Positions 1 through 64,000 of a stretch of 64,000 nucleotides of DNA are shown one piece after another. The position numbers and the translations under genes are program-made. How positions within the stretch are numbered: position 1 is the stretch's first letter; every line of letters begins with the position of its first letter. This DNA is from Clostridia bacterium (GTDB lineage Bacteria > Bacillota > Clostridia > Lachnospirales > Anaerotignaceae), in assembly GCA_022651385.1 (NCBI GenBank), contig JALCQR010000004.1, positions 1 through 64,000 on the forward strand, in the 5' to 3' direction. The notes below the pieces were generated by a model. It was not told where the DNA came from. It did not search any database and saw only the letters and a program-made list of their open reading frames with translations.

Positions 1-227
1 CAGAAGTGCGAAAGGTCATTTACACTACAAATGCTATAGAGAGTCTGAATTCCACTTATAGAAAACTAAACCGTCAAAGAAGCATATTTCCAAGCGATAC
101 AGCCCTTCTCAAGGCACTGTATCTATCCACGTTTGAGGCTACAAAGAAATGGACAATGACAATTCGGAATTGGGGACAAGTTTATGGTGAACTCAGCATT
201 ATGTATGAAGAACGGCTTCCAGAATAA
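1..227 (+). CDS. IS256-family transposase, C-terminal fragment cut by window edge
   Basis: The reading frame is open from the first base and ends at TAA 225-227. The peptide carries the C-terminal signature of IS256/mutator DDE transposases: TTNAIESLNS, then an R.LNRQR.IFPSD stretch, a run of alanine/leucine-rich helix and a WG..Y.EL..MYEERL ending. Only about the last 75 residues are visible, so I cannot say whether the element is intact to the left. The catalytic DDE residues lie upstream of the window. It marks the left side of a debris-rich region and is probably one of the mobile elements that shaped it. Confidence 0.85.
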   Translation, partial: EVRKVIYTTNAIESLNSTYRKLNRQRSIFPSDTALLKALYLSTFEATKKWTMTIRNWGQVYGELSIMYEERLPE

Positions 228-1135
228 ACCCAGGCTTATTACTTATTATTACAGGCGGAAATTTTTTACCTGTTGTTGACATACTTCAATATTGCTGTTA
301 TATATAAAGCAAGGGTTAAAAGCTCAACAATGAACTCTTAGCCCAATTACTATCATAGAAGATCCGTATTTACAGACTTTTCTTCACACACTCAAAAGAT
401 TATCCAACGATTGATTAAACGTATTGACTCAAGCATACCATTTAAAAGTTCAAATCACATCTTAGTAATTTTGGAAAAATAATAATTTTACCCAGCATTA
501 CATTTTTTGCTGGGCTTTATACCAATACATTAAGTAATATAATGCTAATTTTAGGAATTTTGTACATATCTTGGATTTTTGTAATGCAAGCACTTCAAAA
601 AATAACCTATTATAATATTTTACAGCAACACGATCAAAAAAGATACTGATGATCAACTCTACTATCATTAGAACGATTATTAATATGACAGATTTATGAT
701 ACAGACAATAGACCGGGCAATAACGATTAAAACAAATACAGCTAACATTGCAAAAACAATTTTGTTTTTTATAATGAATTCTCTGATATGTTTCATATCA
801 CATCATAAAATTTTACTCGATACGCCAATATTATATTGTCAATCAATGCATTTACATCCCTTTATAGATACAAATTATGTTTGTCAATTAAAAACCATTT
901 ATTAAAGAGTACAATAAAGCTAGGCCGAATCAAATAATTCAGGATTAACAATCGACATATATTTGCTTGACATATTTTTTAAATATTTCAAAGATAAGTC
1001 ATTCTTAGTTTCCGAAAACCACTACAACATATATTACTATTGATGTGATTTAAGCTTTTTTTTATTGACGATATTTATTAGATATAATAAATTTAAGTGA
1101 ATTTACCAATTCTTCTTATCTCAATGTAAAAGACT
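228..1135. other. gene-poor stretch after the transposase
   Basis: About 900 AT-rich bases with no convincing gene. There is a GC-containing hairpin at 491-514 (CCCAGCA/TGCTGGG). On the minus strand 796-498 two overlapping frames read as hydrophobic peptide (start MKHIREF, a break near 683, end KAQQKM), which could be a frameshifted small membrane protein, but AT-rich DNA often gives this by chance. The 69-residue plus-strand frame at 696-905 has no ribosome site and no recognisable composition, so I do not call it. Confidence 0.5.
491..518 (+). terminator. possible intrinsic terminator hairpin
   Basis: A 7-bp inverted repeat CCCAGCA (491-497) and TGCTGGG (508-514), with a T-rich loop and a short T tract after the right arm. 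The tail is weak, so strand and function are uncertain. Confidence 0.4.
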
Positions 1136-1170
1136 CTCGAATTAACCTTTTTTGGTTGATTCGAGTTTTT
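1136..1170 (+). terminator. intrinsic terminator hairpin at the left edge of toxin cassette A
   Basis: A 12-bp stem CTCGAATTAACC (1136-1147) pairs with GGTTGATTCGAG (1154-1165), one G-T pair, closing a T6 loop, and is followed at once by T5 (1166-1170). The following coding frame starts inside the T tract, which suggests that cassette A lost its original 5' end at this point. The left arm and loop (TCGAATTAACC plus T run) recur at 14115-14132, at the left edge of cassette C. Confidence 0.7.
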
Positions 1171-2344
1171 GCAAATATCTCAAGACTATAAGTATTATGA
1201 TGCGTTGACGGCTTTTTCAAGGAAGATAAAATCAATATTGGAAGAAATTTATAGCGACATCAGAAAAAATGCGAAGATACTCGGTTTCATTTCTTCATCA
1301 GAACGCAGTAACTTGATTGTAATAGTGAGGGGGTTAGACGGTATTTGCAGGCTAACTCGTAATACAACTTCAGATGTTAATAATTTAATTTATTTGCTGG
1401 ATTTGCGAGGTTCTGATACAAAGCTCAAATCAGGTGCCGGTATGTCTGAAATTGACAATGCGGTTAAAGTAATTAAAAACGGCGGTAAAGTAATGATTTC
1501 ATCTTCTGACAGAGTAAGTTTAGTTAAAAAAGCAATAAGCTCTGGTGTAAAAAATGCCATAGGCAGTGATATAAAAAAAGCAGAATTTTTAAAGGAAGTA
1601 ATGCATGGACGGGATACTAAGTTTTTAACCGACGTATTAAACAAGTATAATTTTGATACCAGAAAACAAGATTACAGGGGAAGAAATGGCAAAGTTATTT
1701 GCAGTAAAGATTATTGTGATTGTATTTTAAAAGAATGCTTTGTGCGGACATATTTAAAGTTCATGGGAAGCAGTGACAGAAATTACGCTGAGGCAATAAA
1801 AAAGCAGTTTGATAAGGTAGTAGACGAAATAAACAGCGATTTATACAGTGGAAAAACGAACAATGATTTTGTAAAAGATGAAAACGGCATATTTTTTAAG
1901 AAAGCCATTTTTGAGCTTGAAAAATGCGGTATTAAATGTTACGATTTATGTAATAAAATTAATGACTTAATGTGGTATGTGGGCGGAGATGCGGCAAAAA
2001 TAAAAGAACTCCAGTGCAAACTTAATTCTTTGGGCATAAGCGGCCAAAACGGAAGGCTCAAGGAAGACGGAGTGTATGGAAAGAAAACGGATAGTGCTTG
2101 TTTTAATTTTATAAATAAATTAGTACACGGTGTTGTTCCCATACTTGCTTGGGAAAGTCCATTACAAAGTGATATCACTAATGTTGTTATAGGGAGTTCT
2201 AATGAAGGAACAAATAATGTATTACAAAAAACGCCAGCAAAAGTTGGAAAGAAGGGCTTTCAATTTTTTAGGGTAGACCCACCACATTATGATAAAAAGG
2301 GGAATCCAAAGAGTGTAAAAGTTAGAGGCAAAGAAACGAAATAA
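1169..2344 (+). CDS. polymorphic-toxin-like protein with peptidoglycan-binding-like domain, N-terminal part (copy A, frameshifted)
   Basis: The frame opens at a TTG with no ribosome site inside the T tract of a terminator, so the true N terminus is probably missing. Residues 1-270 are helical and unlike anything I can name. Residues about 278-315 (KIKELQ.KLNSLGISG, then EDGVYGKKT) match the PG_binding_1 pattern for binding cell-wall peptides. The frame ends after a VDPPHYDKKGNPKSVKVRGK stretch. Comparison with copy C at 14.2-15.3 kb shows the protein should continue, and it does, in another frame from 2326 to 2847. Together with two acidic proteins downstream it looks like a secreted or surface toxin with immunity genes. 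That role is inferred from architecture; no catalytic motif is visible. Confidence 0.6.
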   Translation: MQISQDYKYYDALTAFSRKIKSILEEIYSDIRKNAKILGFISSSERSNLIVIVRGLDGICRLTRNTTSDVNNLIYLLDLRGSDTKLKSGAGMSEIDNAVKVIKNGGKVMISSSDRVSLVKKAISSGVKNAIGSDIKKAEFLKEVMHGRDTKFLTDVLNKYNFDTRKQDYRGRNGKVICSKDYCDCILKECFVRTYLKFMGSSDRNYAEAIKKQFDKVVDEINSDLYSGKTNNDFVKDENGIFFKKAIFELEKCGIKCYDLCNKINDLMWYVGGDAAKIKELQCKLNSLGISGQNGRLKEDGVYGKKTDSACFNFINKLVHGVVPILAWESPLQSDITNVVIGSSNEGTNNVLQKTPAKVGKKGFQFFRVDPPHYDKKGNPKSVKVRGKETK

Positions 2345-2847
2345 ATTATAATCATATAAATCTTAAATATATTGATAAAAACAATACACGTTATGAAAAA
2401 ATAAAACTTAGATATGATCATTTCCGTTTAAGCAATAAAGCCTATGCCGTATTAAAAGATCTTGACAGAACAGCAAAAGTTGTTAGAGCAGGCGGCAGAG
2501 TACTTGCTGTTGGTGGTATAGCTATGGATGCCTTAGAACTTATAAATACAATAGAATGCGATTTAAAAGATGCTGATAAAAAAATTGGCAAGAAAACTTA
2601 TGGCAATATTGTAAATATTGGCGGCAGATGGACAGGCGCTTGGATTGGTGCCAAATTAGGAGCTGAAGGAGGTGCGGCTTTTGGAACCTACATATATCCC
2701 GGTATAGGAACTTTAATTGGCGGTGCTGGAGGAAGTTTAATTTTAGGATGTGTGGGAGCGTTTGGCGGAGGAGAATTTGCTAAGTGGGTTGTAGATGTAA
2801 GCAATGTGGAGGGTGAAAATTACGTTATTAAAAAAATGGATAAATAA
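2326..2847 (+). pseudogene. glycine-zipper C-terminal domain of toxin-like copy A (out of frame)
   Basis: This open stretch continues the protein above after a single frameshift between about 2326 and 2344. The first ATG is 2524, but homology with copies B and C begins earlier (R.DHFRLSNKAY...LKD). It ends in a glycine-zipper region: NIGGRWTGAWIGAKLGAEGG, then repeated small-residue hydrophobic helices, then FAKWVVDV. Glycine zippers of this kind insert into or span membranes and are common at the C termini of colicin-like and polymorphic toxins. The frameshift should prevent a full-length product, unless it is a sequencing error or is read through. Confidence 0.65.
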
Positions 2848-2907
2848 TTGGAAAAATAAAAAAGCAGCTATAAATCAAATGATAGAGATACAAAATACAA
2901 CGTTTTT

Positions 2908-3489
2908 TTGTCTATATATTACTTAAACAGCTCAGAAAAGCACTTATGTTTTGATTTATATAATTTAGGAGAAAGTTTTGCCAAAGATTTTACAAACATA
3001 CTATTAGAAGTTTTTGAATCATTGCTAAATCCATACAACATACTTTATCTGGTTAAGGAAATGTCTAGTGTAAATAACTGCGAAACAATTCCACAAAATA
3101 CGCAATTACTTTTTTCATCCTACAAGACGTATTATGACAGTAAATTATGTGATTCTTCTAAATTTTTATCCAGTGGCTTTGAGTTTATTGAGTTAGCAAA
3201 GTCTTACAGTCCGGATTTAATCAATTTTTACTATAAAAACAGAGTTTATGAAGATAGAATTTATATATACGGGTATAAAATGCTTCCTTTTAAAGCAACC
3301 ACATTTAAAGAAATAAAAAGTGATTTAGATAAGCATGAATATGATATTTATATAGAATTCAGTGAAACAGAAGGCAGTATTTTATCTATTGAGGTTAATA
3401 CTGAAAAATTTGATAAGGATTATGTTTTTTCAACAATACAAAATATATGCAATAAATATGATAAGATATTAGATGTTAATATCGAGTAA
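2908..3489 (+). CDS. two-domain acidic protein, candidate immunity protein 1
   Basis: A 193-residue frame lies just downstream of the glycine-zipper domain. The start is doubtful: TTG 2908 has no ribosome site, and the frame is open back to 2860 without an ATG, so the original start may be lost. The last 65 residues (FKEIKSDLDKHEYDIYIEF, then ILSIEVN, then VFSTIQNICNKYDKILDVNI) align by eye with the C-terminal halves of the proteins at 3526-4147 and 15318-15914 and with the tail at 24213-24384. I infer an immunity or binding partner for the adjacent toxin-like protein. It has no signal peptide and no membrane segment, so it is probably cytoplasmic. Confidence 0.55.
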   Translation: MSIYYLNSSEKHLCFDLYNLGESFAKDFTNILLEVFESLLNPYNILYLVKEMSSVNNCETIPQNTQLLFSSYKTYYDSKLCDSSKFLSSGFEFIELAKSYSPDLINFYYKNRVYEDRIYIYGYKMLPFKATTFKEIKSDLDKHEYDIYIEFSETEGSILSIEVNTEKFDKDYVFSTIQNICNKYDKILDVNIE

Positions 3490-3525
3490 AAACATTCAAT
3501 CTATAGATATTACGTATTTGGGGGA

Positions 3526-4147
3526 ATGAAAATGGGTCTTTTTAGTTGGTTTACAAACAAACAGTCAAAGCCGAAACAGCCAAGTTATGAGGAATTATAC
3601 GGGTATACATTGTCTTTTATTATACGAAGTAAAAAAAATGAAAGTTTTGGTAACTTTAGCTCTAAATATAAAAACTATACTCTTTATTCAATGGACGAAG
3701 AAGATTTAGAGGATTTTTATAATTTAGTAAACTGTACAATAAGAGAAATTTTTAAAGATAGTAAAATTTTAATCGAAATTGAGCCGCAGGATAAATTGAC
3801 ATTTCAAAATGTTTTTGGATGGAGACAAAAGCTTATTAATTTATTGTAACGGAAAAAATACGCCTATTTCCATGAAATACATTGAGGAAGAAGATAAATA
3901 TATGTCTTGTACGGCTAACATCTATGGTCTTAATGAAGAGATGAGTATAACTTCATTAGAACAGGCGAAAGCAATTATAAAAGACAATATGTATGATATA
4001 GCTTTAGAATGTAATAGATATCCCGATGAAATTATATTTAGCATTAGTTCTGATACTGATTTGAATTATATAATTGAAGGAATAAAAAATGTATGCAAAA
4101 AAAAGAAGAAAACTTTATACATTAAGTATCCATATGCGGAGGAATAA
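3526..4147 (+). pseudogene. candidate immunity protein 2, split by a frameshift
   Basis: ATG 3526 (or ATG 3532) follows a GGGGGAATGA ribosome-site context that recurs before the paralogs at 15318 and 15911. The first frame (MGLFSWF, lysine-rich, then YEELYGYTLSFI) ends at 3849. The second frame, entered at about 3810 within a T5 run (GTTTTTGG), continues as LDGDKSLLIYCNG and ends with the shared C-terminal domain (SLEQAKAIIKDNMYDIALEC, then IIEGIKNVCKKKKKTLYI). One missing or extra T explains the split. The restored protein would be about 205 residues, similar to 15318-15914. Confidence 0.6.
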
Positions 4148-4155
4148 GCAAAGTG

Positions 4156-4552
4156 TTTTGTAAAGAAGTTTGACCACAAGCAGATACCCGAAGATGTATA
4201 TTTAAGATTAAAAAATTTCGGAGAAACGGCAAAAAAAGTACGGGTTGCAGGAAAGGTTCTGTTAGTAACGGATATAGCACTTGATGTTATAGAGCTTTGC
4301 AAGACATAGATGCTGATTTAAAAGATTCTGATAAAAAACTTGGCAGGAAAACGGCATCGAATATCTGAAATTGGAGGAAGTTGGGGCGGCTCCATAGCAG
4401 GAGCGGAATTAGGAGCTTATGTAGGTGCTCTGGCAGTTCCATTTGCTCCAATAGCAGTGCCTGTACTTAGCTTTGTTTTTGGAATAGCAGGTTCATATGT
4501 GGGAGATGCACTATCAAAATATATCATAGATATTACATATACGGAGGAATGA
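4156..4552 (+). pseudogene. toxin-like copy B, only the C-terminal glycine-zipper part
   Basis: DNA here is nearly identical to 14925-15321 of copy C. It reads VKKFDHKQIPEDVYLRLKN and then VRVAGKVLLVTDIALDVIEL, loses one A in GCAAGACATAG relative to copy C (GCAAGACAATAG), and shifts again at AATATCTGAAATTGG. The last open piece, 4340-4552, encodes SEIGGSWGGSIAGAELGAY and further small-residue hydrophobic helices ending in KYIIDITYTEE. Everything upstream of this domain is absent, so it is a 5'-truncated duplicate. Its stop overlaps the start of the next gene (ATGA at 4549-4552), an arrangement preserved in copy C. Confidence 0.7.
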
Positions 4553-4878
4553 ATATGTTTTTTAAAAAGAAACAAAAAGTAACGACACCAAAAATTCCGA
4601 AAGAATTCTTGGTGTCATTGCCATATAAAGGGGCTTTTAAACCAAGCAAGGATAACAGTCTTTTGTCTTTTGACTTTCAGGTTGATGAAGATTCTGAAAA
4701 TGAGGAGAAATTCAGGGGAATATTGCCGGAGTTTATTTCTGATGTATGCAAAGATTACCCAACGGCGATTGTTGTTGAAAGCTGTACCCATACTGCCTCA
4801 GAAGAATTGGATTCTGTCAAAATAGGAAATGAAGCGGATATATCTTCATTAAAATCATATTTGAGCAGGTTTGCGTAA
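4549..4878 (+). pseudogene. candidate immunity protein of copy B, truncated and fused to foreign DNA
   Basis: It starts MNMFFKKKQK at an ATGA overlap with the glycine-zipper frame. The N-terminal domain (LPYKGAFKPSKDNSLLSFDF, then SDVCKDYPTAIVVES) is nearly the same as in 15911-16252. Homology stops after SLKSY (about 4857). The next bases are not immunity sequence but the 3' end of a BtuD/FecE-type ATPase gene in another frame, which gives the odd ending LSRFA. The C-terminal domain is missing, so activity is doubtful. Confidence 0.6.
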
Positions 4879-4915
4879 AAGACCGACTGCTTATTATGCC
4901 CCAGACGGGACGCTG
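4858..4915 (+). pseudogene. 3' tail of a cobalamin/iron ABC ATPase gene (remnant)
   Basis: In the frame starting GAG at 4863 the DNA reads EQVCVKDRLLIMPQTGR then TGA at 4913-4915. This matches the last residues of the ATPase gene at 32306-33076 (VERTCIKDRLLIVPKTGR). Similarity continues past the stop (TTTGAATTTATAT.AAGACA). Only about 18 codons survive, joined to a truncated immunity-like gene, so this is a recombination scar. Confidence 0.75.
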
Positions 4916-4941
4916 AAATAAGCGGGCTGAAATTTTGCAGA

Positions 4942-5025
4942 TCATTTGAATTTATATAAAAGACACACAAATTGCCATACAAAAAATCGTATTACTGCTG
5001 ATAAAATCAAAAGAATAATATCCAT
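4942..5025 (-). CDS. 27-residue hydrophobic peptide, type I toxin-like
   Basis: On the minus strand a strong ribosome site (AAGGAGGG, then TATAAA) precedes ATG at 5025. The peptide begins MDIILLILSAVIRFFVW and ends LLYKFK, a single membrane helix with basic ends, the profile of Fst/TxpA/Ldr-type toxins of type I toxin-antitoxin systems. I see no clear antisense RNA promoter, so the toxin role is inference. The last codons (C..YKFK and stop) also occur out of context after the ATPase gene near 33086-33110, so the peptide gene once lay tail to tail with an ATPase gene. Confidence 0.5.
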   Translation of the reverse strand: MDIILLILSAVIRFFVWQFVCLLYKFK

Positions 5026-5201
5026 TTTATACCCTCCTTATATCAGGCGGAATTTGTGAATGCGTAGCAGCATTGGCTTTTTGGATGTTTAATCAAGCTA
5101 AAAATCAATTTAATTTATACTCTAATCAATTAAGGCAAAAGACAATAATTATGATGTTCTGCTTACAATTAATTAATGGAAAAGAAAGATCTCCAAGCTG
5201 A
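5019..5201 (+). pseudogene. remnant of a small membrane protein
   Basis: The frame is open from 5019 to TGA 5199-5201, with the first ATG at 5085 inside a hydrophobic segment. It reads TLLISGGICECVAALAFWMF then NQAKNQFNLYSNQLRQK, a membrane helix followed by an amphipathic helix. This resembles the C-terminal part of small two-helix membrane proteins, but I cannot name the family with confidence. No start or ribosome site is present, so it is probably a fragment. Confidence 0.3.
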
Positions 5202-5238
5202 GGTGAAATAAAATCGCTTTGTCTGGAGATTTTTCTAT
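5186..5238 (+). terminator. possible intrinsic terminator
   Basis: An ATCTCCA...TGGAGAT inverted repeat (about 5189-5195 and 5224-5231) is followed by TTTTTCT. The loop is long (about 28 nt), so the call is weak. Confidence 0.35.
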
Positions 5239-5352
5239 GGCAACATATCTATAAATCAAATAGTCCTATTTATCTATTGTGTTTTATGAAATAAACAAAA
5301 ATTTTCCTGCTTATAAATTTGATTATCTACTGCATCATGAATTACAAAAGCA

Positions 5353-5381
5353 TTGTTAGATTATATAATTCATGGTACAAT
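5353..5381 (+). promoter_or_regulatory. sigma-A type promoter for the small secreted peptide
   Basis: A TTGTTA -35 (5353-5358), a 17-nt spacer and a TACAAT -10 (5376-5381) lie about 60 nt upstream of the start at 5440. Confidence 0.5.
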
Positions 5382-5439
5382 TCCGTTATATATGATGTTG
5401 TAGGGGCATGTACGTAATCAACATGAAGGGGAGATAATA

Positions 5440-5586
5440 ATGAAAAAAATGGCTGTAAAAATTTTAGGAGTAGCATTATTGTTAGCTGCACTGTTCATCC
5501 CGAACATAATTGCATCTGGTAAAGATAAAGAAATAAGCCCTACAACTTTGGCATACTACGCAAGCTTGTTATCAGACTGGAAGTGA
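5440..5586 (+). CDS. 48-residue secreted or membrane-anchored peptide
   Basis: ATG 5440 follows a GGGGAG ribosome site, with a promoter-like sequence upstream. The peptide begins MKKMAVKILGVALLLAALFI, a basic N terminus and hydrophobic core typical of a signal peptide. It continues PNIIASGKDKE and ends YYASLLSDWK. There is no cysteine, so it is not an AgrD-type thiolactone precursor. It overlaps the next gene by four bases (GTGA), so the two are translationally coupled. It could be a small bacteriocin-like or signal peptide with the next gene as membrane partner. This is inference from size and coupling only. Confidence 0.55.
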   Translation: MKKMAVKILGVALLLAALFIPNIIASGKDKEISPTTLAYYASLLSDWK

Positions 5587-6107
5587 CCGAGTTGAAAGAC
5601 ACAGTTGTAATTAAACAAAGCTTTTTAAAGCAGCTATTCATAACTGTTTTAGCAGCCCTAATGATGTGCGCAGGTATATTTTTGGTAATAACTAGAAGTG
5701 ATTTTATTGCATTTATAATTGGAATTATTTGCACATTTATATTTGGTATTTTCTTCATATTTTTTATTATAAGGTTACTTTTTTCGAAAACCATCCTCAC
5801 AATTGATTCAACCGGTTTTATAGATTGCTCATCATTTATGGCAAAAGGTAAAATAGTTTATTGGAGTGAAGTGAACGATATTTATATTTCATCAATCTCA
5901 GGTAAAAAGTTTATAAGTGTAATACTTAAAGAGCCTTATGACTATCTTGAAAAACTGCCATATATAAAGCGTCTTATGACTAAAGCAAATGTTAAGCTTT
6001 CGTTTGATTATATTTTAATTACACTTCAGGCTACAAATGCAAAATATGATGATGTTCTTGATATAATGAATAAATTTTTCTTAAGCCACAAAAACGAACA
6101 AGCATAA
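5583..6107 (+). CDS. two-TM membrane protein, STM3941-like
   Basis: GTG 5583 overlaps the stop of the 48-residue peptide. The 174-residue product has two adjacent membrane helices (about residues 16-38 and 42-66). A cytoplasmic beta-rich domain follows (LTIDSTGFIDCSS, then GKIVYWSEVNDIYIS, then KFISVILKEPYDYL), which resembles the PH-like domain of the uncharacterised STM3941 family. Members occur beside bacteriocin and toxin loci, where an immunity role has been suggested, but no function is established. The coupling to a small secreted peptide fits either an immunity or a sensing role. Confidence 0.6.
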   Translation: MTELKDTVVIKQSFLKQLFITVLAALMMCAGIFLVITRSDFIAFIIGIICTFIFGIFFIFFIIRLLFSKTILTIDSTGFIDCSSFMAKGKIVYWSEVNDIYISSISGKKFISVILKEPYDYLEKLPYIKRLMTKANVKLSFDYILITLQATNAKYDDVLDIMNKFFLSHKNEQA

Positions 6108-6471
6108 CGGGTTTAAACAAGAAGTTCTTTTATATTTAAATAAAGGAGAAAAATAACAGCTGTGTCACTAAAGTATGACGCAGCTAAAATTATGCCTGCC
6201 GACTGTTTTGACAGTGTATGCTTGTTAAAAACAATTATTATACTGACTTTACAAAATTATATATACTATTCAAATGGTCTTTGTTTATAAGAAATACAAG
6301 CATTTATGTGTGACGTGATTTATAGTGTGTATTTAAGTAGTAAATCTGGCAGGATGCATGTGTAAAAGTATTTCAATTTAAAGTTCTTTAAGAGCGATTT
6401 TATATTAAGTTATAGTGAGTTTTATTTTGGAATTGATTTGTTCATCTTTGTTCAGGTTGCTTAACCCCTTA
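6108..6471. other. convergent intergenic stretch
   Basis: 364 bases between two converging genes. The only structure I see is an AGCTGTGTCA/TGACGCAGCT hairpin (about 6158-6186) without a T tract. No gene is supported. Confidence 0.5.
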
Positions 6472-7794
6472 CTACAGAAGCCTCAGCATTACAGAAGCTC
6501 TGAATACATTATCAAAATATTCAAATTTTGTTTGGCCGTTGTATTTATCAGCAACGGCTTGAACGGAGGTAATGCCAATGCCTTTTCCATCTCGTTTTGA
6601 AGAAAGAAAAACATCTTTATCCTTGCGGATTCCCCCATCAAAGCTGTTGTCTACAGCAATTACAACATATTCACCAGCCAATGCAGCACTAACAGTAATA
6701 AATGGACTTAATTCCTTTAAACGTCTGCAAGCCTCAAGGGCATTTTCCAGCAGATTTCCAAATACAATGCACAGGTCACTGTCAGCAACGCCTATGTGTT
6801 CGGGCAAGTTTATATGTATGTCAGTTTCAATGTTGTCTTTTTTTGCCTGCTCCATATAGTAGTGGGTAATGGTATTAACTGCGTAATTTTTACACAATGT
6901 TATAACAGTATCCTCCGGAACTGACTGAATGTATTGGTTTAGGTATTCTTTCAGTTTTTTATTGTTGCCGGAGTCTACATAAGATATTATAAGTGCCAGA
7001 TGGTGTCTTAAATCATGTCTTGCTGCTCTGGTTTCCTCTATATGACGTGAAATTGTTGTATAATACTCATTTTGCATGGCAAGCTGGCGTTTGGCCATTT
7101 TTGCTTTTTCCAGTAGACTTACATTTTCTGCAGTTTGTTTAAGGGCTGCGGAAAATATGATACAAAGTCCTATAATGCTTCCAAAGCAAAATACACGAAT
7201 AAAATACTCTGAAATATTTGATGACCTTTCAAACTTTAAGTTGTAGGTTGAAAGAAATGTTCCACCATAGAAAAACAGTAAAATAACCCATACGATATTC
7301 CACGATTTATCAGAGGCAATTCTTAAAGCAGGTATTATGTTGGAATCCATCAGCTTTTTCAAAAATGGGAAAATAATGCAGATCTGCAAAATTGTTATGA
7401 TGCTTGCAAATGAATATGTATACGGAATTGGTAATTTTGCAAAAATTAATCTTTCAGCAAAATTTGCATTTGTCATAATCAATCCTGCAACGGAAAACAT
7501 AAACCCCCAAATAAACATTTGCTTAAACAGCTTTTCTTTTATAAGAATAAAAGACAAAGTTGAATTAATTGCCGAAACGATAAGCTGATAACGTTGTGTT
7601 ACTGAAGTATCCCAATAGAGCTGACGTGTTATATAGCAAAAAATAGCTGCCTCAAAAAAAAATAATACCAAGTAAAGTGTTAGCATCACTTTTAAAGGTA
7701 AGCGAATTTTATTTCTAAAGGGATAATAACGCAAAATATTAAAAGGTACCAAAAAAACTAAAATATATACAAAGCTTATTACGTCAGAAAGCAC
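6472..7794 (-). CDS. AgrC/LytS-like sensor histidine kinase (GHKL domain)
   Basis: A 440-residue membrane kinase. About seven membrane segments fill residues 5-218. They are followed by a linker helix and a phosphotransfer region with HDLRHH at residues 260-265 (the phosphorylatable His), an N box NLLENALEA at 347-355 and a G box DGKGIG at 402-407. This is the HPK10-type peptide-sensing kinase architecture used in quorum-sensing circuits. It starts at GTG 7794, with AAGGAGG seven bases upstream inside the 3' end of the regulator gene, so the two are co-translated. The ligand is not visible: no cysteine-containing peptide or AgrB-like processing enzyme lies nearby. Confidence 0.9.
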   Translation of the reverse strand: MLSDVISFVYILVFLVPFNILRYYPFRNKIRLPLKVMLTLYLVLFFFEAAIFCYITRQLYWDTSVTQRYQLIVSAINSTLSFILIKEKLFKQMFIWGFMFSVAGLIMTNANFAERLIFAKLPIPYTYSFASIITILQICIIFPFLKKLMDSNIIPALRIASDKSWNIVWVILLFFYGGTFLSTYNLKFERSSNISEYFIRVFCFGSIIGLCIIFSAALKQTAENVSLLEKAKMAKRQLAMQNEYYTTISRHIEETRAARHDLRHHLALIISYVDSGNNKKLKEYLNQYIQSVPEDTVITLCKNYAVNTITHYYMEQAKKDNIETDIHINLPEHIGVADSDLCIVFGNLLENALEACRRLKELSPFITVSAALAGEYVVIAVDNSFDGGIRKDKDVFLSSKRDGKGIGITSVQAVADKYNGQTKFEYFDNVFRASVMLRLL

Positions 7795-8512
7795 TGTTAC
7801 GCCTCCTTACACAGTTAAAAAGGTAGTCGGAATAATGTTTACGCATTACCTGTATGTCTTTTTTGGGTATAGGTATCTTTTTCCCGTTTTTCAGAATAAA
7901 ATCCGAACCGTCCTGTGAGGCTATACAGTTCATATTTACAATATAACTTCGGTGGCACCTAAGGAATATATCCGTTGGAAGGAGCTTCCCAAGCTCATCA
8001 AGGGAAATATAGGTTTTAACATCACCTAAAAGGGTATGTATAGTTACAGTGTTGCTGTATACCTCTGCAAAAACAAAATCTTTCAGATGTATACGTGTAA
8101 CAGAACGTCCTACTTTAACTTCAATATATCTTTCTGACTGTGCAAACAGTTGATTGCAGCGGTCTAAACCAACTTTAACATCACTATAGGTTATTGGTTT
8201 TACAAGATAGTGCACAGCACCTACTTCAAACCCGTCTAAAGCATGGTCAATACTTGTGGTTGTAAAAATTATTTTACAGTACTTATCTGTATTACGTAAA
8301 ATACGGGCCGTTTCAACTCCGCTTTTTTCTTTCATATATATATCAAAAAAAACAATGTCATATTTATTTACAGCAGCATTTTTCAAAAAGTCCTCGCCGC
8401 TTTCAAAAACGGAAATAGCATATTCAAATTGATGTATTTCCATATACTGCTTAATATATTCTTTTAAAAGCTTTCTGTCTTGGCTGCAATCATCACATAT
8501 TCCAATATGCAC
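7784..8512 (-). CDS. LytTR-family response regulator
   Basis: A receiver domain is followed by a LytTR DNA-binding domain. I place the start at GTG 8512 (MHIGICDD), because GGAGG lies seven bases before it; an upstream ATG at 8545 has no such site. The acidic pocket is D7/D8, the phosphoacceptor is D57 (YDIVFFDIYM) and the conserved lysine sits in LVKPI near 105. The LytTR domain covers about residues 140-235 (VGRSVTRIHLKDFVFAEVYS, then LRCHRSYIVN, then IPIPKK). It precedes the kinase gene with an 11-nt overlap, forming a two-component system. Its likely operator lies in the divergent region 8587-8638. Confidence 0.92.
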   Translation of the reverse strand: MHIGICDDCSQDRKLLKEYIKQYMEIHQFEYAISVFESGEDFLKNAAVNKYDIVFFDIYMKEKSGVETARILRNTDKYCKIIFTTTSIDHALDGFEVGAVHYLVKPITYSDVKVGLDRCNQLFAQSERYIEVKVGRSVTRIHLKDFVFAEVYSNTVTIHTLLGDVKTYISLDELGKLLPTDIFLRCHRSYIVNMNCIASQDGSDFILKNGKKIPIPKKDIQVMRKHYSDYLFNCVRRRNSAF

Positions 8513-8586
8513 ATCGTTTCCTCCTCTCATAAATCCATAGTACATTTTACTATAATTTGGTTTTATATAAAAGCAGTAATTTAATG

Positions 8587-8638
8587 TTTCGATGTGAAAA
8601 AAATGCTTTTCACATCGAAAAGCGGCGTTTCACATCGA
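8587..8638. promoter_or_regulatory. candidate LytTR operator: repeated TTTCACATCGA boxes
   Basis: TTTCACATCGA occurs at 8608-8618 and again at 8628-8638, a 20-bp period close to two helical turns. An inverted copy TTTCGATGTGAAA at 8587-8599 makes the region an extended palindrome. LytTR regulators typically bind two direct boxes spaced about 21 bp apart. The site lies between the divergently read regulator (start 8512) and the receiver-like gene (start 8735). Confidence 0.55.
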
Positions 8639-8709
8639 GTTTATTGAACTTAAAAAATAAAAAGTATAAAATACATCCGTCTAAAGCTATATCAGGAGGG
8701 CTTTTTATT

Positions 8710-8757
8710 ATGAATTTATTAAGGAGGGAGGATTTTGAATATTTACGTTTGCGATAA
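8710..8757 (+). CDS. 15-residue leader peptide overlapping the receiver-like gene
   Basis: ATG 8710 has its own AGGAGGGC ribosome site and encodes MNLLRREDFEYLRLR then TAA. It overlaps the TTG start of the next gene in another frame and contains that gene's ribosome site. Translation of this short frame could control access to the downstream start. It may equally be accidental. Confidence 0.3.
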   Translation: MNLLRREDFEYLRLR

Positions 8758-9100
8758 CGACTCGAAAGAACGAAAAGCTATTATCAGGCACATATGCAGT
8801 TTTTACTACGGGAGAAATTTGCAATTAATTATAACCGAATTTGAATCGGCGGAGTTACTGGCAGAGAGCATTGCAACAGCAGTTCCAGATATTGTGCTGA
8901 TTTCCGTTGACGGCAGAGAGACATTTCAAACTGCAAAGAACTTTAGAATGCTTTGTAATGATTGCCATTTAGTTATTATAAGCAATAGCCAACAATTTGG
9001 AATTGAAGCCTATAACATTCAAGTTGCGGACTATATTATTAAGCCCGTGGGCTACGGGCAGATTTGCAAAGCACTTAAACGCTGTGAAATGCTTATATAA
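8735..9100 (+). CDS. receiver-only protein lacking the phospho-aspartate (pseudo-receiver)
   Basis: A 121-residue CheY-like fold without an output domain. It starts at TTG 8735 behind AAGGAGGG. The acidic pair (D7, D9), the SNS turn and the conserved lysine in IIKPVG (K103) are present. The phosphoacceptor position holds serine instead: PDIVLISVDG against YDIVFFDIYM in the regulator encoded at 7784-8512, so S57 replaces D57. Phosphorylation at the usual site is therefore unlikely. The gene sits between the two-component system and the surface protein, and may act as a decoy or a protein-interaction modulator of the LytTR pathway. It could also be a truncated LytTR regulator. Confidence 0.75.
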   Translation: MNIYVCDNDSKERKAIIRHICSFYYGRNLQLIITEFESAELLAESIATAVPDIVLISVDGRETFQTAKNFRMLCNDCHLVIISNSQQFGIEAYNIQVADYIIKPVGYGQICKALKRCEMLI

Positions 9101-9182
9101 TCCAGAGAGTAAAAAAGTAAACAAAACGGTGGGATACACTGTGTGTTTATAATTTTTAAAAAAAGAGGGAGGAATTAAAAAA

Positions 9183-12100
9183 ATGAGAAAACGACTTTTA
9201 AGTATCTTGCTTACATTGTGTATGGTATTTAGTCTGCTGCCACAAGTTGCACTGGCAGAGGAATCTGTATCCTATACCTATGGCGGCGATGTAACCGAAT
9301 CAGGCTTAGACCTGACAACAGCACCAAACGAAAATAAGCAGTATAAAGCAGGGGACGGGGTTGTACTGTGGCAGCCTGGCACAAATACTTTAACATTGAA
9401 AGGTGCTACCATAGACACAACAACTACAGGTGATGCCTTTGCATTAACATTAAAATACGATGCAGATGTTACCATTGTGGCAGATGGGACAAATGTTCTT
9501 AAATCCAATACCAATGGTATTAGGCAAAAGTATTGGGGTGAACCAGGAGACCCTGATCCAATTTCTACTGTAATTAAAGGCAGCGGCACCATTGAGGTAA
9601 CATCAACAGGCAGCGACTCTTGGGACTCAGCAATTTATTTGCCATATGGACCACTTACAATTTCTGGGGATGTAACAGTAAACCCACATAATGGTTTGGG
9701 AACACCCGAAGGTTTAAGCATATTGGATAATGCCAGTGTTACAGCACCTAGCAACATTATAATTAATACGTCAGCTGACAAGGTTAATATAGACACAACA
9801 GGAACTGTGTCGGAATTTTATAATATGTCAGGGGGAGACCTTAATTATACAAAGGGAGACTTGAAGGGCGCATTTGTATATGTAGAAAATAATGACGGCG
9901 GTACAAACAGGTTTTATTCCGTACATGGCGATTATACTCTGACTACAGACGAAACCATCCAGAGTTCCTCTGGACAGCATGGGCTTACGGTAAATGAGGG
10001 TGCAACCCTTACAATCCCTGAGGGGGTAACTCTTACCGTTGAAGACGAAACTGATGACAACCTTCAGATTACCAACAACGGAACTATTGAAAATAACGGC
10101 ACTATACAATTTTCAGATTCAGCTACAAATGGAGAGATTTTGGAACTTGCTGCAGGTGGTACGTTCACAGGAAGCGGCACAGTGAAAAGAGGAGACACAG
10201 AAGTTTTCCCTTTAAATGGTGGTGTGTATGAAGTTGCCGCCAATGTAACAAGCACTGGGCTAAATATATTAGTTCCGCCAACTGAAAACACTTTATACAA
10301 AGCAGGCAGCGGATACATAGTTTGGGAGCCTGTATTAACAGGCGGAGTTGTTACAGGCGGAATACTTGAAATGCAGGATGCAGAGATTTCATCAGCTTTT
10401 ACTGCACTGGTATTGCCGGAGGAAGATAAAAGTGGAATTGATGTTACCATTATTGCAAATGGAGACAACAGTCTTATAACTACTGGCAGTAATAGAGATG
10501 CAATCGAACATAGTTATGGAAATACAACAATAGCTGGTCAGGGTACGTTAACCGCTAAAGGCACAAGGAGTGGCATAGCTGGTAATCTTTTAACCATTGA
10601 TGGAAACGTAACTGTAAACTCAACTGGTGGCGATATTGGAATAATGGCCAATAGCATTAAAATTTTGGAAAATGCAAGCGTTACAGCTGCAAGCAGTAGT
10701 GATAATAACAATGTATGCATGACCACGAATAATGGCGATATTACAATAAACACAACAGGAACAGTGGATGCCAAAATAATAGTGGCAATGGATAACTTTA
10801 ACTACACAGCAGGCACTATGAAAGGCTCTGAGGTAATTGAAACAAAAATGGACCCAGGTGTTTGTGTTTATAGCGTATACGGTAATTATACACTTGCTGG
10901 TGACGAGATCATCAATGATTTACCTAAGGAAGATGGGCTTACGGTAAAGAATGGTGCAACCCTTACAATTCCTGAGGGCGTAACTCTTACAGTTGAAGAT
11001 AGACCTGATGTAGAGGGTGTGCCTCAGATTACAACCGACGGCACTATTATCAACAATGGTACCATTGCATTCCCAAAAGGAACAACAAGTGCAGAAATTG
11101 AAGCACTGAATATCCAAGGCAGCGGCACAATTATGATTGGGGATTCACAGGTTGCAATTATCAACGGAGTTTTGTATCCGGTTGGCAATGATATAAGTAC
11201 CACAGGGTTAGATTTAACAGTAAATATCCCAACGGCAGATACTTGTTATAAAGCAGTCAGCGGATATATGATGTTTTCACCAAGCAACGGTACATTAACA
11301 CTGCATAATGCAGTATTAAGCGGTGACCAAGATAAGCCGTTAATAACATTGCCAAAAAGCAATATTAAATTGGTTTTGGAAGGTGAAAATGCCTTAACAA
11401 ACAGCGGCGATCCAGATAGCTATGCCCCTATAATTCAACAGGGCGAGCTTATAAATGCTAATGGTCTTAGCAGTGCTTTTACACCACAAGCTTACACACT
11501 TACGGTTTCTGGTGACGGAAGTTTGGATGTTAATTCTGAAAATTCTGAAAACTCATCCATTTCAACAGACGGTACATTTATTGTGGAAAGCGGAACCATT
11601 AAAAGCAGGGATGTTCATGAAAGCTGTTATGGTATTGGCACAGTAGATTTTAAAATGATAGGCGGAAGTTTGGAAGCATCCTATGGAATAAGAATTTTTG
11701 GAAATGCTTTAATACAGGGGGGTGCTATTTTCACACCTGGTGGTAATTTAGAAATTGCATGCTTAGGCAATTTTGAAATGACAGGCGGAACGGTAACATG
11801 TGGAAACACAATGGTGGGAGGTCTGGCAGTAGCCGGAAACATAAACAAAACGGGCGGTACATTAAACGCCTTGGTTAGCAAGGTCGAAATTGACAGTACA
11901 CAGTATAATGTTACCTTAACACCTTACGGAAGTGCCCCTATGTTTACTTATAATAATGATGGCACTGTAAATCAAACACAAAATCTTATAATAGGGAAAA
12001 GGCCTACAGATGTGATGGTTATGCAAATCAAACTGAATATTCCTTCTGGAAGCACCCTTACTATTCCAAGCGGTGCAGCATTAGACCTGAATGGGTTTAT

Positions 12101-14039
12101 GAGGGGACTTACACTAAGCGATTATGTTACAAATAACGGAACGCTTGTAAATAACGGCATGATAGTTTTACCGGAAGGCAGTACGGCAGACGATGTAAAA
12201 GCAGCAGTTGCAATATTAAAACCTACGGGAACAGGCAATATTGTAGTGCCTAATGAAGAGGCGCCAGAGTTCTATACCAACAGCGGAGACCCAATGAATA
12301 TTGTGAATGGTCTTAATCTGGGAGAAATGGAAACCTCTGGGGACGGTTATACATGGGCTGGAAACCCAACAGAGGGCTATACTTTGACATTGGATAATCT
12401 TTATGTATATGGGGATAGCATTAATTTACCTGAAAATGTACCTGTAACCATTGTTTTGAATGGAAGCAGCTTTGCACAGCAAGGAATTGGTTTTACTCAA
12501 AGCGGAGAGTATGGTTACAAAGGTGACTTAACCATTGAAGGAAGCGGAACTCTTACAGTTGGTAGTGGCATTCACGGCAGCGGATGCAACGGAGACAAAT
12601 TAACCATACAGGGGGGAGCAAATGTAAATGTTGACGGTGGTATCGGCCTTGGTGGTTCTGGCGGAGCAGACGGAACATTGATTGTTGACGGTACAGGAAC
12701 TTCTCTTTCTGTTACCGGCCTTGGAGCTTATTTAGACACTTTACAGGTGTTAAACGGCGCCCAAATGACAGTTCATTCGGATAAGGCCGGCGTTTTTGCA
12801 CGTGGTGGAGGCGTAACGATTACAGGAGGTTCTACACTTAATGCAGGCTGTGATTACGGTGTTTACATCATCGACGGTAAACTGACATTAGACAGCACAA
12901 GTAAATTAGTTACAAATGGGGCAATAGCACCGTTCTGCGTGGTTAAAACACCAAATAGCAAATTGGAAGGTGATCCTGTTGTTATTTCAAATATACCAAG
13001 CGGAACACAAATTACTTCTGTACAGGGTACAGATGAGGGCTACGGATACAACACCTACTGGAGTCTTGTATCTACAGGCGGTACTTTAGGCGTAAAAGAT
13101 GAAGCCAATGAACTTGCAAATTTAACTGGTGCAGTTAAAGGTACAGTTACATTTGCAGCAAGCCCTAATGACAGCGGCGACGATAATGTCGATAACAATA
13201 ATAAAGGTGGTGGCGGCGGAAGCCCAACAAACTACACTATTACAGCTACAGCAGGAGAAGGCGGCTCTATAAGTCCAAACGGCAAAATATCTATTGTATC
13301 AAATGGTAACAAAAAAATTACTATTTCAGCAAATGACGGCTATGTTGTTAAGGATGTATTGGTTGACGGCGTAAGCGTTGGAGCAGTTAAAGAATATACA
13401 TTCGACAAGGTTACTAAGGCACACACAATCACTGCAAGCTTCGAGAAAGCTGTTGACGAAACAGTTGATAAGACTAATAACAAACCTATTTCATACAGCG
13501 ATGTTAAGGACAGCGACTGGTTTAAGAAAGCAGCAGACTATGTATCAGAAAATGGCTTAATGAAAGGAATCAGTGACAATGCTTTTGGTCCTAACATAAA
13601 TGCAACCAGAGGAATGATTGTTGCTATTCTTTGGAGACTTGAAGGAGAACCGGATGTGACATCCACAGTCTTTACAGATGTTGACCAAGGAGATTATTAC
13701 GCTAAGGCCGTAGCATGGGCGTCAAAAAATAAAATTGTTGAGGGATTTGGAGACGGACGTTTTGGCCCTGAGGATAGCATAACAAGAGAACAATTAGCAG
13801 CAATTTTATACAGATATGCTAAATTTAAGGGCTACGATACAACCCAAGGCGGAATGGCAGTTCGTGAATTTTCAGATTACGGTAAAATATCTGATTGGGC
13901 ATTGGAATCTGTTGCATGGGCAGTAAATAATGACTTGCTTTCAGGAGTAGGGGACAATCAGCTTGACCCTTCTGGTTTAGCAACACGTGCACAGGTGGCA
14001 TCAATTTTAATGCGTTACTGTGAAAATATAAAGAAATAA
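9183..14039 (+). CDS. large secreted repeat protein with C-terminal SLH domains
   Basis: A 1618-residue surface protein with a GGGAGG ribosome site. A signal peptide (MRKRLLSILLTLCMVFSLLP, cleavage near ALAEE) is followed by four long repeats starting near residues 35, 340, 656 and 1038. Each opens with a SGLDL..P...YKAG.GY/VLW.P...LTL motif and continues as beta-helix-like turns rich in T, G and N. The LTIPEGVTLTVED segment appears twice. A GGGGG linker (about 1340) precedes an InlB-type beta repeat (ITATAGEGGSISPNG). Three S-layer homology domains start at about 1436, 1496 and 1563 (DVKDSDWFKKAADY, VFTDVDQGDYYAKAV, FSDYGKISDWA) and should bind secondary cell-wall polymer. It may be an adhesin or S-layer-associated protein, probably controlled by the adjacent LytTR system. 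Confidence 0.9.
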   Translation: MRKRLLSILLTLCMVFSLLPQVALAEESVSYTYGGDVTESGLDLTTAPNENKQYKAGDGVVLWQPGTNTLTLKGATIDTTTTGDAFALTLKYDADVTIVADGTNVLKSNTNGIRQKYWGEPGDPDPISTVIKGSGTIEVTSTGSDSWDSAIYLPYGPLTISGDVTVNPHNGLGTPEGLSILDNASVTAPSNIIINTSADKVNIDTTGTVSEFYNMSGGDLNYTKGDLKGAFVYVENNDGGTNRFYSVHGDYTLTTDETIQSSSGQHGLTVNEGATLTIPEGVTLTVEDETDDNLQITNNGTIENNGTIQFSDSATNGEILELAAGGTFTGSGTVKRGDTEVFPLNGGVYEVAANVTSTGLNILVPPTENTLYKAGSGYIVWEPVLTGGVVTGGILEMQDAEISSAFTALVLPEEDKSGIDVTIIANGDNSLITTGSNRDAIEHSYGNTTIAGQGTLTAKGTRSGIAGNLLTIDGNVTVNSTGGDIGIMANSIKILENASVTAASSSDNNNVCMTTNNGDITINTTGTVDAKIIVAMDNFNYTAGTMKGSEVIETKMDPGVCVYSVYGNYTLAGDEIINDLPKEDGLTVKNGATLTIPEGVTLTVEDRPDVEGVPQITTDGTIINNGTIAFPKGTTSAEIEALNIQGSGTIMIGDSQVAIINGVLYPVGNDISTTGLDLTVNIPTADTCYKAVSGYMMFSPSNGTLTLHNAVLSGDQDKPLITLPKSNIKLVLEGENALTNSGDPDSYAPIIQQGELINANGLSSAFTPQAYTLTVSGDGSLDVNSENSENSSISTDGTFIVESGTIKSRDVHESCYGIGTVDFKMIGGSLEASYGIRIFGNALIQGGAIFTPGGNLEIACLGNFEMTGGTVTCGNTMVGGLAVAGNINKTGGTLNALVSKVEIDSTQYNVTLTPYGSAPMFTYNNDGTVNQTQNLIIGKRPTDVMVMQIKLNIPSGSTLTIPSGAALDLNGFMRGLTLSDYVTNNGTLVNNGMIVLPEGSTADDVKAAVAILKPTGTGNIVVPNEEAPEFYTNSGDPMNIVNGLNLGEMETSGDGYTWAGNPTEGYTLTLDNLYVYGDSINLPENVPVTIVLNGSSFAQQGIGFTQSGEYGYKGDLTIEGSGTLTVGSGIHGSGCNGDKLTIQGGANVNVDGGIGLGGSGGADGTLIVDGTGTSLSVTGLGAYLDTLQVLNGAQMTVHSDKAGVFARGGGVTITGGSTLNAGCDYGVYIIDGKLTLDSTSKLVTNGAIAPFCVVKTPNSKLEGDPVVISNIPSGTQITSVQGTDEGYGYNTYWSLVSTGGTLGVKDEANELANLTGAVKGTVTFAASPNDSGDDNVDNNNKGGGGGSPTNYTITATAGEGGSISPNGKISIVSNGNKKITISANDGYVVKDVLVDGVSVGAVKEYTFDKVTKAHTITASFEKAVDETVDKTNNKPISYSDVKDSDWFKKAADYVSENGLMKGISDNAFGPNINATRGMIVAILWRLEGEPDVTSTVFTDVDQGDYYAKAVAWASKNKIVEGFGDGRFGPEDSITREQLAAILYRYAKFKGYDTTQGGMAVREFSDYGKISDWALESVAWAVNNDLLSGVGDNQLDPSGLATRAQVASILMRYCENIKK

Positions 14040-14114
14040 GATAAAAAAATTGATACAGTAATAATAATTATGGTGTATACCTTAACAGGTGCTTCATCTC
14101 CATTTAAGGAACCT

Positions 14115-14170
14115 TCGAATTAACCTTTTTTTGCCTAAAACATGGTTTTTATGGCCTTTTTGCTTTGTTT
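14115..14170 (+). terminator. possible terminator after the surface protein / cassette C boundary
   Basis: TCGAATTAACC plus a T run (14115-14132) repeats the left half of the terminator at 1136-1170. It is followed by an imperfect hairpin GCCTAAAAC...GTTTTTATGGC (about 14133-14155) and CTTTTTG. I infer both a termination signal and a cassette boundary. Confidence 0.4.
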
Positions 14171-14174
14171 TATG

Positions 14175-15137
14175 TACAATTTTGATAACAGAAAACAGGA
14201 TTACAGAGGCAAATGCGGCAAAGTTATTTGCAGTAAAGATTATTGCGAATATATTCTAAAATAGTGCTTTGTGCGAACACATTTAAAGTTTATGGGAGGC
14301 AGTGACAGAAATTATGCAGAGGCAATAAAAAAGCAGTTTGATAAAACAGCAGAGGCAATAAAAAGTGATTTATACAGTGGAAAAGCGAACAATGATTTTG
14401 TAAAAGATGAAAACGGTGTATTTTTTAAGAAAGCCATTTTTGAGCTTGAAAAATGCGGTATTAAATGTTACGATTTATGTAATAAAGTTGATAGCTTAAT
14501 GTGGTATGTGGGCGGAGATGCGGCAAAAATAAAAGAACTCCAGTACAAACTTAATTCTTTTGGCATAAGCGGACAAAACGGAAGACTCAAAGAAGACGGA
14601 GTGTATGGCAAAGAGACTTTGAGCGCTTGGAATAAGTTTTTTGAAAAGCTGGTTAAAGGTGCCTTACCTAAACTTGCTTGGGTAGACCCGCTGCAGACAA
14701 AAAAGACAGGAATCACGCATAGAAATGTTCCAAAAAATAAACCAAAAAATAGCACAATTTATGAACATTATGACATGAAAAAATTATCTGATCCGTATAC
14801 TTGCTCTATTTTATTTAAAGATACAGGCGCTAAAGATACAAGACTATTTATGTTTGATACTCCGGAGTTCAAGGATGGGAAGCCAATTGGATATCATATA
14901 AATGTTAAAGGAAAGATTCCTGATTTTGTAAAAAAGTTTGACCACAAGCAGATACCCGAAGATGTGTATTTAAGATTAAAAAATTTCGGGGAAACGGCAA
15001 AAAAAGTACGGGTTGCAGGAAGAAGTTTATTAGTAGCTGCAATTGCTCTTGATGTTATCGAGCTTTGCAAGACAATAGATGCTGATTTAAAAGATTCTGA
15101 TAAAAAACTTGGCAGGAAAACGGCATCGAATATCTGA
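14175..15137 (+). pseudogene. polymorphic-toxin-like protein, copy C (5'-truncated, nonsense codon, frameshift)
   Basis: Homology with copy A begins at FDNRKQDYRG (14180), about residue 170 of copy A. An in-frame TAG replaces the GAA of copy A at 14262-14264. Beyond it the frame reads CFVRTHLKFMGGSDRNYAEA, the peptidoglycan-binding-like domain (KIKELQYKLNSFGISG, then EDGVYGKET) and a linker LAWVDPLQTKKTGITHRNVP. An MFDTPEFKDGKPIGYHINV segment and VAGRSLLVAAIALDVIEL follow. It stops at 15137 just before the glycine zipper, which continues in another frame at 15109-15321. The copy is inactive unless the frameshift is read through. Confidence 0.7.
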
Positions 15138-15321
15138 AATTGGAGGAAGTTGGGGCGTCTCCATAGCAGGAGTAGAATTAGGAGCTTATGTAGGTGCTCT
15201 GGCAGTTCCATTTGCTCCAATAGCAGTGCCTGTACTTAGCTTTGTTGGGGGAATAGCAGGTGCATTTGTGGGAGATGCACTATCAAAATATATTATAGAT
15301 ATTACATATGTGGGGGAATGA
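15109..15321 (+). CDS. glycine-zipper C-terminal domain of copy C (out of frame)
   Basis: After AATATCTGAAATTGG the sequence continues in the next frame as SEIGGSWGVSIAGVELGAYV, then proline/alanine-rich hydrophobic helices and DALSKYIIDITYVGE. This is a membrane-active-looking glycine zipper. Independent translation from a TTG at 15109 is unlikely. The same frameshift exists in copy B. The stop overlaps the next start as ATGA (15318-15321). Confidence 0.55.
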   Translation: MAGKRHRISEIGGSWGVSIAGVELGAYVGALAVPFAPIAVPVLSFVGGIAGAFVGDALSKYIIDITYVGE

Positions 15322-15914
15322 GTATGTTTTTTAAAAAGAAACCCAAAGTAACGATTCCAAAAGAGTTTAAGCTAATGTTAATTTACGATGGAGGCTTTAA
15401 ACCAAAAGAGGACGATAGTAACTTGCTGTTTGTATTTCAAGAATGGGGTCATGATGATCCTGATTTTGAAGATGAATTTAGAGAAGTATTGGCAGAGCTT
15501 ATATCTGATTTATGCAAAGATTACCCAACTGCTATAGTTGTTGAAAGTACCGTTCTACCACATAAAAATGAGGATGATTCTGTAAAAATAGGAAGAGGAG
15601 CAGATATAGTTTCATTAAATTCTTATTTTAATAATGACACTTTAAAAAATATGACAAATTTATACGTGATATCAAGTCAGACAGAAATATTGTTTAAAGA
15701 CAAAAATATTGATGTACATATAAAGAAACTTTTGGATATGCCGTATATTATTCGATTTGATTTTGATTCTATACATAATGAATCTGAAATATCAGTAGAC
15801 ATTAATGTGATTGATAAAGAATTTATTGTTGAAAGCGTAAAGAAGTTATGTGACAGAAGGAAAATTGACCTTGATATTTCTATTTTTTATAGAAAGCCAA
15901 AAAGCGGGGAATGA
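15318..15914 (+). CDS. two-domain candidate immunity protein, full length
   Basis: This 198-residue protein is the only apparently complete member of the family here. The N terminus MSMFFKKKPK is followed by an acidic domain (LMLIYDGGFKPKEDDSNLLF, then ELISDLCKDYPTAIVVEST, then DIVSLNSYF). A C-terminal domain follows from about residue 135 (HIKKLLDMPYIIRFDFDSI, then ISVDINVIDKEFIVESVKKL). It has no membrane segments, so it is probably cytoplasmic. It is coupled by ATGA overlaps to the toxin-like glycine zipper upstream and to a paralog downstream. Position and coupling suggest immunity against the upstream toxin-like protein. I do not recognise the family from known immunity folds. Confidence 0.6.
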   Translation: MSMFFKKKPKVTIPKEFKLMLIYDGGFKPKEDDSNLLFVFQEWGHDDPDFEDEFREVLAELISDLCKDYPTAIVVESTVLPHKNEDDSVKIGRGADIVSLNSYFNNDTLKNMTNLYVISSQTEILFKDKNIDVHIKKLLDMPYIIRFDFDSIHNESEISVDINVIDKEFIVESVKKLCDRRKIDLDISIFYRKPKSGE

Positions 15915-16252
15915 GTATGTTTTTTAAAAAGAAACCAAAAGTAACGACACAAAAAATTCCAGAAAAGTTCTGGGTAGCTTTATTCTATGATGGGGCTTTT
16001 GAGCCAAGCAAGGATAACAGTCTTTTATCTTTTGACTTTCAGGTTGATGAAGATTCTGAGAACGAAGAGAAATTCAAGGAAATATTGTCGGAGTTTATTT
16101 CTGATGTATGTAAAGATTACCCAACGGCCATTGTTGTTAAAAACTGTAGCGCCCCTCCGCAGGAAGAATTTAATTCTGTAAAAATAGGAAAGGGAGCAGA
16201 TATACTTTCATTAAAATCGTATTATGATGCTTTTGCATTTTCTGCCGACTAG
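15911..16252 (+). CDS. candidate immunity protein paralog, C-terminally truncated
   Basis: It starts MSMFFKKKPKVT at an ATGA overlap with the previous gene. The 113 residues cover only the N-terminal domain (ALFYDGAFEPSKDNSLLSFD, then SDVCKDYPTAIVVKN, then DILSLKSYYD). The C-terminal domain of the 198-residue paralog is absent. It is the closest relative of the truncated gene at 4549-4878. Both end just after SLKSY, so either this is a natural short form or both were cut at the same place. Confidence 0.55.
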   Translation: MSMFFKKKPKVTTQKIPEKFWVALFYDGAFEPSKDNSLLSFDFQVDEDSENEEKFKEILSEFISDVCKDYPTAIVVKNCSAPPQEEFNSVKIGKGADILSLKSYYDAFAFSAD

Positions 16253-16368
16253 CACTGGAAATTGCAGACAAAGCATATTTTATAATCTGATTTGTAAATA
16301 ATTCGACAAGAAACTTATGTGTCATTATGTGTAATAAGAACAATTTAAGAAAAGTAGACTGAATACGG

Positions 16369-16408
16369 AAAAAACGCCTTGGGAAATGAGCCTAAGGCGT
16401 TTTTTTCT
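16369..16408 (+). terminator. intrinsic terminator
   Basis: AAAACGCCTT (16371-16380) pairs with AAGGCGTTTT, extended by GGG/CCT near the loop, and is followed by a T tract. It closes the cassette C transcript. Confidence 0.85.
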
Positions 16409-16639
16409 ATAGTCTGTGGTATCAATATTCTTTTGCCAAATGCTATAGCTTATGATATATCATGGTTATTTATAATTGTGAGGGCATTTGTTTAGGTTAG
16501 ATATTTTTTACTTAAACAAAATGTATTAAAAACATGAATTAATATTTCTTAAACATTTTATAAACAATATCTAAAAGCTGAAATGTTAATATTTTACTGT
16601 ATTTGTATTAGTAAACTATTTATATGAAGGGAAGATATT

Positions 16640-17914
16640 ATGAAAAAAATTTTTATACTGCTGCTTTGCTCAACAATTTTTATATCTATGTTTTTATCAG
16701 GCTGCCAGAAAAGTTCAGATACGAATGCAATAAAAAGTACAAAATCTGTTCAAACAATGGTGCTTTCGCCAACCCAATATGATGTAACGCTTAGTTACCA
16801 AGGCATTGTAAAAGCAAGTGATACAAGAAATTATTTCTTTAAATCAAGCGGAAAGGTATCAAAAGTATATATTAAGGAGGGTCAACAGGTTAAAAAAGGG
16901 GACATTCTGGCATCTCTTGATACTACACAGCTTGACTTTTCATCAACCAATGCCAGAAGTAATTTGGCAATTTCAGAAAACAGCCTTGAAAAAACAGTAT
17001 CCACTTATGATACAAATATTAAAAATGCCAAAGCTGATATTGAAACTTTAAAGAATGATATTTCAGCAGCACAAAGTAATTTAGATTTGCTTAAATCAAA
17101 TCTTGATGCAAGCAACGCCCTCTATGAAATCGGAGCGATTGCAAAAAATGATTTAAAATCACAAAAAACCCAATATGAAAGTAGTGAAGCTGATTTTGCT
17201 GCGCTTTGTGCACAACTTGAAACAGCCAAAGAAAATCTTGAAAAGTTAGAAAAAGATAAAATAATTGATACAAATACCGCACAGGAAAATATAACCTTGA
17301 ACAAAAATTCCATGGAACAGGCGGAGCAAAATATTACAGATGCCACATTAACTGCTGAGGCTGACGGATATATAGCAAAGCTAGATATATCTGAGGGTGA
17401 TTCGGTTACGGCAAATTCACCTGTTATTATTTCAAAATCAAATACCAGTGTCGTATCTATCGGGGTCTCTGCAGAAGACTATAAAAAGCTTTCTTCTATA
17501 AAAAAAATTATAGTAGACGGTGCCGTAACAGGGCAAATTGACAGCGTATCCATGTATCCCGATGAATCAACGAATACATATGCCGTTGACATTACTTTTA
17601 ACTCTGATAGTGCAGTAATGGGAGATATTGTTGATGTAGAGCTTGTTGTGGATACCATTAACGGCGTGTTTGTGCCTATGCAAAGCATTATTAACATTAA
17701 TGGAGTTAATTACGTTTACAAGGTGAATGAAGATAACACCGTAAGCCGTATTGCCATTAACATAAAAGAAATTCATGAAGATAAAATGCTAGTGGATAAT
17801 CTTTCCAATGAGAAAATAGTGATGTCAGGGCTGAAAACTCTTAATGATAATGATGTGGTTTCGGAAATAAATCAAACGGAATCCTACGGTCAGAACGGAG
17901 GCTTAAATGATTAA
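16640..17914 (+). CDS. RND efflux adaptor (membrane fusion) lipoprotein
   Basis: ATG 16640 follows GAAGGGAAG. The 424-residue product has a lipoprotein signal with lipobox LSGC (C22). A barrel/lipoyl region follows (SSGKVSKVYIKEGQQVKKGD, residues about 70-95), then a long alpha-helical hairpin at about 110-225. The second lipoyl half is near 240-265 (EADGYIAKLDISEGDSV), with a beta barrel and membrane-proximal domain after it. It is an HlyD/AcrA-type adaptor anchored outside the membrane. It overlaps the RND pump gene by eight bases. No outer-membrane channel gene is present, as usual for a monoderm host. The substrate is unknown. Confidence 0.9.
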   Translation: MKKIFILLLCSTIFISMFLSGCQKSSDTNAIKSTKSVQTMVLSPTQYDVTLSYQGIVKASDTRNYFFKSSGKVSKVYIKEGQQVKKGDILASLDTTQLDFSSTNARSNLAISENSLEKTVSTYDTNIKNAKADIETLKNDISAAQSNLDLLKSNLDASNALYEIGAIAKNDLKSQKTQYESSEADFAALCAQLETAKENLEKLEKDKIIDTNTAQENITLNKNSMEQAEQNITDATLTAEADGYIAKLDISEGDSVTANSPVIISKSNTSVVSIGVSAEDYKKLSSIKKIIVDGAVTGQIDSVSMYPDESTNTYAVDITFNSDSAVMGDIVDVELVVDTINGVFVPMQSIININGVNYVYKVNEDNTVSRIAINIKEIHEDKMLVDNLSNEKIVMSGLKTLNDNDVVSEINQTESYGQNGGLND

Positions 17915-20900
17915 GAAAATTGTGGAATTATGTATTAAGCAGAAGGGCTTGCTAATTGCTCTGATTTGTATGGTTTTTGCTATTGGCGGTATGTATTACG
18001 TACAATTACCCAGAACATCGTTTCCGAAGGTTACAATTCCCAGTGCAGTTGTTACTGCAGTTGCACCCGGATTAACCTCGGAAGAGATTGAAAAAGAGGT
18101 TACAAAAAAACTTGAAAATGCTGTTATGGATATATCCGGCTTTAAGGAAAGCACCTCCCAATCAATGAATAATGCCAGCGTTGTAGTTATAAGACTTAAA
18201 AATTCACTTACCGATGCAGAGGTAAACAGCAGTTTTATAGAACTTCGGCAGAAAATGGAGGCTGTTAAGTTAGAATTACCCGATACAGTTTCCAGTGTAA
18301 CAGTCAACACAGATGTGTCTGATAGTGCCAGTCTGATACTTGCAGTCTCCAGCAATACCGTTTCAAATGATGAGCTTTCGGAACGTGCCATAGAACTGCA
18401 GGATAAGCTGAAGCAAATTGATGGGGTATCCAAGGTACGAGTATTAGGCAACAGCACCGGTGAAATTTCTATTGTGGTAAACGCCAATAAGCTGAACCAA
18501 ATGAATCTTTCTCTCACGGAAATTGTACAGAAGATAGGTGCGAATAACTCTATCATTCCCATTGGAAGCATTCAGTTGGAAGATGACAATTCAATTTCAG
18601 TAAATACCTCCGGGCGATACAGCAGTATAGAACAGATTGAAAATATTATTATTGGTTCTACCGATAGTAATACGCTTATCAGGCTTAAAGACATTGCTGA
18701 TATTAAATATAAGGATGCTGACAATAGCCCGTACTACCTTTTTGGTGATACAAAGAGCGTTACAGTTGCACTTTATTTTCATGAAGGCCTGAATGTGGTT
18801 GGTATGGGAGATGAAACAAGGCAGACGATTGAAGATTTTAAAGCAGGGCTTCCGGAAACGATACAAATAAACGAAGTCTATTTTCAATCAGACGATGTGA
18901 AGTCGGACATCAATAACTTTGTTGTAAATCTTCTTGAAGCGGTATTGATTGTTATGCTGATTGTTATGGTAGGTATGAATTTCAGAAATGGACTTGTAAT
19001 ATCCTTGGCAATTCCTTTATCTATATTTGCAAGTTTTATTGTAATGAAGTTTGTGGGTGAAGAAATTCATTTTATGTCACTAACTGCGCTGATTATGGTG
19101 CTTGGTATGCTGGGTGACAGTTCAATTGTTGTAAGCGACAGCATACAAACTTACATAGATACGGGAATTGACAAGATAGAAGCTTGTGTAAATGGAACAA
19201 AAGCAGTGGCTGTATCAGTATTTCTTTCAATGCTTACGGCTGTTATGACGTTTGCATCAATGCTTACACTATCAGGCATTAACAGACAAGTTATAATTGC
19301 AATCCCCATTGTTATTATTTCATGCCTTGTGATTTCTTTTATTATAGCAATTTTTGTAACGCCTGTTTTTTGTTATATTTTTCTGAAGCCGACAAAGAAA
19401 GGCAAAGGAAAAAAGAACAGTATTGTACTGCGTACTTACGAGGCAGTTTCGAAATATACATTTAAACATAAAAAACGAACCATTTTTGCTGCAATAGGAA
19501 TCATCGTTTTGTTCGGCGCAATAATGACAAATTCCAAAATGGATATCATGCCAAAAGTAAATAAGAAATATGTGCTGATTGATATACAAAATTATCAGGA
19601 GGACAACTTTAAGCAAACCGAAAAAATTGTAGCCAATGTGAAGGATATAATTAACAGACAGCCTGAAACTGTAAGCTGTTATTCAGGAGTAGGCATTGGG
19701 ATACCAAGCTACAGTTTTGCAGTCAATGAGAAAGGGGCATCTGACAGCACAGGAGATATGGTTGTAAAGATAGATTTGAAAAAAGGAGGAAGATTTAAGA
19801 CAACAGCAGAAATGGTTGGCTTTTTACAAGAAGAAATAAATGCATCTATTAGTAATGCATATGTGGTTGTAAACCAAATTGGTATTATTCCTGAAACCGA
19901 GACACCAATTGGCATTAACCTCTATGGGGATGATATGGCACTGATGAATGAAGCAGAAGCACAAATTGTATCAGTGCTTAATGGAATTGAAGGAATTACT
20001 GCTGTTTCAAGTGACAGCTACTATTCAAACCCTGAATATTTTGTAAATATGAATGATAATAAAATGAACGCTATGGGTTTATTAAAATCTTCGGTACAAA
20101 GCGAACTGAACATTGCGGTTTCGGGGCGAACTGCCTCAGTTGGATATGATCACGGGAAAGAGTATAAGATTAATGTTAAATCAGACATTTCAGGGCTGGA
20201 TGCACTTGAAAAATACAGAGTTAAGTCTAGTACTGGGGCAAAATATATGATAAAACAATTTGCTGATTTTGATTTATCTACAAGTATGAATACCATTAAA
20301 CATATAGATGGTCAGAGAGTCATATCTATAGGCGGATATGCACAGTATGGATATAATGCGGCAGCGCTTCAAAACGAATTTGTGAAAGCAATCAAAAATA
20401 TTGAAGTGCCAAATGGCGTGGTTGTTGATACGACACCATCAAAAGATGCTGCTGAAGCCATGAGTGCCATGGGCATGGCAGGTGTTTTATCAATGGTTGT
20501 AATCTTTCTTATTCTATATCTTCAGTTTAAAAGTGTGAAGCAGCTTTTGCTTATATTTTCTTCGCTGCCGCTGGGAATTACAAGCGGTATTGCGGCTGTA
20601 TATTTAACGGGTAACAGCCTTTCGTTCTTTGTAATGCTTGGCATCATTAGTATGTTGGGTATTGTTCTTGCCAATGCAATTGTTCTTGTGGATTATATTA
20701 ATACAGAACGAAGAAATGGACTCAGTACAAATGAAGCCTGCCAAAGCGCGGGTGTTAAAAGACTTCGCCCCATACTTATGAGCACTCTTACAACGGTTTT
20801 TGGGCTGATTCCCCTTGCAATGTCAGGGCAGGTATTGTTTGTTCCCCTTGCAATACTGTTAATGACAGCATTATCATTCTGCATGATTTTTAATCTGGTA

Positions 20901-20936
20901 ATGGTACCTCTTTTATATTCAATCATTGAAAAATAA
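17907..20936 (+). CDS. RND-family efflux transporter (AcrB/SwrC-like)
   Basis: A 1009-residue pump with 12 predicted membrane helices and two large external loops, the standard RND duplication. TM1 is followed by the conserved LPRTSFPKVTIPSA region. The central membrane bundle around residues 335-490 includes LTALIMVLGMLGDSSIVVSD, whose acidic residues fit the proton relay. The last bundle (about 850-1005) includes LGIISMLGIVLANAIVLVDY. It works with the upstream lipoprotein adaptor to export amphiphiles or drugs. Its length is normal for the family, with no sign of decay. Confidence 0.93.
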   Translation: MIKKIVELCIKQKGLLIALICMVFAIGGMYYVQLPRTSFPKVTIPSAVVTAVAPGLTSEEIEKEVTKKLENAVMDISGFKESTSQSMNNASVVVIRLKNSLTDAEVNSSFIELRQKMEAVKLELPDTVSSVTVNTDVSDSASLILAVSSNTVSNDELSERAIELQDKLKQIDGVSKVRVLGNSTGEISIVVNANKLNQMNLSLTEIVQKIGANNSIIPIGSIQLEDDNSISVNTSGRYSSIEQIENIIIGSTDSNTLIRLKDIADIKYKDADNSPYYLFGDTKSVTVALYFHEGLNVVGMGDETRQTIEDFKAGLPETIQINEVYFQSDDVKSDINNFVVNLLEAVLIVMLIVMVGMNFRNGLVISLAIPLSIFASFIVMKFVGEEIHFMSLTALIMVLGMLGDSSIVVSDSIQTYIDTGIDKIEACVNGTKAVAVSVFLSMLTAVMTFASMLTLSGINRQVIIAIPIVIISCLVISFIIAIFVTPVFCYIFLKPTKKGKGKKNSIVLRTYEAVSKYTFKHKKRTIFAAIGIIVLFGAIMTNSKMDIMPKVNKKYVLIDIQNYQEDNFKQTEKIVANVKDIINRQPETVSCYSGVGIGIPSYSFAVNEKGASDSTGDMVVKIDLKKGGRFKTTAEMVGFLQEEINASISNAYVVVNQIGIIPETETPIGINLYGDDMALMNEAEAQIVSVLNGIEGITAVSSDSYYSNPEYFVNMNDNKMNAMGLLKSSVQSELNIAVSGRTASVGYDHGKEYKINVKSDISGLDALEKYRVKSSTGAKYMIKQFADFDLSTSMNTIKHIDGQRVISIGGYAQYGYNAAALQNEFVKAIKNIEVPNGVVVDTTPSKDAAEAMSAMGMAGVLSMVVIFLILYLQFKSVKQLLLIFSSLPLGITSGIAAVYLTGNSLSFFVMLGIISMLGIVLANAIVLVDYINTERRNGLSTNEACQSAGVKRLRPILMSTLTTVFGLIPLAMSGQVLFVPLAILLMTALSFCMIFNLVMVPLLYSIIEK

Positions 20937-20943
20937 TTTATTG

Positions 20944-20979
20944 AAATTCCGACTATCCTTTGGGATAGTCGGAATTTTT
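20944..20979 (+). terminator. intrinsic terminator of the RND operon
   Basis: A 15-bp perfect stem AAATTCCGACTATCC / GGATAGTCGGAATTT with a four-base loop runs into a T tract. It starts 8 bases after the pump stop codon. Confidence 0.92.
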
Positions 20980-20984
20980 AATAT

Positions 20985-21147
20985 CTATTTGGGTGGGAGC
21001 AGTTTGTCTTCTGTTGGCCCGACAGAGTTTTCTTTTGACATAGAAGCTATAGTAGTCCAAGTATCTTTGGAAGGATCATAAACTTCTGTTGATGAAAGTT
21101 CTTTAACATGGGAATCAACACCATAATCAGCACCACCAATTATTGTT
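20985..21147 (-). pseudogene. Kelch-repeat gene remnant
   Basis: Read on the minus strand the DNA encodes IIGGADYGVDSHVKELSSTE, then VYDPSKDTWTTIASMS, then a divergent tail and TAG at 20987-20985. This is one Kelch blade (GG near the start, Y.P..DTW at the end) and resembles blades of the gene at 22677-23756, which is on the opposite strand. The rest of the gene is gone. The plus-strand gene at 21148 begins exactly where this remnant ends. Confidence 0.7.
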
Positions 21148-21870
21148 ATGGATAGAGCCGGTAAAATAAGGATGAAATTTAAAATCAGTGGAGGTTCTGA
21201 ATATTCATTTCCAAAGAGAATAACGTGGAGGAATAAAGCATCTTTTACTGCTTGCGATATGCCTTTAACAAATATATTCGACGTAGATATACCTCCGAGA
21301 CTGAGTTCTGACGTAGAAGCATTTAAAAAAACTGTATTGAAGGAACCAATTAATGTTACTTTTTCTGCCGGAACCTATTCAACTAACCCACTTAATAAGG
21401 GTTCAATAAATTTTACGAAGGATAGTATTGAATCATTAAAAATAGACAGTGCTACATGTAATTTTGAAAGCGAAGATGTCAGCAAATTACCTGTTTTTGG
21501 AAAAGCATTAGCTAAATATCTTACTAAAAAAGGCTTTGAAGATGTTACATACTCGAGGGGTAATATTACTGTGACTGAAGACGGTGAAATTTGTATTTCA
21601 GCTTTTCAACTTCAGGATGCACATGCCATTGGTTCTAATAAATATGTGTACACAAGAATTAATTGTTCCAAAGATATCAATTTAAACAATTTTAAAAATC
21701 ACCTTGATTACTGCATTGAAGAATATGGTAAAGATGCTACTATCGCTATGGCTATAGTAGTCGGAATTGTGATAACTTTAGTTGTTGTAACAGGGGGATT
21801 AGGGGGTATGATACCTGCACTAGCACCTGTGTATGATGAAGCTTTAGTTGCTATAGCTGATGCATTATAA
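21148..21870 (+). CDS. unknown protein with C-terminal membrane segment, toxin-like context
   Basis: I do not recognise the family. The frame begins abruptly at the edge of a Kelch remnant, with no ribosome site before ATG 21148 or ATG 21172, so the 5' end may be lost. Residues about 10-195 are soluble and beta-rich (SGGSEYSFPKRITWRNKASF, then GNITVTEDGEICISAFQLQ). A hydrophobic, glycine-rich helix follows at about 197-222 (AIVVGIVITLVVVTGGLGG) before the short end ALVAIADAL. A small two-helix membrane protein follows after three bases. By analogy with the neighbouring cassettes, this could be a membrane-targeting toxin fragment with its immunity gene. That is inference. Confidence 0.5.
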   Translation: MDRAGKIRMKFKISGGSEYSFPKRITWRNKASFTACDMPLTNIFDVDIPPRLSSDVEAFKKTVLKEPINVTFSAGTYSTNPLNKGSINFTKDSIESLKIDSATCNFESEDVSKLPVFGKALAKYLTKKGFEDVTYSRGNITVTEDGEICISAFQLQDAHAIGSNKYVYTRINCSKDINLNNFKNHLDYCIEEYGKDATIAMAIVVGIVITLVVVTGGLGGMIPALAPVYDEALVAIADAL

Positions 21871-21873
21871 GAT

Positions 21874-22080
21874 GTGATTAAAGCAAATGATATTGCTGTT
21901 ATATTACTAGCCCATTGTATTTCTACTCATAATGTGGTATTACTTGCCATATTTAATAGAGTTAAGGTGCTTCGATATGAATTTTTAGTTTTAATTAGTA
22001 TTATTATGGAGTTAACGATTTCATTAATGATAATAAAAATATGGAATCGAAAAAAGAATCCAAAGGAAATTTTTAGATAA
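21874..22080 (+). CDS. 68-residue two-TM membrane protein, possible immunity partner
   Basis: GTG 21874 lies three bases after the preceding stop, with no good ribosome site, which suggests translational coupling. Two hydrophobic helices (DIAVILLAHCISTHNVVLLA and EFLVLISIIMELTISLMIIK) and a basic tail (WNRKKNPKEIFR) predict a small inner-membrane protein. Small two-helix proteins are typical immunity partners of membrane-active toxins. No family is recognised. Confidence 0.4.
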   Translation: MIKANDIAVILLAHCISTHNVVLLAIFNRVKVLRYEFLVLISIIMELTISLMIIKIWNRKKNPKEIFR

Positions 22081-22141
22081 TGCTAATATTTTAATAAACG
22101 CACTTGAGGAAGAAAAAGAGAGAATACCATAATATAAAAAT

Positions 22142-22612
22142 GAACTTTTTGGTACGTTAAAACAAATTGGGCATTTACTGGAGAAAAACTAAAATTTATT
22201 ATGAAATAGGTAGAGTAAATTTTGGGTTGGTTTTGAATAAATCACTTATTAATTCTACTTATTAACTACACCACATCAAAGATTATTTTCTTTGCATGTG
22301 GTGTAATTTTGTAATGAAAAAGAATTGTCCTTCTTCCAATCCAGATGAATCTGACAATTAATTCTAGATTGTATTTTCACACGAAATATGGTATGATTAC
22401 CATATTTAATGTAAAAATGTGGATTAATAATTACTTTCTAGTTATTAAAAAAACAGAGAACTGGCAATGAAAGATTTTAGAGAGGAAATTTATAGAAACA
22501 AATAATAATTTAGCAAAATTACTTTATTAGAAAGCGAAAAGTAAAAAGTATAGAAAGGAGCTTTAGGCACTTTAAAACAAATTAAAAGGGCGCTGGAGGT
22601 TGTTATCCAGTA
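22142..22612 (+). repeat. two diverged copies of an ACNTTAAAACAAATT coding scrap
   Basis: Copy 1 (about 22142-22191) and copy 2 (about 22557-22612) share GGNACNTTAAAACAAATT and the coding pattern GTLKQI...LE. They mark duplicated and decayed small genes. Confidence 0.4.
22267..22310 (+). terminator. intrinsic terminator
   Basis: TACACCACATCAAAGA (22267-22282) pairs with TCTTTGCATGTGGTGTA (ending 22305) with one bulged C, followed by ATTTT. A 16-bp stem. Confidence 0.75.
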
Positions 22613-22676
22613 AAAATTTTATGTAATAATTGGAATACAAGAAGGTATGGATAATTAAATCGAAGGGAAGTTAATA

Positions 22677-23756
22677 ATGAGAAAAATAGTAATAACAATC
22701 TTTAGTATAACAGTATTATTAGTAACTTTATTTCAACCGAATACAATTGCATTTTCTAACGAGAAAGAAACAAGCTGGAAAACACTGACGCCTATGCCGA
22801 CAACTCGAATTGGTTTTCAGACGGAAGTTGTTGACGGGAAAATTTATGCCATTGGCGGTGATAATCGCTGGTTTAAAGATGCCACAGAAGCTTATGACCC
22901 TTCTAAAGATACTTGGACTGTTTTGGCTCCTATACCAGTTATACATTGTGATGGTTTTCGGACAGAGGTGATAAATGGAAAAATCTATGCTGTTGGAGAT
23001 TATTGGGATGAAAATAAGGGTACATCTGATATAGAAGTTTATGATACTTCCGCAAATACTTGGGCACCTTTAGCCCCTATGCCGACAGTTCGAGTTGGTT
23101 TTCAGACAGAAGTTGTTGGCGAGAAATTGTACGTTATTGGCGGTTGGAATAATAAGGTTATAGGTGCTACAGAAGCTTATAATCCTTCCACGAATAAGTG
23201 GACAACACTAGCTTCTATGCCAACACCTTGCGATTACCTTGAGACAGAAGTTGTTGACGGGAAAATATACGTTATTGGCAGTGATTCTGATGAAAATATG
23301 ATGGTGGAAATTTATAATCCTTTAACAGATACTTGGACAACTTCAGCATCTATACCAACATACCGAATTGTATTTAATACAGAAGTTGTCGATGGAAAAA
23401 TTTATGCTATTGGAGGTATTAATATTGACAATAAGTATACAAATACCATGGAAGTTTATAATCCTTCCACAGATACGTGGACGACTCTAACTTCTGTGCC
23501 GACACTTGAATCTCCGTTTCGAACAAAAGTTATAGACGGAAAAATTTACGTAATGGATGGGTCCTATTCCAATGAAAAACCTCTTTCTTTAATGGAAGTT
23601 TATAATCCTTCCACAGATACGTGGACGGCTATATCTACTATGTCAACAGCAAAGCTCGTATTTAAAACAGAAGTCATTGGCAAAACCATTTATGCTATGG
23701 GTTTGAATGATGATAATGAAACCTCCATGGAATCCTACACAGTGAATACAAAGTAG
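22677..23756 (+). CDS. secreted Kelch-repeat beta-propeller protein
   Basis: ATG 22677 follows AAGGGAAG. The 359-residue product has a signal peptide (MRKIVITIFSITVLLVTLFQ, cleavage near AFSNE) and then seven Kelch blades of about 47-50 residues. Each carries F.TEV(V/I).GKIY.(I/V)GG, then (E/A)YNPSTDTW and a T...MPT loop. The C-terminal ESYTVNTK and the N-terminal SWKTLTPMPT could close the ring as in Kelch propellers. It is probably exported for protein or glycan binding. It has no anchor domain. A Kelch remnant in the opposite orientation lies 1.5 kb upstream, which suggests gene duplication followed by loss. Confidence 0.88.
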   Translation: MRKIVITIFSITVLLVTLFQPNTIAFSNEKETSWKTLTPMPTTRIGFQTEVVDGKIYAIGGDNRWFKDATEAYDPSKDTWTVLAPIPVIHCDGFRTEVINGKIYAVGDYWDENKGTSDIEVYDTSANTWAPLAPMPTVRVGFQTEVVGEKLYVIGGWNNKVIGATEAYNPSTNKWTTLASMPTPCDYLETEVVDGKIYVIGSDSDENMMVEIYNPLTDTWTTSASIPTYRIVFNTEVVDGKIYAIGGINIDNKYTNTMEVYNPSTDTWTTLTSVPTLESPFRTKVIDGKIYVMDGSYSNEKPLSLMEVYNPSTDTWTAISTMSTAKLVFKTEVIGKTIYAMGLNDDNETSMESYTVNTK

Positions 23757-23898
23757 GAAATGGTAATCGAGAGTAGTCTTCGTGTTAATTTGGGTGCCAC
23801 AATAAGCATAAATATTATTAGCGAACTAATTAGAGAGGTCAAATCTGACTTGTATTTGGATATCTGATGAGATGCAGAAACTTGTGAGTGGATTTGTG

Positions 23899-24384
23899 TA
23901 TGTGGGCGGAGATGCGGCAAAAATAAAAGAACTCCAGTGCAAACTTAATTCTTTGGGTATTAGCGGACAAAACGGAAGGCTCAAGGAAGGTGGAGTATAA
24001 GGAAAAGAGACTTTAAGCGCTTGGAATAAGTTTTTCGATAAGCTGATTAAAGGAGCCTTGCCTATACTTGCTTGGGTAAACCTGTTGCAGACAAAAATTA
24101 CAGGGATTACGCATAGAAATGTTCCAAAAAATAAACCCCAACCCCCAGAATGCAAAATTTATAAATCTTACGATATGAAAAAGTTTAGGAGCGAGAAACA
24201 AATTAGAGATGAAAATACGGATGAGCTTATAGAAAAGCTTTTAGATATGCCGTATATTTTTTATCTATATTTTGACTGTGTATTAAATGAGGTGGAAATG
24301 TGTGTGGATGTTAATGTAATTGATGCGGATTCTATTGTTGAAAGCGTAAAGAAATTATGTGAGAAAAGAGGGTTTAAACTTTAA
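23899..24384 (+). pseudogene. toxin/immunity fusion remnant (copy D)
   Basis: The DNA enters homology with copies A and C at TATGTGGGCGGAGATGCGGC. It reads KIKELQCKLNSLGISGQNGR, then EGGV, a TAA in place of the TAT of VYG, then GKETLSAWNKFFDKLIKGAL and the ITHRNVPKNK linker. After MKKFRSEKQ (about 24195) the toxin sequence stops and the same frame runs into the C-terminal domain of the immunity family (ELIEKLLDMPYIFYLYFD, then VIDADSIVESVKKLCEKRG). An internal deletion has joined the middle of a toxin gene to the end of an immunity gene. Not functional as either. Confidence 0.7.
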
Positions 24385-24430
24385 AGAAAAACAAAATAAC
24401 ATTTAAACGAGAAGAGCAAAAACTAATCGA

Positions 24431-24562
24431 TTTGGTACATTTTTGGTACATTTTCCATCGTAAAACTGCATAAAACACCCTAACATTTTAGGGTACATGA
24501 GAAGAATTTAAATCGGCCAAAAACATTACAAAAAGGTACAATTTAACACTTTGGTACATTTT
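24431..24562. repeat. repeated TTTGGTACATTT boxes, possible integrase arm sites
   Basis: TTTGGTACATTT occurs in tandem at 24431-24442 and 24442-24454 and again at 24550-24562. Degenerate GGGTACAT (24491) and AAGGTACA (24532) copies lie between. They sit beside a tyrosine recombinase remnant, where short repeated arm-type binding sites are expected near an attachment site. Confidence 0.45.
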
Positions 24563-24604
24563 ATAAATGTATGGCGAAAAGAGTTCGATTCGCGTTTTTG
24601 TATT

Positions 24605-24651
24605 AAAAAACCCAGACTTTGTGAATTTTACTACTTCACAAGGTCTGTTTT
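24605..24651 (-). terminator. intrinsic terminator downstream of the recombinase remnant
   Basis: CAGACTTTGTGAA (24613-24625) pairs with TTCACAAGGTCTG (24635-24647), 13 bp with one G-T pair. On the minus strand the hairpin runs into GGGTTTTTTAATA, a good T tract 30 bases beyond the recombinase stop. On the plus strand the tail is TTTTCTTG, so it may work both ways. Confidence 0.7.
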
Positions 24652-24679
24652 CTTGCTCAAATTTCATTAAAGGACAGAT

Positions 24680-24915
24680 TTAAACCATGTGTTTACTATG
24701 TATTTTCGTAGTTGTAGCAATTTTGTAGCTGTTTACACCTTCATTAGCGTTTGACAACATGTCTATAACCGTTTTGAGTGTATCGTAAATCTGATGAACA
24801 TAAAGGTCTAAAGTTGTTTGAATATTGAGTGACCAAGAAGCACAAAAACCGTTTTTACATTTACGCCGCAGTTTACAAGACGAGTGGCGAAAGTATGTAC
24901 GAGTTCAGGCATTTA
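24680..24915 (-). pseudogene. tyrosine recombinase (phage-type integrase) C-terminal remnant
   Basis: The minus strand encodes PELVHTFATRLVNCGVNVKT, then VFVLLGHS. One frameshift later it reads NIQTTLDLYVHQIYDTLK and a tail ending TTTKIHSKHMV at TAA (24682-24680). HTFATRLVNCG and LLGH are hallmarks of the integrase catalytic core (box II R/H and the second His region), and LDLYVH contains the active-site Tyr. The upstream three quarters of the protein and the usual LRHTFA arginine are lost. With the nearby GGTACA boxes it marks the end of an old integrative element or prophage. Confidence 0.75.
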
Positions 24916-24979
24916 AAGTAAATATAATTAAGCCTTGATACTTAAAGAAGTCAGTCAAAGCCATGTTCTCAATATTAGT

Positions 24980-25627
24980 TTATAGAGCAATAAAACCTTT
25001 TGGAAGATATGAATTAAGACAAAAAAATTCAGCAAGATGCTGATATGTCAATGAACGAATTTGTTCTAAATCTCTTTTACGCATAGCTGCCACCAATGGT
25101 TTATGCTGACAAATTTGAGCCATGCTATGTTCAATATCTGTATATTTCGAAATTTGAATTAAATATATTTGTTGATAAATTTCTCGTTGCTGTTTAATTA
25201 ACTTTTGATTTTTTGTTACTTCAGAAATGGCTAAATGGAAATCACAGTCTTTCCTAATTCGTTCGTACATATCTCCTTTAGAAGATGCTTGTTCGCATTT
25301 TTCGGCTAATTTATCCAAATTATCAAAATCGGCTGCACTTCCATAATAGGAGGCTAATTGTTGTGATAAAAGGTCTAACGATAATCGTACAGCACCAATC
25401 TCTTCTATTTCCTCATCTGAAAATTCTGATACGGTTGCACATTTATTCGCTTCAATTCGCACAAGTCCTTCGGAAGCTAAGCGTCTAAGAGCATCATGAA
25501 CAGGGGTTCTGCTAAGAGATAGTTTTTTTGCAATTTGTACCTCCGAAATACGTGCTCCGGGAAGCAATTCAAATCGAAAAATCATTTCCTTAATTTTTTC
25601 ATATGCAATACTGCTCTGTGATCTCAT
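24980..25627 (-). CDS. GntR-family regulator, FCD type
   Basis: A 215-residue regulator. The N-terminal winged helix spans residues 1-72 (IAYEKIKEMIFRFELLPGAR, then EVQIAKKLSLSRTPVHDALR, then LASEGLVRIE). The C-terminal all-helical FCD ligand domain carries the metal-ligand pattern with DCDFHLAI and a later Q/H. It is transcribed away from the pyruvate:ferredoxin oxidoreductase gene with a 330-bp shared upstream region, so it probably controls that gene and itself in response to a small carboxylate. The effector cannot be read from sequence. Confidence 0.88.
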   Translation of the reverse strand: MRSQSSIAYEKIKEMIFRFELLPGARISEVQIAKKLSLSRTPVHDALRRLASEGLVRIEANKCATVSEFSDEEIEEIGAVRLSLDLLSQQLASYYGSAADFDNLDKLAEKCEQASSKGDMYERIRKDCDFHLAISEVTKNQKLIKQQREIYQQIYLIQISKYTDIEHSMAQICQHKPLVAAMRKRDLEQIRSLTYQHLAEFFCLNSYLPKGFIAL

Positions 25628-25958
25628 TACTGCCCTCCTGTTGTTTTAATTAATTAATATACTACAGCAGTATATATCAGTTTATGTTTTTGGTCAATTA
25701 AATTTTCATTTACATGTTTAAAAAAATGTCAAGATTGCACATCAGTTTCATGTTGCAAAATTACTTAAGAGCAGTTTCGGAATAATTAAATTAAACGTAG
25801 TCATGTTAAAAATTTTTTAAATTATTGCTAAATATCTAATTCAATTTTTGTATAGTATAAAATAAGAAGGTTCATTGACAAATTACATGCAACAATATAA
25901 CATTGAATACATAATAAAAAATTACATGCAACAATTTAACATGAAAGGGGAACGAACT
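25628..25958. promoter_or_regulatory. divergent control region with direct repeats before pyruvate:ferredoxin oxidoreductase
   Basis: The AATTACATGCAACAAT block is repeated at 25881-25903 and 25920-25942 (22 of 23 bases identical, 39-bp period). A related CATGTTGCAAAATTAC lies near 25749. TGCAACA boxes could be sites for the divergent GntR regulator. TTGACA at 25875-25880 with TATAAC at 25896-25901 is a possible promoter, although its 15-nt spacer is short. Confidence 0.45.
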
Positions 25959-28900
25959 ATGTCAAAAAAAATTGAAATTATGGACGGAAATCAAGCTGCT
26001 GCGTATATTTCGTATGCTTTTACTGAAGTAGCTGCTATCTTTCCAATAACTCCGTCATCACCTATGGCAGAATACGTAGATGAATGGTCGGCAAATGGAA
26101 AAAAGAACCTGTTTGGCCAACCGGTTCAGGTTGTGGAGATGCAGTCAGAAGGCGGTGCAGCTGGTACGGTGCATGGTTCTTTGCAGTCGGGTGCTTTAAC
26201 TACTACCTACACTGCTTCTCAAGGTTTGTTACTTATGATTCCCAATATGTATAAAATTGCTGGCGAGATGCTGCCAGGTGTATTTCATGTTTCTGCCCGT
26301 ACACTATCTGCTCACGCATTATCCATTTTTGGAGATCATTCAGATGTTATGGGCGTACGAAGTACAGGGTTTGCGATGTTGGCGTCATCATCTACGCAAG
26401 AGGTAATGGATATTGGTGCTGCTGCTCATTTGACTGCTATTCATTGCCGCATGCCAGTATTACATTTCTTTGATGGTTTCCGTACTTCTCATGAAATTCA
26501 GAAGATTGAAGCTTTAGATTATGAGGATTTGCGTCCGCTTGTAGATATGGACGCAATTAAGGCTTTTAGAAAACATGCTCTTAATCCAGAGCATCCAGCA
26601 ACACGAGGAACTACTGTTAATCCTGATATTTTCTTTCAATGTCGTGAGGCTTGCAATGAAAAGTTTTCTACAATTCCGGCAGCTATGGAACATTACTTAC
26701 AGGAAATTGGTAAAATTACAGGCCGTACTCATCATCTTTTTGATTATTACGGCGCATCTGATGCCGAAAATGTTATTGTTCTTATGGGTTCAGCTGCCGA
26801 CACTGCAAAAGAAACAGTGGACTATTTGATGTCAAATGGTGAAAAGGTTGGTGTGCTTAATGTTCATTTATATAGGCCTTTTTCTGCTGAGCATTTCTTA
26901 AAAAGTATACCTGTTTCTGTTAAACGATTGGCTGTTTTGGATAGAACAAAAGAGCCGGGTGCCATAGGCGAACCATTGTATCAAGATATTTGTACTGTAT
27001 ACAAAGAAAATGGATTGCCGATGGAAATCGTGGGCGGTCGTTATGGACTCTCGTCTAAGGACACTACACCTGGTCAAATTTTGGCAGTATATGACAACCT
27101 TAAACAAAAAACTCCTAAGAACAATTTTACTATCGGCATAGTAGATGATGTAACTTTTACATCATTGCCTGTCACCCGCGAGATTGAAACCTCACCTGCT
27201 GACCAAACAAGCGCAGAAATTTGGGGTATGGGTTCTGATGGTACTGTTGGCGCAAATAAAAACTCCATTAAAATTATTGGCCATTCTACAGATTTATATT
27301 GTCAGGCTTATTTTGTTTATGACTCCAAAAAATCCGGTGGCTTAACTCAGTCTCACTTACGTTTTGGTAAAAAACCTATTCGTTCTCCATATCTTGTACA
27401 TTCAGCAGACTTTGTTGCTTGTCACAAGTCTTCATATGTCAAAATATATGATATGGTAAAGGATTTAAAAGAAGGAGGTATATTCTTACTTAACTGTCCT
27501 TGGGATATGGACGGACTTGAGAAAAACTTGCCTGCATCCATGAAACGAAACTTGGCAAAGAAGAAAGCTAAATTTTATACCATTAATGCTATAGAGATTG
27601 CTCGTAAGTTAGGACTTGGTAACCGTACTAATACTATTTTACAAGCTTCATTTTTCAAACTTATAGGTGTTATCCCTGTGGAAAAAGCTGTTTCCGAAAT
27701 GAAAGAAGCTATTTATAAATCATACTATAAGAGAAAAGGTCAAGCTGTTGTTGATATGAACAATGCTTCTATAGAGTATGGCATTAAAGAGCTTAAGAAG
27801 ATTGAAATTCCAAGTTCTTGGCTTAATATTCAAGAGACTCCTGCAGAGGACAACAATCCTGAATTTATCAGAGAAGTTGTATCAGTTATGAACCGGCAAG
27901 AGGGTGACAGTTTATCTGTAGCAACATTAAAGAAATACGGTTTGGAAGATGGTACATGGCCTGCTGGTACTTCTAAATATGAAAAACGAGGTGCTGCTGT
28001 AGAAGTACCTGTATGGCAAATGGATGCCTGTATTCAGTGTAACCAATGTTCTTTAGTATGCCCTCATGCAGCTATTCGTCCTATTTTGCTTAATGCTGAC
28101 GAAGCCAAGGCTGCACCTGATGGTTTTGCTACCAAAAAAGCTGTTGGTCCCGGTTTGGAAAAGTACCAGTTCCGTATGCAGGTATCGCCTTATGATTGCA
28201 CAGGCTGCGGAAGCTGCGTAAATGTATGTCCTGTAAATAAAAAGGCAAAAGATGATGGAAGCAAGGCTTTGATTATGAAGAATCTGGAAAGTCAACTGAG
28301 TGAAGCGGAAAACTGGACATACGGTGTTGAAACTGTAGAAATAAAAAAAGATGCTGTAAACGATAATTCTATTAAAAATTCACAGTTTGCTAAACCATAT
28401 TTTGAGTTTTCAGGTGCTTGTGCAGGCTGTGGAGAAACGCCGTACATAAAACTTGTGACACAGTTATTTGGTGACCGTATGTATATAACTAATGCTTCCG
28501 GTTGTTCTTCTGCATATGGCGGTTCCACTCCATCTTCTCCATACTGCACTGATAAGAAAGGCTTTGGGCCTACATGGGCTATGTCTTTATTTGAGGATAA
28601 TGCTGAATATGCGTATGGTTATTTATTAGGTCAAAATGCTGTAAAGCTGCAATTAACTGAAAAGATTAAAGCTATTGCTGAAAAGGGTATTGCTAAGGAA
28701 GCTTGTGAAGCATATTTGGAAAAATGTGATACTGCTGATAAGTCACGTGCTGTTAGTGATTCTTTATTAGCTGCGCTTAAAAATGACAATAGTGAGGAAG
28801 CTGCTTTTATTCGTCAAAATCAAGAATATTTGACCAAGAAAAGTGTATGGGCTTTTGGCGGTGATGGTTGGGCATATGATATAGGCTATGGTGGATTAGA

Positions 28901-29495
28901 CCATGTGCTGGCATCAGGCAAGGATATTAATGTGTTAGTTTTAGATACTGAGGTTTATTCCAACACTGGCGGACAGTCCTCAAAATCTACTGCAACAGGA
29001 GCTATTGCTAAGTTCTCTGCAGGTGGTAAGGTGACAAAAAAGAAAGACTTAGGACTTATGGCTATGAGCTATGGCTATGTGTATGTGGCACAGGTGGCTA
29101 TGGGTGCAGATCCTGCACAGACTTTGCGAGCTATTCGTGAGGCAGAAGCGTACAATGGTCCATCAATTGTAATTTGTTATTGCCCATGTATTGAGCATGG
29201 TATGAAATCAAGTATGGGCCTAAGCCAGTTAGAAGAAAAACGGGCTGTGGAAGCCGGATATTGGCATCTCTATCGCTACAATCCTAATTTAAAGAAGCAA
29301 GGCAAAAATCCGTTTACTCTTGATTCTAAAGAGCCGTCTGGAGATTTCAAAAAATTCATTTTGGGAGAAAACCGTTATGCCTCTTTGAAGTTATCTTTCT
29401 TATCTTTCCCTGAAAAAGCAGAACAGTTATATGCTAAAGCGGAAAAAGATGCAAAGGAAAGATTGGCTACTTATCAGGATTTGGCAAAGGAATAA
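25959..29495 (+). CDS. nifJ: pyruvate:ferredoxin (flavodoxin) oxidoreductase
   Basis: One-piece enzyme of 1178 residues, the usual length. It oxidises pyruvate with CoA to acetyl-CoA and CO2 and reduces ferredoxin, the central step of anaerobic sugar catabolism. Start ATG 25959 (MSKKIEIMDGNQAAAY) is chosen because AAAGGGG lies eight bases upstream and this is the family's N terminus; an in-frame upstream extension is only repeat sequence. Domains in order: pyruvate-binding domain I (FPITPSSPMAEYVDEW), domain II, gamma domain, two [4Fe-4S] motifs near residues 690 (CIQCNQCSLVCP) and 747 (CTGCGSCVNVCP), and the TPP domain with proximal-cluster CAGCGE (about 820), GDGWAYDIGYGG and TEVYSNTGGQ. 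Cytoplasmic. Probably controlled by the divergent GntR regulator. Confidence 0.97.
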   Translation: MSKKIEIMDGNQAAAYISYAFTEVAAIFPITPSSPMAEYVDEWSANGKKNLFGQPVQVVEMQSEGGAAGTVHGSLQSGALTTTYTASQGLLLMIPNMYKIAGEMLPGVFHVSARTLSAHALSIFGDHSDVMGVRSTGFAMLASSSTQEVMDIGAAAHLTAIHCRMPVLHFFDGFRTSHEIQKIEALDYEDLRPLVDMDAIKAFRKHALNPEHPATRGTTVNPDIFFQCREACNEKFSTIPAAMEHYLQEIGKITGRTHHLFDYYGASDAENVIVLMGSAADTAKETVDYLMSNGEKVGVLNVHLYRPFSAEHFLKSIPVSVKRLAVLDRTKEPGAIGEPLYQDICTVYKENGLPMEIVGGRYGLSSKDTTPGQILAVYDNLKQKTPKNNFTIGIVDDVTFTSLPVTREIETSPADQTSAEIWGMGSDGTVGANKNSIKIIGHSTDLYCQAYFVYDSKKSGGLTQSHLRFGKKPIRSPYLVHSADFVACHKSSYVKIYDMVKDLKEGGIFLLNCPWDMDGLEKNLPASMKRNLAKKKAKFYTINAIEIARKLGLGNRTNTILQASFFKLIGVIPVEKAVSEMKEAIYKSYYKRKGQAVVDMNNASIEYGIKELKKIEIPSSWLNIQETPAEDNNPEFIREVVSVMNRQEGDSLSVATLKKYGLEDGTWPAGTSKYEKRGAAVEVPVWQMDACIQCNQCSLVCPHAAIRPILLNADEAKAAPDGFATKKAVGPGLEKYQFRMQVSPYDCTGCGSCVNVCPVNKKAKDDGSKALIMKNLESQLSEAENWTYGVETVEIKKDAVNDNSIKNSQFAKPYFEFSGACAGCGETPYIKLVTQLFGDRMYITNASGCSSAYGGSTPSSPYCTDKKGFGPTWAMSLFEDNAEYAYGYLLGQNAVKLQLTEKIKAIAEKGIAKEACEAYLEKCDTADKSRAVSDSLLAALKNDNSEEAAFIRQNQEYLTKKSVWAFGGDGWAYDIGYGGLDHVLASGKDINVLVLDTEVYSNTGGQSSKSTATGAIAKFSAGGKVTKKKDLGLMAMSYGYVYVAQVAMGADPAQTLRAIREAEAYNGPSIVICYCPCIEHGMKSSMGLSQLEEKRAVEAGYWHLYRYNPNLKKQGKNPFTLDSKEPSGDFKKFILGENRYASLKLSFLSFPEKAEQLYAKAEKDAKERLATYQDLAKE

Positions 29496-29565
29496 AAGAA
29501 AATTCATGCTGAAAAAGCTAATTGCTCATTAAAATTTAGAGAAAAAGTAGAAGAGAAATAAAATA

Positions 29566-29608
29566 AAAAGCTGCTCTATATAAAGTATTATTTAGAACAG
29601 CTTTTTTG
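29566..29608 (+). terminator. intrinsic terminator
   Basis: AAAAGCTGCTCTA pairs with TAGAACAGCTTTT, with one C.A mismatch, followed by a T6 tail. It ends the pyruvate:ferredoxin oxidoreductase transcript. Confidence 0.85.
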
Positions 29609-29769
29609 TTTGATTTATAGCGCTTGAGTAAATAAAATAATGATAACTAATTTGTTTTTATTAATAAGTATGGCTTTATATTATCTTCTTGAAACCTTTT
29701 TATTTATGTGTTATATTTTATAAAGTTCAGCTAAATATGTAATAATTTGGTAAAACATAGATTTTTATG

Positions 29770-29945
29770 TTTTTTAAAAGGGAAGAGGGGTGAAATTCCC
29801 CCACAGCTACCTCTACTGTAATTAATGACGATGGATTATTAGCCACTGTGAAAAATGGGAAGGCGATCCGGAGGATGAGTTATGAGTCAGGAGACCTGCC
29901 AGTTATGATGCAGGGAAGATTTTCCGGGTTAGGGGAAATAGCCTT
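29770..29945 (+). ncRNA. cobalamin riboswitch
   Basis: The consensus elements appear in order: GGGTGAAATTCCCCCACAGC, then CTACTGTAA, GCCACTG, GGGAAGGCGATCCGGAGGAT, and the B12 box AGTCAGGAGACCTGCC at 29885-29900. It ends with a short stem region before the operon. It should bind a cobalamin cofactor and repress the downstream uptake genes. A hairpin at about 29964-29991 (GTCTTGCT/AGCAGGAC) follows and may be the expression platform, although its T tail is weak. Confidence 0.95.
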
Positions 29946-30024
29946 TTAACTTTAATTTATTGGTCTTGCTCTGTGTATACATAGCAGGACTATAATTTTA
30001 TTTAAAAGTTGAAAGGAGTTTATT

Positions 30025-31149
30025 ATGAAAAACATTTTAAAACGTGCAGCAATGCTTATTATCGCAGGATCAATGCTGGGGCTTACTGCATGTGCGTCAA
30101 AATCGGCAGACAACACTGATAATGCGTCATCGGCATTATCATCAGCATCTGAGGATGTAAGTTCTTCTGAGGCATCAACTACTGTTTTTGTGGATGATAT
30201 TGGGCGGGAGGTTGAGCTTACACTCCCAATTACAAGAGCATGTGTTGCCAACCGCTATAACAACGAATTAATTCGTGCTGTTGGTGCCGGTGACAACGTT
30301 GTGGGTGTGGATGTTTATACATCTCAAGACAGTGTGTACTGGCCTAATTTCGGCGAAGATGAAACCTTTGGCAAGAATGATTATGACTATGAAAAAATTG
30401 TTTCGCTGAAACCACAAGTGCTTGTAATGCCTAAAAATGGAAAAGTCGATGAGGCCATAGCAAAGCTTAAACCATTTGGTATTAAAGTTGTTGTGATAAC
30501 CGGATGGGACAACTCTGATGTTCCAAAGCAGATAAAGCTTTGCGGAACGCTTTTTGGCAAAAAGGAAAAAGCTGACGAACTTACTGCATTTTATCAGAAA
30601 ACAGTTGATTATATCCAAACGCAGCTTAAACAGGTAAAAGAAAAGAAAACTGTATACTGGGAATATGGCAGTGACTATACAACATGTATTCCGGGAACAT
30701 CAAATGACGGCTGGAACAGCATGATAAGCATGGCAGGCGGCATAAACATTTTCGGAGATGCCAGCTTAGCAGGAAAAGACATTGACCCTGAACAAATTCT
30801 GGTTTCAGACCCTGATTTAATTGTTAAAGTTTATTCGGGTGATGTTGTGGGCAACAGCGGTATCTTTACCGCACCTAGCCAGGAAGAGTTTGCTGCAAAG
30901 GCACAGCAAATGCTTCAAAGAGATGGCTGGAAAGATTTAAAGGCTGTAAAAAACGGAAACTTCTATTTAAACACTGCCTTTATGAGCGGAGGGCTTGGGA
31001 AAATGATTGGTGCAGCCTATATTGCAAAATGGCTCTATCCTGAGCTTATGACGGATTTGGATCCGGATGCGATTTTTAAACAATGGATGGAATACCAAGG
31101 ATTTGAACCAAACGCATCTCATTACTATCATGTTCCGGCGCAACAATAA
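30025..31149 (+). CDS. btuF: cobalamin ABC transporter substrate-binding lipoprotein
   Basis: A 374-residue lipoprotein with lipobox LTAC (C23) and a serine-rich linker. A class III periplasmic-binding fold follows: VDDIGREVELTLPITRACVA, then two lobes with YDYEKIVSLKPQVLVMPKNG and DPDLIVKVYSG. The family binds B12, haem or siderophores. Corrinoid is the best guess because the gene is the first in an operon under a cobalamin riboswitch. It works with the permease and ATPase that follow. The ribosome site is GAAAGGAG before ATG 30025. Confidence 0.87.
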   Translation: MKNILKRAAMLIIAGSMLGLTACASKSADNTDNASSALSSASEDVSSSEASTTVFVDDIGREVELTLPITRACVANRYNNELIRAVGAGDNVVGVDVYTSQDSVYWPNFGEDETFGKNDYDYEKIVSLKPQVLVMPKNGKVDEAIAKLKPFGIKVVVITGWDNSDVPKQIKLCGTLFGKKEKADELTAFYQKTVDYIQTQLKQVKEKKTVYWEYGSDYTTCIPGTSNDGWNSMISMAGGINIFGDASLAGKDIDPEQILVSDPDLIVKVYSGDVVGNSGIFTAPSQEEFAAKAQQMLQRDGWKDLKAVKNGNFYLNTAFMSGGLGKMIGAAYIAKWLYPELMTDLDPDAIFKQWMEYQGFEPNASHYYHVPAQQ

Positions 31150-31165
31150 CCAATAAAAATTTTAT

Positions 31166-31202
31166 GCTCACGCATTACCCAAGGTAGTGTGTGGGCTTTT
31201 TA
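31166..31202 (+). terminator. attenuating hairpin between binding protein and permease
   Basis: GCTCACGCATTA and TAGTGTGTGGGC form a stem with several G-T and mismatched positions, followed by TTTTTAA. It probably lets part of the transcription stop after the binding-protein gene. Confidence 0.55.
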
Positions 31203-31241
31203 ATAATACCACAATATCGAATTTAATAAGGAGGGTATTTT

Positions 31242-32309
31242 ATGTCTGTCCGTTCAATAACCGAAAATTATTATAAAATTGCCGCTAAAAATGCATTGTG
31301 GATTGTTGTTGCTGTCGCAATACTATTTTTTTTATCAGTAACAGCTTGTACTATAGGTATAGCAGATCTCAGCTTTTCGCGTATTGCTGTAACATATCTG
31401 CCTTATGTTCATAATATAATTTCAGCCCAGCCTCTAAGTGCAACTGAACAAAATGTTCTAGTTATGCTAAGGCTTCCGAGAGTTGCGGCGGCTATAGTTG
31501 CAGGGGCCGGGCTTGGTGTTTCCGGAACAGCAATGCAGGCTATTACCGGGAATCAAATGGCCAGTCCTTTTACTACCGGTATTTCCGGCGCAGCTGCACT
31601 GGGTGCCGCAATGATAATTGTATTCGGAAGTTTTCCTGTGTACACGCAAAAGGCAGCAATGGTTGCGGCAGCCTTTTTAATGGCTATGCTGTGTGCGGTT
31701 TTGGTATACGGCATATCTGCATTAAAGGGGCTTAAAGCTGTAACACTTGTGCTTGCAGGAATTGCCTTAAACTATTTTTTTAGTGCTGTAAACTCTACTA
31801 TGCAGTTCATCGCAAACGAGGAGCAGCTTCCAGCAATTATACATTGGACTTTTGGAAGCCTAACAGGAGTAACTTGGGCGGATATTTCCGTAATGGCTTG
31901 CTTTTTTGTATTGTTTTTTCCTATTATTTATTTAAAGGCATGGGCGCTTAACCTTATATCAGCAAACGGAGATAATGGCGCAGCAGCCTTAGGCGTTAAT
32001 GTAATTAAAACAAGATTGATTGTTGGGTTGGGAATTACACTTATTACGGCATCAGTTGTAAGTTTCACAGGAATTATCGGGTTTGTAGGACTTGTTGCGC
32101 CGCACATCTCACGTATTCTTGTAGGAGGAAACTATAGACAGGTTATTCCGTTTTCTGCACTTTCCGGAGCAATGCTGGTTTTGGTGGCAGACACAGTGGG
32201 CCGAAATGCTTTTTCTCCTACAACAATTCCGGTAGGAATTATGGTTTCGTATGTAGGTGTGCCTCTATTTCTTTATCTGATTTTAAGAGAAAGAAGTGAG
32301 CAGCTATGA
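31242..32309 (+). CDS. btuC: cobalamin ABC transporter permease
   Basis: A 355-residue FecCD/BtuC-type permease with about ten membrane helices. Conserved signatures are LRLPRVAAAIVAGAGLGVSG followed by QAITGN.MASP, and GLVAPHISRILVGG near the C terminus. A GGAGGG ribosome site precedes ATG 31242. It overlaps the ATPase gene by four bases (ATGA). It forms the membrane channel of the riboswitch-controlled corrinoid uptake system. Confidence 0.92.
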   Translation: MSVRSITENYYKIAAKNALWIVVAVAILFFLSVTACTIGIADLSFSRIAVTYLPYVHNIISAQPLSATEQNVLVMLRLPRVAAAIVAGAGLGVSGTAMQAITGNQMASPFTTGISGAAALGAAMIIVFGSFPVYTQKAAMVAAAFLMAMLCAVLVYGISALKGLKAVTLVLAGIALNYFFSAVNSTMQFIANEEQLPAIIHWTFGSLTGVTWADISVMACFFVLFFPIIYLKAWALNLISANGDNGAAALGVNVIKTRLIVGLGITLITASVVSFTGIIGFVGLVAPHISRILVGGNYRQVIPFSALSGAMLVLVADTVGRNAFSPTTIPVGIMVSYVGVPLFLYLILRERSEQL

Positions 32310-33076
32310 GCGGGTTATTATTTTCAAAGCTTAACTTTTCATACAGAAATAGAAAAATACTTAATGATATAAATTTCGAGGTAAAACCCGGGGATTTTTG
32401 TGTTTTGCTTGGAGCAAACGGCGCAGGAAAGTCAACACTTATACAATGCACTAACTCACTTATTCGCCCACAGGAGGGACATGTGTTATGGAAAGGAACA
32501 GATACCTCAAAACTCTCCATAAAGGAAAGAGCAAAAATATACGGTTATGTGCCGCAAAGCACACAGGTTAGCTCTGGTCTAAGTGTAATGGAAACAGTGC
32601 TTTCGGGAAGGCTTCCGTTTATTGGATATAAGCCGGGAAAGGCCGATATAGAAAAGACATCGGAAATTATTCAGACTATGGGGCTTGAAGAGCTTGCCTT
32701 TCGCCCTTTACACCATTTAAGCGGCGGGGAACGCCAAAGGGTGCTGATTGCACGTGCGCTTGCTCAGGAGCCGGAGGTGCTGCTTTTAGACGAGCCTATA
32801 AGTAATTTGGATTTGCGTTATCAATACTCTTTTATGCAGCTGCTCCATAAAATTAAATCAGAGCAGGGAATTACAATTGTGGCGGTTTTGCACGACCTTA
32901 ATCTTGCACTAGACTATGCAGACCAGACGGTTCTGCTTTGCGGCGGAAAGGTAGCGGCTCAGGGTTTGCCAAGAGATGTATTGTCGGAAGAAATGATATG
33001 GAAGGTATTCCAAATACGGGTTGAGCGGACTTGCATAAAAGACCGACTGCTTATTGTGCCTAAGACGGGACGCTGA
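32306..33076 (+). CDS. btuD: cobalamin ABC transporter ATPase
   Basis: A 256-residue FecE/BtuD-type ATPase. The Walker A is GANGAGKST (about residues 38-46), the Q loop is VPQ, the signature is LSGGERQRVLIARALAQEP, Walker B is LLLDEPISNLD and the switch His sits in VLHDLNLALDYAD. It powers uptake through the upstream permease. The last residues, CIKDRLLIVPKTGR, and about 70 bases beyond the stop recur as a remnant at 4863-4970. Confidence 0.92.
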   Translation: MSGLLFSKLNFSYRNRKILNDINFEVKPGDFCVLLGANGAGKSTLIQCTNSLIRPQEGHVLWKGTDTSKLSIKERAKIYGYVPQSTQVSSGLSVMETVLSGRLPFIGYKPGKADIEKTSEIIQTMGLEELAFRPLHHLSGGERQRVLIARALAQEPEVLLLDEPISNLDLRYQYSFMQLLHKIKSEQGITIVAVLHDLNLALDYADQTVLLCGGKVAAQGLPRDVLSEEMIWKVFQIRVERTCIKDRLLIVPKTGR

Positions 33077-33219
33077 TAATAACAGATTATTTGAATTTAT
33101 ATATAAGACAGCAGGCAACGAGTTTTTGTGTAGATTATGAGAAACGAATGTAACATATTTTTTTATAATATCAATTATATTTTTTAGTTCAGATGTTATC
33201 CTATACTAATTAGAGGGCT
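33077..33219. other. downstream scrap homologous to the 4942-5025 peptide gene
   Basis: At about 33086-33110 the minus strand reads C-C-L-I-Y-K-F-K then stop, matching the end of the 27-residue hydrophobic peptide. The upstream part of that peptide is missing here. The remaining sequence is AT-rich with no gene. Confidence 0.5.
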
Positions 33220-33660
33220 ATGTTTGAAAATATGGTACAGGCACCAGCAAATAGTGGTGAAAATATTACACATGTTGAATTTGGATATGATTACAAGACT
33301 ATTAATTTCTGCGATGAAAACAGCAATGTTATTGAGTCGCATCCTTACGCATTTGTAGAGAGTAGTGATGAAATTGGATTGCTGTCAGGAGAAACAGTTT
33401 ATGTTTTCAAAGCAGACCATGATGCAGGCATATTACAATATATCGCGATGCTTAAGCCTGGCTTTGATGAGGGGATGGACGAGGATACCATGCCTGCACA
33501 TTTCCACTGCTACTATGCAGCTGCTGAATGCAGTCTTGGAACATATAAGCCTGATAGTGTGACACTTAGTGGGTGGATGCCGACAATGCTGCAAGTAGGC
33601 GATGAATTCAGCAATGAAGACAAAATAGCATTACTAAAGTGCTTATTTGGTATAGAATAA
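33220..33660 (+). CDS. hypothetical acidic protein, 146 residues
   Basis: I do not recognise a family. GAGGG lies only two bases before ATG 33220; the in-frame ATG 33232 has a better distance. The protein is acidic, has no signal peptide or membrane helix, and contains ITHVEFGYDYKTINFCDENS, AFVESSDEIGLLSGETVYVF, and a histidine/tyrosine-rich HFHCYYAAAECSLGTY segment. It stands alone with its own terminator. Composition is similar to neighbouring genes, so it is probably real. Confidence 0.55.
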   Translation: MFENMVQAPANSGENITHVEFGYDYKTINFCDENSNVIESHPYAFVESSDEIGLLSGETVYVFKADHDAGILQYIAMLKPGFDEGMDEDTMPAHFHCYYAAAECSLGTYKPDSVTLSGWMPTMLQVGDEFSNEDKIALLKCLFGIE

Positions 33661-33678
33661 AAAGGTAAATTTAAATTA

Positions 33679-33725
33679 AAAAATCGGCTTAATTCAGAGT
33701 GACCTGTTTGAGCCGATTTTTTTTA
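33679..33725 (+). terminator. intrinsic terminator
   Basis: AAAAATCGGCT and GAGCCGATTTTT form an 11-bp stem with a long loop, followed by a T8 tract. Confidence 0.85.
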
Positions 33726-34046
33726 CTTTTAAGACTAAGAATAAATTTTAACAAAAATGATACAACAAGAATATCAGAATATTATAAACAAGAAATAAAA
33801 AATACGTCAGGATAATTATGAATAATTCAGTTTTCCTACCTTAAATAGTTAAATAAAAATCTTTTTAATATGAATTAAATGTACATCAAAATATTATTTA
33901 TAATACTCATGAATCTATCTTCTTCTGGTATTATTTGTTTTTCTCTTAAGCTATTTGAGTCCTTTTTCAGTGAAATTCTTTGTTAGCAATTTCCATTTAT
34001 TTTGTTAAAAAGAGAATATAGTAATATATTAGAATTTTAAGAATTA
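33726..34046. other. AT-rich intergenic stretch
   Basis: About 320 bases, very AT-rich. I see no gene, repeat or clear regulatory signal before the promoter at 34047. Confidence 0.6.
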
Positions 34047-34075
34047 TTGACAAATTTATGTAAAATTGTTATAAT
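34047..34075 (+). promoter_or_regulatory. consensus sigma-A promoter
   Basis: Perfect TTGACA (34047-34052), a 17-nt spacer and perfect TATAAT (34070-34075). The transcript should start near 34082, about 144 nt before the methyltransferase gene. Confidence 0.9.
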
Positions 34076-34141
34076 AATCCAAGAAAAAGCTATGAAAGCT
34101 TATCTAAAATTAATTTTAATATACTTTAATTTTGTAGTTAC

Positions 34142-34195
34142 AGCCACGAAGGTTATCAAAGCATCAAGAAGATGTTTTTTTTCGTGGCTTTTTTT
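34142..34195 (+). terminator. leader terminator / attenuator before the methyltransferase operon
   Basis: AGCCACGAA (34142-34150) pairs with TTCGTGGCT (34181-34189) and is followed by a T tract. It lies between a perfect promoter and the first gene, so transcription must read through it. That is the arrangement of an attenuator or riboswitch platform. The 60-nt leader before it is AT-rich and matches no riboswitch I know. Confidence 0.75.
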
Positions 34196-34225
34196 ATACA
34201 AATTTTATGTAATAAGGAGAATTAA

Positions 34226-35566
34226 ATGAGTAGTGTAATTGAGAAAATCAGCGATTATTGGGATAAAAGATCATTAACATTTGATAACGATCATGATACT
34301 GAAAATTTAAGTGTCTGGAAAAACTTTCTTTCTGAAATTATAGGAAAAGAATTAAACAAAACCGTTCTTGATGTAGGAACCGGCACAGGATTTCTTGCTA
34401 ACATGATATCAGAGCTTGGTTATCATTCTATAGGGATTGATATTTCAAAAGGAATGATGGAATATGCAGTAAGATATGCGGCAGAAAAAGAACTTGACAC
34501 TGTTTATATGAATGCAAGTGCTTCTGAACTTCCTTTTATGGATAATACCGTTGACTTTATAGTAAATTCAAGGCTGATTTGGACTCTTGTTGAAGCTGAT
34601 AAAGCGGTATCTGAATGGACAAGGGTAATTAAGCCAGGAGGGAAAATTTTAAGTTTTATAAGAATGAACGAAGGCAACTCTGCCATGACGGTATGTAATC
34701 CTCATTTTTATTCAGATGATAAGGTTGATTCAAGTCTTGACCTTAACGGAGCTAGAATAGAAGAGCTTTCAGCAGTACTTTTAAAAAACGGACTTACCGA
34801 TATTCAGTTTATTAAACTTCCCGATACTGCAAAAAATCAGGAAATTAAATTACAGGAATGGTACGAGCCATGGTTTGTTCTGTCGGCCAAAAAGCCATTG
34901 ACACGAAGATATAAAGAAGAAAAAGCAATGTCAATGTACTGGAACAAAAGTGCGGAAGCTTATGAATCTGTGCATCAGATTGCTGACAGAAAAATGTGGA
35001 AAAAGGTTCTTGAAAGTATGATTGGAAGCAAAAAGAACATATCAATTCTTGATGTTGCAACAGGAACAGGCATTTTAGCACAGCTATTAGGCGAAATGGG
35101 ATATAAAAGAGTTTTAGGTACCGATGTTTCCGAAGGTATGATGAATATTGCAATAAAACATGCTAAGGAAAGCGGAATAGAAAACATAAGCTACAGCTAT
35201 GCAAATGCTCTTGAGCTTCCTTTTGAGGATAATACTTTTGATGTTGTAATCAGTTCAAGACTTTTGTGGACTCTAACAGAACCTGAAGCCGCAATTAAGG
35301 AATGGCACAGAGTTGTAAAAAATGGAGGAAAGGTTATTGCAATAAACGAGCTTGAACCTGGAAAAGGAATTGCATATGAAAACATAGCAGAATATATAAA
35401 ATGCATAGATGTTGATATGCTCCCGTATTGTCCTGTAGGCCTTGATGTAATAATCAATAATTTTAGGGATAACGGATTGAAAAATATAGAGCTTGTTCAT
35501 ATGAAGGGTTGTCATCTGTTAAACAGCAGCCGTGAAAACTGGTACGCTTTTATAGGTATAAAATAG
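34226..35566 (+). CDS. tandem-domain SAM-dependent methyltransferase
   Basis: 446 residues made of two related class I methyltransferase domains. Motif I occurs twice: VLDVGTGTGFLA (about residue 47) and ILDVATGTGILA (about 274). Each is followed by GIDISKGMM or GTDVSEGMM, SELPF/LELPF..NT.D, and SRL(I/L)WTL. The halves clearly arose by duplication. The ribosome site is AAGGAG. It is the first gene of an operon with a nickel/peptide-type ABC importer. It may make or modify a metal chelator that the importer takes up, but the substrate cannot be deduced from sequence. Confidence 0.85.
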   Translation: MSSVIEKISDYWDKRSLTFDNDHDTENLSVWKNFLSEIIGKELNKTVLDVGTGTGFLANMISELGYHSIGIDISKGMMEYAVRYAAEKELDTVYMNASASELPFMDNTVDFIVNSRLIWTLVEADKAVSEWTRVIKPGGKILSFIRMNEGNSAMTVCNPHFYSDDKVDSSLDLNGARIEELSAVLLKNGLTDIQFIKLPDTAKNQEIKLQEWYEPWFVLSAKKPLTRRYKEEKAMSMYWNKSAEAYESVHQIADRKMWKKVLESMIGSKKNISILDVATGTGILAQLLGEMGYKRVLGTDVSEGMMNIAIKHAKESGIENISYSYANALELPFEDNTFDVVISSRLLWTLTEPEAAIKEWHRVVKNGGKVIAINELEPGKGIAYENIAEYIKCIDVDMLPYCPVGLDVIINNFRDNGLKNIELVHMKGCHLLNSSRENWYAFIGIK

Positions 35567-35579
35567 GAGGGTTTTAAAT

Positions 35580-37187
35580 ATGAAATTTAGAAAAATTATG
35601 GGTATTTTGATTACTTCTGCATTGTGTGTTTCTGCACTTGCAGGATGCGGTTCATCAACTAATGTCTCATCATCAGCTGCTTATTCAACTGCCTCATCAT
35701 CAGTTTCAACAGAAGCTGAAAATACATCGGATGAAAAAGTTTTAAGAATAGCTTTTCCCAGTACGCTTACATCAGCTGATGTAACAAATTCAACTTCAGC
35801 AACAATGCTTAAAGAAACTGCAGGTGTTGCCGAAACACTGGTTTATGCGGATTCTAACTTCAAATTGCAGCCTATGCTTGCTACTGAATGGGAAATGACA
35901 GGCGATAATACATGGGTATTTAAACTTAGAGATAATGTAACATTCCATGATGGAACACCGTTTAATGCAAAAGCAGTGAAATGGTGTATTGAAAGAAGTC
36001 TTAAGGAAAATTCTGAGCTTGCAGGTACTACATATATTCAGTCTGTAGAAGTTATAGATGACCATACAGTACAGTTTACGACATCAGAAAGAACAACAGA
36101 TCTTCCGGCAGCTATGTCTTACGTAGGAACTGCAATTATTGCTCCTTCATCTGTTGATAAAAGCGGAAGCTTTATACTTCCAATAGGTACAGGACCTTTT
36201 AAAGCAGAGAGTTTTGATGAAACAACTGGGATCTTTACTGCAGTAAGAAGCGATAATTACTGGGGCGATATAAACACAAGTGTAACAAAGAGAATAGTTA
36301 AAAGCATGCCTGATGCAAGTGCAAGAAGTCTTGCAGTTCAAAACGGCGAAATTGATATTGCAAATGATATTCCTTTTAGTGATTTGGAAACACTTGAAAA
36401 TTCAAATAATACTAATGTATCTAAATTTAACACAGCAAGAACATATTTTTATGAATACAATATGAAAAAGGATTTGTTCAAGGATGAAAGAGTTAGAAAA
36501 GCATTAATTTACGCTATAAATAAAAATGAAATTGTAAATGATGTTCTTTTTGGCGTTGGAGGTGTTCCAAAAGGTATTCTTATGGACAACATGCCTTGGG
36601 CAAACACAAATGTTGATACATATGAATATAATCCTGATAAAGCAAAAGAACTTCTTGCAGAAGCAGGCTATAAAGATACTGATAATGACGGTTATCTTGA
36701 TAAAGACGGCCAAAAGCTTACAGTAAAGATTATTACTTTCACTAAACGCCCGGGATGTCCGCTTATTGCTCAGGCAACACAGGGCTATTTTGCAAACATT
36801 GGAATTGATGCTTCAGTTAAAGTTATGGACTGGAGTGCTATGAACGAATTAATCAAAAAGGGCGACTTTGATATAGCACTTAATTCAGCCACATCAGCAT
36901 ATGTTCCTACACCTGCATATTACCTCGATGCGTATTATGTTCATAACAATATCGGATATAAAAACGATAAGTTAAACGAACTTGTTGAAAAGTGTAAAGC
37001 AACGGACAAAATGGATGAGAAATATGAATACAGCAAAGAAGCGCAGGCTCTTGGTCAGGAAGATGCATGTATTTACACACCAGTGCTTTATGGTGCAGTA
37101 TTTGCTGTTTCAAAGAATGTAACAAACTTTGAGTTTAACGCAGCAGCTCATGATTTTATTGTTCCATATAACACAGATTTGAAATAA
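35580..37187 (+). CDS. nickel/peptide ABC transporter substrate-binding lipoprotein
   Basis: A 535-residue SBP_bac_5 (cluster C) lipoprotein with lipobox LAGC (C23) and a serine-rich linker. Family features include ATEWEMTGDNTWVFKLRDNV followed by FHDGTPFNA..V, and KDERVRKALIYAINKNEI. Binding proteins of this type carry oligopeptides, nickel chelates or opine metallophores. The ligand is unknown. GGAGG sits ahead of ATG 35580, 13 bases after the methyltransferase stop, so the two genes are one unit. Confidence 0.9.
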   Translation: MKFRKIMGILITSALCVSALAGCGSSTNVSSSAAYSTASSSVSTEAENTSDEKVLRIAFPSTLTSADVTNSTSATMLKETAGVAETLVYADSNFKLQPMLATEWEMTGDNTWVFKLRDNVTFHDGTPFNAKAVKWCIERSLKENSELAGTTYIQSVEVIDDHTVQFTTSERTTDLPAAMSYVGTAIIAPSSVDKSGSFILPIGTGPFKAESFDETTGIFTAVRSDNYWGDINTSVTKRIVKSMPDASARSLAVQNGEIDIANDIPFSDLETLENSNNTNVSKFNTARTYFYEYNMKKDLFKDERVRKALIYAINKNEIVNDVLFGVGGVPKGILMDNMPWANTNVDTYEYNPDKAKELLAEAGYKDTDNDGYLDKDGQKLTVKIITFTKRPGCPLIAQATQGYFANIGIDASVKVMDWSAMNELIKKGDFDIALNSATSAYVPTPAYYLDAYYVHNNIGYKNDKLNELVEKCKATDKMDEKYEYSKEAQALGQEDACIYTPVLYGAVFAVSKNVTNFEFNAAAHDFIVPYNTDLK

Positions 37188-37203
37188 TAAATTTAGTTAT
37201 ACG

Positions 37204-37235
37204 GCAATCTGCATATTTTTATGCAGATTGCTTTT
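37204..37235 (+). terminator. intercistronic terminator/attenuator
   Basis: GCAATCTGCAT and ATGCAGATTGC form a perfect 11-bp stem, followed by TTTT. It probably sets higher expression of the binding protein than of the permeases that follow. Confidence 0.85.
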
Positions 37236-37266
37236 AGTTAATGTAATTTGTTTAAAGGAGTACATA

Positions 37267-38214
37267 ATGCTTGGTTACTTAATTAAAAGAATTGTTATAG
37301 TATTTGGCGTATTATGGATGGTTTCCACTTTAACATATTTTACGGTTCATGTTACTCCGGGAGATACTGCAACTGCAATTTTATATTCAATCGGTGGTGA
37401 AAATGCTGTAAGTGAAAAAAACATTGAGCATGTAAGAGATAAGCTGGATTTAAACAGACCTGTATATTTGCAATATTTTGAGTGGGTTACAAATTCGTTT
37501 AAAGGAAATTTCGGAACAAGCTACAAATACAATAAACCGGTATTATATATGATAAAATTAAGGCTTCCAAATACAATAAAGCTTGGAATTACTGCGTTTT
37601 TAATATCGGTTGCCGTTTCTATACCACTTGGAATTATAAGTGCTTTAAATCATAACAGAATTGTAGACCATTTAAGCCGTATATTTACACTTCTCACATC
37701 ATCTTTTCCGTCATTTTGGATTGCCATTATTTTTATTATATTTTTCGCATTAAAGCTGAAGCTTCTGCCAGTAAGTGGAATGGACAGTCCAAAAAGCATT
37801 GTTCTGCCTGCAATTACATTATCTCTTGGAATGATGGCGCCAATAATTAGAATGATGCGTACAAGTATGCTTGATGTTATGGGTCAAGACTATATTTGGG
37901 TTTCAAGAGCAAAGGGACTTAAAGAATCCGCAATTATATGGAGACATGTTTTAAGAAATGCCATACCGCCTATAATTACCGTTTTAGGATTGCAGATTGG
38001 ACATATACTTGGTGGAGCCGTTATAATAGAAAACATATTTTCATGGCCTGGTGTTGGCGGTCTTTTAATAGATGCAATCAATGCTAAAGATACCCCGATG
38101 ATTGAGGGCTGTGTTTTGGTTGTTGCATTTGGTTATACTTTTATCAATCTTGTAGTTGATATTATATATGCCTGTATTGATCCAAGACTTAAATATTCGG
38201 GGGAGGGGAAATAA
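37267..38214 (+). CDS. ABC transporter permease, DppB/NikB type
   Basis: I place the start at ATG 37267 (MLGYLIKRIVIVFGVLW), seven bases after AAAGGAG; an upstream in-frame start has no ribosome site. The 315-residue product has six membrane helices. It contains the N-terminal TPGDTA segment and the cytoplasmic loop RMMRTSMLDVMGQDYIWVSR-AKG that contacts the ATPase. The stop overlaps the next start (TAATG). Partner of the permease at 38214-39074. Confidence 0.92.
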   Translation: MLGYLIKRIVIVFGVLWMVSTLTYFTVHVTPGDTATAILYSIGGENAVSEKNIEHVRDKLDLNRPVYLQYFEWVTNSFKGNFGTSYKYNKPVLYMIKLRLPNTIKLGITAFLISVAVSIPLGIISALNHNRIVDHLSRIFTLLTSSFPSFWIAIIFIIFFALKLKLLPVSGMDSPKSIVLPAITLSLGMMAPIIRMMRTSMLDVMGQDYIWVSRAKGLKESAIIWRHVLRNAIPPIITVLGLQIGHILGGAVIIENIFSWPGVGGLLIDAINAKDTPMIEGCVLVVAFGYTFINLVVDIIYACIDPRLKYSGEGK

Positions 38215-39074
38215 TGTTTAAACCAATAAACAGATTTATTGATTTTCTCAACCGAAAAAATGTTATATTGTTTATGGGCATTACTCTTACAATATTAATT
38301 ATAATAGTTGCGATCTTTGCTCCTTATATAGAACCGTATAATCCTACCAAAATGGAACTTTCACAAAAATTTATTGCTCCATGCTCAAAATATATATTAG
38401 GAACAGATCATTTAGGACGTGATATATTAAGCCGTATTATTGAGGGTTCAAGAGTATCACTTTTAACAGCTGTTTTTGTTGTGGGAATAAGTGTTTTTAT
38501 CGGCCTTACACTTGGTCTTATATCGGGATATTTCGGTGGCGCTGTCGATATGGTTTTAATGAGAATTGTTGATGTTCTGCTTGCATTTCCAACAATAATT
38601 TTTGCACTGGCACTTTCAACAATGATTGGCACAGGACAGATAAATCTTATCATTGCCATATGCTGCATTCAGTGGACAAGGTACGCAAGAGTTACCAGAG
38701 GTGAAGCTGTAATGCTTAAAAATGCCGAATATATTGATGCTGCAAAAACTATAGGAAACTCAAATTTAAGCATTATATTAAATTATGTTTTCCCTAACGT
38801 TATATCTAAGATAATAATACTTGCCTCTCTTGACATGGGAACAATTATTCTTTACTGTGCATCGTTGAGTTTCCTTGGACTCGGAGCACAGCCGCCTTCA
38901 CCAGAATGGGGAGTTATGATTAATGAGGGCAAAGATTATATACAGTATGCACCATGGATAGCTGTTTCGCCAGGAATTGCTATAGCTGTATGTGCTTTGG
39001 CTTTTAATATGCTCGGCGACGGTCTGCGAGATATGCTTGATCCAAGAATGAAGGAAACTGTTAGAACGGAATAA
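38214..39074 (+). CDS. ABC transporter permease, DppC/NikC type
   Basis: A 286-residue membrane protein with six helices. It has the N-terminal PYNPTKMELSQKF..PC, LGTDHLGRDILSRIIEGSRV and EYIDAAKTIGNSN features that mark DppC/NikC permeases. It pairs with the preceding permease to form the channel. Confidence 0.92.
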   Translation: MFKPINRFIDFLNRKNVILFMGITLTILIIIVAIFAPYIEPYNPTKMELSQKFIAPCSKYILGTDHLGRDILSRIIEGSRVSLLTAVFVVGISVFIGLTLGLISGYFGGAVDMVLMRIVDVLLAFPTIIFALALSTMIGTGQINLIIAICCIQWTRYARVTRGEAVMLKNAEYIDAAKTIGNSNLSIILNYVFPNVISKIIILASLDMGTIILYCASLSFLGLGAQPPSPEWGVMINEGKDYIQYAPWIAVSPGIAIAVCALAFNMLGDGLRDMLDPRMKETVRTE

Positions 39075-39086
39075 AGGAGTAGCTTT

Positions 39087-40040
39087 ATGGAAAATCTTCT
39101 TGAAGTCAAAAACCTTAATGTGAGTTTTTTAATGGGAAAAAGAAAAATCCATATACTTAAAGATGTATCGTTTAATATAGAAAAAAATGAGGTGCTTGCA
39201 GTAATAGGAGAAACAGGCTGTGGTAAATCGGTTACAGGCAGTGCTATACTTCATCTTCTGCCGGAAAATGCCGAAGTTGGAGGCAGTATAAAGTATAATG
39301 GTATTGACATAACAAATATTCATGAAAACGAATTCAGACCTTACAGAGGAACAGAAATTGCGGCAGTTCCTCAAAGCCCATCAACTTCTCTTGATCCGCT
39401 AATGAAGGTTGGAAAACAAGTAAGTGAATGTGTTACCGATAAAAAATACAAATACGGTGAGCATAAAAAACAACTGAAAGAGTCTATAATAAATATTTTT
39501 TCAAAACTGAAGCTTCCAAGAATAAATGAAATATATGATGATTATCCATGTGAGCTGAGTGGAGGAATGAACCAAAGAATATTAATTTCTATGGGCATTG
39601 TAACAAAACCTAAGCTTCTTATAGTTGACGAACCCACAAAGGCAATAGACTGGGCACTGCGTAAAGAGGTTATTGAAGTATTTCAAGATCTGAAAAAAGA
39701 AAGAAGATGTGCCATGCTTTTTATAACACATGACATAGCTGCCGCGAAATGTGTTGCTGACAGGATTGCTGTTATGTACTGCGGGCAGATTGTAGAAATT
39801 GGGTATACAAATGATGTACTAAACAATCCAAAACATCCATATACAAAGGGACTTATTGCATCAATGCCGTCAAGAGGATTTCATGTAATGGAAGGTTATA
39901 TGCCTTCTTTTGCTGATCTTCCAATTGGATGCAGATTTGAGCCGAGATGCAGTGAAAAAACAGATAACTGCAGCAAATACGAACCCCAAATGATTAATAT
40001 CAAAAACGGTTATGTAAAATGTTTCAGATTTAAACTGTAA
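39087..40040 (+). CDS. ABC transporter ATPase, DppD/NikD type
   Basis: 317 residues. Walker A GETGCGKS (about 41-48), Q loop VPQSP, signature LSGGMNQRILISMGI, Walker B LLIVDEPTKAID and switch THDIAAAK. The C-terminal oligopeptide/dipeptide extension holds the cysteine-rich GCRFEPRCSEKTDNCSKYEP segment typical of this subfamily. AAAGGAG lies before ATG 39087. First of the two ATPases of the importer. Confidence 0.93.
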   Translation: MENLLEVKNLNVSFLMGKRKIHILKDVSFNIEKNEVLAVIGETGCGKSVTGSAILHLLPENAEVGGSIKYNGIDITNIHENEFRPYRGTEIAAVPQSPSTSLDPLMKVGKQVSECVTDKKYKYGEHKKQLKESIINIFSKLKLPRINEIYDDYPCELSGGMNQRILISMGIVTKPKLLIVDEPTKAIDWALRKEVIEVFQDLKKERRCAMLFITHDIAAAKCVADRIAVMYCGQIVEIGYTNDVLNNPKHPYTKGLIASMPSRGFHVMEGYMPSFADLPIGCRFEPRCSEKTDNCSKYEPQMINIKNGYVKCFRFKL

Positions 40041-40045
40041 GGCTG

Positions 40046-40822
40046 GTGAAAAAAATGATTCTTGAAGTTAAAAATTTAAGCAAGCAGTATTCCTGTGGCT
40101 TTTTTGGATTGAATAAGATAAATGCTGTAAATAATGTTAGCTTTTATATTGATGACGGAGAAATTTTTGGTCTCATTGGAGAAAGCGGCTGCGGAAAAAC
40201 AACTATTACAAGAATGATAATGGGACTTTTAAAACCTACTAAGGGAAATATTATTTTTGAAAACGAAAACATAACCAGATTAAACACGAAACAGTGGCGG
40301 CCATTTAGAAAAAAGATACAGATAGTATTTCAAAATCCACAGATGACTTTTAATCCGAGAAGAAATCTGTATTTTTCATGTGCAGAACCAATTAAGATTC
40401 ATGGTCTTAGCAAAGATATGAATGAAAAAGCCATGATTAGACATATGATAGAAAGAGTTGGAATTACAGAGGAACAGCTAAAAAAGTTTCCTCATGAAAT
40501 AAGCGGAGGCCAAGCACAAAGACTTTCAATAGCAAGAGCACTTTCTCTAAAACCAAGACTTCTTGTATGTGATGAGCCTACTTCTATGCTTGATGTATCT
40601 GTTCAGGCGCATATTTTAAAACTAATTAAAGAAGCAAATGAAAAATATGGTGTTTCAATGCTTTTCATTTCTCATGATTTAGAAGTTATTCAGGCTATGT
40701 GCAGCCGAATTGCCGTAATGAAAAACGGGCAGATAATTGAAACAGGATATACTAACGAAATATTTAATAATCCAAAACATGAATATACAAAAAAGTTGTT
40801 ATCCTCATATATTAAAATTTGA
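40046..40822 (+). CDS. ABC transporter ATPase, DppF/NikE type
   Basis: 258 residues from GTG 40046; ATG 40055 (MILEVKNLSKQY) is an equally likely start. Walker A is GESGCGKTT, the Q loop is QNPQMTFNPR, the signature is ISGGQAQRLSIARALSLKPR, Walker B is LLVCDEPTSMLD and the switch is SHDLEVIQ. It completes a five-gene importer with the tandem methyltransferase at its head. Confidence 0.92.
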   Translation: MKKMILEVKNLSKQYSCGFFGLNKINAVNNVSFYIDDGEIFGLIGESGCGKTTITRMIMGLLKPTKGNIIFENENITRLNTKQWRPFRKKIQIVFQNPQMTFNPRRNLYFSCAEPIKIHGLSKDMNEKAMIRHMIERVGITEEQLKKFPHEISGGQAQRLSIARALSLKPRLLVCDEPTSMLDVSVQAHILKLIKEANEKYGVSMLFISHDLEVIQAMCSRIAVMKNGQIIETGYTNEIFNNPKHEYTKKLLSSYIKI

Positions 40823-40923
40823 TTTTATTGAGACCACTAAAAGATTTTATTAAACGTATGGAAATCAATTTAAATTTGTGCTATTATTGTTTAAACTTAA
40901 AATAAATGTCATGTTTAATAACA

Positions 40924-40938
40924 TTGTTAATTTAACAA
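40924..40938. promoter_or_regulatory. TTGTTAA-T-TTAACAA palindrome, possible redox-regulator operator
   Basis: A perfect 15-bp palindrome lies just upstream of the dehydrogenase ribosome site. It resembles half-sites of the NADH-sensing repressor Rex (TTGTTAAnnnnTTAACAA), but the spacer is shorter. An extended -10-like TGCTATTAT lies near 40878. Confidence 0.4.
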
Positions 40939-40962
40939 AGTATTTAATTGGGAGATGTTTAT

Positions 40963-41952
40963 ATGAACAAAAACAAATTAGTCGTTGTTGGAGTCGGACA
41001 TGTTGGCTCATATGTTTTAGCAGATGCCATGAAAATTGGTTTGTTTGCTGAAATCGGCGTAATTGATATTTTGGAAAATGTAGCTTATGGAGAAGCTCTT
41101 GATCAAGCACAAGCAACTGCCTTAACTTATATGAATAATATAGATGTTAAAAGCGGCGGATATGAGCAGTGTGCTGATGCCGATGTTATTATAGTTGCCG
41201 CTGGTCCTAGTATTATACCCGATCCTGATAATCCAAAGGGCGAACCAGATCGTACTTTATTAACAAAAACAAACTGTGAAGTTATTCGTAAAGTAATGAC
41301 TGGTATTACAAAATATACAAAAGAAGCTATTATAATTTTTATTACTAATCCATTGGATACAATGGTTTATATTGCTGAAAATGAGTTTGGTTATCCGGCT
41401 GGTCGTGTTTTCGGTACTGGAACAATGCTTGATTCCGCTCGTTTACGTAAATTAATTGCAGATACCTGTAATATTGATCCAAAATCTGTTACTGGATATA
41501 TGATGGGTGAACATGGCAGTACATCTTTCCCTGTTTTGAGTCACGTTAATGTTTCCGGTATTCCATTTACGGAGTTAAAAAAATATTTTGAAAAAGCGGC
41601 GGATATACAAAGTCCTGACGTTGTCAAATCGTCAATTGTTAGTGCTGCATATAAAGTATTTAATGGCAAAGGATGGACTAATGCCGGTGTTGCTCAGGCA
41701 GCTATAACTATGGCGAAGGCAGTTTTATTAGATGAAAGAAGCGTTTATCCTGCTTCTACTACTTTGCATGGACAATATGGTCATGATGGTGATGTGGCAT
41801 TAAGTATGCCATGTATCATTGGCCGCCAAGGTGTTTTGAAACAATTACCAGTGGAATTAAATAAGTGGGAAACGCAAAAACTGGAAGAATCAATTTCATT
41901 TATTCAAGCAACTATGCATGACGCAAAAACTGGTCCAGAGTTTACGAAATAA
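40963..41952 (+). CDS. L-lactate dehydrogenase-like 2-hydroxyacid dehydrogenase
   Basis: 329 residues from ATG 40963 (MNKNKLVVVGVG), with GGGAGA seven bases upstream. NAD-binding GVGHVGSY lies at 10-17, a substrate loop after VVAAGPS carries a longer than usual insert (IIPDPDNPKGEPDR), then ITNPLD, GTGTMLDSARLR and the catalytic GEHGS with H184. The lactate/malate dehydrogenase superfamily is certain. The long loop resembles L-2-hydroxyisocaproate dehydrogenases, so the substrate may be a branched or larger 2-oxo acid rather than pyruvate. It probably reoxidises NADH in fermentation. It abuts a truncated exporter gene. Confidence 0.85.
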   Translation: MNKNKLVVVGVGHVGSYVLADAMKIGLFAEIGVIDILENVAYGEALDQAQATALTYMNNIDVKSGGYEQCADADVIIVAAGPSIIPDPDNPKGEPDRTLLTKTNCEVIRKVMTGITKYTKEAIIIFITNPLDTMVYIAENEFGYPAGRVFGTGTMLDSARLRKLIADTCNIDPKSVTGYMMGEHGSTSFPVLSHVNVSGIPFTELKKYFEKAADIQSPDVVKSSIVSAAYKVFNGKGWTNAGVAQAAITMAKAVLLDERSVYPASTTLHGQYGHDGDVALSMPCIIGRQGVLKQLPVELNKWETQKLEESISFIQATMHDAKTGPEFTK

Positions 41953-42873
41953 ATCACTGGATAACATGATTTTATTCAGTGTAACTGTTATAATAGGCGT
42001 AATTATTATATAAAAAATAAGGTTTAAAAGAAATTCATTTGTTACACCGTTTCGTGTCACGAAAAGTGCTGCAGCAATTAAGATGGCAAAGACAGCATTG
42101 ATGACTGTGGTGTAAACGGTCATCGATATCCTTAAATCTTTCGTATAGGCAATTACCCATTTGCTGTAGTTATCAATAGAAGCCTTAAAATGCTTGAAAG
42201 AAAACACCGATTGTCCGAATGTTTTTACAACAGGAATTCCGCGTACGTATTCCACGGCTTCATTGGACATATCATCAAGCGCATTTTGATATTCTGACAT
42301 CTTTTTCTTCATTTTGCTGCCTGTCATAGTTCCCATAATTGCAAAAGCAACGACAACAGGGATAAGACTCAGAACACCAAGCCGCCAGTCAAAAATAATA
42401 AGCAGAGCCAGCAGTCCAATCGGGGTAGCATAAGCACCAGCCATATCTGGTAGTTGATGAGCAAGATATGTTTCAGTGGCAGCACTTGATTCATTTATAA
42501 TTTTGCGCATTTTTCCGCTGCCAATGCTGTCCATAAAACCGAGAGGAAGCGTTGCAATATGATGCATAGCATTAGAACGTATATTTGCCTGCACCCTAAA
42601 CGCCGCAATGTGAGAGCACATAAGTGCTGCAACATAAATCAGCATTGACAGCACCGCAAACAGCACTGCCATCCAGCCGTTATGCACAAGATTTTGTGCC
42701 TTTCCAAAATTTGGTGCAACATCCAATACTTCTTTGATGACTCGCCAGATGTAAATAAACGGCACAAGTGCCATCAAAGCACTTAGAATTGAAAGAATCC
42801 AAGATGAAACAGTCAGAATTTTAAATTTTCCGGCATAATCCATCAGCCTTGATAAATTAGATTGTTTTTTCAA
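41896..42873 (-). pseudogene. ABC exporter half-transporter, truncated before its ATPase domain
   Basis: TTG 42873 follows GGAGG at seven bases. Residues 1-308 form the six-helix type I exporter membrane domain (MRKIINESSAATETYLAHQL, then SNEAVEYVRGIPVVKTFGQS, then FYIIITPIITVTLNKIM). Homology stops at SSDLF near 41948, right where the convergent dehydrogenase gene ends, and the last 15 or so residues are antisense of that gene. The whole ATPase domain and the usual partner exporter are missing. The rearrangement that placed the dehydrogenase here removed the rest of the gene. It resembles IrtA/YbtP-type exporters of gut clostridia. Confidence 0.8.
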
Positions 42874-42975
42874 TGTCGAACCTCCTATACTATAATTTAT
42901 TTAATATAAAGCATTTGCTTTGTATATGAACAATAGTTAGCCATGGATAACTTTATGCCGAAAAATTACAGGACA

Positions 42976-43593
42976 TTATATTCCCATAATCTTAGACAAT
43001 CCTGCTGTCTGAAACTCCCAAAGCTGTTTTACATAATTTTTTGCCTGTTCCCGAGGCATTTCATGAATAATCATTTCAAAATAAGAAGCAAATATGCCGC
43101 TAACCAAAACATGTTCCAGATTAGGATCTGCCAAATGTATATCTTTGCCTTTACTCTGCATTAGAGAAGTAAAATCATGGGTTGCTTCGACCTCAATTTC
43201 TACCATCTTGTGTACAAAATTCGCATATTTCGTACCTTCCGCACAAGTCAGCAAAAGTTTAAATGCATCTATGTTATCATAAAGATAATCCACCATATCA
43301 ATCATCCATTTACTGGAAATATTATTCATATTTTGTTCTTGGTCCTCAGGAGAAAGAGTTTTAAAATTATCATGAACTTTTTTATATTCGTCGAAAAAAT
43401 GCCGGGCCGGTTCTTCTACAAGTGCATCAAACAGTTCTTCTTTGCTGTTATAGTAGCCATAAAAAGCACCTGTTGTAACACCTGCTTTTTTTACAATATT
43501 TCGTAGCGAAGCAGCTTGAAATCCCTTTTCAAGAAATTCACCTTTTGCTGCTTTATGAATACGTTCAAGTGTGTTTAATTTCTTAGTTGACAT
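42976..43593 (-). CDS. TetR-family transcriptional regulator
   Basis: I place the start at ATG 43593 (MSTKKLNTLERI), since AGGAGG lies six bases upstream of it. The 205-residue product has a TetR DNA-binding domain at residues 8-55 (AAKGEFLEKGFQAASLRNIV, then KKAGVTTGAFYGYYNSKEEL) and a helical ligand domain. It is followed on the same strand by the truncated ABC exporter gene, which it presumably regulated. Confidence 0.92.
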   Translation of the reverse strand: MSTKKLNTLERIHKAAKGEFLEKGFQAASLRNIVKKAGVTTGAFYGYYNSKEELFDALVEEPARHFFDEYKKVHDNFKTLSPEDQEQNMNNISSKWMIDMVDYLYDNIDAFKLLLTCAEGTKYANFVHKMVEIEVEATHDFTSLMQSKGKDIHLADPNLEHVLVSGIFASYFEMIIHEMPREQAKNYVKQLWEFQTAGLSKIMGI

Positions 43594-43619
43594 ACCCTGC
43601 CTCCTATACAACAGTGTTA

Positions 43620-44263
43620 TATAATAGTCAAGGTATTATTTAAAAGTGATTGTATCATATATGGCTCGCGGGCGTTATTCTGAGAGGTACTCACAGATAG
43701 AAAGAGTTTAAATTCCTGCTATTTATTTTAGGAGAAAATTATTGAATCATGGAATATAACTAATTTTGATTATTTGAAAACATCAATTTTAAATACTAAC
43801 GATGATACTTATCTAATTTAGATAAGAGCGAAACCTATTCAAGCGCATATAAAAAAATTAATATCCTAAAGAACAATTCAAATAATAAACGTACAATATA
43901 TGTTTGTACTGTACTAATACTGGTATTAAGTATTCACGTTATGCTAACAATCTTCTTTTTTCCAGCACATCTAATCTTATTCACTAGAAAAAATTATCTA
44001 GTATTAATCACGTTATGGGACTTAAGGAGGGAAAGTTTAATTTAACAAATCAACAACTTAAATATATGATTTTAAATTATTGGCAGGATATTGATAATTT
44101 CTTATCCAAACGCTGACCATTAGATTGAATTGATGTTTTAATCGAGGTTTTTCTATATTGCTTGAGGGCATCTAACTTCATAATATAAGAACATCATAGA
44201 AGCATATGGTTTTCATAAAAAATATCAGAATTTAAATTATAATTTTCATTTATGTAAAATTGA
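43620..44263. other. long intergenic stretch before the polyamine leader
   Basis: About 640 AT-rich bases. A 33-codon frame at 44015-44116 (MGLKEGKFNLTNQQLKYMIL) could be a coding scrap, but no ribosome site precedes its ATG; AAGGAGGG lies inside it. I see no RNA gene or repeat. Confidence 0.5.
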
Positions 44264-44291
44264 TTGACAAAAATCAGTTTTATGGTATTAT
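44264..44291 (+). promoter_or_regulatory. sigma-A promoter of the polyamine leader RNA
   Basis: TTGACA (44264-44269), a 16-nt spacer and TATTAT (44286-44291). The transcript should start near 44298, about 390 nt before speD. Confidence 0.85.
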
Positions 44292-44297
44292 ACTACT

Positions 44298-44666
44298 CGT
44301 ATAGAATAATAAACGGAGTTCTATGCAAATATTTTGGACCACTGCCGGAGACGGTAGTTAAAGCCATGCGGACAGCTGGGTCCAATGCCGATTGGCAACT
44401 CTTGTTGCCTTATTGATTGAGTTAAAAGCTCAAATTTTATAAGTTGGTTACTTAATAACCGATGTGCTTTGCGCATGATACTTGTGAAACGGTCAATAAG
44501 AGTAGTAAAAGTAAAATGTTTGCTATATAGACTCTGAATAGCCAAGTCTGTTTTTGGATTTGAAAATTGAAACTCATGGATATGATGTTTTTATTTTCTT
44601 GACATATCCAATAATAAACGCAAGTAGAAGGGCAAAAGCCCTATTTACTTGCGTTTTTTGTTTTTT
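44298..44666 (+). ncRNA. structured leader RNA of the spermidine operon, family unknown
   Basis: No protein is encoded here on the plus strand. Visible pairing: ATAGAA/TTCTAT (44301-44306, 44319-44324); TTGGACC/GGTCCAA (44334-44340, 44379-44385) enclosing ACTGCC-GGAGAC-GGTAGT. GGCAAC-TCTT-GTTGCC (44394-44409) competes with TGCC-GATT-GGCA. CTTATTGA/TCAATAAG (44409-44416, 44493-44500) closes a multiloop with TTGAG/CTCAA, GGTTA/TAACC and ATGTGC-TTT-GCGCAT hairpins. A weak AGACT/AGTCT-T5 stem (44529-44555) and the strong terminator at 44627-44666 follow. The promoter-structured RNA-terminator-ribosome site order is that of a riboswitch or attenuator, or of a separate small RNA. It matches none of the riboswitch consensus sequences I know (SAM, lysine, guanidine, cobalamin). 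Confidence 0.6.
44627..44666 (+). terminator. intrinsic terminator directly upstream of speD
   Basis: ACGCAAGTAGAAGGGC and GCCCTATTTACTTGCGT form a long stem with an AAAA loop, followed by TTTTTTG and a second T run. It ends only 19 bases before ATG 44685, so operon expression depends on readthrough. Confidence 0.92.
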
Positions 44667-44684
44667 TAATGGGGTGTGGTGATA

Positions 44685-45443
44685 ATGGAACAAAAAATGA
44701 CTCTCTATGGTTTTAATAATCTTACAAAATCTTTAAGTTTCAATATTTATGATGTCTGCTATGCAAAGAGCCAACGAGAACAAAAAGATTATATAGCATA
44801 CATTGACGAACAATACAATTCCGAACGTTTAACAAATATACTTACTCATGTTGTAGATATGATTGGTGCAAAGACGCTCAGTATATCAAGACAGGACTAT
44901 GATCCTCAGGGAGCCTCCGTAACGCTGCTTATTGCGGAGGGGACCATGGTGCCAATGGGTGACACGATTGTTGCACATTTGGATAAAAGTCATGTAACTG
45001 TGCACACTTATCCTGAATATCATCCTGACACCTGTCTTGCAACATTTCGGGTGGATATTGATGTTGCAACCTGCGGTGAAATTACTCCGCTTTCTACTCT
45101 GGATTATCTTATAGGGTCATTTGATTCTGATATTATAACCATGGATTACAGAGTGCGTGGTTTTACCCGTGATATGAAAGGTAAAAAGTTGTTTATGGAC
45201 CACGATATTGCATCAATTCAGGACTTTATTGATAAAAAAATATTAAGCGAATATGATGCGGTAGACATAAATGTTTATGGAGCAAATTTGTTTCATACAA
45301 AGATGCTTATAAAAGACCGTCCGCTTCAAAACTATCTGTTTAATGTGGACGAATATGAGCTGCCGCCGCAGACTCGCCTTAACATATCAAACAGCCTTCG
45401 ACGTGAAATGATTGAAATTTTCAGCGGCAGGAATGTATATTAA
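44685..45443 (+). CDS. speD: S-adenosylmethionine decarboxylase proenzyme
   Basis: I choose ATG 44685 ([13 protein letters not shown]) with GGGGTG eight bases upstream; in-frame GTGs just before it are also possible. The 252-residue protein is of the Escherichia coli SpeD class. The self-cleavage site is KSH in [13 protein letters not shown], giving pyruvoyl from S102. It decarboxylates SAM to provide the aminopropyl group for SpeE. First gene of a six-gene polyamine operon controlled by a structured leader. Confidence 0.94.
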
Positions 45444-45452
45444 GGAGTTGTC

Positions 45453-46907
45453 ATGAAAGAATTATCACAAACAAGAGCACCAATTTACGAAGCGCTTGAA
45501 AGGTTTCGAAAAATGCGCATAGTACCATTTGATGTACCGGGACATAAGAGGGGCAGAGGCAATCCTGAACTGGTTAAGCTTTTTGGAGAGCAATGTGTTG
45601 GAATAGATGTAAATTCCATGAAACCATTGGACAATCTTTGTCACCCTGTTTCTGTTATCAGAGAGGCAGAAGAACTGGCAGCTGAAGCATTTGGAGCTGC
45701 ACAAGCGTTTTTAATGGTTGGCGGAACCACATCTTCGGTACAGAGTATGGTGCTTGCAGCATGCAAACCGGGAGATAAGATTATACTTCCAAGAAATGTA
45801 CACCGCAGTGTTATAAACGCATTAGTGCTTTGTGGAGCAAAACCTGTATATGTTAATCCAGATATGAATCATCGCCTTGGAATTGCCCTTGGTATGAGAA
45901 CTGACCAGCTTGAGCAGGTGATTTTGGAAAATCCTGATGCTGTTGCAGTATTTGTCAACAATCCTACGTATTATGGCATATGTTCGGATATCAAAAAGAT
46001 TGTAAATTTGGCTCATAAGCATGGAATGTTGGTTTTGGCTGACGAAGCTCATGGGGCACATTTTTATTTCGGAGAGGGCTTGCCGGTTAGTGCCATGTCA
46101 GCAGGTGCCGACATGGCTGCCGTAAGTATGCATAAATCAGGGGGAAGCCTGACCCAAAGCTCATTTTTGCTTGTTGGACAAAAAGTCAGAGGTGGATATG
46201 TAAGGCAGATTATAAATTTGACCCAGACAACAAGTGCTTCATATTTACTTATGGCAAGCCTTGATATTGCAAGGCGAAATTTGGCTTTAAGAGGCAAGGA
46301 AGAATTTGCCAAGGTTATTGCAATGGCAGAATATGCAAGAGAAGAAATTAATAAAATAGGTGGATATTATGCCTACTCAAAGGAATTAATCAACGGAAGC
46401 AGTATTTTCGATTTTGATATTACAAAACTTTCGGTACACACATTAGATATAGGCCTTGCAGGTATTGAAGTATATGACATTCTTAGAGATGAATACGACA
46501 TTCAAATAGAATTTGGAGATTTAAGCAATATACTTGCCTACATATCTATTGGCGACAGAAAGCAGGATATTGAAAGACTGGTAAGTGCCATGGCGGAAAT
46601 CAAAAGGCGTTATCAAAAAGATAAAAATGGACTTATGAGTCACGAATATATTCCGCCTTCTGTGCTTGTAACACCGCAGCAGGCTTTTTACGCACCTAAG
46701 AAGGCATTGCCTCTGCGGGAATCGGTTGGAAAAGTATGCAGTGAATTTGTTATGTGTTATCCGCCGGGAATTCCTATTTTAGCTCCGGGAGAGGAAATTA
46801 CTGAAGATATTTTAGACTATATAGAGTATACCAAAAAAAAGGGCTGCTCAATTACCGGAACTGAAGACCCGAATGTGGAACATTTGAATGTATTGGAGGA
46901 GGTGTAA
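45453..46907 (+). CDS. speA: arginine decarboxylase, PLP fold type I
   Basis: 484 residues of the Orn/Lys/Arg decarboxylase class I family in its short Gram-positive form. The N terminus has PFDVPGHKRGRGN. PLP-binding landmarks are GGTTSSVQSMVLA, LADEAHGAHFYFG and Schiff-base lysine K228 in SMHKSGGS. The neighbouring agmatinase and aminopropyltransferase point to arginine as substrate (product agmatine), although lysine or ornithine cannot be excluded by motif alone. AAGGAG lies before ATG 45453. Confidence 0.9.
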   Translation: MKELSQTRAPIYEALERFRKMRIVPFDVPGHKRGRGNPELVKLFGEQCVGIDVNSMKPLDNLCHPVSVIREAEELAAEAFGAAQAFLMVGGTTSSVQSMVLAACKPGDKIILPRNVHRSVINALVLCGAKPVYVNPDMNHRLGIALGMRTDQLEQVILENPDAVAVFVNNPTYYGICSDIKKIVNLAHKHGMLVLADEAHGAHFYFGEGLPVSAMSAGADMAAVSMHKSGGSLTQSSFLLVGQKVRGGYVRQIINLTQTTSASYLLMASLDIARRNLALRGKEEFAKVIAMAEYAREEINKIGGYYAYSKELINGSSIFDFDITKLSVHTLDIGLAGIEVYDILRDEYDIQIEFGDLSNILAYISIGDRKQDIERLVSAMAEIKRRYQKDKNGLMSHEYIPPSVLVTPQQAFYAPKKALPLRESVGKVCSEFVMCYPPGIPILAPGEEITEDILDYIEYTKKKGCSITGTEDPNVEHLNVLEEV

Positions 46908-46909
46908 AA

Positions 46910-47761
46910 ATGGAGCTATGGTTTTCTGAACGTCATACACCAAATGTTAAGCTATCAATTAGTATTGACCGTCAGCTTTTTTCAGGTCAGAGTGAGTTTC
47001 AGAGAATTGACGTATTTGATTCCAAAGAATTTGGAAGATTTCTGACTTTAGACGGTTATATGATGCTGACAGAAAAAGATGAATTTATTTATCACGAAAT
47101 GATTACACACGTTCCTATGGCTGTTCATCCGGCAGCAAAACGAATTTTGGTAATAGGCGCGGGAGACGGCGGTGTTGTACGTGAACTTACACGATATGCT
47201 GCTGTGGAATGTATAGATATGGTTGAAATTGACCCGCTGGTAGTGCAGGTTTGCCGGGAATATATGCCAAAGACTGCATGCCGCTTTGATGACCACAGAG
47301 TAAATATTATATATGAAGACGGATTGAAATTTATAAGGTCAAAAGAAAATGAATATGATGTAATTATTGTGGATTCTACCGATCCGTTTGGGCCGGGAGA
47401 AGGGCTTTTTACCCGTGAGTTTTATGGCAATTGCTATAAAGCTTTAAAGGAAGACGGAATAATGGTTAATCAGCATGAAAGTCCGTTTTATGAAGCTGAT
47501 GCCCAGGCATGCCAGCGTGCGCACAAACGCATTGTAGAAAGTTTTCCTATAAGCCGAGTATATCAGGCACACATACCAACTTACCCGTCGGGACATTGGC
47601 TGTTTGGATTTGCTTCAAAACGTTATCATCCGGTTCATGATTTGGACGCAGTACGATGGGATATGTTAGGAATAAAGACAGGCTACTATACGCCACGGCT
47701 GCATGTTGGAGCTTTTGCATTGCCTGCATATGTGGAGGAGCTTTTGAGAGATGTTGAATAA
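46910..47761 (+). CDS. speE: spermidine synthase (aminopropyltransferase)
   Basis: 283 residues, full length. The N-terminal beta domain has LDGYMMLTEKDEFIYHEM, the SAM-like binding loop is GAGDGGVVREL near residue 82, and the proton acceptor lies in VDSTDPFGP. It transfers aminopropyl from decarboxylated SAM to putrescine, or to agmatine as in Thermus. Its place between speA and speB would suit either route. It overlaps speB by 11 bases. Confidence 0.93.
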   Translation: MELWFSERHTPNVKLSISIDRQLFSGQSEFQRIDVFDSKEFGRFLTLDGYMMLTEKDEFIYHEMITHVPMAVHPAAKRILVIGAGDGGVVRELTRYAAVECIDMVEIDPLVVQVCREYMPKTACRFDDHRVNIIYEDGLKFIRSKENEYDVIIVDSTDPFGPGEGLFTREFYGNCYKALKEDGIMVNQHESPFYEADAQACQRAHKRIVESFPISRVYQAHIPTYPSGHWLFGFASKRYHPVHDLDAVRWDMLGIKTGYYTPRLHVGAFALPAYVEELLRDVE

Positions 47762-48605
47762 AAATATAGAGACTTTTTTGGGCTGTGATTCAGATTACGA
47801 GCCATCAAAAATAGTTTTGTTTGGCGCGCCTTTTGACTCAACTACTTCTTACCGCCCGGGAACTCGTTTTGGAAGCAAAGCGATAAGAAGCGAATCTTTT
47901 GGTTTGGAGACATACAGCCCGTATCAGGATAAGGATTTAACTGACTATGCAGTATTTGACAGCGGTGAGTTGGAACTGCCTTTTGGCGAGCCGTCGCGTG
48001 CTCTTAAAGATATCGAAGAACGAACTGCTGCGATTTTGGATGACGGAAAGCTTCCGTTGATGCTTGGCGGAGAGCATTTGGTTACATTGGGTGCTGTGCG
48101 TGCGGCTGCAAAGAAATATCCGGATTTGCACATTATTCATTTCGATGCGCATACGGATTTGAGAGAAGATTATTTGAGTGTTCGGCTATCACATGCCTGT
48201 GTGATACGAAGATGCTGGGACATACTTGGTGACGGACGGATTTTTCAGTTTGGAATACGTTCAGGAACACGGGAAGAATTTTTGTGGAGCGATGAGGGAC
48301 ATGCCGAAACACATAAATTTGACTTTACATTTCTTAGTGAAACTGTATCAAAATTAAACGGAAAGCCGATTTATTTTACTATTGACCTCGATGTGCTGGA
48401 TCCGTCAGTGTTTCCGGGTACAGGTACGCCGGAGGCGGGCGGTGTGACGTTTATGGAGTTGTTAAATGCAATAAAAACTGTATGTGAAGGAAGCCGGGTT
48501 GTTGGCTGTGATGTAAATGAGCTCTCTCCTGCCCTTGATACAAGCGGGGCGTCTACTGCTGTGGCTTGTAAGGTTGTACGTGAATTACTGCTGAATTTAC
48601 TATAA
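47751..48605 (+). CDS. speB: agmatinase / ureohydrolase
   Basis: 284 residues of the arginase fold. The binuclear manganese ligands are GGEHLVTLG (His), HFDAHTDL (Asp/His/Asp) and TIDLDVLDPS (Asp/Asp). It hydrolyses agmatine to putrescine and urea. In an aminopropylagmatine route it could instead hydrolyse N1-aminopropylagmatine to spermidine. It overlaps speE and is followed by the carboxyspermidine genes. Confidence 0.93.
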   Translation: MLNKNIETFLGCDSDYEPSKIVLFGAPFDSTTSYRPGTRFGSKAIRSESFGLETYSPYQDKDLTDYAVFDSGELELPFGEPSRALKDIEERTAAILDDGKLPLMLGGEHLVTLGAVRAAAKKYPDLHIIHFDAHTDLREDYLSVRLSHACVIRRCWDILGDGRIFQFGIRSGTREEFLWSDEGHAETHKFDFTFLSETVSKLNGKPIYFTIDLDVLDPSVFPGTGTPEAGGVTFMELLNAIKTVCEGSRVVGCDVNELSPALDTSGASTAVACKVVRELLLNLL

Positions 48606-48631
48606 TATTAATATACATTAGGAGGACAAAT

Positions 48632-49834
48632 ATGGGGAAATTATTAATTATCGGCTGCGGTGGTGTTGCTTCTGTTGCAATCCACAAATGCTGCCAAAAC
48701 AGTGAGGTATTTGATGATATCTGTATTGCCAGCCGAACCAAATCTAAATGTGACGAGCTGAAAGCAAAGCTTGAGGGAACAACAAATACCAAAATTACCA
48801 CTGCTAAAGTGGACGCAAATGATACAGAGGCACTTATTAAGTTAATTAATGAGTATCAGCCTGTTGCTGTTTTAAATCTGGCACTGCCGTATCAGGACTT
48901 GACTATAATGGAAGCGTGTCTTGCCACAAAAGTTCATTATATTGATACTGCAAATTACGAGCCTGAAGATACAGCAAAGTTTGAGTACAGCTGGCAGTGG
49001 GCTTACCGTGAAAAATTTGAAAAGGCTGGAATTACTGCACTTCTCGGCAGTGGTTTTGACCCCGGAGTAACAAGTGTATTTTCAGCTTATGCACTAAAAC
49101 ACTATTTTGATGAGATTAATTACATTGATATTTTGGACTGTAATGCAGGTGACCATGGTTATCCATTTGCAACTAATTTCAATCCTGAAATTAATATACG
49201 AGAGGTATCGGCTAAAGGTTCATACTGGGAAAATGGGAAGTGGGTTAAAACTGAACCTATGGAGATTAAGCGAGAATATAATTTTCCTCAAATCGGTCCA
49301 AAGGATATGTACCTTCTTCACCATGAGGAAATTGAATCCTTGGCGCTTAACATGCCGGGAATAAAGCGTATTCGCTTTTTTATGACTTTTGGTCAGAGTT
49401 ATCTTACACATTTAAAATGTCTTGAAAATGTAGGAATGACATCTATTGAGCCTATAATGTATGAAGGCAAAGAGATTATTCCTCTTCAGTTTTTAAAAGC
49501 CGTTTTGCCTGACCCGTCGTCTCTCGGCCCGCGTACAAAAGGCAAAACAAATATTGGATGTATTTTTATAGGCAAAAAGGACGGAAAAGAGAAAAAACTG
49601 TATATATATAACGTTTGTGACCATGAAGAGTGCTACCGTGAAGTAGGTTCTCAAGCTGTGGCATATACAACAGGTGTTCCGGCCATGATTGGTGCTATGA
49701 TGATTTTGACAGGACAGTGGAATAAAGCAGGGGTTCATAATATCGAAGAATTTAATCCTGATCCTTTTATGGATGCGCTAAACAAATGGGGACTTCCATG
49801 GATTGTTACCACAGAGCCTGAGTTGGTAGACTGA
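48632..49834 (+). CDS. carboxy(nor)spermidine dehydrogenase
   Basis: 400 residues of the saccharopine-dehydrogenase-like family. It has an N-terminal Rossmann loop GCGGVASVAIH (8-18), SRTKSKCDELK, GSGFDPGVTSVFSAYALKHY and a C-terminal TTGVPAMIGAMMILTG. The family condenses putrescine (or diaminopropane) with aspartate semialdehyde and reduces the product with NADPH to carboxyspermidine. AGGAGG lies before ATG 48632. It is coupled to the decarboxylase two bases downstream. Confidence 0.92.
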   Translation: MGKLLIIGCGGVASVAIHKCCQNSEVFDDICIASRTKSKCDELKAKLEGTTNTKITTAKVDANDTEALIKLINEYQPVAVLNLALPYQDLTIMEACLATKVHYIDTANYEPEDTAKFEYSWQWAYREKFEKAGITALLGSGFDPGVTSVFSAYALKHYFDEINYIDILDCNAGDHGYPFATNFNPEINIREVSAKGSYWENGKWVKTEPMEIKREYNFPQIGPKDMYLLHHEEIESLALNMPGIKRIRFFMTFGQSYLTHLKCLENVGMTSIEPIMYEGKEIIPLQFLKAVLPDPSSLGPRTKGKTNIGCIFIGKKDGKEKKLYIYNVCDHEECYREVGSQAVAYTTGVPAMIGAMMILTGQWNKAGVHNIEEFNPDPFMDALNKWGLPWIVTTEPELVD

Positions 49835-49835
49835 T

Positions 49836-50963
49836 ATGCATGCAAATGAGCTTCCAACACCATGCTATCTGGTTGACGAATTGTTAATTCGCAAAAATCT
49901 TGAATGCCTAAAAGGTGTAATGGATAGGACAGGATGCAAAATACTGTTGGCACAAAAGGCTTTTTCAATGTTTGCTCTATACCCGCTTATAGGAGAATAT
50001 CTGTGCGGAACTGCTGCCAGCGGACTTTATGAAGCACGGCTTGGGGCAGAAAAAATGGGTAAGGAAAACCATATTTTTTCTCCGGCTTATCGTGAAGATG
50101 AGTTTGACGAGATTACACGCTTATGTGACCATATTGTATTTAATACCCCTGAGCAGATTGTACGATTTGGGAAAAAGGCAAAAGCCGCAGGGAGAAGTAT
50201 TGGACTAAGAATAAATCCAGAGTGCTCAACACAGGAGGAACATGCGATTTATAACCCATGTTCTCCGGGTTCAAGGCTTGGAACTACATTGGCTAATTTC
50301 CGTGAAGAGTTGCTATGTGAGATTGACGGGCTTCATTTTCATACTCTTTGTGAGCAGAATTCAGATGCTTTGGTCACTACATTGGCAGCTGTAGAAGAAA
50401 AGTTCGGTTCATATCTTGGAAAAATGAAATGGATTAATTTTGGCGGAGGTCACCATATAACAAAAGAAAACTATGATATTTCTGCATTGGAAAATGAAAT
50501 TTTGAGGATACAGGAGCGTTATGGTGTTCAGGTTTATATTGAACCGGGTGAAGCTGTGGCGCTAAATGCGGGATTTTTGTACACAACTGTTTTAGAGACA
50601 ATGAAAAATGAAATTTCAATTGGAATTTTGGATGTTTCTGCTGCATGCCACATGCCAGACGTACTTGAAATGCCATATCGTCCGACGCTTATTAATTCAG
50701 GCAAAGCAGGAGAGAAAGCCTATACATTTAGATTGGCAGGGTCTACATGTCTTGCTGGAGATGTAATAGGTGATTATTCTTTCGATAGACCGCTGAAAAA
50801 AGGTGACCGTCTTATTTTTGAAGACATGGCAATCTATTCTATGGTAAAGAATAATACTTTCAACGGCATGGCACTGCCTGCAATAGCTTTGCGAAATGAA
50901 CAAGGAGATTGCAGTATTATAAGGCAGTTTGGATATGAAGATTTTAAAAACAGACTTTCGTAA
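49836..50963 (+). CDS. nspC: carboxynorspermidine/carboxyspermidine decarboxylase
   Basis: 375 residues of fold III PLP decarboxylases. The Schiff-base lysine is K41 in LAQKAFSMF. Other landmarks are FHTLCEQN, NFGGGHHIT, a PLP-phosphate loop YIEPGEAVALNAGF and a cysteine in STCLAGDVIGDY that fits the active site. It converts carboxyspermidine to spermidine. Last gene of the operon, followed by a strong terminator. Confidence 0.93.
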   Translation: MHANELPTPCYLVDELLIRKNLECLKGVMDRTGCKILLAQKAFSMFALYPLIGEYLCGTAASGLYEARLGAEKMGKENHIFSPAYREDEFDEITRLCDHIVFNTPEQIVRFGKKAKAAGRSIGLRINPECSTQEEHAIYNPCSPGSRLGTTLANFREELLCEIDGLHFHTLCEQNSDALVTTLAAVEEKFGSYLGKMKWINFGGGHHITKENYDISALENEILRIQERYGVQVYIEPGEAVALNAGFLYTTVLETMKNEISIGILDVSAACHMPDVLEMPYRPTLINSGKAGEKAYTFRLAGSTCLAGDVIGDYSFDRPLKKGDRLIFEDMAIYSMVKNNTFNGMALPAIALRNEQGDCSIIRQFGYEDFKNRLS

Positions 50964-50975
50964 AACACAATGAAT

Positions 50976-51027
50976 TAATAAAGACTCCTATGCATCAGAA
51001 AACAATGATGTATGGGAGTCTTTATTA
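50976..51027 (+). terminator. intrinsic terminator of the polyamine operon
   Basis: TAATAAAGACTCCTATGCATCA pairs with the segment 51006-51027 over about 22 bp with one or two G-T pairs and an eight-base loop. It is symmetrical enough to act on both strands. Confidence 0.9.
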
Positions 51028-51515
51028 AAATACATGGAAGTTTAATTTTTGCACTTTTTGGATTCTAAAAAGATTAGTGAAAAAAGGCTTATAATTATTA
51101 AATTTTATTAAAGACGTAGGTTTCTATTTTATTTATAGTAGAAATTGCCTTATTGCATATTATGGAATATAATTTAAAATATAAAATGAATAAATTATTT
51201 GATGATTCTGATATTAGCAAAAACACGATATTAGATATTAGCAATGGCGCTTTGGATGAAAGAAAATGCAAAAAATTTAGGTTGATGTGATTGTTCCAAA
51301 ATGAATCCAAAATATTTTTAAATCCATAACATTCATTATGTGTATAGAGTTGAACTGACTGTAATGTTTATATGATACGATAAAAAGACAGACAAACTGC
51401 TGGTGTGTTAGTGAGTATGATTTAATGTTCACTTTTGACTAAATGTTTTTAACGTCTTTAAAATCAACGAGTTATAACATATCGTGAATTTATTGAAGAA
51501 CAAGAGGGGATGCAG
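51028..51515. other. intergenic stretch before the LysR gene
   Basis: About 490 AT-rich bases. A 42-codon frame at about 51161-51290 (MEYNLKYKMNKLFDDSDISK) has no ribosome site and no family I recognise. Nothing else is supported. Confidence 0.5.
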
Positions 51516-52412
51516 ATGAATATAAATCAACTAAAGTATTTTGTTGAAGTAGTTAAACAGAAAAATTTTACAAAAGCAGCGGAACAACTTTTCGTAAGTG
51601 AATCTACAATTAGCAAATCTATTCATCTACTGGAAAAAGAGTATGATGTCCGCCTTATTGACCGTGGCTCCAAAGAATGCCGACTGACTTCTGAAGGAAC
51701 TATTTTTTATCAAAGCGCTGTTCGTATGCTTGAAAATTATCAAGCAGAAACGTTGAAACTATATGATGCGCTGAAATGCAAAAAAGGGTCACTTACTGTC
51801 GGCATTCCTCCAGTTACAATTACTGCCTGCTTTTCTCCAATCATTTATCAATACAGATACAAATATCCGGATATACGCTTGGAAATATCGGAAGTCGGGG
51901 CAAACACAGTTCGAGATTTAGTAACAAACGGTACACTTGATATAGGCGTTATTATTCGTCCATTCAAAGAAGATTATGCAGCTGTTCCCATTTTAAAATC
52001 TGAAGCAGTCTTGTTACTTCCGGAAAATCATCATTTGGCTAATTTTCAAAGCGTTAAGTTTTCCCAGCTATCAGGGGAACGATTCATGATTCTGTCAGAT
52101 GATTACATGCTGCACAACATCATTATTCAAAGCTGTGAGCAGTCTGGGTTTTCTCCGAATATTCAGTTTGAGAGCTCTCAGTGGGATCTTTTGGTTGAAA
52201 TGGTTGCAATGAATCAAGGTATAAGTATCCTTCCAAGGCCCATTATTGATAAGTTTTGGTATCCGAAAATACGAATGGTTCATTTGGAAGAACCGGAATT
52301 TCCCTGGGATGTTGTTTTGGTTTATCGAAAGGACAAGTTTGTAACTGCTCCAATGCGTTATTTTATTGATCTTGTTAAATCTGTCAGTGAAAATTATTGT
52401 AAAAATTCTTAA
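51516..52412 (+). CDS. LysR-family transcriptional regulator
   Basis: I place the start at ATG 51516 (MNINQLKYFVEV), six bases after GAGGGG; the ATG at 51510 touches the ribosome site. The winged helix at residues 1-60 (NFTKAAEQLFVSESTISKSI, then EYDVRLIDR) is followed by a two-lobed effector domain (GSLTVGIPPVTITACFSPII, then LVTNGTLDIGVIIRPF). It lies upstream of, and on the same strand as, an MFS transporter, CoA-transferase and hydrolase set that it probably activates. Confidence 0.93.
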   Translation: MNINQLKYFVEVVKQKNFTKAAEQLFVSESTISKSIHLLEKEYDVRLIDRGSKECRLTSEGTIFYQSAVRMLENYQAETLKLYDALKCKKGSLTVGIPPVTITACFSPIIYQYRYKYPDIRLEISEVGANTVRDLVTNGTLDIGVIIRPFKEDYAAVPILKSEAVLLLPENHHLANFQSVKFSQLSGERFMILSDDYMLHNIIIQSCEQSGFSPNIQFESSQWDLLVEMVAMNQGISILPRPIIDKFWYPKIRMVHLEEPEFPWDVVLVYRKDKFVTAPMRYFIDLVKSVSENYCKNS

Positions 52413-52681
52413 ACCATTAAAATTCATTACGAATATTTTTCATCGGGTCAATGGAAATATGATATTTTACTTTTCGTTCATAGCATGTTAAAATAACACA
52501 ATAAAAGGGAAAAACATCGCCACGATTTGGTTGTATTGCCAATAGAACGTGATGCGAACGCATCTCTTTATTGTAAATTTTACGGAAATTTTTTATGATA
52601 GTTTATTTTATTCCGCGGGTAAAAACATCAAAGTAAGAAGGACCGTAAGGCTTTTAAAGCCATCTGAAAGGAGTAAGAGTT
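52413..52681. promoter_or_regulatory. upstream region of the MFS/CoA-transferase genes with palindromes
   Basis: GATGCG-AA-CGCATC (about 52550-52563) and GGCTTTTAAAGCC (about 52650-52662) are perfect palindromes. Either could be a LysR or repressor site, or part of a leader hairpin. Confidence 0.35.
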
Positions 52682-53890
52682 ATGGAAGAAAAGAAAAAAA
52701 ATTCATCAGGAAGATCCGGTATTATTGAATTCGTTATGTTTTTTACATATGCTTTTTTTGCAGTAAATTGGATTGCAGGAAGTACCCTTACAACACAGAT
52801 TATGAAATACTTCAATTTAACATCCTTTGTTTCGGCAACGTTTATTTCAAATGCTATTACAATTGCCAAAATTATTGGAAATCTTTCGGCAGCCGGACTT
52901 CTGACGAAGTTATTTCCTAAAAAAGCAATCGGCCTTGGGTCTGCTCTGATTGTTGTTGGCAGTATAGTTGCTATTGTTGCTCCGCAGTATTGGATTTTTA
53001 TCATCGGCAGATTTTTGATGGGATTTGGCGGTGCAGTATTTGTTGTCTATTTCAGTCCCGTTGTCATTCATTATTTTGATCCGGCAAAACGCCCGACTGT
53101 CAATGCACTTAACAGCGTTGCTTACAATGTAGGCGGTGTTTTAGCAATGATAATTGTAGGACCTGTTATTTTATGGATGAAAACATGGCAGAAAAGCATG
53201 GCATTCTTTGCAGTAATTAGTTTGGTATTATTTATTTTGTGGCTGATTTTCGGACAGGATTTTGATTTGAATAGCAGTACAACAAATGATAGTGCTGAGC
53301 AAAACCAATATACTTTTGGAGATGCATTAAAAGATAAATTTAATTGGGTTTATTCTTTTACATACTCAGGTTTGTTGGTTTTCTATATTGTTCTTTTAAA
53401 TATTTTTCCTATATCCGGAGCCACTGTACTCAGTTCGAAGATTTTGAGCACGCTTGTTGCAATCGGTGGTATTGCCGGAACCATTCTGGCAATTTTGCTG
53501 GCAAAGGTTTATCACAAACGTTTGCCTATGATTCGCTGGTGCGGCTTGGCAATGACTTTATTGGGGCTTCTTATGTTTATAACCAAAAACGATATCCTTG
53601 CTGCTATTTCAGCCTTTGCAATTGGTACCCTTATGTTTCTTCCAATGACTTCATTAGTCCTCATTCCGCAGGAACTTCCGGGAATGACTCCAGCAAAACT
53701 CACTAAAATCATGGGAGTTTTCTGGTCCTTTGCGTATATAATTGAGACGATTGTGTATTTAATCATTGGCGTTGTCATTGATAAGGCAGGTTATACAACT
53801 GGTCTTATTTTATCTGTAATTGTAAGTGCGACATTCTTTTTTGGATCTTTCCTGCTTCCGGAGACCGGATATGATAAGAAAAAAAGATAA
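52682..53890 (+). CDS. major facilitator superfamily transporter
   Basis: 402 residues with 12 predicted membrane helices, a basic N terminus (MEEKKKNSSGRSG), GRFLMGFGGAVFVVYFSPVV in helices 4-5, and a central cytoplasmic loop at about 200-220. GAAAGGAG lies before ATG 52682. Neighbouring CoA-transferase and hydrolase genes suggest a carboxylate or related organic acid as substrate. The family assignment is firm; the substrate is inferred. Confidence 0.88.
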   Translation: MEEKKKNSSGRSGIIEFVMFFTYAFFAVNWIAGSTLTTQIMKYFNLTSFVSATFISNAITIAKIIGNLSAAGLLTKLFPKKAIGLGSALIVVGSIVAIVAPQYWIFIIGRFLMGFGGAVFVVYFSPVVIHYFDPAKRPTVNALNSVAYNVGGVLAMIIVGPVILWMKTWQKSMAFFAVISLVLFILWLIFGQDFDLNSSTTNDSAEQNQYTFGDALKDKFNWVYSFTYSGLLVFYIVLLNIFPISGATVLSSKILSTLVAIGGIAGTILAILLAKVYHKRLPMIRWCGLAMTLLGLLMFITKNDILAAISAFAIGTLMFLPMTSLVLIPQELPGMTPAKLTKIMGVFWSFAYIIETIVYLIIGVVIDKAGYTTGLILSVIVSATFFFGSFLLPETGYDKKKR

Positions 53891-53981
53891 ATAATATCAG
53901 TTATAACTATAATCGTATCTTAACTCATAAGAGGATATTTTATTGTAAATGTAATAACAAATTTGAAAGGAGAAAACAGAT

Positions 53982-55313
53982 ATGGATTTTCAAGAAATGT
54001 ACAAACAAAAATTAAAAAGTGCGGACGAAGCTTTGGAACTGATTCAAGACGGAGACTATATGTTTTCTGCTCAGGCTGCAGGAGAACCGGAAGCCATTTT
54101 GTCACATCTGCAGCATTTGAAAGAAACAGGAGTTAAAAATACTACTTTAAATACATGCCTTCCGATGAAATATTATCCTGCAATGCAGGACCCCGAAATG
54201 AAGGGAATTATGTCACATAATGGCTGGTTCTTTTCAGCAGGACTTCGTGATGCGCAGAAAAAGAAGCTGGTAAGCGATGTACCGCAGAGTTCTACCTCAA
54301 TTTTACGCAAGACACTTTCACGTTTACATGCAGAGGGCAGGCGTCCGGTTGTAATGGCAACAGTATCTCCGATGGATAATAACGGATATATGACTCTTTC
54401 CGTCAGTGCAATTTATGAACGTGATCTAATTAATGAAGGCGCATTGGTTCTTTTGGAAGTGAACGAAAACTATCCGAGAACTTTTGGCGATACGCTGGTT
54501 CATATTTCTGAAGCTGATGCAATTGTGGAATCGAATAGACCTATTCCTGCAATTCAGATTTCACCATATACAGATGTTGATGCTAAAATAGGAAAATATA
54601 TCGCTTCTTTGGTAGAAGACGGGTCTACAATTCAGCTCGGCATAGGTAATATTCCAAACGCTGTGGCTAATGAGCTGAAAAGTAAAAAACATCTTGGAAT
54701 TCATACGGAAATGTTTACAGAAACTATGGTTGACTTGATTGAATGTGGAGCCGTAGACAATTCTCAAAAAGGCCTTCTGAATGGATATTCCGTTTGCTCT
54801 TTTACAATGGGCAGCCAAAGATTGTATGATTTTATAAATAACAATCCTTCTGTGTTATTTAAATCCTGTACTTTTACTAACGACCCTTATACTATAGGAA
54901 AAAATAACAAATTTGTTTCTATTAATGCAACATTGGAAATTGATTTGACCGGCCAATGTGCTTCCGAAACTGTAGGGCATACGCAATGGTCCGGCACAGG
55001 CGGGCAGTCGGAAACTGTGCAGGGTGCACAAATGTCGCATGAAGGCAAGTCAATTATTGCTATGCATTCAACTTATACAACTAAGGATGAAAATGGTAAA
55101 GATGTACTGCATTCAAAGATTGTTCCATTTTTGGCACAAGGTGCAGCAGTCACAACTTCCCGCAACGATACGGACTATGTCGTAACCGAGTACGGAATTG
55201 CTTGGCTTCGCGCTTTAAATGTAAGGCAGAGAGTTGAAGAACTGATTAAAATTGCACATCCATCTTTTAGGGATTGGTTACGTTCAGAAGCCGAGAAAAA
55301 TATGATTTGGTAA
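53982..55313 (+). CDS. acyl-CoA:carboxylate CoA-transferase (4-hydroxybutyrate/acetyl-CoA transferase type)
   Basis: 443 residues, the normal length for the Cat2/AbfT family. Landmarks: AQAAGEPEAILSHLQ near the N terminus, the catalytic glutamate E243 in GIHTEMFTETMVDL, and the CoA-binding GTGGQSETVQGA. It swaps CoA between acetyl- or butyryl-CoA and a carboxylate. GAAAGGAG lies before ATG 53982. With a transporter upstream and a hydrolase downstream it probably activates an imported acid. Confidence 0.9.
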   Translation: MDFQEMYKQKLKSADEALELIQDGDYMFSAQAAGEPEAILSHLQHLKETGVKNTTLNTCLPMKYYPAMQDPEMKGIMSHNGWFFSAGLRDAQKKKLVSDVPQSSTSILRKTLSRLHAEGRRPVVMATVSPMDNNGYMTLSVSAIYERDLINEGALVLLEVNENYPRTFGDTLVHISEADAIVESNRPIPAIQISPYTDVDAKIGKYIASLVEDGSTIQLGIGNIPNAVANELKSKKHLGIHTEMFTETMVDLIECGAVDNSQKGLLNGYSVCSFTMGSQRLYDFINNNPSVLFKSCTFTNDPYTIGKNNKFVSINATLEIDLTGQCASETVGHTQWSGTGGQSETVQGAQMSHEGKSIIAMHSTYTTKDENGKDVLHSKIVPFLAQGAAVTTSRNDTDYVVTEYGIAWLRALNVRQRVEELIKIAHPSFRDWLRSEAEKNMIW

Positions 55314-55336
55314 TCTTTAAAGAAAGGACCCTTGTT

Positions 55337-56251
55337 ATGAAACAATATCCTGTTAAATACCAGAATTTAGATAACGGCGAAGTTATGGCTTATCGTGAAT
55401 GCGGAGATATTTCTAAAAAAACTTTGGTTTTGGTTCACGGTAATCAAAGTTCATCTGTTTTTTTTCAAAACACCATGGAAGCTCTGGAATCAGATGCACA
55501 TATTTTTGCAGTTGATTTAATTGGATTTGGTGACAGCAGTTATAACCGAACGATAAATACTCTTCAGGAATTCAGCATTGATATTGCGTTGTTTTTAAAA
55601 GCAAAAAATCTGAAAAATATTTGTGTTCTCGGTTGGTCGACAGGCGGAGGAATCGTTATGGAATTAGCGGTAGATCATCCGGAACTTATAAGTCATGTAA
55701 TCCTTTTGGATTCTGTAGGCAGTCAAGGCTATCCGCTTTACAAACTGGATACACAGAATAATCCAATTTTCTCTCAGCGTATATACAAAAGGGAAGATGT
55801 TGCGTTGGAACCTGTACAGGTAATGCCAATACAGAAAGCGCTGGAAGAAAAAGACAAAGCAGCACTCAAAAAAGGATTCGATGCTGGATTATACAATCTA
55901 AGATGTCCTCCTAAAGAAGAATATGATATTTATCTGGATGCTATAGTCAAAGAACGCTGTATAATTGATGTAGACACAGCATTGGCCTCCTTTAATATTA
56001 CTCACGAATTCAACGGTGCTGTCACAGGAAGCGGCAGGATTGATTTTGTTAAGTGTCCTGTAACGGTTTTGCATGGTAAGAAGGATTTGGTTGTTCCAGT
56101 TGAAGAAGCTATAAAAACAGATAAGCTATTAGGAGAACGTTCTGATCTAATACTTTTGTCTAATGCGGGGCATGCGCTTCTAAACGACCGGCCAAAAGCA
56201 TTTTATGAGGTTCTCCGCATCGCTTTGTCGGAAACGAAGGCTTTAAAATAA
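55337..56251 (+). CDS. alpha/beta hydrolase
   Basis: I place the start at ATG 55337 (MKQYPVKYQNLDNGEVM), eight bases after AAAGGA; an overlapping upstream frame has no ribosome site. The 304-residue protein has the oxyanion loop LVHGNQSS, the nucleophile elbow GWSTGGG (S101), an acid in VLHGKKDLVVP and the catalytic His in NAGHALLNDRP. An ester, lactone or C-C bond could be the target. It is probably co-transcribed with the CoA-transferase. Confidence 0.9.
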   Translation: MKQYPVKYQNLDNGEVMAYRECGDISKKTLVLVHGNQSSSVFFQNTMEALESDAHIFAVDLIGFGDSSYNRTINTLQEFSIDIALFLKAKNLKNICVLGWSTGGGIVMELAVDHPELISHVILLDSVGSQGYPLYKLDTQNNPIFSQRIYKREDVALEPVQVMPIQKALEEKDKAALKKGFDAGLYNLRCPPKEEYDIYLDAIVKERCIIDVDTALASFNITHEFNGAVTGSGRIDFVKCPVTVLHGKKDLVVPVEEAIKTDKLLGERSDLILLSNAGHALLNDRPKAFYEVLRIALSETKALK

Positions 56252-56272
56252 CTCATTTATTGTTTTAAAATT

Positions 56273-56312
56273 AAAAAAGACCTAATTCGAATTTTAGGAT
56301 TGGGTCTTTTTT
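56273..56312 (+). terminator. intrinsic terminator
   Basis: AAAAAAGACCTAATTC pairs with GATTGGGTCTTTTTT with an eight-base loop, ending in a T tract. It closes the CoA-transferase/hydrolase operon. Confidence 0.9.
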
Positions 56313-56418
56313 GCTGCCTTTTTTCTTCTTTTGTTTCATAAAACGGAACCGATGCCGTTTTCTTAAAGCAATTTTAAAAATGTAGCAGGAAGTAAAAATA
56401 CCGAATATTGTGTTATTA

Positions 56419-57094
56419 ATGGTCATATTATTTAGTGCATTTTTTATTGTTAGATGTATAACATATTCATCTATCGTTAAAAAACCTGTTGCAGTCGCTG
56501 ATACTGTAACTAACGAAAACCAAGATACAAATACTTATTCCTAAAGGATGGAAAATATTAAAACAAGGTGATGAATCAGCCATAGCAGAAGGCGATTTAA
56601 ATAAAGACGGTATAATGGATAAAGCATTCGTAATTGAAAAAGAAAAAGATGATTCATCTGACTATGCAGCTCAAAGAAATTTAATAATAGTATTTGGTAA
56701 TTCAGACGGTAGTTATGATTTATCAATAACAGCAAAAAATGCTATCCTTCGTGCAGATGAGGGAGGAACATTTGGAGACCCTTTTGATGGAATAGCCATA
56801 GACAGAGGTTCTGTATTATTAAAATTCATGGGCAGTTCGGATAGGTGGCATAGGTGTTTTAGGTTTAGATATCAAGATAATGGCTGGTATTTAATTGGAT
56901 TTACAGAAAATAGCTATGAGCCTGTTGGAAATTCAATGGAATGTCTTCAAAACGATTATAATTTAATTACAGGCGACTATATAGGCGATAAATTAGAAGA
57001 TGGTAAAATTAAAACAATAAAAAAGAATATTGGCAAAAAACAACTTTTAAATCTAAATGATTTTGTTGCTGATGAATATAGCATACAATATTGA
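56419..57094 (+). pseudogene. secreted or membrane-anchored FG-GAP-like protein with a frameshift
   Basis: From ATG 56419 the frame encodes a hydrophobic N terminus (MVILFSAFFIVRCITYSSIV) and a linker, then stops at 56542-56544. A +1 shift near 56525-56540 continues as ILIPKGWKILKQGDESAIAE, then GDLNKDGIMDKAFVIEK and YQDNGWYLIGFTENSYEPVG to 57094. The GDLN.DG.MD motif resembles calcium-binding FG-GAP/VCBS loops of extracellular proteins. The start at 56615 inside the domain is not a real gene start. The gene is broken unless this is a sequencing error. Confidence 0.6.
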
Positions 57095-57098
57095 TACG

Positions 57099-57134
57099 AA
57101 AGCCATTGGCGGCAGCTATTGTCAATGGCTTTTT
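57099..57134 (+). terminator. intrinsic terminator
   Basis: AAAGCCATTG (57099-57108) pairs with CAATGGCTTT, followed by TTA. It comes shortly after the broken secreted-protein gene. Confidence 0.75.
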
Positions 57135-57328
57135 ATGTCTTTGGGATTTTAGCAGGTGAAAAACATGTAAAGTTCCGTAGAAAGGGCTAATACAAAATAT
57201 CAAACGAGCTTGATTTTTACTGTTATAGCAATTTAACAAGCTGTATTTTTAAGCTATAATTCATATATTGATAGTGAATAGGGTTATAGAAAAGTTATCT
57301 GATTTAAAGAATGCAGGTGGAAATTATT

Positions 57329-58255
57329 ATGAGAATATTCGATTTGCACTGTGATACAATTACAGTATGTGAGGAAGAACATAAAAAACTTAGAAAAAAC
57401 AATTTGCATGTTGATTTGGAAAGAATGAAAAAAGCTGATTCCTTTGCTCAGTGTTTTGCAATTTATATTGACCAGAAAAAATGTGAAAGTACACATTTAA
57501 CCGCTTACGAGAAGTATAAAAAGTCATTGAAGTATTTTCAAACAGAAATGTCTGAAAATAAAGATATGATTGCACAGGTTTTTAAAAGTAGTGAGTTAAA
57601 AAAGAACTTTCAATCAGGTAAAATATCAGCAATTCTTACAGTAGAGGGTGGGGAGGTAATAGGCGAAGATTTAAATATCTTGGATGAAATTTATTCGGAT
57701 GGAGTTAAACTAATTACTCTTACATGGAATTATGAAAATGCGATTGGGTACCCTCATAGTTCAGAAAATGGACTGAAACAGTTCGGTTTTGAAGTAGTGG
57801 AGAAAATGAATGACTTGGGTATGCTTGTAGACGTATCGCATTTATCGGATAAGGGATTTTATGACGCTTTGTCAGTTAGTAAGAAACCTATAATTGCAAC
57901 TCATTCCTGTGCAAGGAGCATTTGCAATCATACAAGAAATATGACTGACGATATGCTGCATGCACTTGGAGTAAATGGCGGCGTTGTTGGGCTGAATTTC
58001 TTCAGAAGTTTTCTAATAAAGGATGGAAAAAAATCTTCATTAGATATGGTACTAAAACATGCAAAACATATTGTAAACTGTGCTGGAATTGACGCATTGG
58101 CTCTTGGATCGGACTTTGACGGCATAGACGGAGAGATTGAGTGGAAAGACTATTCCGGTATGCAGACTGTGGTTGATACTCTTGGCACCTGCTTTAATGA
58201 AGAAGAATTAGAAAAAATATGCTATAAAAATGCATATAGAATTTTTGCTCAATAG
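57329..58255 (+). CDS. membrane dipeptidase-like metallopeptidase, M19 family
   Basis: I place the start at ATG 57329 (MRIFDLHCDTIT), with AGGTGG eight bases upstream. The 308-residue TIM-barrel enzyme has the M19 zinc ligands: H7/D9 in DLHCDT, glutamate in VEGGE, histidines in DVSHLS and ATHSCAR, and an SDFDG near the C terminus. It hydrolyses dipeptides, possibly including D-amino-acid forms. Cytoplasmic: there is no signal peptide. Confidence 0.92.
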   Translation: MRIFDLHCDTITVCEEEHKKLRKNNLHVDLERMKKADSFAQCFAIYIDQKKCESTHLTAYEKYKKSLKYFQTEMSENKDMIAQVFKSSELKKNFQSGKISAILTVEGGEVIGEDLNILDEIYSDGVKLITLTWNYENAIGYPHSSENGLKQFGFEVVEKMNDLGMLVDVSHLSDKGFYDALSVSKKPIIATHSCARSICNHTRNMTDDMLHALGVNGGVVGLNFFRSFLIKDGKKSSLDMVLKHAKHIVNCAGIDALALGSDFDGIDGEIEWKDYSGMQTVVDTLGTCFNEEELEKICYKNAYRIFAQ

Positions 58256-58314
58256 GATTACTATACAATATAAAATTGGCATCTTGATATGTTTCAAAAA
58301 AAATTCTTGATTTG

Positions 58315-58363
58315 AAAAAAGGCTTTCAAGTTAGCAGTTACTGTTATGATGAAAGTCTTTTTT
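58315..58363 (+). terminator. intrinsic terminator
   Basis: AAAAAAGGCTTTCA pairs with TGAAAGTCTTTTTT (one G-T pair) with a long loop, ending in a T tract. It lies between the dipeptidase gene and a convergent gene and may serve both. Confidence 0.8.
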
Positions 58364-58392
58364 ATGTCCGGGAAAAAGCAAAGTTATTTCAT

Positions 58393-59451
58393 TCAGCTTA
58401 TTATCTTATACTCTGGAAGAAGATTATTTATAACAAAGTTTAAGTGTTCTTTTGCTGCGTCATGGAATTTTTTCCAATCGCTATTGTCAAATGATTCGTC
58501 GACTGTATAGTAATAATCGTCATTTAATATATCTGATTTGAGCGCAATACTCTTCCATGAGTTCTTTCCGGATGCAATATATGAATAAGGTTTATCTTCT
58601 TTGCAGAAATAGCCTTCATTTATTTTGTCTTGCCATTTATGATGCCTTTCTGATTTGTTGCCATGAATGTTTTTAAATAGTTCAAGTATCTTATGTCTGG
58701 CTTCTGCAGGCAAACTGTCTGCTTTTTTATAAGGATTGCCATATTTAAATCGCATTAAATACTTATATATTTCATCTGCTGCCTCAATGTACCTATCATA
58801 ATTATTGATGTTATGTACTTCTCCTAAATAATCAGTATATGACCATTTTATAAAAGGAATATCCGGATATGACTGAACGGTTCCGTGCCCTAATGGCAGA
58901 TAGTTGTCCAAAAAAGTATTTAAAACACAGTTTATTAAATCTCTTGAAATTTCTTGAATTGGTTTTGCTTTGTCATTTACTTTTATTTTTTTAGTACAAT
59001 TTATTTTGTCTGATATTCCTGAAAAGTTTTGATGAGCCCATGTATCAGCATATACATGCAAACATATACCTAATCGATGTAGCCCGTTTATATTGTTTTT
59101 ATGGTTTATACATTCACACATCATTTCATTTGCAAGATTGCTGTTTGCTTTACAGGCAAGTCTTGAAGTATATGAGGTTTCTTTTTTGCCGTCAGATATA
59201 TTTCCCGGTAAAAAATGAAAGGGAACCCATGTATTAAAATTTGCTGTAACAACTTTGTTTTCTTCTCCACAAATATTATGTGCTGTTCGAATATGATAAT
59301 ATGGCAAATGGTTTGTAAATTTAATTATTCCCCCATGTTCCGCGTCATCAACGTATTGCGAACTGTGTGCTATTGTATTTGCATCATCTCTGTTGAAGCC
59401 GGCATAGCGGGCCAATACATATATAACATCATAGTGAAAATCAATTTGCAT
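58393..59451 (-). CDS. DUF6765-like protein
   Basis: I place the start at ATG 59451 (MQIDFHYDVIYVLARYAGF), because GGAG lies eight bases before it and this is the family's N terminus; a frame start 14 codons upstream is less likely. The 352-residue product carries IAHSSQYVDDAEHGG, and LGICLHVYADTWAHQNFSG, whose H....D..AH pattern recalls the zinc-binding core of phospholipase C/nuclease-like alpha-helical folds. No signal peptide. I recall this as DUF6765; function unknown. Confidence 0.8.
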   Translation of the reverse strand: MQIDFHYDVIYVLARYAGFNRDDANTIAHSSQYVDDAEHGGIIKFTNHLPYYHIRTAHNICGEENKVVTANFNTWVPFHFLPGNISDGKKETSYTSRLACKANSNLANEMMCECINHKNNINGLHRLGICLHVYADTWAHQNFSGISDKINCTKKIKVNDKAKPIQEISRDLINCVLNTFLDNYLPLGHGTVQSYPDIPFIKWSYTDYLGEVHNINNYDRYIEAADEIYKYLMRFKYGNPYKKADSLPAEARHKILELFKNIHGNKSERHHKWQDKINEGYFCKEDKPYSYIASGKNSWKSIALKSDILNDDYYYTVDESFDNSDWKKFHDAAKEHLNFVINNLLPEYKIIS

Positions 59452-59776
59452 AGTATATACACTCCAATAATCGTTTACATATAATTGTTTCATAATATTA
59501 TAATGAAAGGATTGATATGTTAATGCAATATAAACTAAATAATAAGTGTTTCTGCATCAATCGTATCTTTTGTCTCTACGTTTTTTATTGTGATATCAAA
59601 GGTTTTTGGTATAATAATAGATAATATTATATGTAAAATTTAATATAGTTTAATGGAAGCTATAAAAAAAGCAATAAAACGTATTGTCATTTTTTTGTGA
59701 CAATAATATAATTAAAAATAGAGATTTCATATAAAGTTTATGAGACATTCTGTACAGATATGAAGGGATAGAGAAA
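59452..59776. other. intergenic stretch between divergent genes
   Basis: About 325 AT-rich bases holding the divergent upstream regions of two genes. I see no further gene or RNA. A GAAGGGA ribosome site for the next gene lies at its end. Confidence 0.5.
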
Positions 59777-60115
59777 ATGGCAAAATATGAAAAACATGTG
59801 CATGGGAATTTCAAAAATATAGTAAATCAATTAGAAAAAGATATTATAAATAATGGTTTAAGTATGAATTTAGTTGACGAAAGCAATTACGAAAGTGCGG
59901 ATATTAGTATGGCTGTTCGTGTATATGATAAATACTTTATGAGAAATGGAAGCAGAGCAAGTTTAAGTGTAACTGTTATTGACAGCGGAAACGAGATTTT
60001 TATATCTGCAATCGGTGCCGGTGGCGGCAGAGGTGTTGTTTTTAACTTTAGTTTAGGAGCGGAAAGTGAATTAACGGAAGTTGTTGCAGACAGCATAAGA
60101 AAGATGGGCCTATAA
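59777..60115 (+). CDS. DUF6054-like small protein
   Basis: 112 residues with GAAGGGA before ATG 59777. It begins MAKYEKHVHGNFKNIVNQLE and contains VRVYDKYFMRNGSRASLSVT followed by AIGAGGGRGVVFNFSLGAES, the glycine-rich pattern I associate with DUF6054. It has no membrane helix or signal. Monocistronic, with its own terminator. Function unknown. Confidence 0.7.
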   Translation: MAKYEKHVHGNFKNIVNQLEKDIINNGLSMNLVDESNYESADISMAVRVYDKYFMRNGSRASLSVTVIDSGNEIFISAIGAGGGRGVVFNFSLGAESELTEVVADSIRKMGL

Positions 60116-60190
60116 TTTGTTTGTTTAAAGAATTTCATATATTCTGCTTTTGCATAATGAAAGCGCTTTAAATATCCATTTTTTCTTTGT

Positions 60191-60242
60191 ATATATAAAA
60201 CCTTCAAACTGGTGTAAGCAAATTCAGCTTGGAGGTTTTATT
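60191..60242 (+). terminator. intrinsic terminator
   Basis: AAAACCTTCAAACTG and CAGCTTGGAGGTTTT form a 15-bp stem containing G-T pairs, followed by a T-rich tail. Confidence 0.75.
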
Positions 60243-60412
60243 TATAAACTAAACATTTTTGTTGTAAATACTTGAATAAATACAAAAAATAATTTATTTT
60301 GTTTTTATATAAAAGCTAATGGGATACATTAAAAAATATTGTTGGTATTCCTTGAAATTACTGTTATAATAAAATATGTAATTACGTTAACCTGAAACAG
60401 GGAGGGCTAATT

Positions 60413-61108
60413 ATGGAGATAAAACCTTTAAAAAAAGTGACGTTAACGGAACAGGTAATGGAACAAATTGCAAATATGGTTACTTCCGGCTCTTTAAAGC
60501 CGGGTGACAAACTCCCAAATGAAAGGGAAATGGCACAGTCTTTTCATGTGACCAGAAGCCGTGTTCGTGAAGCATTAAGAGCGTTGTCATTAATTGGCAT
60601 GATAGAAATTAAACCAGGTGATGGCAGTTTTGTAAGCAAAGAAAATAAAATTCCAAAAGAAGTTGTAACTTGGATATACCGAAGTGAAATAAATAAGCAT
60701 GATGAAGTGTATGCAGCAAGAAATTTGATAGAAACAGAAGTCTATCTTACTTGTTTTGATAATAAAACAGATGAAGTATTAGAACAAATTAATAATTATG
60801 TTAAAATCCTTTTGGAAATAGATATCGCAGAAACGTCAGCTGAGGATTTTTGCCAGTTAATATCCGAAATTGATTTGTATATTGGCGACAATTGCGGAAA
60901 CAGTGTGTACTCAAAGCTTATGCAGATTTTAGTACTTATAAGAAAGGAATCGTCTTTAAAAGTTCTGTCCTTGGAATCATCTAAAAGCAGCGCAATTTTA
61001 TATAGAACAAGAATTTTAAATTCCTTCAATCAAGACAAAAGGGCTGTATTGGAAAAACAACTTCATGATTTCTTTAAGTCATCTATCAAAGAGATATCTA
61101 TTCATTGA
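60413..61108 (+). CDS. GntR-family regulator, FadR type
   Basis: 231 residues. A winged helix at about 8-75 (LTEQVMEQIANMVTSGSLKP, then PNEREMAQSFHVTRSRVREA, then KPGDGSFVS) is followed by an FCD ligand domain. GGGAGGG lies before ATG 60413. It converges on the deoxy-sugar operon at 61.3-64 kb and is its probable regulator; similar operons in other bacteria carry a GntR gene. Confidence 0.9.
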   Translation: MEIKPLKKVTLTEQVMEQIANMVTSGSLKPGDKLPNEREMAQSFHVTRSRVREALRALSLIGMIEIKPGDGSFVSKENKIPKEVVTWIYRSEINKHDEVYAARNLIETEVYLTCFDNKTDEVLEQINNYVKILLEIDIAETSAEDFCQLISEIDLYIGDNCGNSVYSKLMQILVLIRKESSLKVLSLESSKSSAILYRTRILNSFNQDKRAVLEKQLHDFFKSSIKEISIH

Positions 61109-61161
61109 ACTTCTGCAATGTTGAAAGAGGGCATATCCTGATTTTGTTAAGAACAGGAACA

Positions 61162-61204
61162 CTTTATTTCAGGAGAAGAAAAAGAGCTACGTAGATAAAG
61201 TACG
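61162..61204 (+). terminator. hairpin after the GntR gene
   Basis: GAGCTACGTA (about 61178-61187) and TACGTAGCTT (61195-61204) form a 9-10 bp stem. The tail TATTAAATTG is a poor T tract, so termination is uncertain. Confidence 0.45.
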
Positions 61205-61259
61205 TAGCTTATTAAATTGCTCTATTTTATTATGGCAGTTAAAATATTTTCTATTACAA

Positions 61260-61317
61260 AAAAATTCCTGAAGCGATATTATTGCGTTTTTACGCAAATT
61301 TTTTCACTTCAGGAAAA
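61260..61317 (-). terminator. intrinsic terminator of the deoxy-sugar operon (minus strand)
   Basis: TTCCTGAAG and CTTCAGGAA enclose an inner TTGCGT/ACGCAA hairpin. Read on the minus strand the structure runs into TTTTTTTG. It lies 37 bases beyond the aldolase stop. Confidence 0.8.
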
Positions 61318-61353
61318 TTACGCAAATTTCTTTTGATTTAATGCGAAATTAAA

Positions 61354-62235
61354 TTAATTTAAAAGATTTTCTTTCATTAATTTAATTAACTCATTTCTCT
61401 TATTTTCATCATATGGCAAAAATGGCTTTCTTGGAATTCCGACATCTATGCCCAATTCGGTAACTGCACATTTAAGTCCTGCACACAGTCCGTTTTTAAG
61501 AAGAAATTCCAAAACCGTATTAGCTTTTGCTTCAAGGTTTCTGGCCTCATCTTCTCTATGTATAAGGTACAGTTCCATGACTTTTTTATACTGAGGAAGC
61601 ATAAAATTAAAACTGCTTCCTATAAAACCATCTACACCAAATGCCAAAAACGCAACCATACAATTTTCATATCCTCCATAGCACTTGATTTCAGGATTTA
61701 GATTTTTTATTCTTTCAAGCTGATACAGATTCAAATTTGTATGTTTGATTCCCGCAATTGCATTTGACTGAAAAAGCTCTTTATATTCCGGATTGTATAA
61801 ATCTATTTCCCTTGAGGTACTTGATGGAATGTTATAATAAATCACTGGCATATCAACTGCCTGTGCAATATCATAATAATAATTGGCTACTTCTTTTGGA
61901 GAAAAACCAAAATAAAATGGCGGTACGGCTGCTATATTTTTAATACCAAGAGCCTTTGCTTCTTTTGCGCAGTCAATTGCTTCTTTTGTACTAACAGAAC
62001 CAACATGGGCAATAATAACTGAGTTTTCCAAATAATGTGAAGCAATCTCAAAAGTTTTGACTCGCTCTTCAAAGGAAAGCAGGAAACTTTCACCTGCACT
62101 GCCGCCGATAAAAAAACCATCTGCTCCCTCAGATATATTTTTATCCAGCAATTTTTTCATTGCTGTTTCATCCACATTATTGTTTTTGTCAAAAGGAGTA
62201 ATTGATGCAACGTAAATATACTTTTTATTTTTCAT
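61354..62235 (-). CDS. DapA/NanA-family aldolase, probably 2-keto-3-deoxy sugar acid aldolase
   Basis: 293 residues of the dihydrodipicolinate synthase/N-acetylneuraminate lyase family. The GGSAGE substrate loop (44-49), the tyrosine of the relay in IYYNIPSST (Y134) and the Schiff-base lysine K164 in AGIKHTN are all present. Because the operon also has a mutarotase, a lactonase and a dehydrogenase, the likely job is cleavage of 2-keto-3-deoxy-fuconate or -rhamnonate to pyruvate and lactaldehyde. True DapA function is less likely in this context. The start at 62235 follows GGAAG. Confidence 0.85.
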   Translation of the reverse strand: MKNKKYIYVASITPFDKNNNVDETAMKKLLDKNISEGADGFFIGGSAGESFLLSFEERVKTFEIASHYLENSVIIAHVGSVSTKEAIDCAKEAKALGIKNIAAVPPFYFGFSPKEVANYYYDIAQAVDMPVIYYNIPSSTSREIDLYNPEYKELFQSNAIAGIKHTNLNLYQLERIKNLNPEIKCYGGYENCMVAFLAFGVDGFIGSSFNFMLPQYKKVMELYLIHREDEARNLEAKANTVLEFLLKNGLCAGLKCAVTELGIDVGIPRKPFLPYDENKRNELIKLMKENLLN

Positions 62236-62256
62236 TATTAAACTTCCAATCGTGTT

Positions 62257-62580
62257 TTAATCGAGATGATAAACTTCATCAATATCCAGCCAAGGACCTG
62301 CCTCGGTATAAGGATTCATACATGGTACACATTCTTTCCACCAGCGCTGAGTTTCAGGATCTGCGGCCATCTTTTTCATGTCAGCATCATAATCATCGCC
62401 GGTATATTCAAAATATGAGAAAAGAATATTATTATAGAAATAAATAGAGTAGTTCTGGATATTGCATTGTTTAATCATATCATTTATCTGTGGCCATATG
62501 TTTGCATGCAGATGTTTATAATAATCTGCCCTTTCAGGTTTTAATCTGGACACACTTGCATATCTTTTTACATTTTTCAT
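62257..62580 (-). CDS. L-rhamnose mutarotase-like protein
   Basis: 107 residues of the RhaM/DUF718 family. It has the N-terminal RLKPERADYYKHLHANIWPQ, YSIYFYNNILFSYFEYTG and an ending CVPCMNPYTEAGPWLDIDEV. RhaM interconverts anomers of L-rhamnose; related proteins act on L-fucose. TAGGAG lies nine bases before ATG 62580. It sits between the lactonase and aldolase genes of the operon. Confidence 0.9.
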   Translation of the reverse strand: MKNVKRYASVSRLKPERADYYKHLHANIWPQINDMIKQCNIQNYSIYFYNNILFSYFEYTGDDYDADMKKMAADPETQRWWKECVPCMNPYTEAGPWLDIDEVYHLD

Positions 62581-62607
62581 GGTTATACATCTCCTATTTT
62601 AAATTGA

Positions 62608-63495
62608 TTACAGTTTATAAAGCTTTTTTGCGTTTTCATAAAATAGCTTCTGCTGCAGAAGACTGCCGCGACTTTCTGTAATATTTATTAACGCTTTTAT
62701 CCATGGGTCCGCTTTTGTCGAAACATTACATACCGGATAATTGCTTGCAAAAACAATGTGGTCTTCACCAAACGCGTCTATTGCAAAATCTACCGCAGGT
62801 TTTAATGCATTTTCGGTCCATTCACCTGACGGATTTAAGCCTGAAATCTTACACCACACATTTCCCAAAGACCCCAGTTTATTAATATTGGAAATCCAAA
62901 TTTCCTTGTATATTTTTTCTGCTTCGGACAAATTGTGTTTGGCAATAATATCAGGGTTGACGATTCCCATATGGTTTAAAACTATTTTAGTATCCGGGCA
63001 AGCTTTAGCAAGAGTGCATAAATCTTCCAGTTCTTCATTTCTTAAGCAGGCTTCAAACAATAAATTCTTTTTCCCCAAATATCTGACATTGTCTATAAAT
63101 TCTTTTTTTAGACAAGTTTTTCTCTTGGCAGAAGGGACATGAAGAACATGCCTTACTCCTTTTACAAATGAAGATGATTTACTCCAATGGTCAATATATT
63201 CCGGAAATCCTGGTTCGTCCATATAACCGGATAAAACTGCGCCTTTATAAAGGGAATTGGCGTCACTGCACAAATTTATAATATAATTATTTTCTTTTAT
63301 TTTATATTCACGTGCACAGTCTACCTCGATGTATACTGCTTTTTCTACCTTATACAAACCATCATTTTTGACTGCTTTTTCATAATCCTGTAGCAGGTAA
63401 GTCTGTTTTAATACAGGATTTTCTTGGTCAAGCCATGGAAGCCTGAGTATATTAAGATCCCAAATATGTACATGAGTATCAATAATCTTAATCAT
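62608..63495 (-). CDS. amidohydrolase-type sugar lactonase
   Basis: 295 residues of the Amidohydro_2 (COG3618) family. The metal-binding DTHVHIWD (H8, H10) is followed by a family-typical LPWLD, then VNHMG-like VLNHMG and a late FASNYPV motif. Members hydrolyse L-fucono- or L-rhamnono-lactone to the acid. GAGGTG lies before ATG 63495. It acts after the oxidoreductase encoded upstream. Confidence 0.87.
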   Translation of the reverse strand: MIKIIDTHVHIWDLNILRLPWLDQENPVLKQTYLLQDYEKAVKNDGLYKVEKAVYIEVDCAREYKIKENNYIINLCSDANSLYKGAVLSGYMDEPGFPEYIDHWSKSSSFVKGVRHVLHVPSAKRKTCLKKEFIDNVRYLGKKNLLFEACLRNEELEDLCTLAKACPDTKIVLNHMGIVNPDIIAKHNLSEAEKIYKEIWISNINKLGSLGNVWCKISGLNPSGEWTENALKPAVDFAIDAFGEDHIVFASNYPVCNVSTKADPWIKALINITESRGSLLQQKLFYENAKKLYKL

Positions 63496-63521
63496 TAATT
63501 CACCTCATTGCCGTGCTTTTA

Positions 63522-64000
63522 TTAATCATAAATAACTTTTGTTCCGCCTTCGCTGCTTGATTTATAGCATGCTTCAACAACACACATAGTCTGATATGCT
63601 TCGTCAACACTGTTCATAAATTTATAATCAGGATTTTCAAGCTTCTTCATAAGTCCTCCCATAGTACCTATAAATGCTTCGTTAAACCAGCTTCCCTTAA
63701 CATCTATAGACTGCCATTTTTTGGTGTCATATGTAATATACTCGACTTTATCTTCACGTCCTTTTGGATAATCAAGAATAAGGCCAAGCTGTATTCTTAT
63801 GGCGCCTTTAAGTCCTTCAATCTTTAAGAAGCTGTCCTGATAGTCGGGAGCATAATCGTGGCAATGATTGATATGAAGATTTACTCTTAATGTATCTCCG
63901 TAATCCATAATAATTGAGGTTCTTGTCTGAGAAAGATTTTGCATTTTTGGATGAGGCATTGTTTTACAGTAAACGGCAGTTGGATTTCCAACAAAACTTC
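63522..64000 (-). CDS. Gfo/Idh/MocA-family sugar oxidoreductase, C-terminal part
   Basis: The frame is open to the window edge (SFVGNPTAVYCKTMPHPKMQ), so the gene starts beyond 64000. The visible 159 residues are the C-terminal beta-sheet domain of this family (TSIIMDYGDTLRVNLHINHC, then LKGAIRIQLGLILDYPKG, then GGLMKKLENPDYKFMNSVDE). The NAD-binding part is not visible. By position it would oxidise a 6-deoxy-hexose to its lactone, the substrate of the next enzyme. Confidence 0.82.
   Translation of the reverse strand, partial: SFVGNPTAVYCKTMPHPKMQNLSQTRTSIIMDYGDTLRVNLHINHCHDYAPDYQDSFLKIEGLKGAIRIQLGLILDYPKGREDKVEYITYDTKKWQSIDVKGSWFNEAFIGTMGGLMKKLENPDYKFMNSVDEAYQTMCVVEACYKSSSEGGTKVIYD

Follow-up and report, generated by a model that had tools for sequence, protein, structure and literature searches.

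Leader and operon

The window, a 64,000-nucleotide stretch of contig JALCQR010000004.1 from a Clostridia bacterium, contains a spermidine operon preceded by a structured leader. The relevant features, with the evidence for each where it is specific, are the following:

44264..44291, +: sigma-70-type promoter, TTGACA at 44264-44269, 16-bp spacer, TATTAT at 44286-44291 (sequence)
44301..44324, +: 5' hairpin ATAGAA/TTCTAT at the transcript start (counterparts of other sequence in relatives, by eye)
44325..44335, +: 5' strand of pseudoknot PK0, GCAAATATTTT (covariation by permutation)
44336..44391, +: domain I, the RF02440 match, with P1 (44336-44340/44379-44383), P2 (44341-44346/44353-44358) and P3 (44362-44364/44375-44377)
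44369..44390, +: proposed pseudoknot PK1, P3 loop CGG(A)CA at 44369-44374 with TGCCG at 44386-44390 (near-invariance)
44394..44409, +: hairpin P4, GGCAAC/GTTGCC (covariation)
44410..44499, +: domain II, closed by P5 (44410-44416/44493-44499) (covariance model R1)
44417..44486, +: inner helices of domain II, P6 (44417-44433), P7 (44438-44444/44480-44486), P8 (44446-44460) and P9 (44462-44476)
44479..44486, +: switching strand TACTTGTG, either the 3' strand of P7 or, in the antiterminator, paired to the terminator 5' arm (duplex energies, native against swapped)
44500..44534, +: P10, GAGT/ACTC, whose loop carries the 3' strand of PK0
44513..44523, +: 3' strand of PK0, AAAATGTTTGC (covariation by permutation)
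44616..44667, +: intrinsic terminator, hairpin at about 44616-44656 and T run to 44667
44619-44626, +: terminator 5' arm CGCAAGTA, target of the antiterminator
44685..45443, +: speD, first gene of the operon, an E. coli-type SAM decarboxylase (NCBIfam TIGR03331, E 7.9e-118)
45453..50963, +: remaining operon, namely an Orn/Lys/Arg-type decarboxylase (speA-like), speE, speB, a carboxynorspermidine synthase-like gene and nspC (NCBIfam)

Both the promoter and the strong terminator had been pointed out in an initial annotation of the locus, and both are real: the terminator is a hairpin of -28 kcal/mol with a T run, ending about 19 nt 5' of the ATG at 44685. Given the promoter, a transcript start near 44298 is a reasonable expectation. 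That the leader is strongly folded, with many stems, is confirmed by comparison with dinucleotide shuffles, which yields z = -7.0 for 44330-44670 and z = -5.1 for 44298-44548. In the operon, nspC, speE and agmatinase score above the NCBIfam cut-off, and the speA-like decarboxylase and the carboxynorspermidine synthase-like protein below it.

Elsewhere in the window lie a Cobalamin riboswitch aptamer (RF00174, 97.5 bits) at 29730-29917 (+) and an ABC exporter-like membrane ORF at 41896-42873 (-), which adjoins a TetR-like gene and, with only 325 aa, is perhaps truncated.

Relatives of the leader

A cmscan search finds the Rfam family RF02440 (SpF59_sRNA, "Streptococcus sRNA SpF59 (ldcC RNA)") at 44336-44391, with 58.7 bits for a gathering score of 37.2; the leader matching it has one copy in the whole genome. 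The initial annotation recognised no known family, and held that a significant Rfam match would speak against its reading. Such a match exists, and the statement fails in its letter. In substance it stands for most of the RNA: the RF02440 model, of Rfam type Gene; sRNA, has 54 positions, about one quarter of what is conserved, and Rfam at permissive thresholds gives no credible family for 44392-44670. The remaining three quarters, the fold and the cis role are described neither by RF02440 nor in the papers searched.

A genome search over the family, the class and the phylum, using RF02440 and a pattern taken from the core CGGACRGCYNGGTCNNNNGCCGA, and dropping coding matches, yields about 145 distinct relatives. 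The stretch 44300-44536 is conserved as a whole across them: conservation continues for about 150 nt beyond the Rfam model, through TTATTGATTGAG..CTCAAATTTTATAAGTTGG..ACTTGTGAAACGGTCAATAAGAGTAGTAAAAGTA..TTGCTATATAGACTCTG, and the segments CCAUNCGGACAGC, GUAGUAAAAGUA and UUUUAUAAGUUGG are invariant. The hosts are mainly Clostridia, Bacilli, Negativicutes and Erysipelotrichia, with single members in Lactococcus, Spirochaetota (L082) and Synergistota (L129); the pneumococcal locus is represented by the Lactococcus sequence (L122), a stand-in for the family.

The covariance model R1 has 212 positions and 52 pairs. It fits each of 100 selected relatives over its whole length, where those among the 57 sequences that built it match by construction. 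Applied to a sample of 398 genomes of the phylum, R1 detects 25 genomes and RF02440 detects 18, all within the 25; the seven matches found by R1 only are diverged relatives, all upstream of speD or speA.

Some matches were set aside. High-GC actinobacterial matches to the pattern (for example L019, L030, L044 and L058) resemble coding DNA and were dropped, and none of five pattern matches in viral contigs had the remainder of the RNA, with zero matches in the three that were rescanned with R1. Two weakly scoring Holdemania sequences are left out of the count: L017 (485-628, 21.9 bits with R1), which sits ahead of a lipoprotein-like gene, and L057 (183-281, 37 bits) resemble domain I without domain II, and are possibly solo domains or chance matches. 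At L101 (5838-6200, -), two adjacent R1 matches, 6008-6200 and 5838-6000, look as if an insertion had split the RNA.

A conserved fold

The conserved fold of the leader comprises ten helices, a long-range pseudoknot and the downstream terminator. In the alignment of relatives, standard pairs fill 93.3% of the pair cells, compared with 85.2% in shuffles and 31-39% with slid partners. Double changes occupy 542 cells, compared with 182 in shuffles, and 39 of 65 pairs are changed on both sides; since the nested pairs served to fit the alignment, these counts lean towards them. A phylogeny-aware test, with a tree-based null of our own, places every significant pair inside the structure and none outside. 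The significant pairs fall in P1, P2 and P4, so that the covariation in relatives proposed as a check on the original reading is indeed found; in P4 they are 44398/44405 and 44399/44404. Domain I is further supported by A-U replacing G-C in P3. Judged by eye, the hairpins that lie 5' of PK0 in the relatives differ in sequence (TTGGAAAG/CTTTCCAA, TTGGATAG/CTATCCGAA and others). P9 aligns badly and has weak support, 56% of its cells being paired.

The 8-bp pairing of 44409-44416 with 44493-44500, reported earlier as closing three hairpins, exists: its core is P5, conserved in 100 relatives, and it encloses the hairpins P6, P8 and P9, plus the stem P7. Both P5 and P10 are nearly invariant, and a Synergistaceae member (L129) has compensatory changes in each: TGTTGA/TCGACA in P5 and GAGC/GCTC in P10. 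Most of P5 and P10, like PK1, rests on few such compensations. Two competing hairpins had also been proposed at 44386-44409. One of them, GGCAAC/GTTGCC, is the conserved, covarying P4; the other, TGCC/GGCA, is rejected: it is not how TGCC is used across the family, where the invariant GCCG suits a pseudoknot with the P3 loop instead. This would be PK1, a probable second pseudoknot: four of its five pairs are invariant in 100 sequences, a pattern consistent with the pairing and unproven by covariation.

The long-range pseudoknot, PK0, is an 11-bp pairing of 44325-44335 with 44513-44523 that was absent from the earlier reading and is not part of R1. When native pairings are compared with swapped ones, z = -14, and the native pairing is better in 36 of 43 mutually distant representatives (p 4e-6). 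Its counterparts in relatives include GCAAATAT/ATATTTGC, GCAGATAATT/AATTATTTGC and GCAGAAGA/TCTTCTGC.

Two other pairings concern the window itself. A 5' GAGT that would pair with ACTCT instead of P10 was rejected for the family, the upstream GAGT being present in only 62 of 139 sequences, and is kept as a window-specific alternative. In addition, 44398-44407 (ACTCTTGTTG) can pair over 10 bp with 44494-44503 (CAATAAGAGT), rivalling P4 and P5 and lowering the predicted P5 to 0.23; this pairing looks particular to the window sequence.

Two exclusive structures

A terminator is present downstream in 138 of 140 relatives. In the window, the strand 44479-44486 pairs with 44619-44626 of the terminator 5' arm, the same strand being used by P7. 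For the terminator 5' arm and the segment that contains the P7 3' strand (44471-44495 in the window), comparing the native segment with that of another species gives z = -12.4, and the native pairing is better in 34 of 42 distant representatives (p 3e-5); control segments taken from P1/P2, P5/P6 and P10 have no such effect, with values near 0. The antiterminator duplex uses the P7 strand itself in 106 of 138 cases. Terminator/antiterminator control is thus well supported, and the leader has the mutually exclusive structures of a riboswitch expression platform.

Before the terminator 3' arm is transcribed, the P7 state is computed at -96.5 kcal/mol and the antiterminator state at -94.7 kcal/mol, a difference of 1.8; once the terminator is complete, the P7 state is favoured by 16 kcal/mol. 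These modelled energies are as expected for a terminator/antiterminator switch in which stabilisation of P7 would turn the operon off.

Genes behind the leader

The first downstream gene is one of polyamine synthesis or uptake, on the same strand, in 113 of 116 loci. By Pfam, these first genes are AdoMet_dc (36), OKR_DC_1 (33), ABC_tran (29, of which 24 with TOBE_2) and Sacchrp_dh_NADP (15), respectively SAM decarboxylases, Orn/Lys/Arg decarboxylases, ABC ATPases and proteins of saccharopine-dehydrogenase fold (carboxyspermidine synthases). For the six ABC ATPases that were tested, spermidine/putrescine transporter models give the highest scores, in some cases under the curated cut-off, and one ABC ATPase operon continues with a potC-like permease. 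In example operons from Bacilli, carboxyspermidine synthase is followed by nspC. The exceptions (L010, 723-958, and others) have as next ORF a COesterase carboxylesterase at one locus and a peptidase M28 protein at two, apparently L062 and L103.

The leader is thus a conserved, structured 5' element tied to one pathway, as a riboswitch would be. Conservation in several phyla, covariation, the terminator with its antiterminator, and the polyamine genes strongly support the initial annotation in its reading of a leader of the riboswitch or attenuator type. As to the ligand, it listed a polyamine, SAM, arginine and agmatine; of these, a polyamine suits the gene associations best. With the carboxyspermidine synthase-nspC operons and the potABCD-type operons taken into account, the common metabolites narrow to spermidine or putrescine, spermidine as shared end product and putrescine as shared intermediate.

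Proposed mechanism and its rivals

The stretch 44298-44667 probably serves the spermidine operon as a cis-acting leader that terminates transcription, with a polyamine aptamer likely at 44300-44536 and spermidine as the likeliest ligand, working as an OFF switch. Direct binding of a small molecule, spermidine as that molecule and the OFF direction are what we infer, the choice of spermidine coming from pathway logic. Under this model the aptamer, a large pseudoknotted RNA, would fold and bind a polyamine, probably spermidine. In the bound state ACUUGUG (44480-44486) would be held in P7, the terminator 44616-44656 would form, and transcription would stop short of speD. At low polyamine levels, the strand 44480-44486 would pair with the terminator 5' arm at 44619-44626; the terminator would be blocked, and speD-speA-speE-speB-casdh-nspC would be transcribed. 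The OFF direction is tentative in Streptococcus, because reports on the effect of polyamines on potABCD expression conflict (PMC8744998).

The same terminator/antiterminator RNA could sense another metabolite: putrescine, agmatine, arginine, SAM, decarboxylated SAM or MTA. The genes speA, speB and speD of the window operon do handle these compounds, and gene association alone is unable to separate putrescine from spermidine. However, some of the operons encode carboxyspermidine synthase and nspC, a route without SAM derivatives, and others potABCD-type uptake; end-product feedback favours spermidine, putrescine is a possible ligand, and on balance we find a ligand other than spermidine unlikely. 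Less likely again is control by a protein or by the ribosome, where an RNA-binding protein or the translation of a leader peptide would choose between P7 and the antiterminator. A large, conserved fold could be protein-bound, and the window does contain a 12-codon ORF (MQIFWTTAGDGS, 44323-44361, +, with its ATG at 44323 and GGAG before it) that overlaps PK0 and domain I, six members having an ATG at the same place. But an ORF of at least 6 codons that has both a start codon and a ribosome site exists at this position in only 22 of 148 members, and the P1-P1' spans are evenly distributed modulo 3, therefore no frame is conserved: the leader-peptide attenuator, which calls for a conserved short ORF with a ribosome site, is rejected on these counts, and no gene other than polyamine genes is seen travelling with the RNA.

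A separate small RNA was another suggestion of the earlier reading, and it is how Rfam files SpF59: a trans-acting RNA of type Gene; sRNA, beside an operon that would be incidental. It is catalogued among sRNAs in the pneumococcal literature (PMC3395615, PMC12323649), F59 appears under a lung phenotype in one review (PMC4387999), and termination would let an RNA of about 330-370 nt build up. Its same-strand position just upstream of polyamine genes in the 113 loci weighs heavily the other way, and an antiterminator makes sense only in cis; we regard a trans-acting RNA as very improbable, though the terminated product may have some secondary role. As for chance folding of an AT-rich leader, its sole argument is the low G+C content, and with all conservation and covariation tests contradicting it, its probability is negligible.

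Comparison with known systems

The T-box and SAM riboswitch leaders of Bacillota consist of a promoter and a large structured leader in which an antiterminator competes with a terminator. The present leader shares this layout, and the genes differ; it has no match to T-box, SAM-I or other aptamer models in the Rfam search (E up to 10). The only known spermidine riboswitch is a SAM-I variant, a rare class of 13 examples (Salvail et al. 2023, PMC10853860). Like our leader, it precedes polyamine genes in Gram-positive hosts and is a terminator/antiterminator transcriptional OFF switch, a direction that for the leader we infer; but its aptamer is the four-stem junction of SAM-I, unrelated to the leader in fold and sequence, and membership is rejected, as 44230-44720 matches zero SAM families with E values up to 10. 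Association with polyamine genes is also shared with the motifs speF and odc1 of alphaproteobacteria and potE of Veillonella, odc1 being a uORF motif (PMC11477304, PMC8632094). Unlike odc1, the leader has no conserved ORF, and it matches none of the speF, odc1 and potE Rfam models. Among the open-literature papers searched in full text, none describes it as a riboswitch or polyamine leader.

Polyamine riboswitches have long been sought, and one rare class is proven (PMC10853860); the leader RNA, in 25 of the 398 sampled phylum genomes, is far commoner. Because it is common and fronts both spermidine-making routes as well as the uptake system, it offers a concrete, testable candidate for a second class. 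We put at about even the chances that it forms an undescribed, widespread and unusually large (about 240 nt, two pseudoknots) class of spermidine riboswitches, unrelated to the SAM-I-variant class and governing how Clostridia, Bacilli, Negativicutes and others make and take up polyamines, with RF02440 as a fragment.

In the pneumococcus, F59/srn235 has SP0915 and SP0916 as its neighbours, with SP0916 on its own strand and F59/srn235 between the two (PMC3395615), and a 2025 sRNA survey places it at TIGR4 869478-869804, 327 bases (PMC12323649); SP_0916 is an arginine decarboxylase (PMC7531197). It occupies the same place as the leader, upstream of a polyamine gene, and Rfam's nickname 'ldcC RNA' is a hint that its curators saw the neighbouring gene. 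If our reading is true, this 'sRNA' with a reported lung phenotype would be reclassified as the switch of an arginine decarboxylase operon, and the 54-nt Rfam entry would be replaced by a 240-nt one with a defined mechanism.

RF02440 corresponds to P1-P3 and the UGCCGA tail of the leader RNA. The Rfam family is a Streptococcus sRNA gene of 54 positions, and the leader RNA a cis-acting unit of about 240 nt found in many classes: by score the leader is a member, but a stand-alone 54-nt sRNA is at odds with the 212 positions spanned in all 100 selected relatives and with the leader position before polyamine genes. At locus L199 (whole-genome handle G469, 581-749), upstream of speA, almost all of P1-P3 is missing and domain II is kept. 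Because of this, RF02440 is not the indispensable core, domain II being the less dispensable of the two parts. L199 is also a natural deletion, useful for learning the role of domain I.
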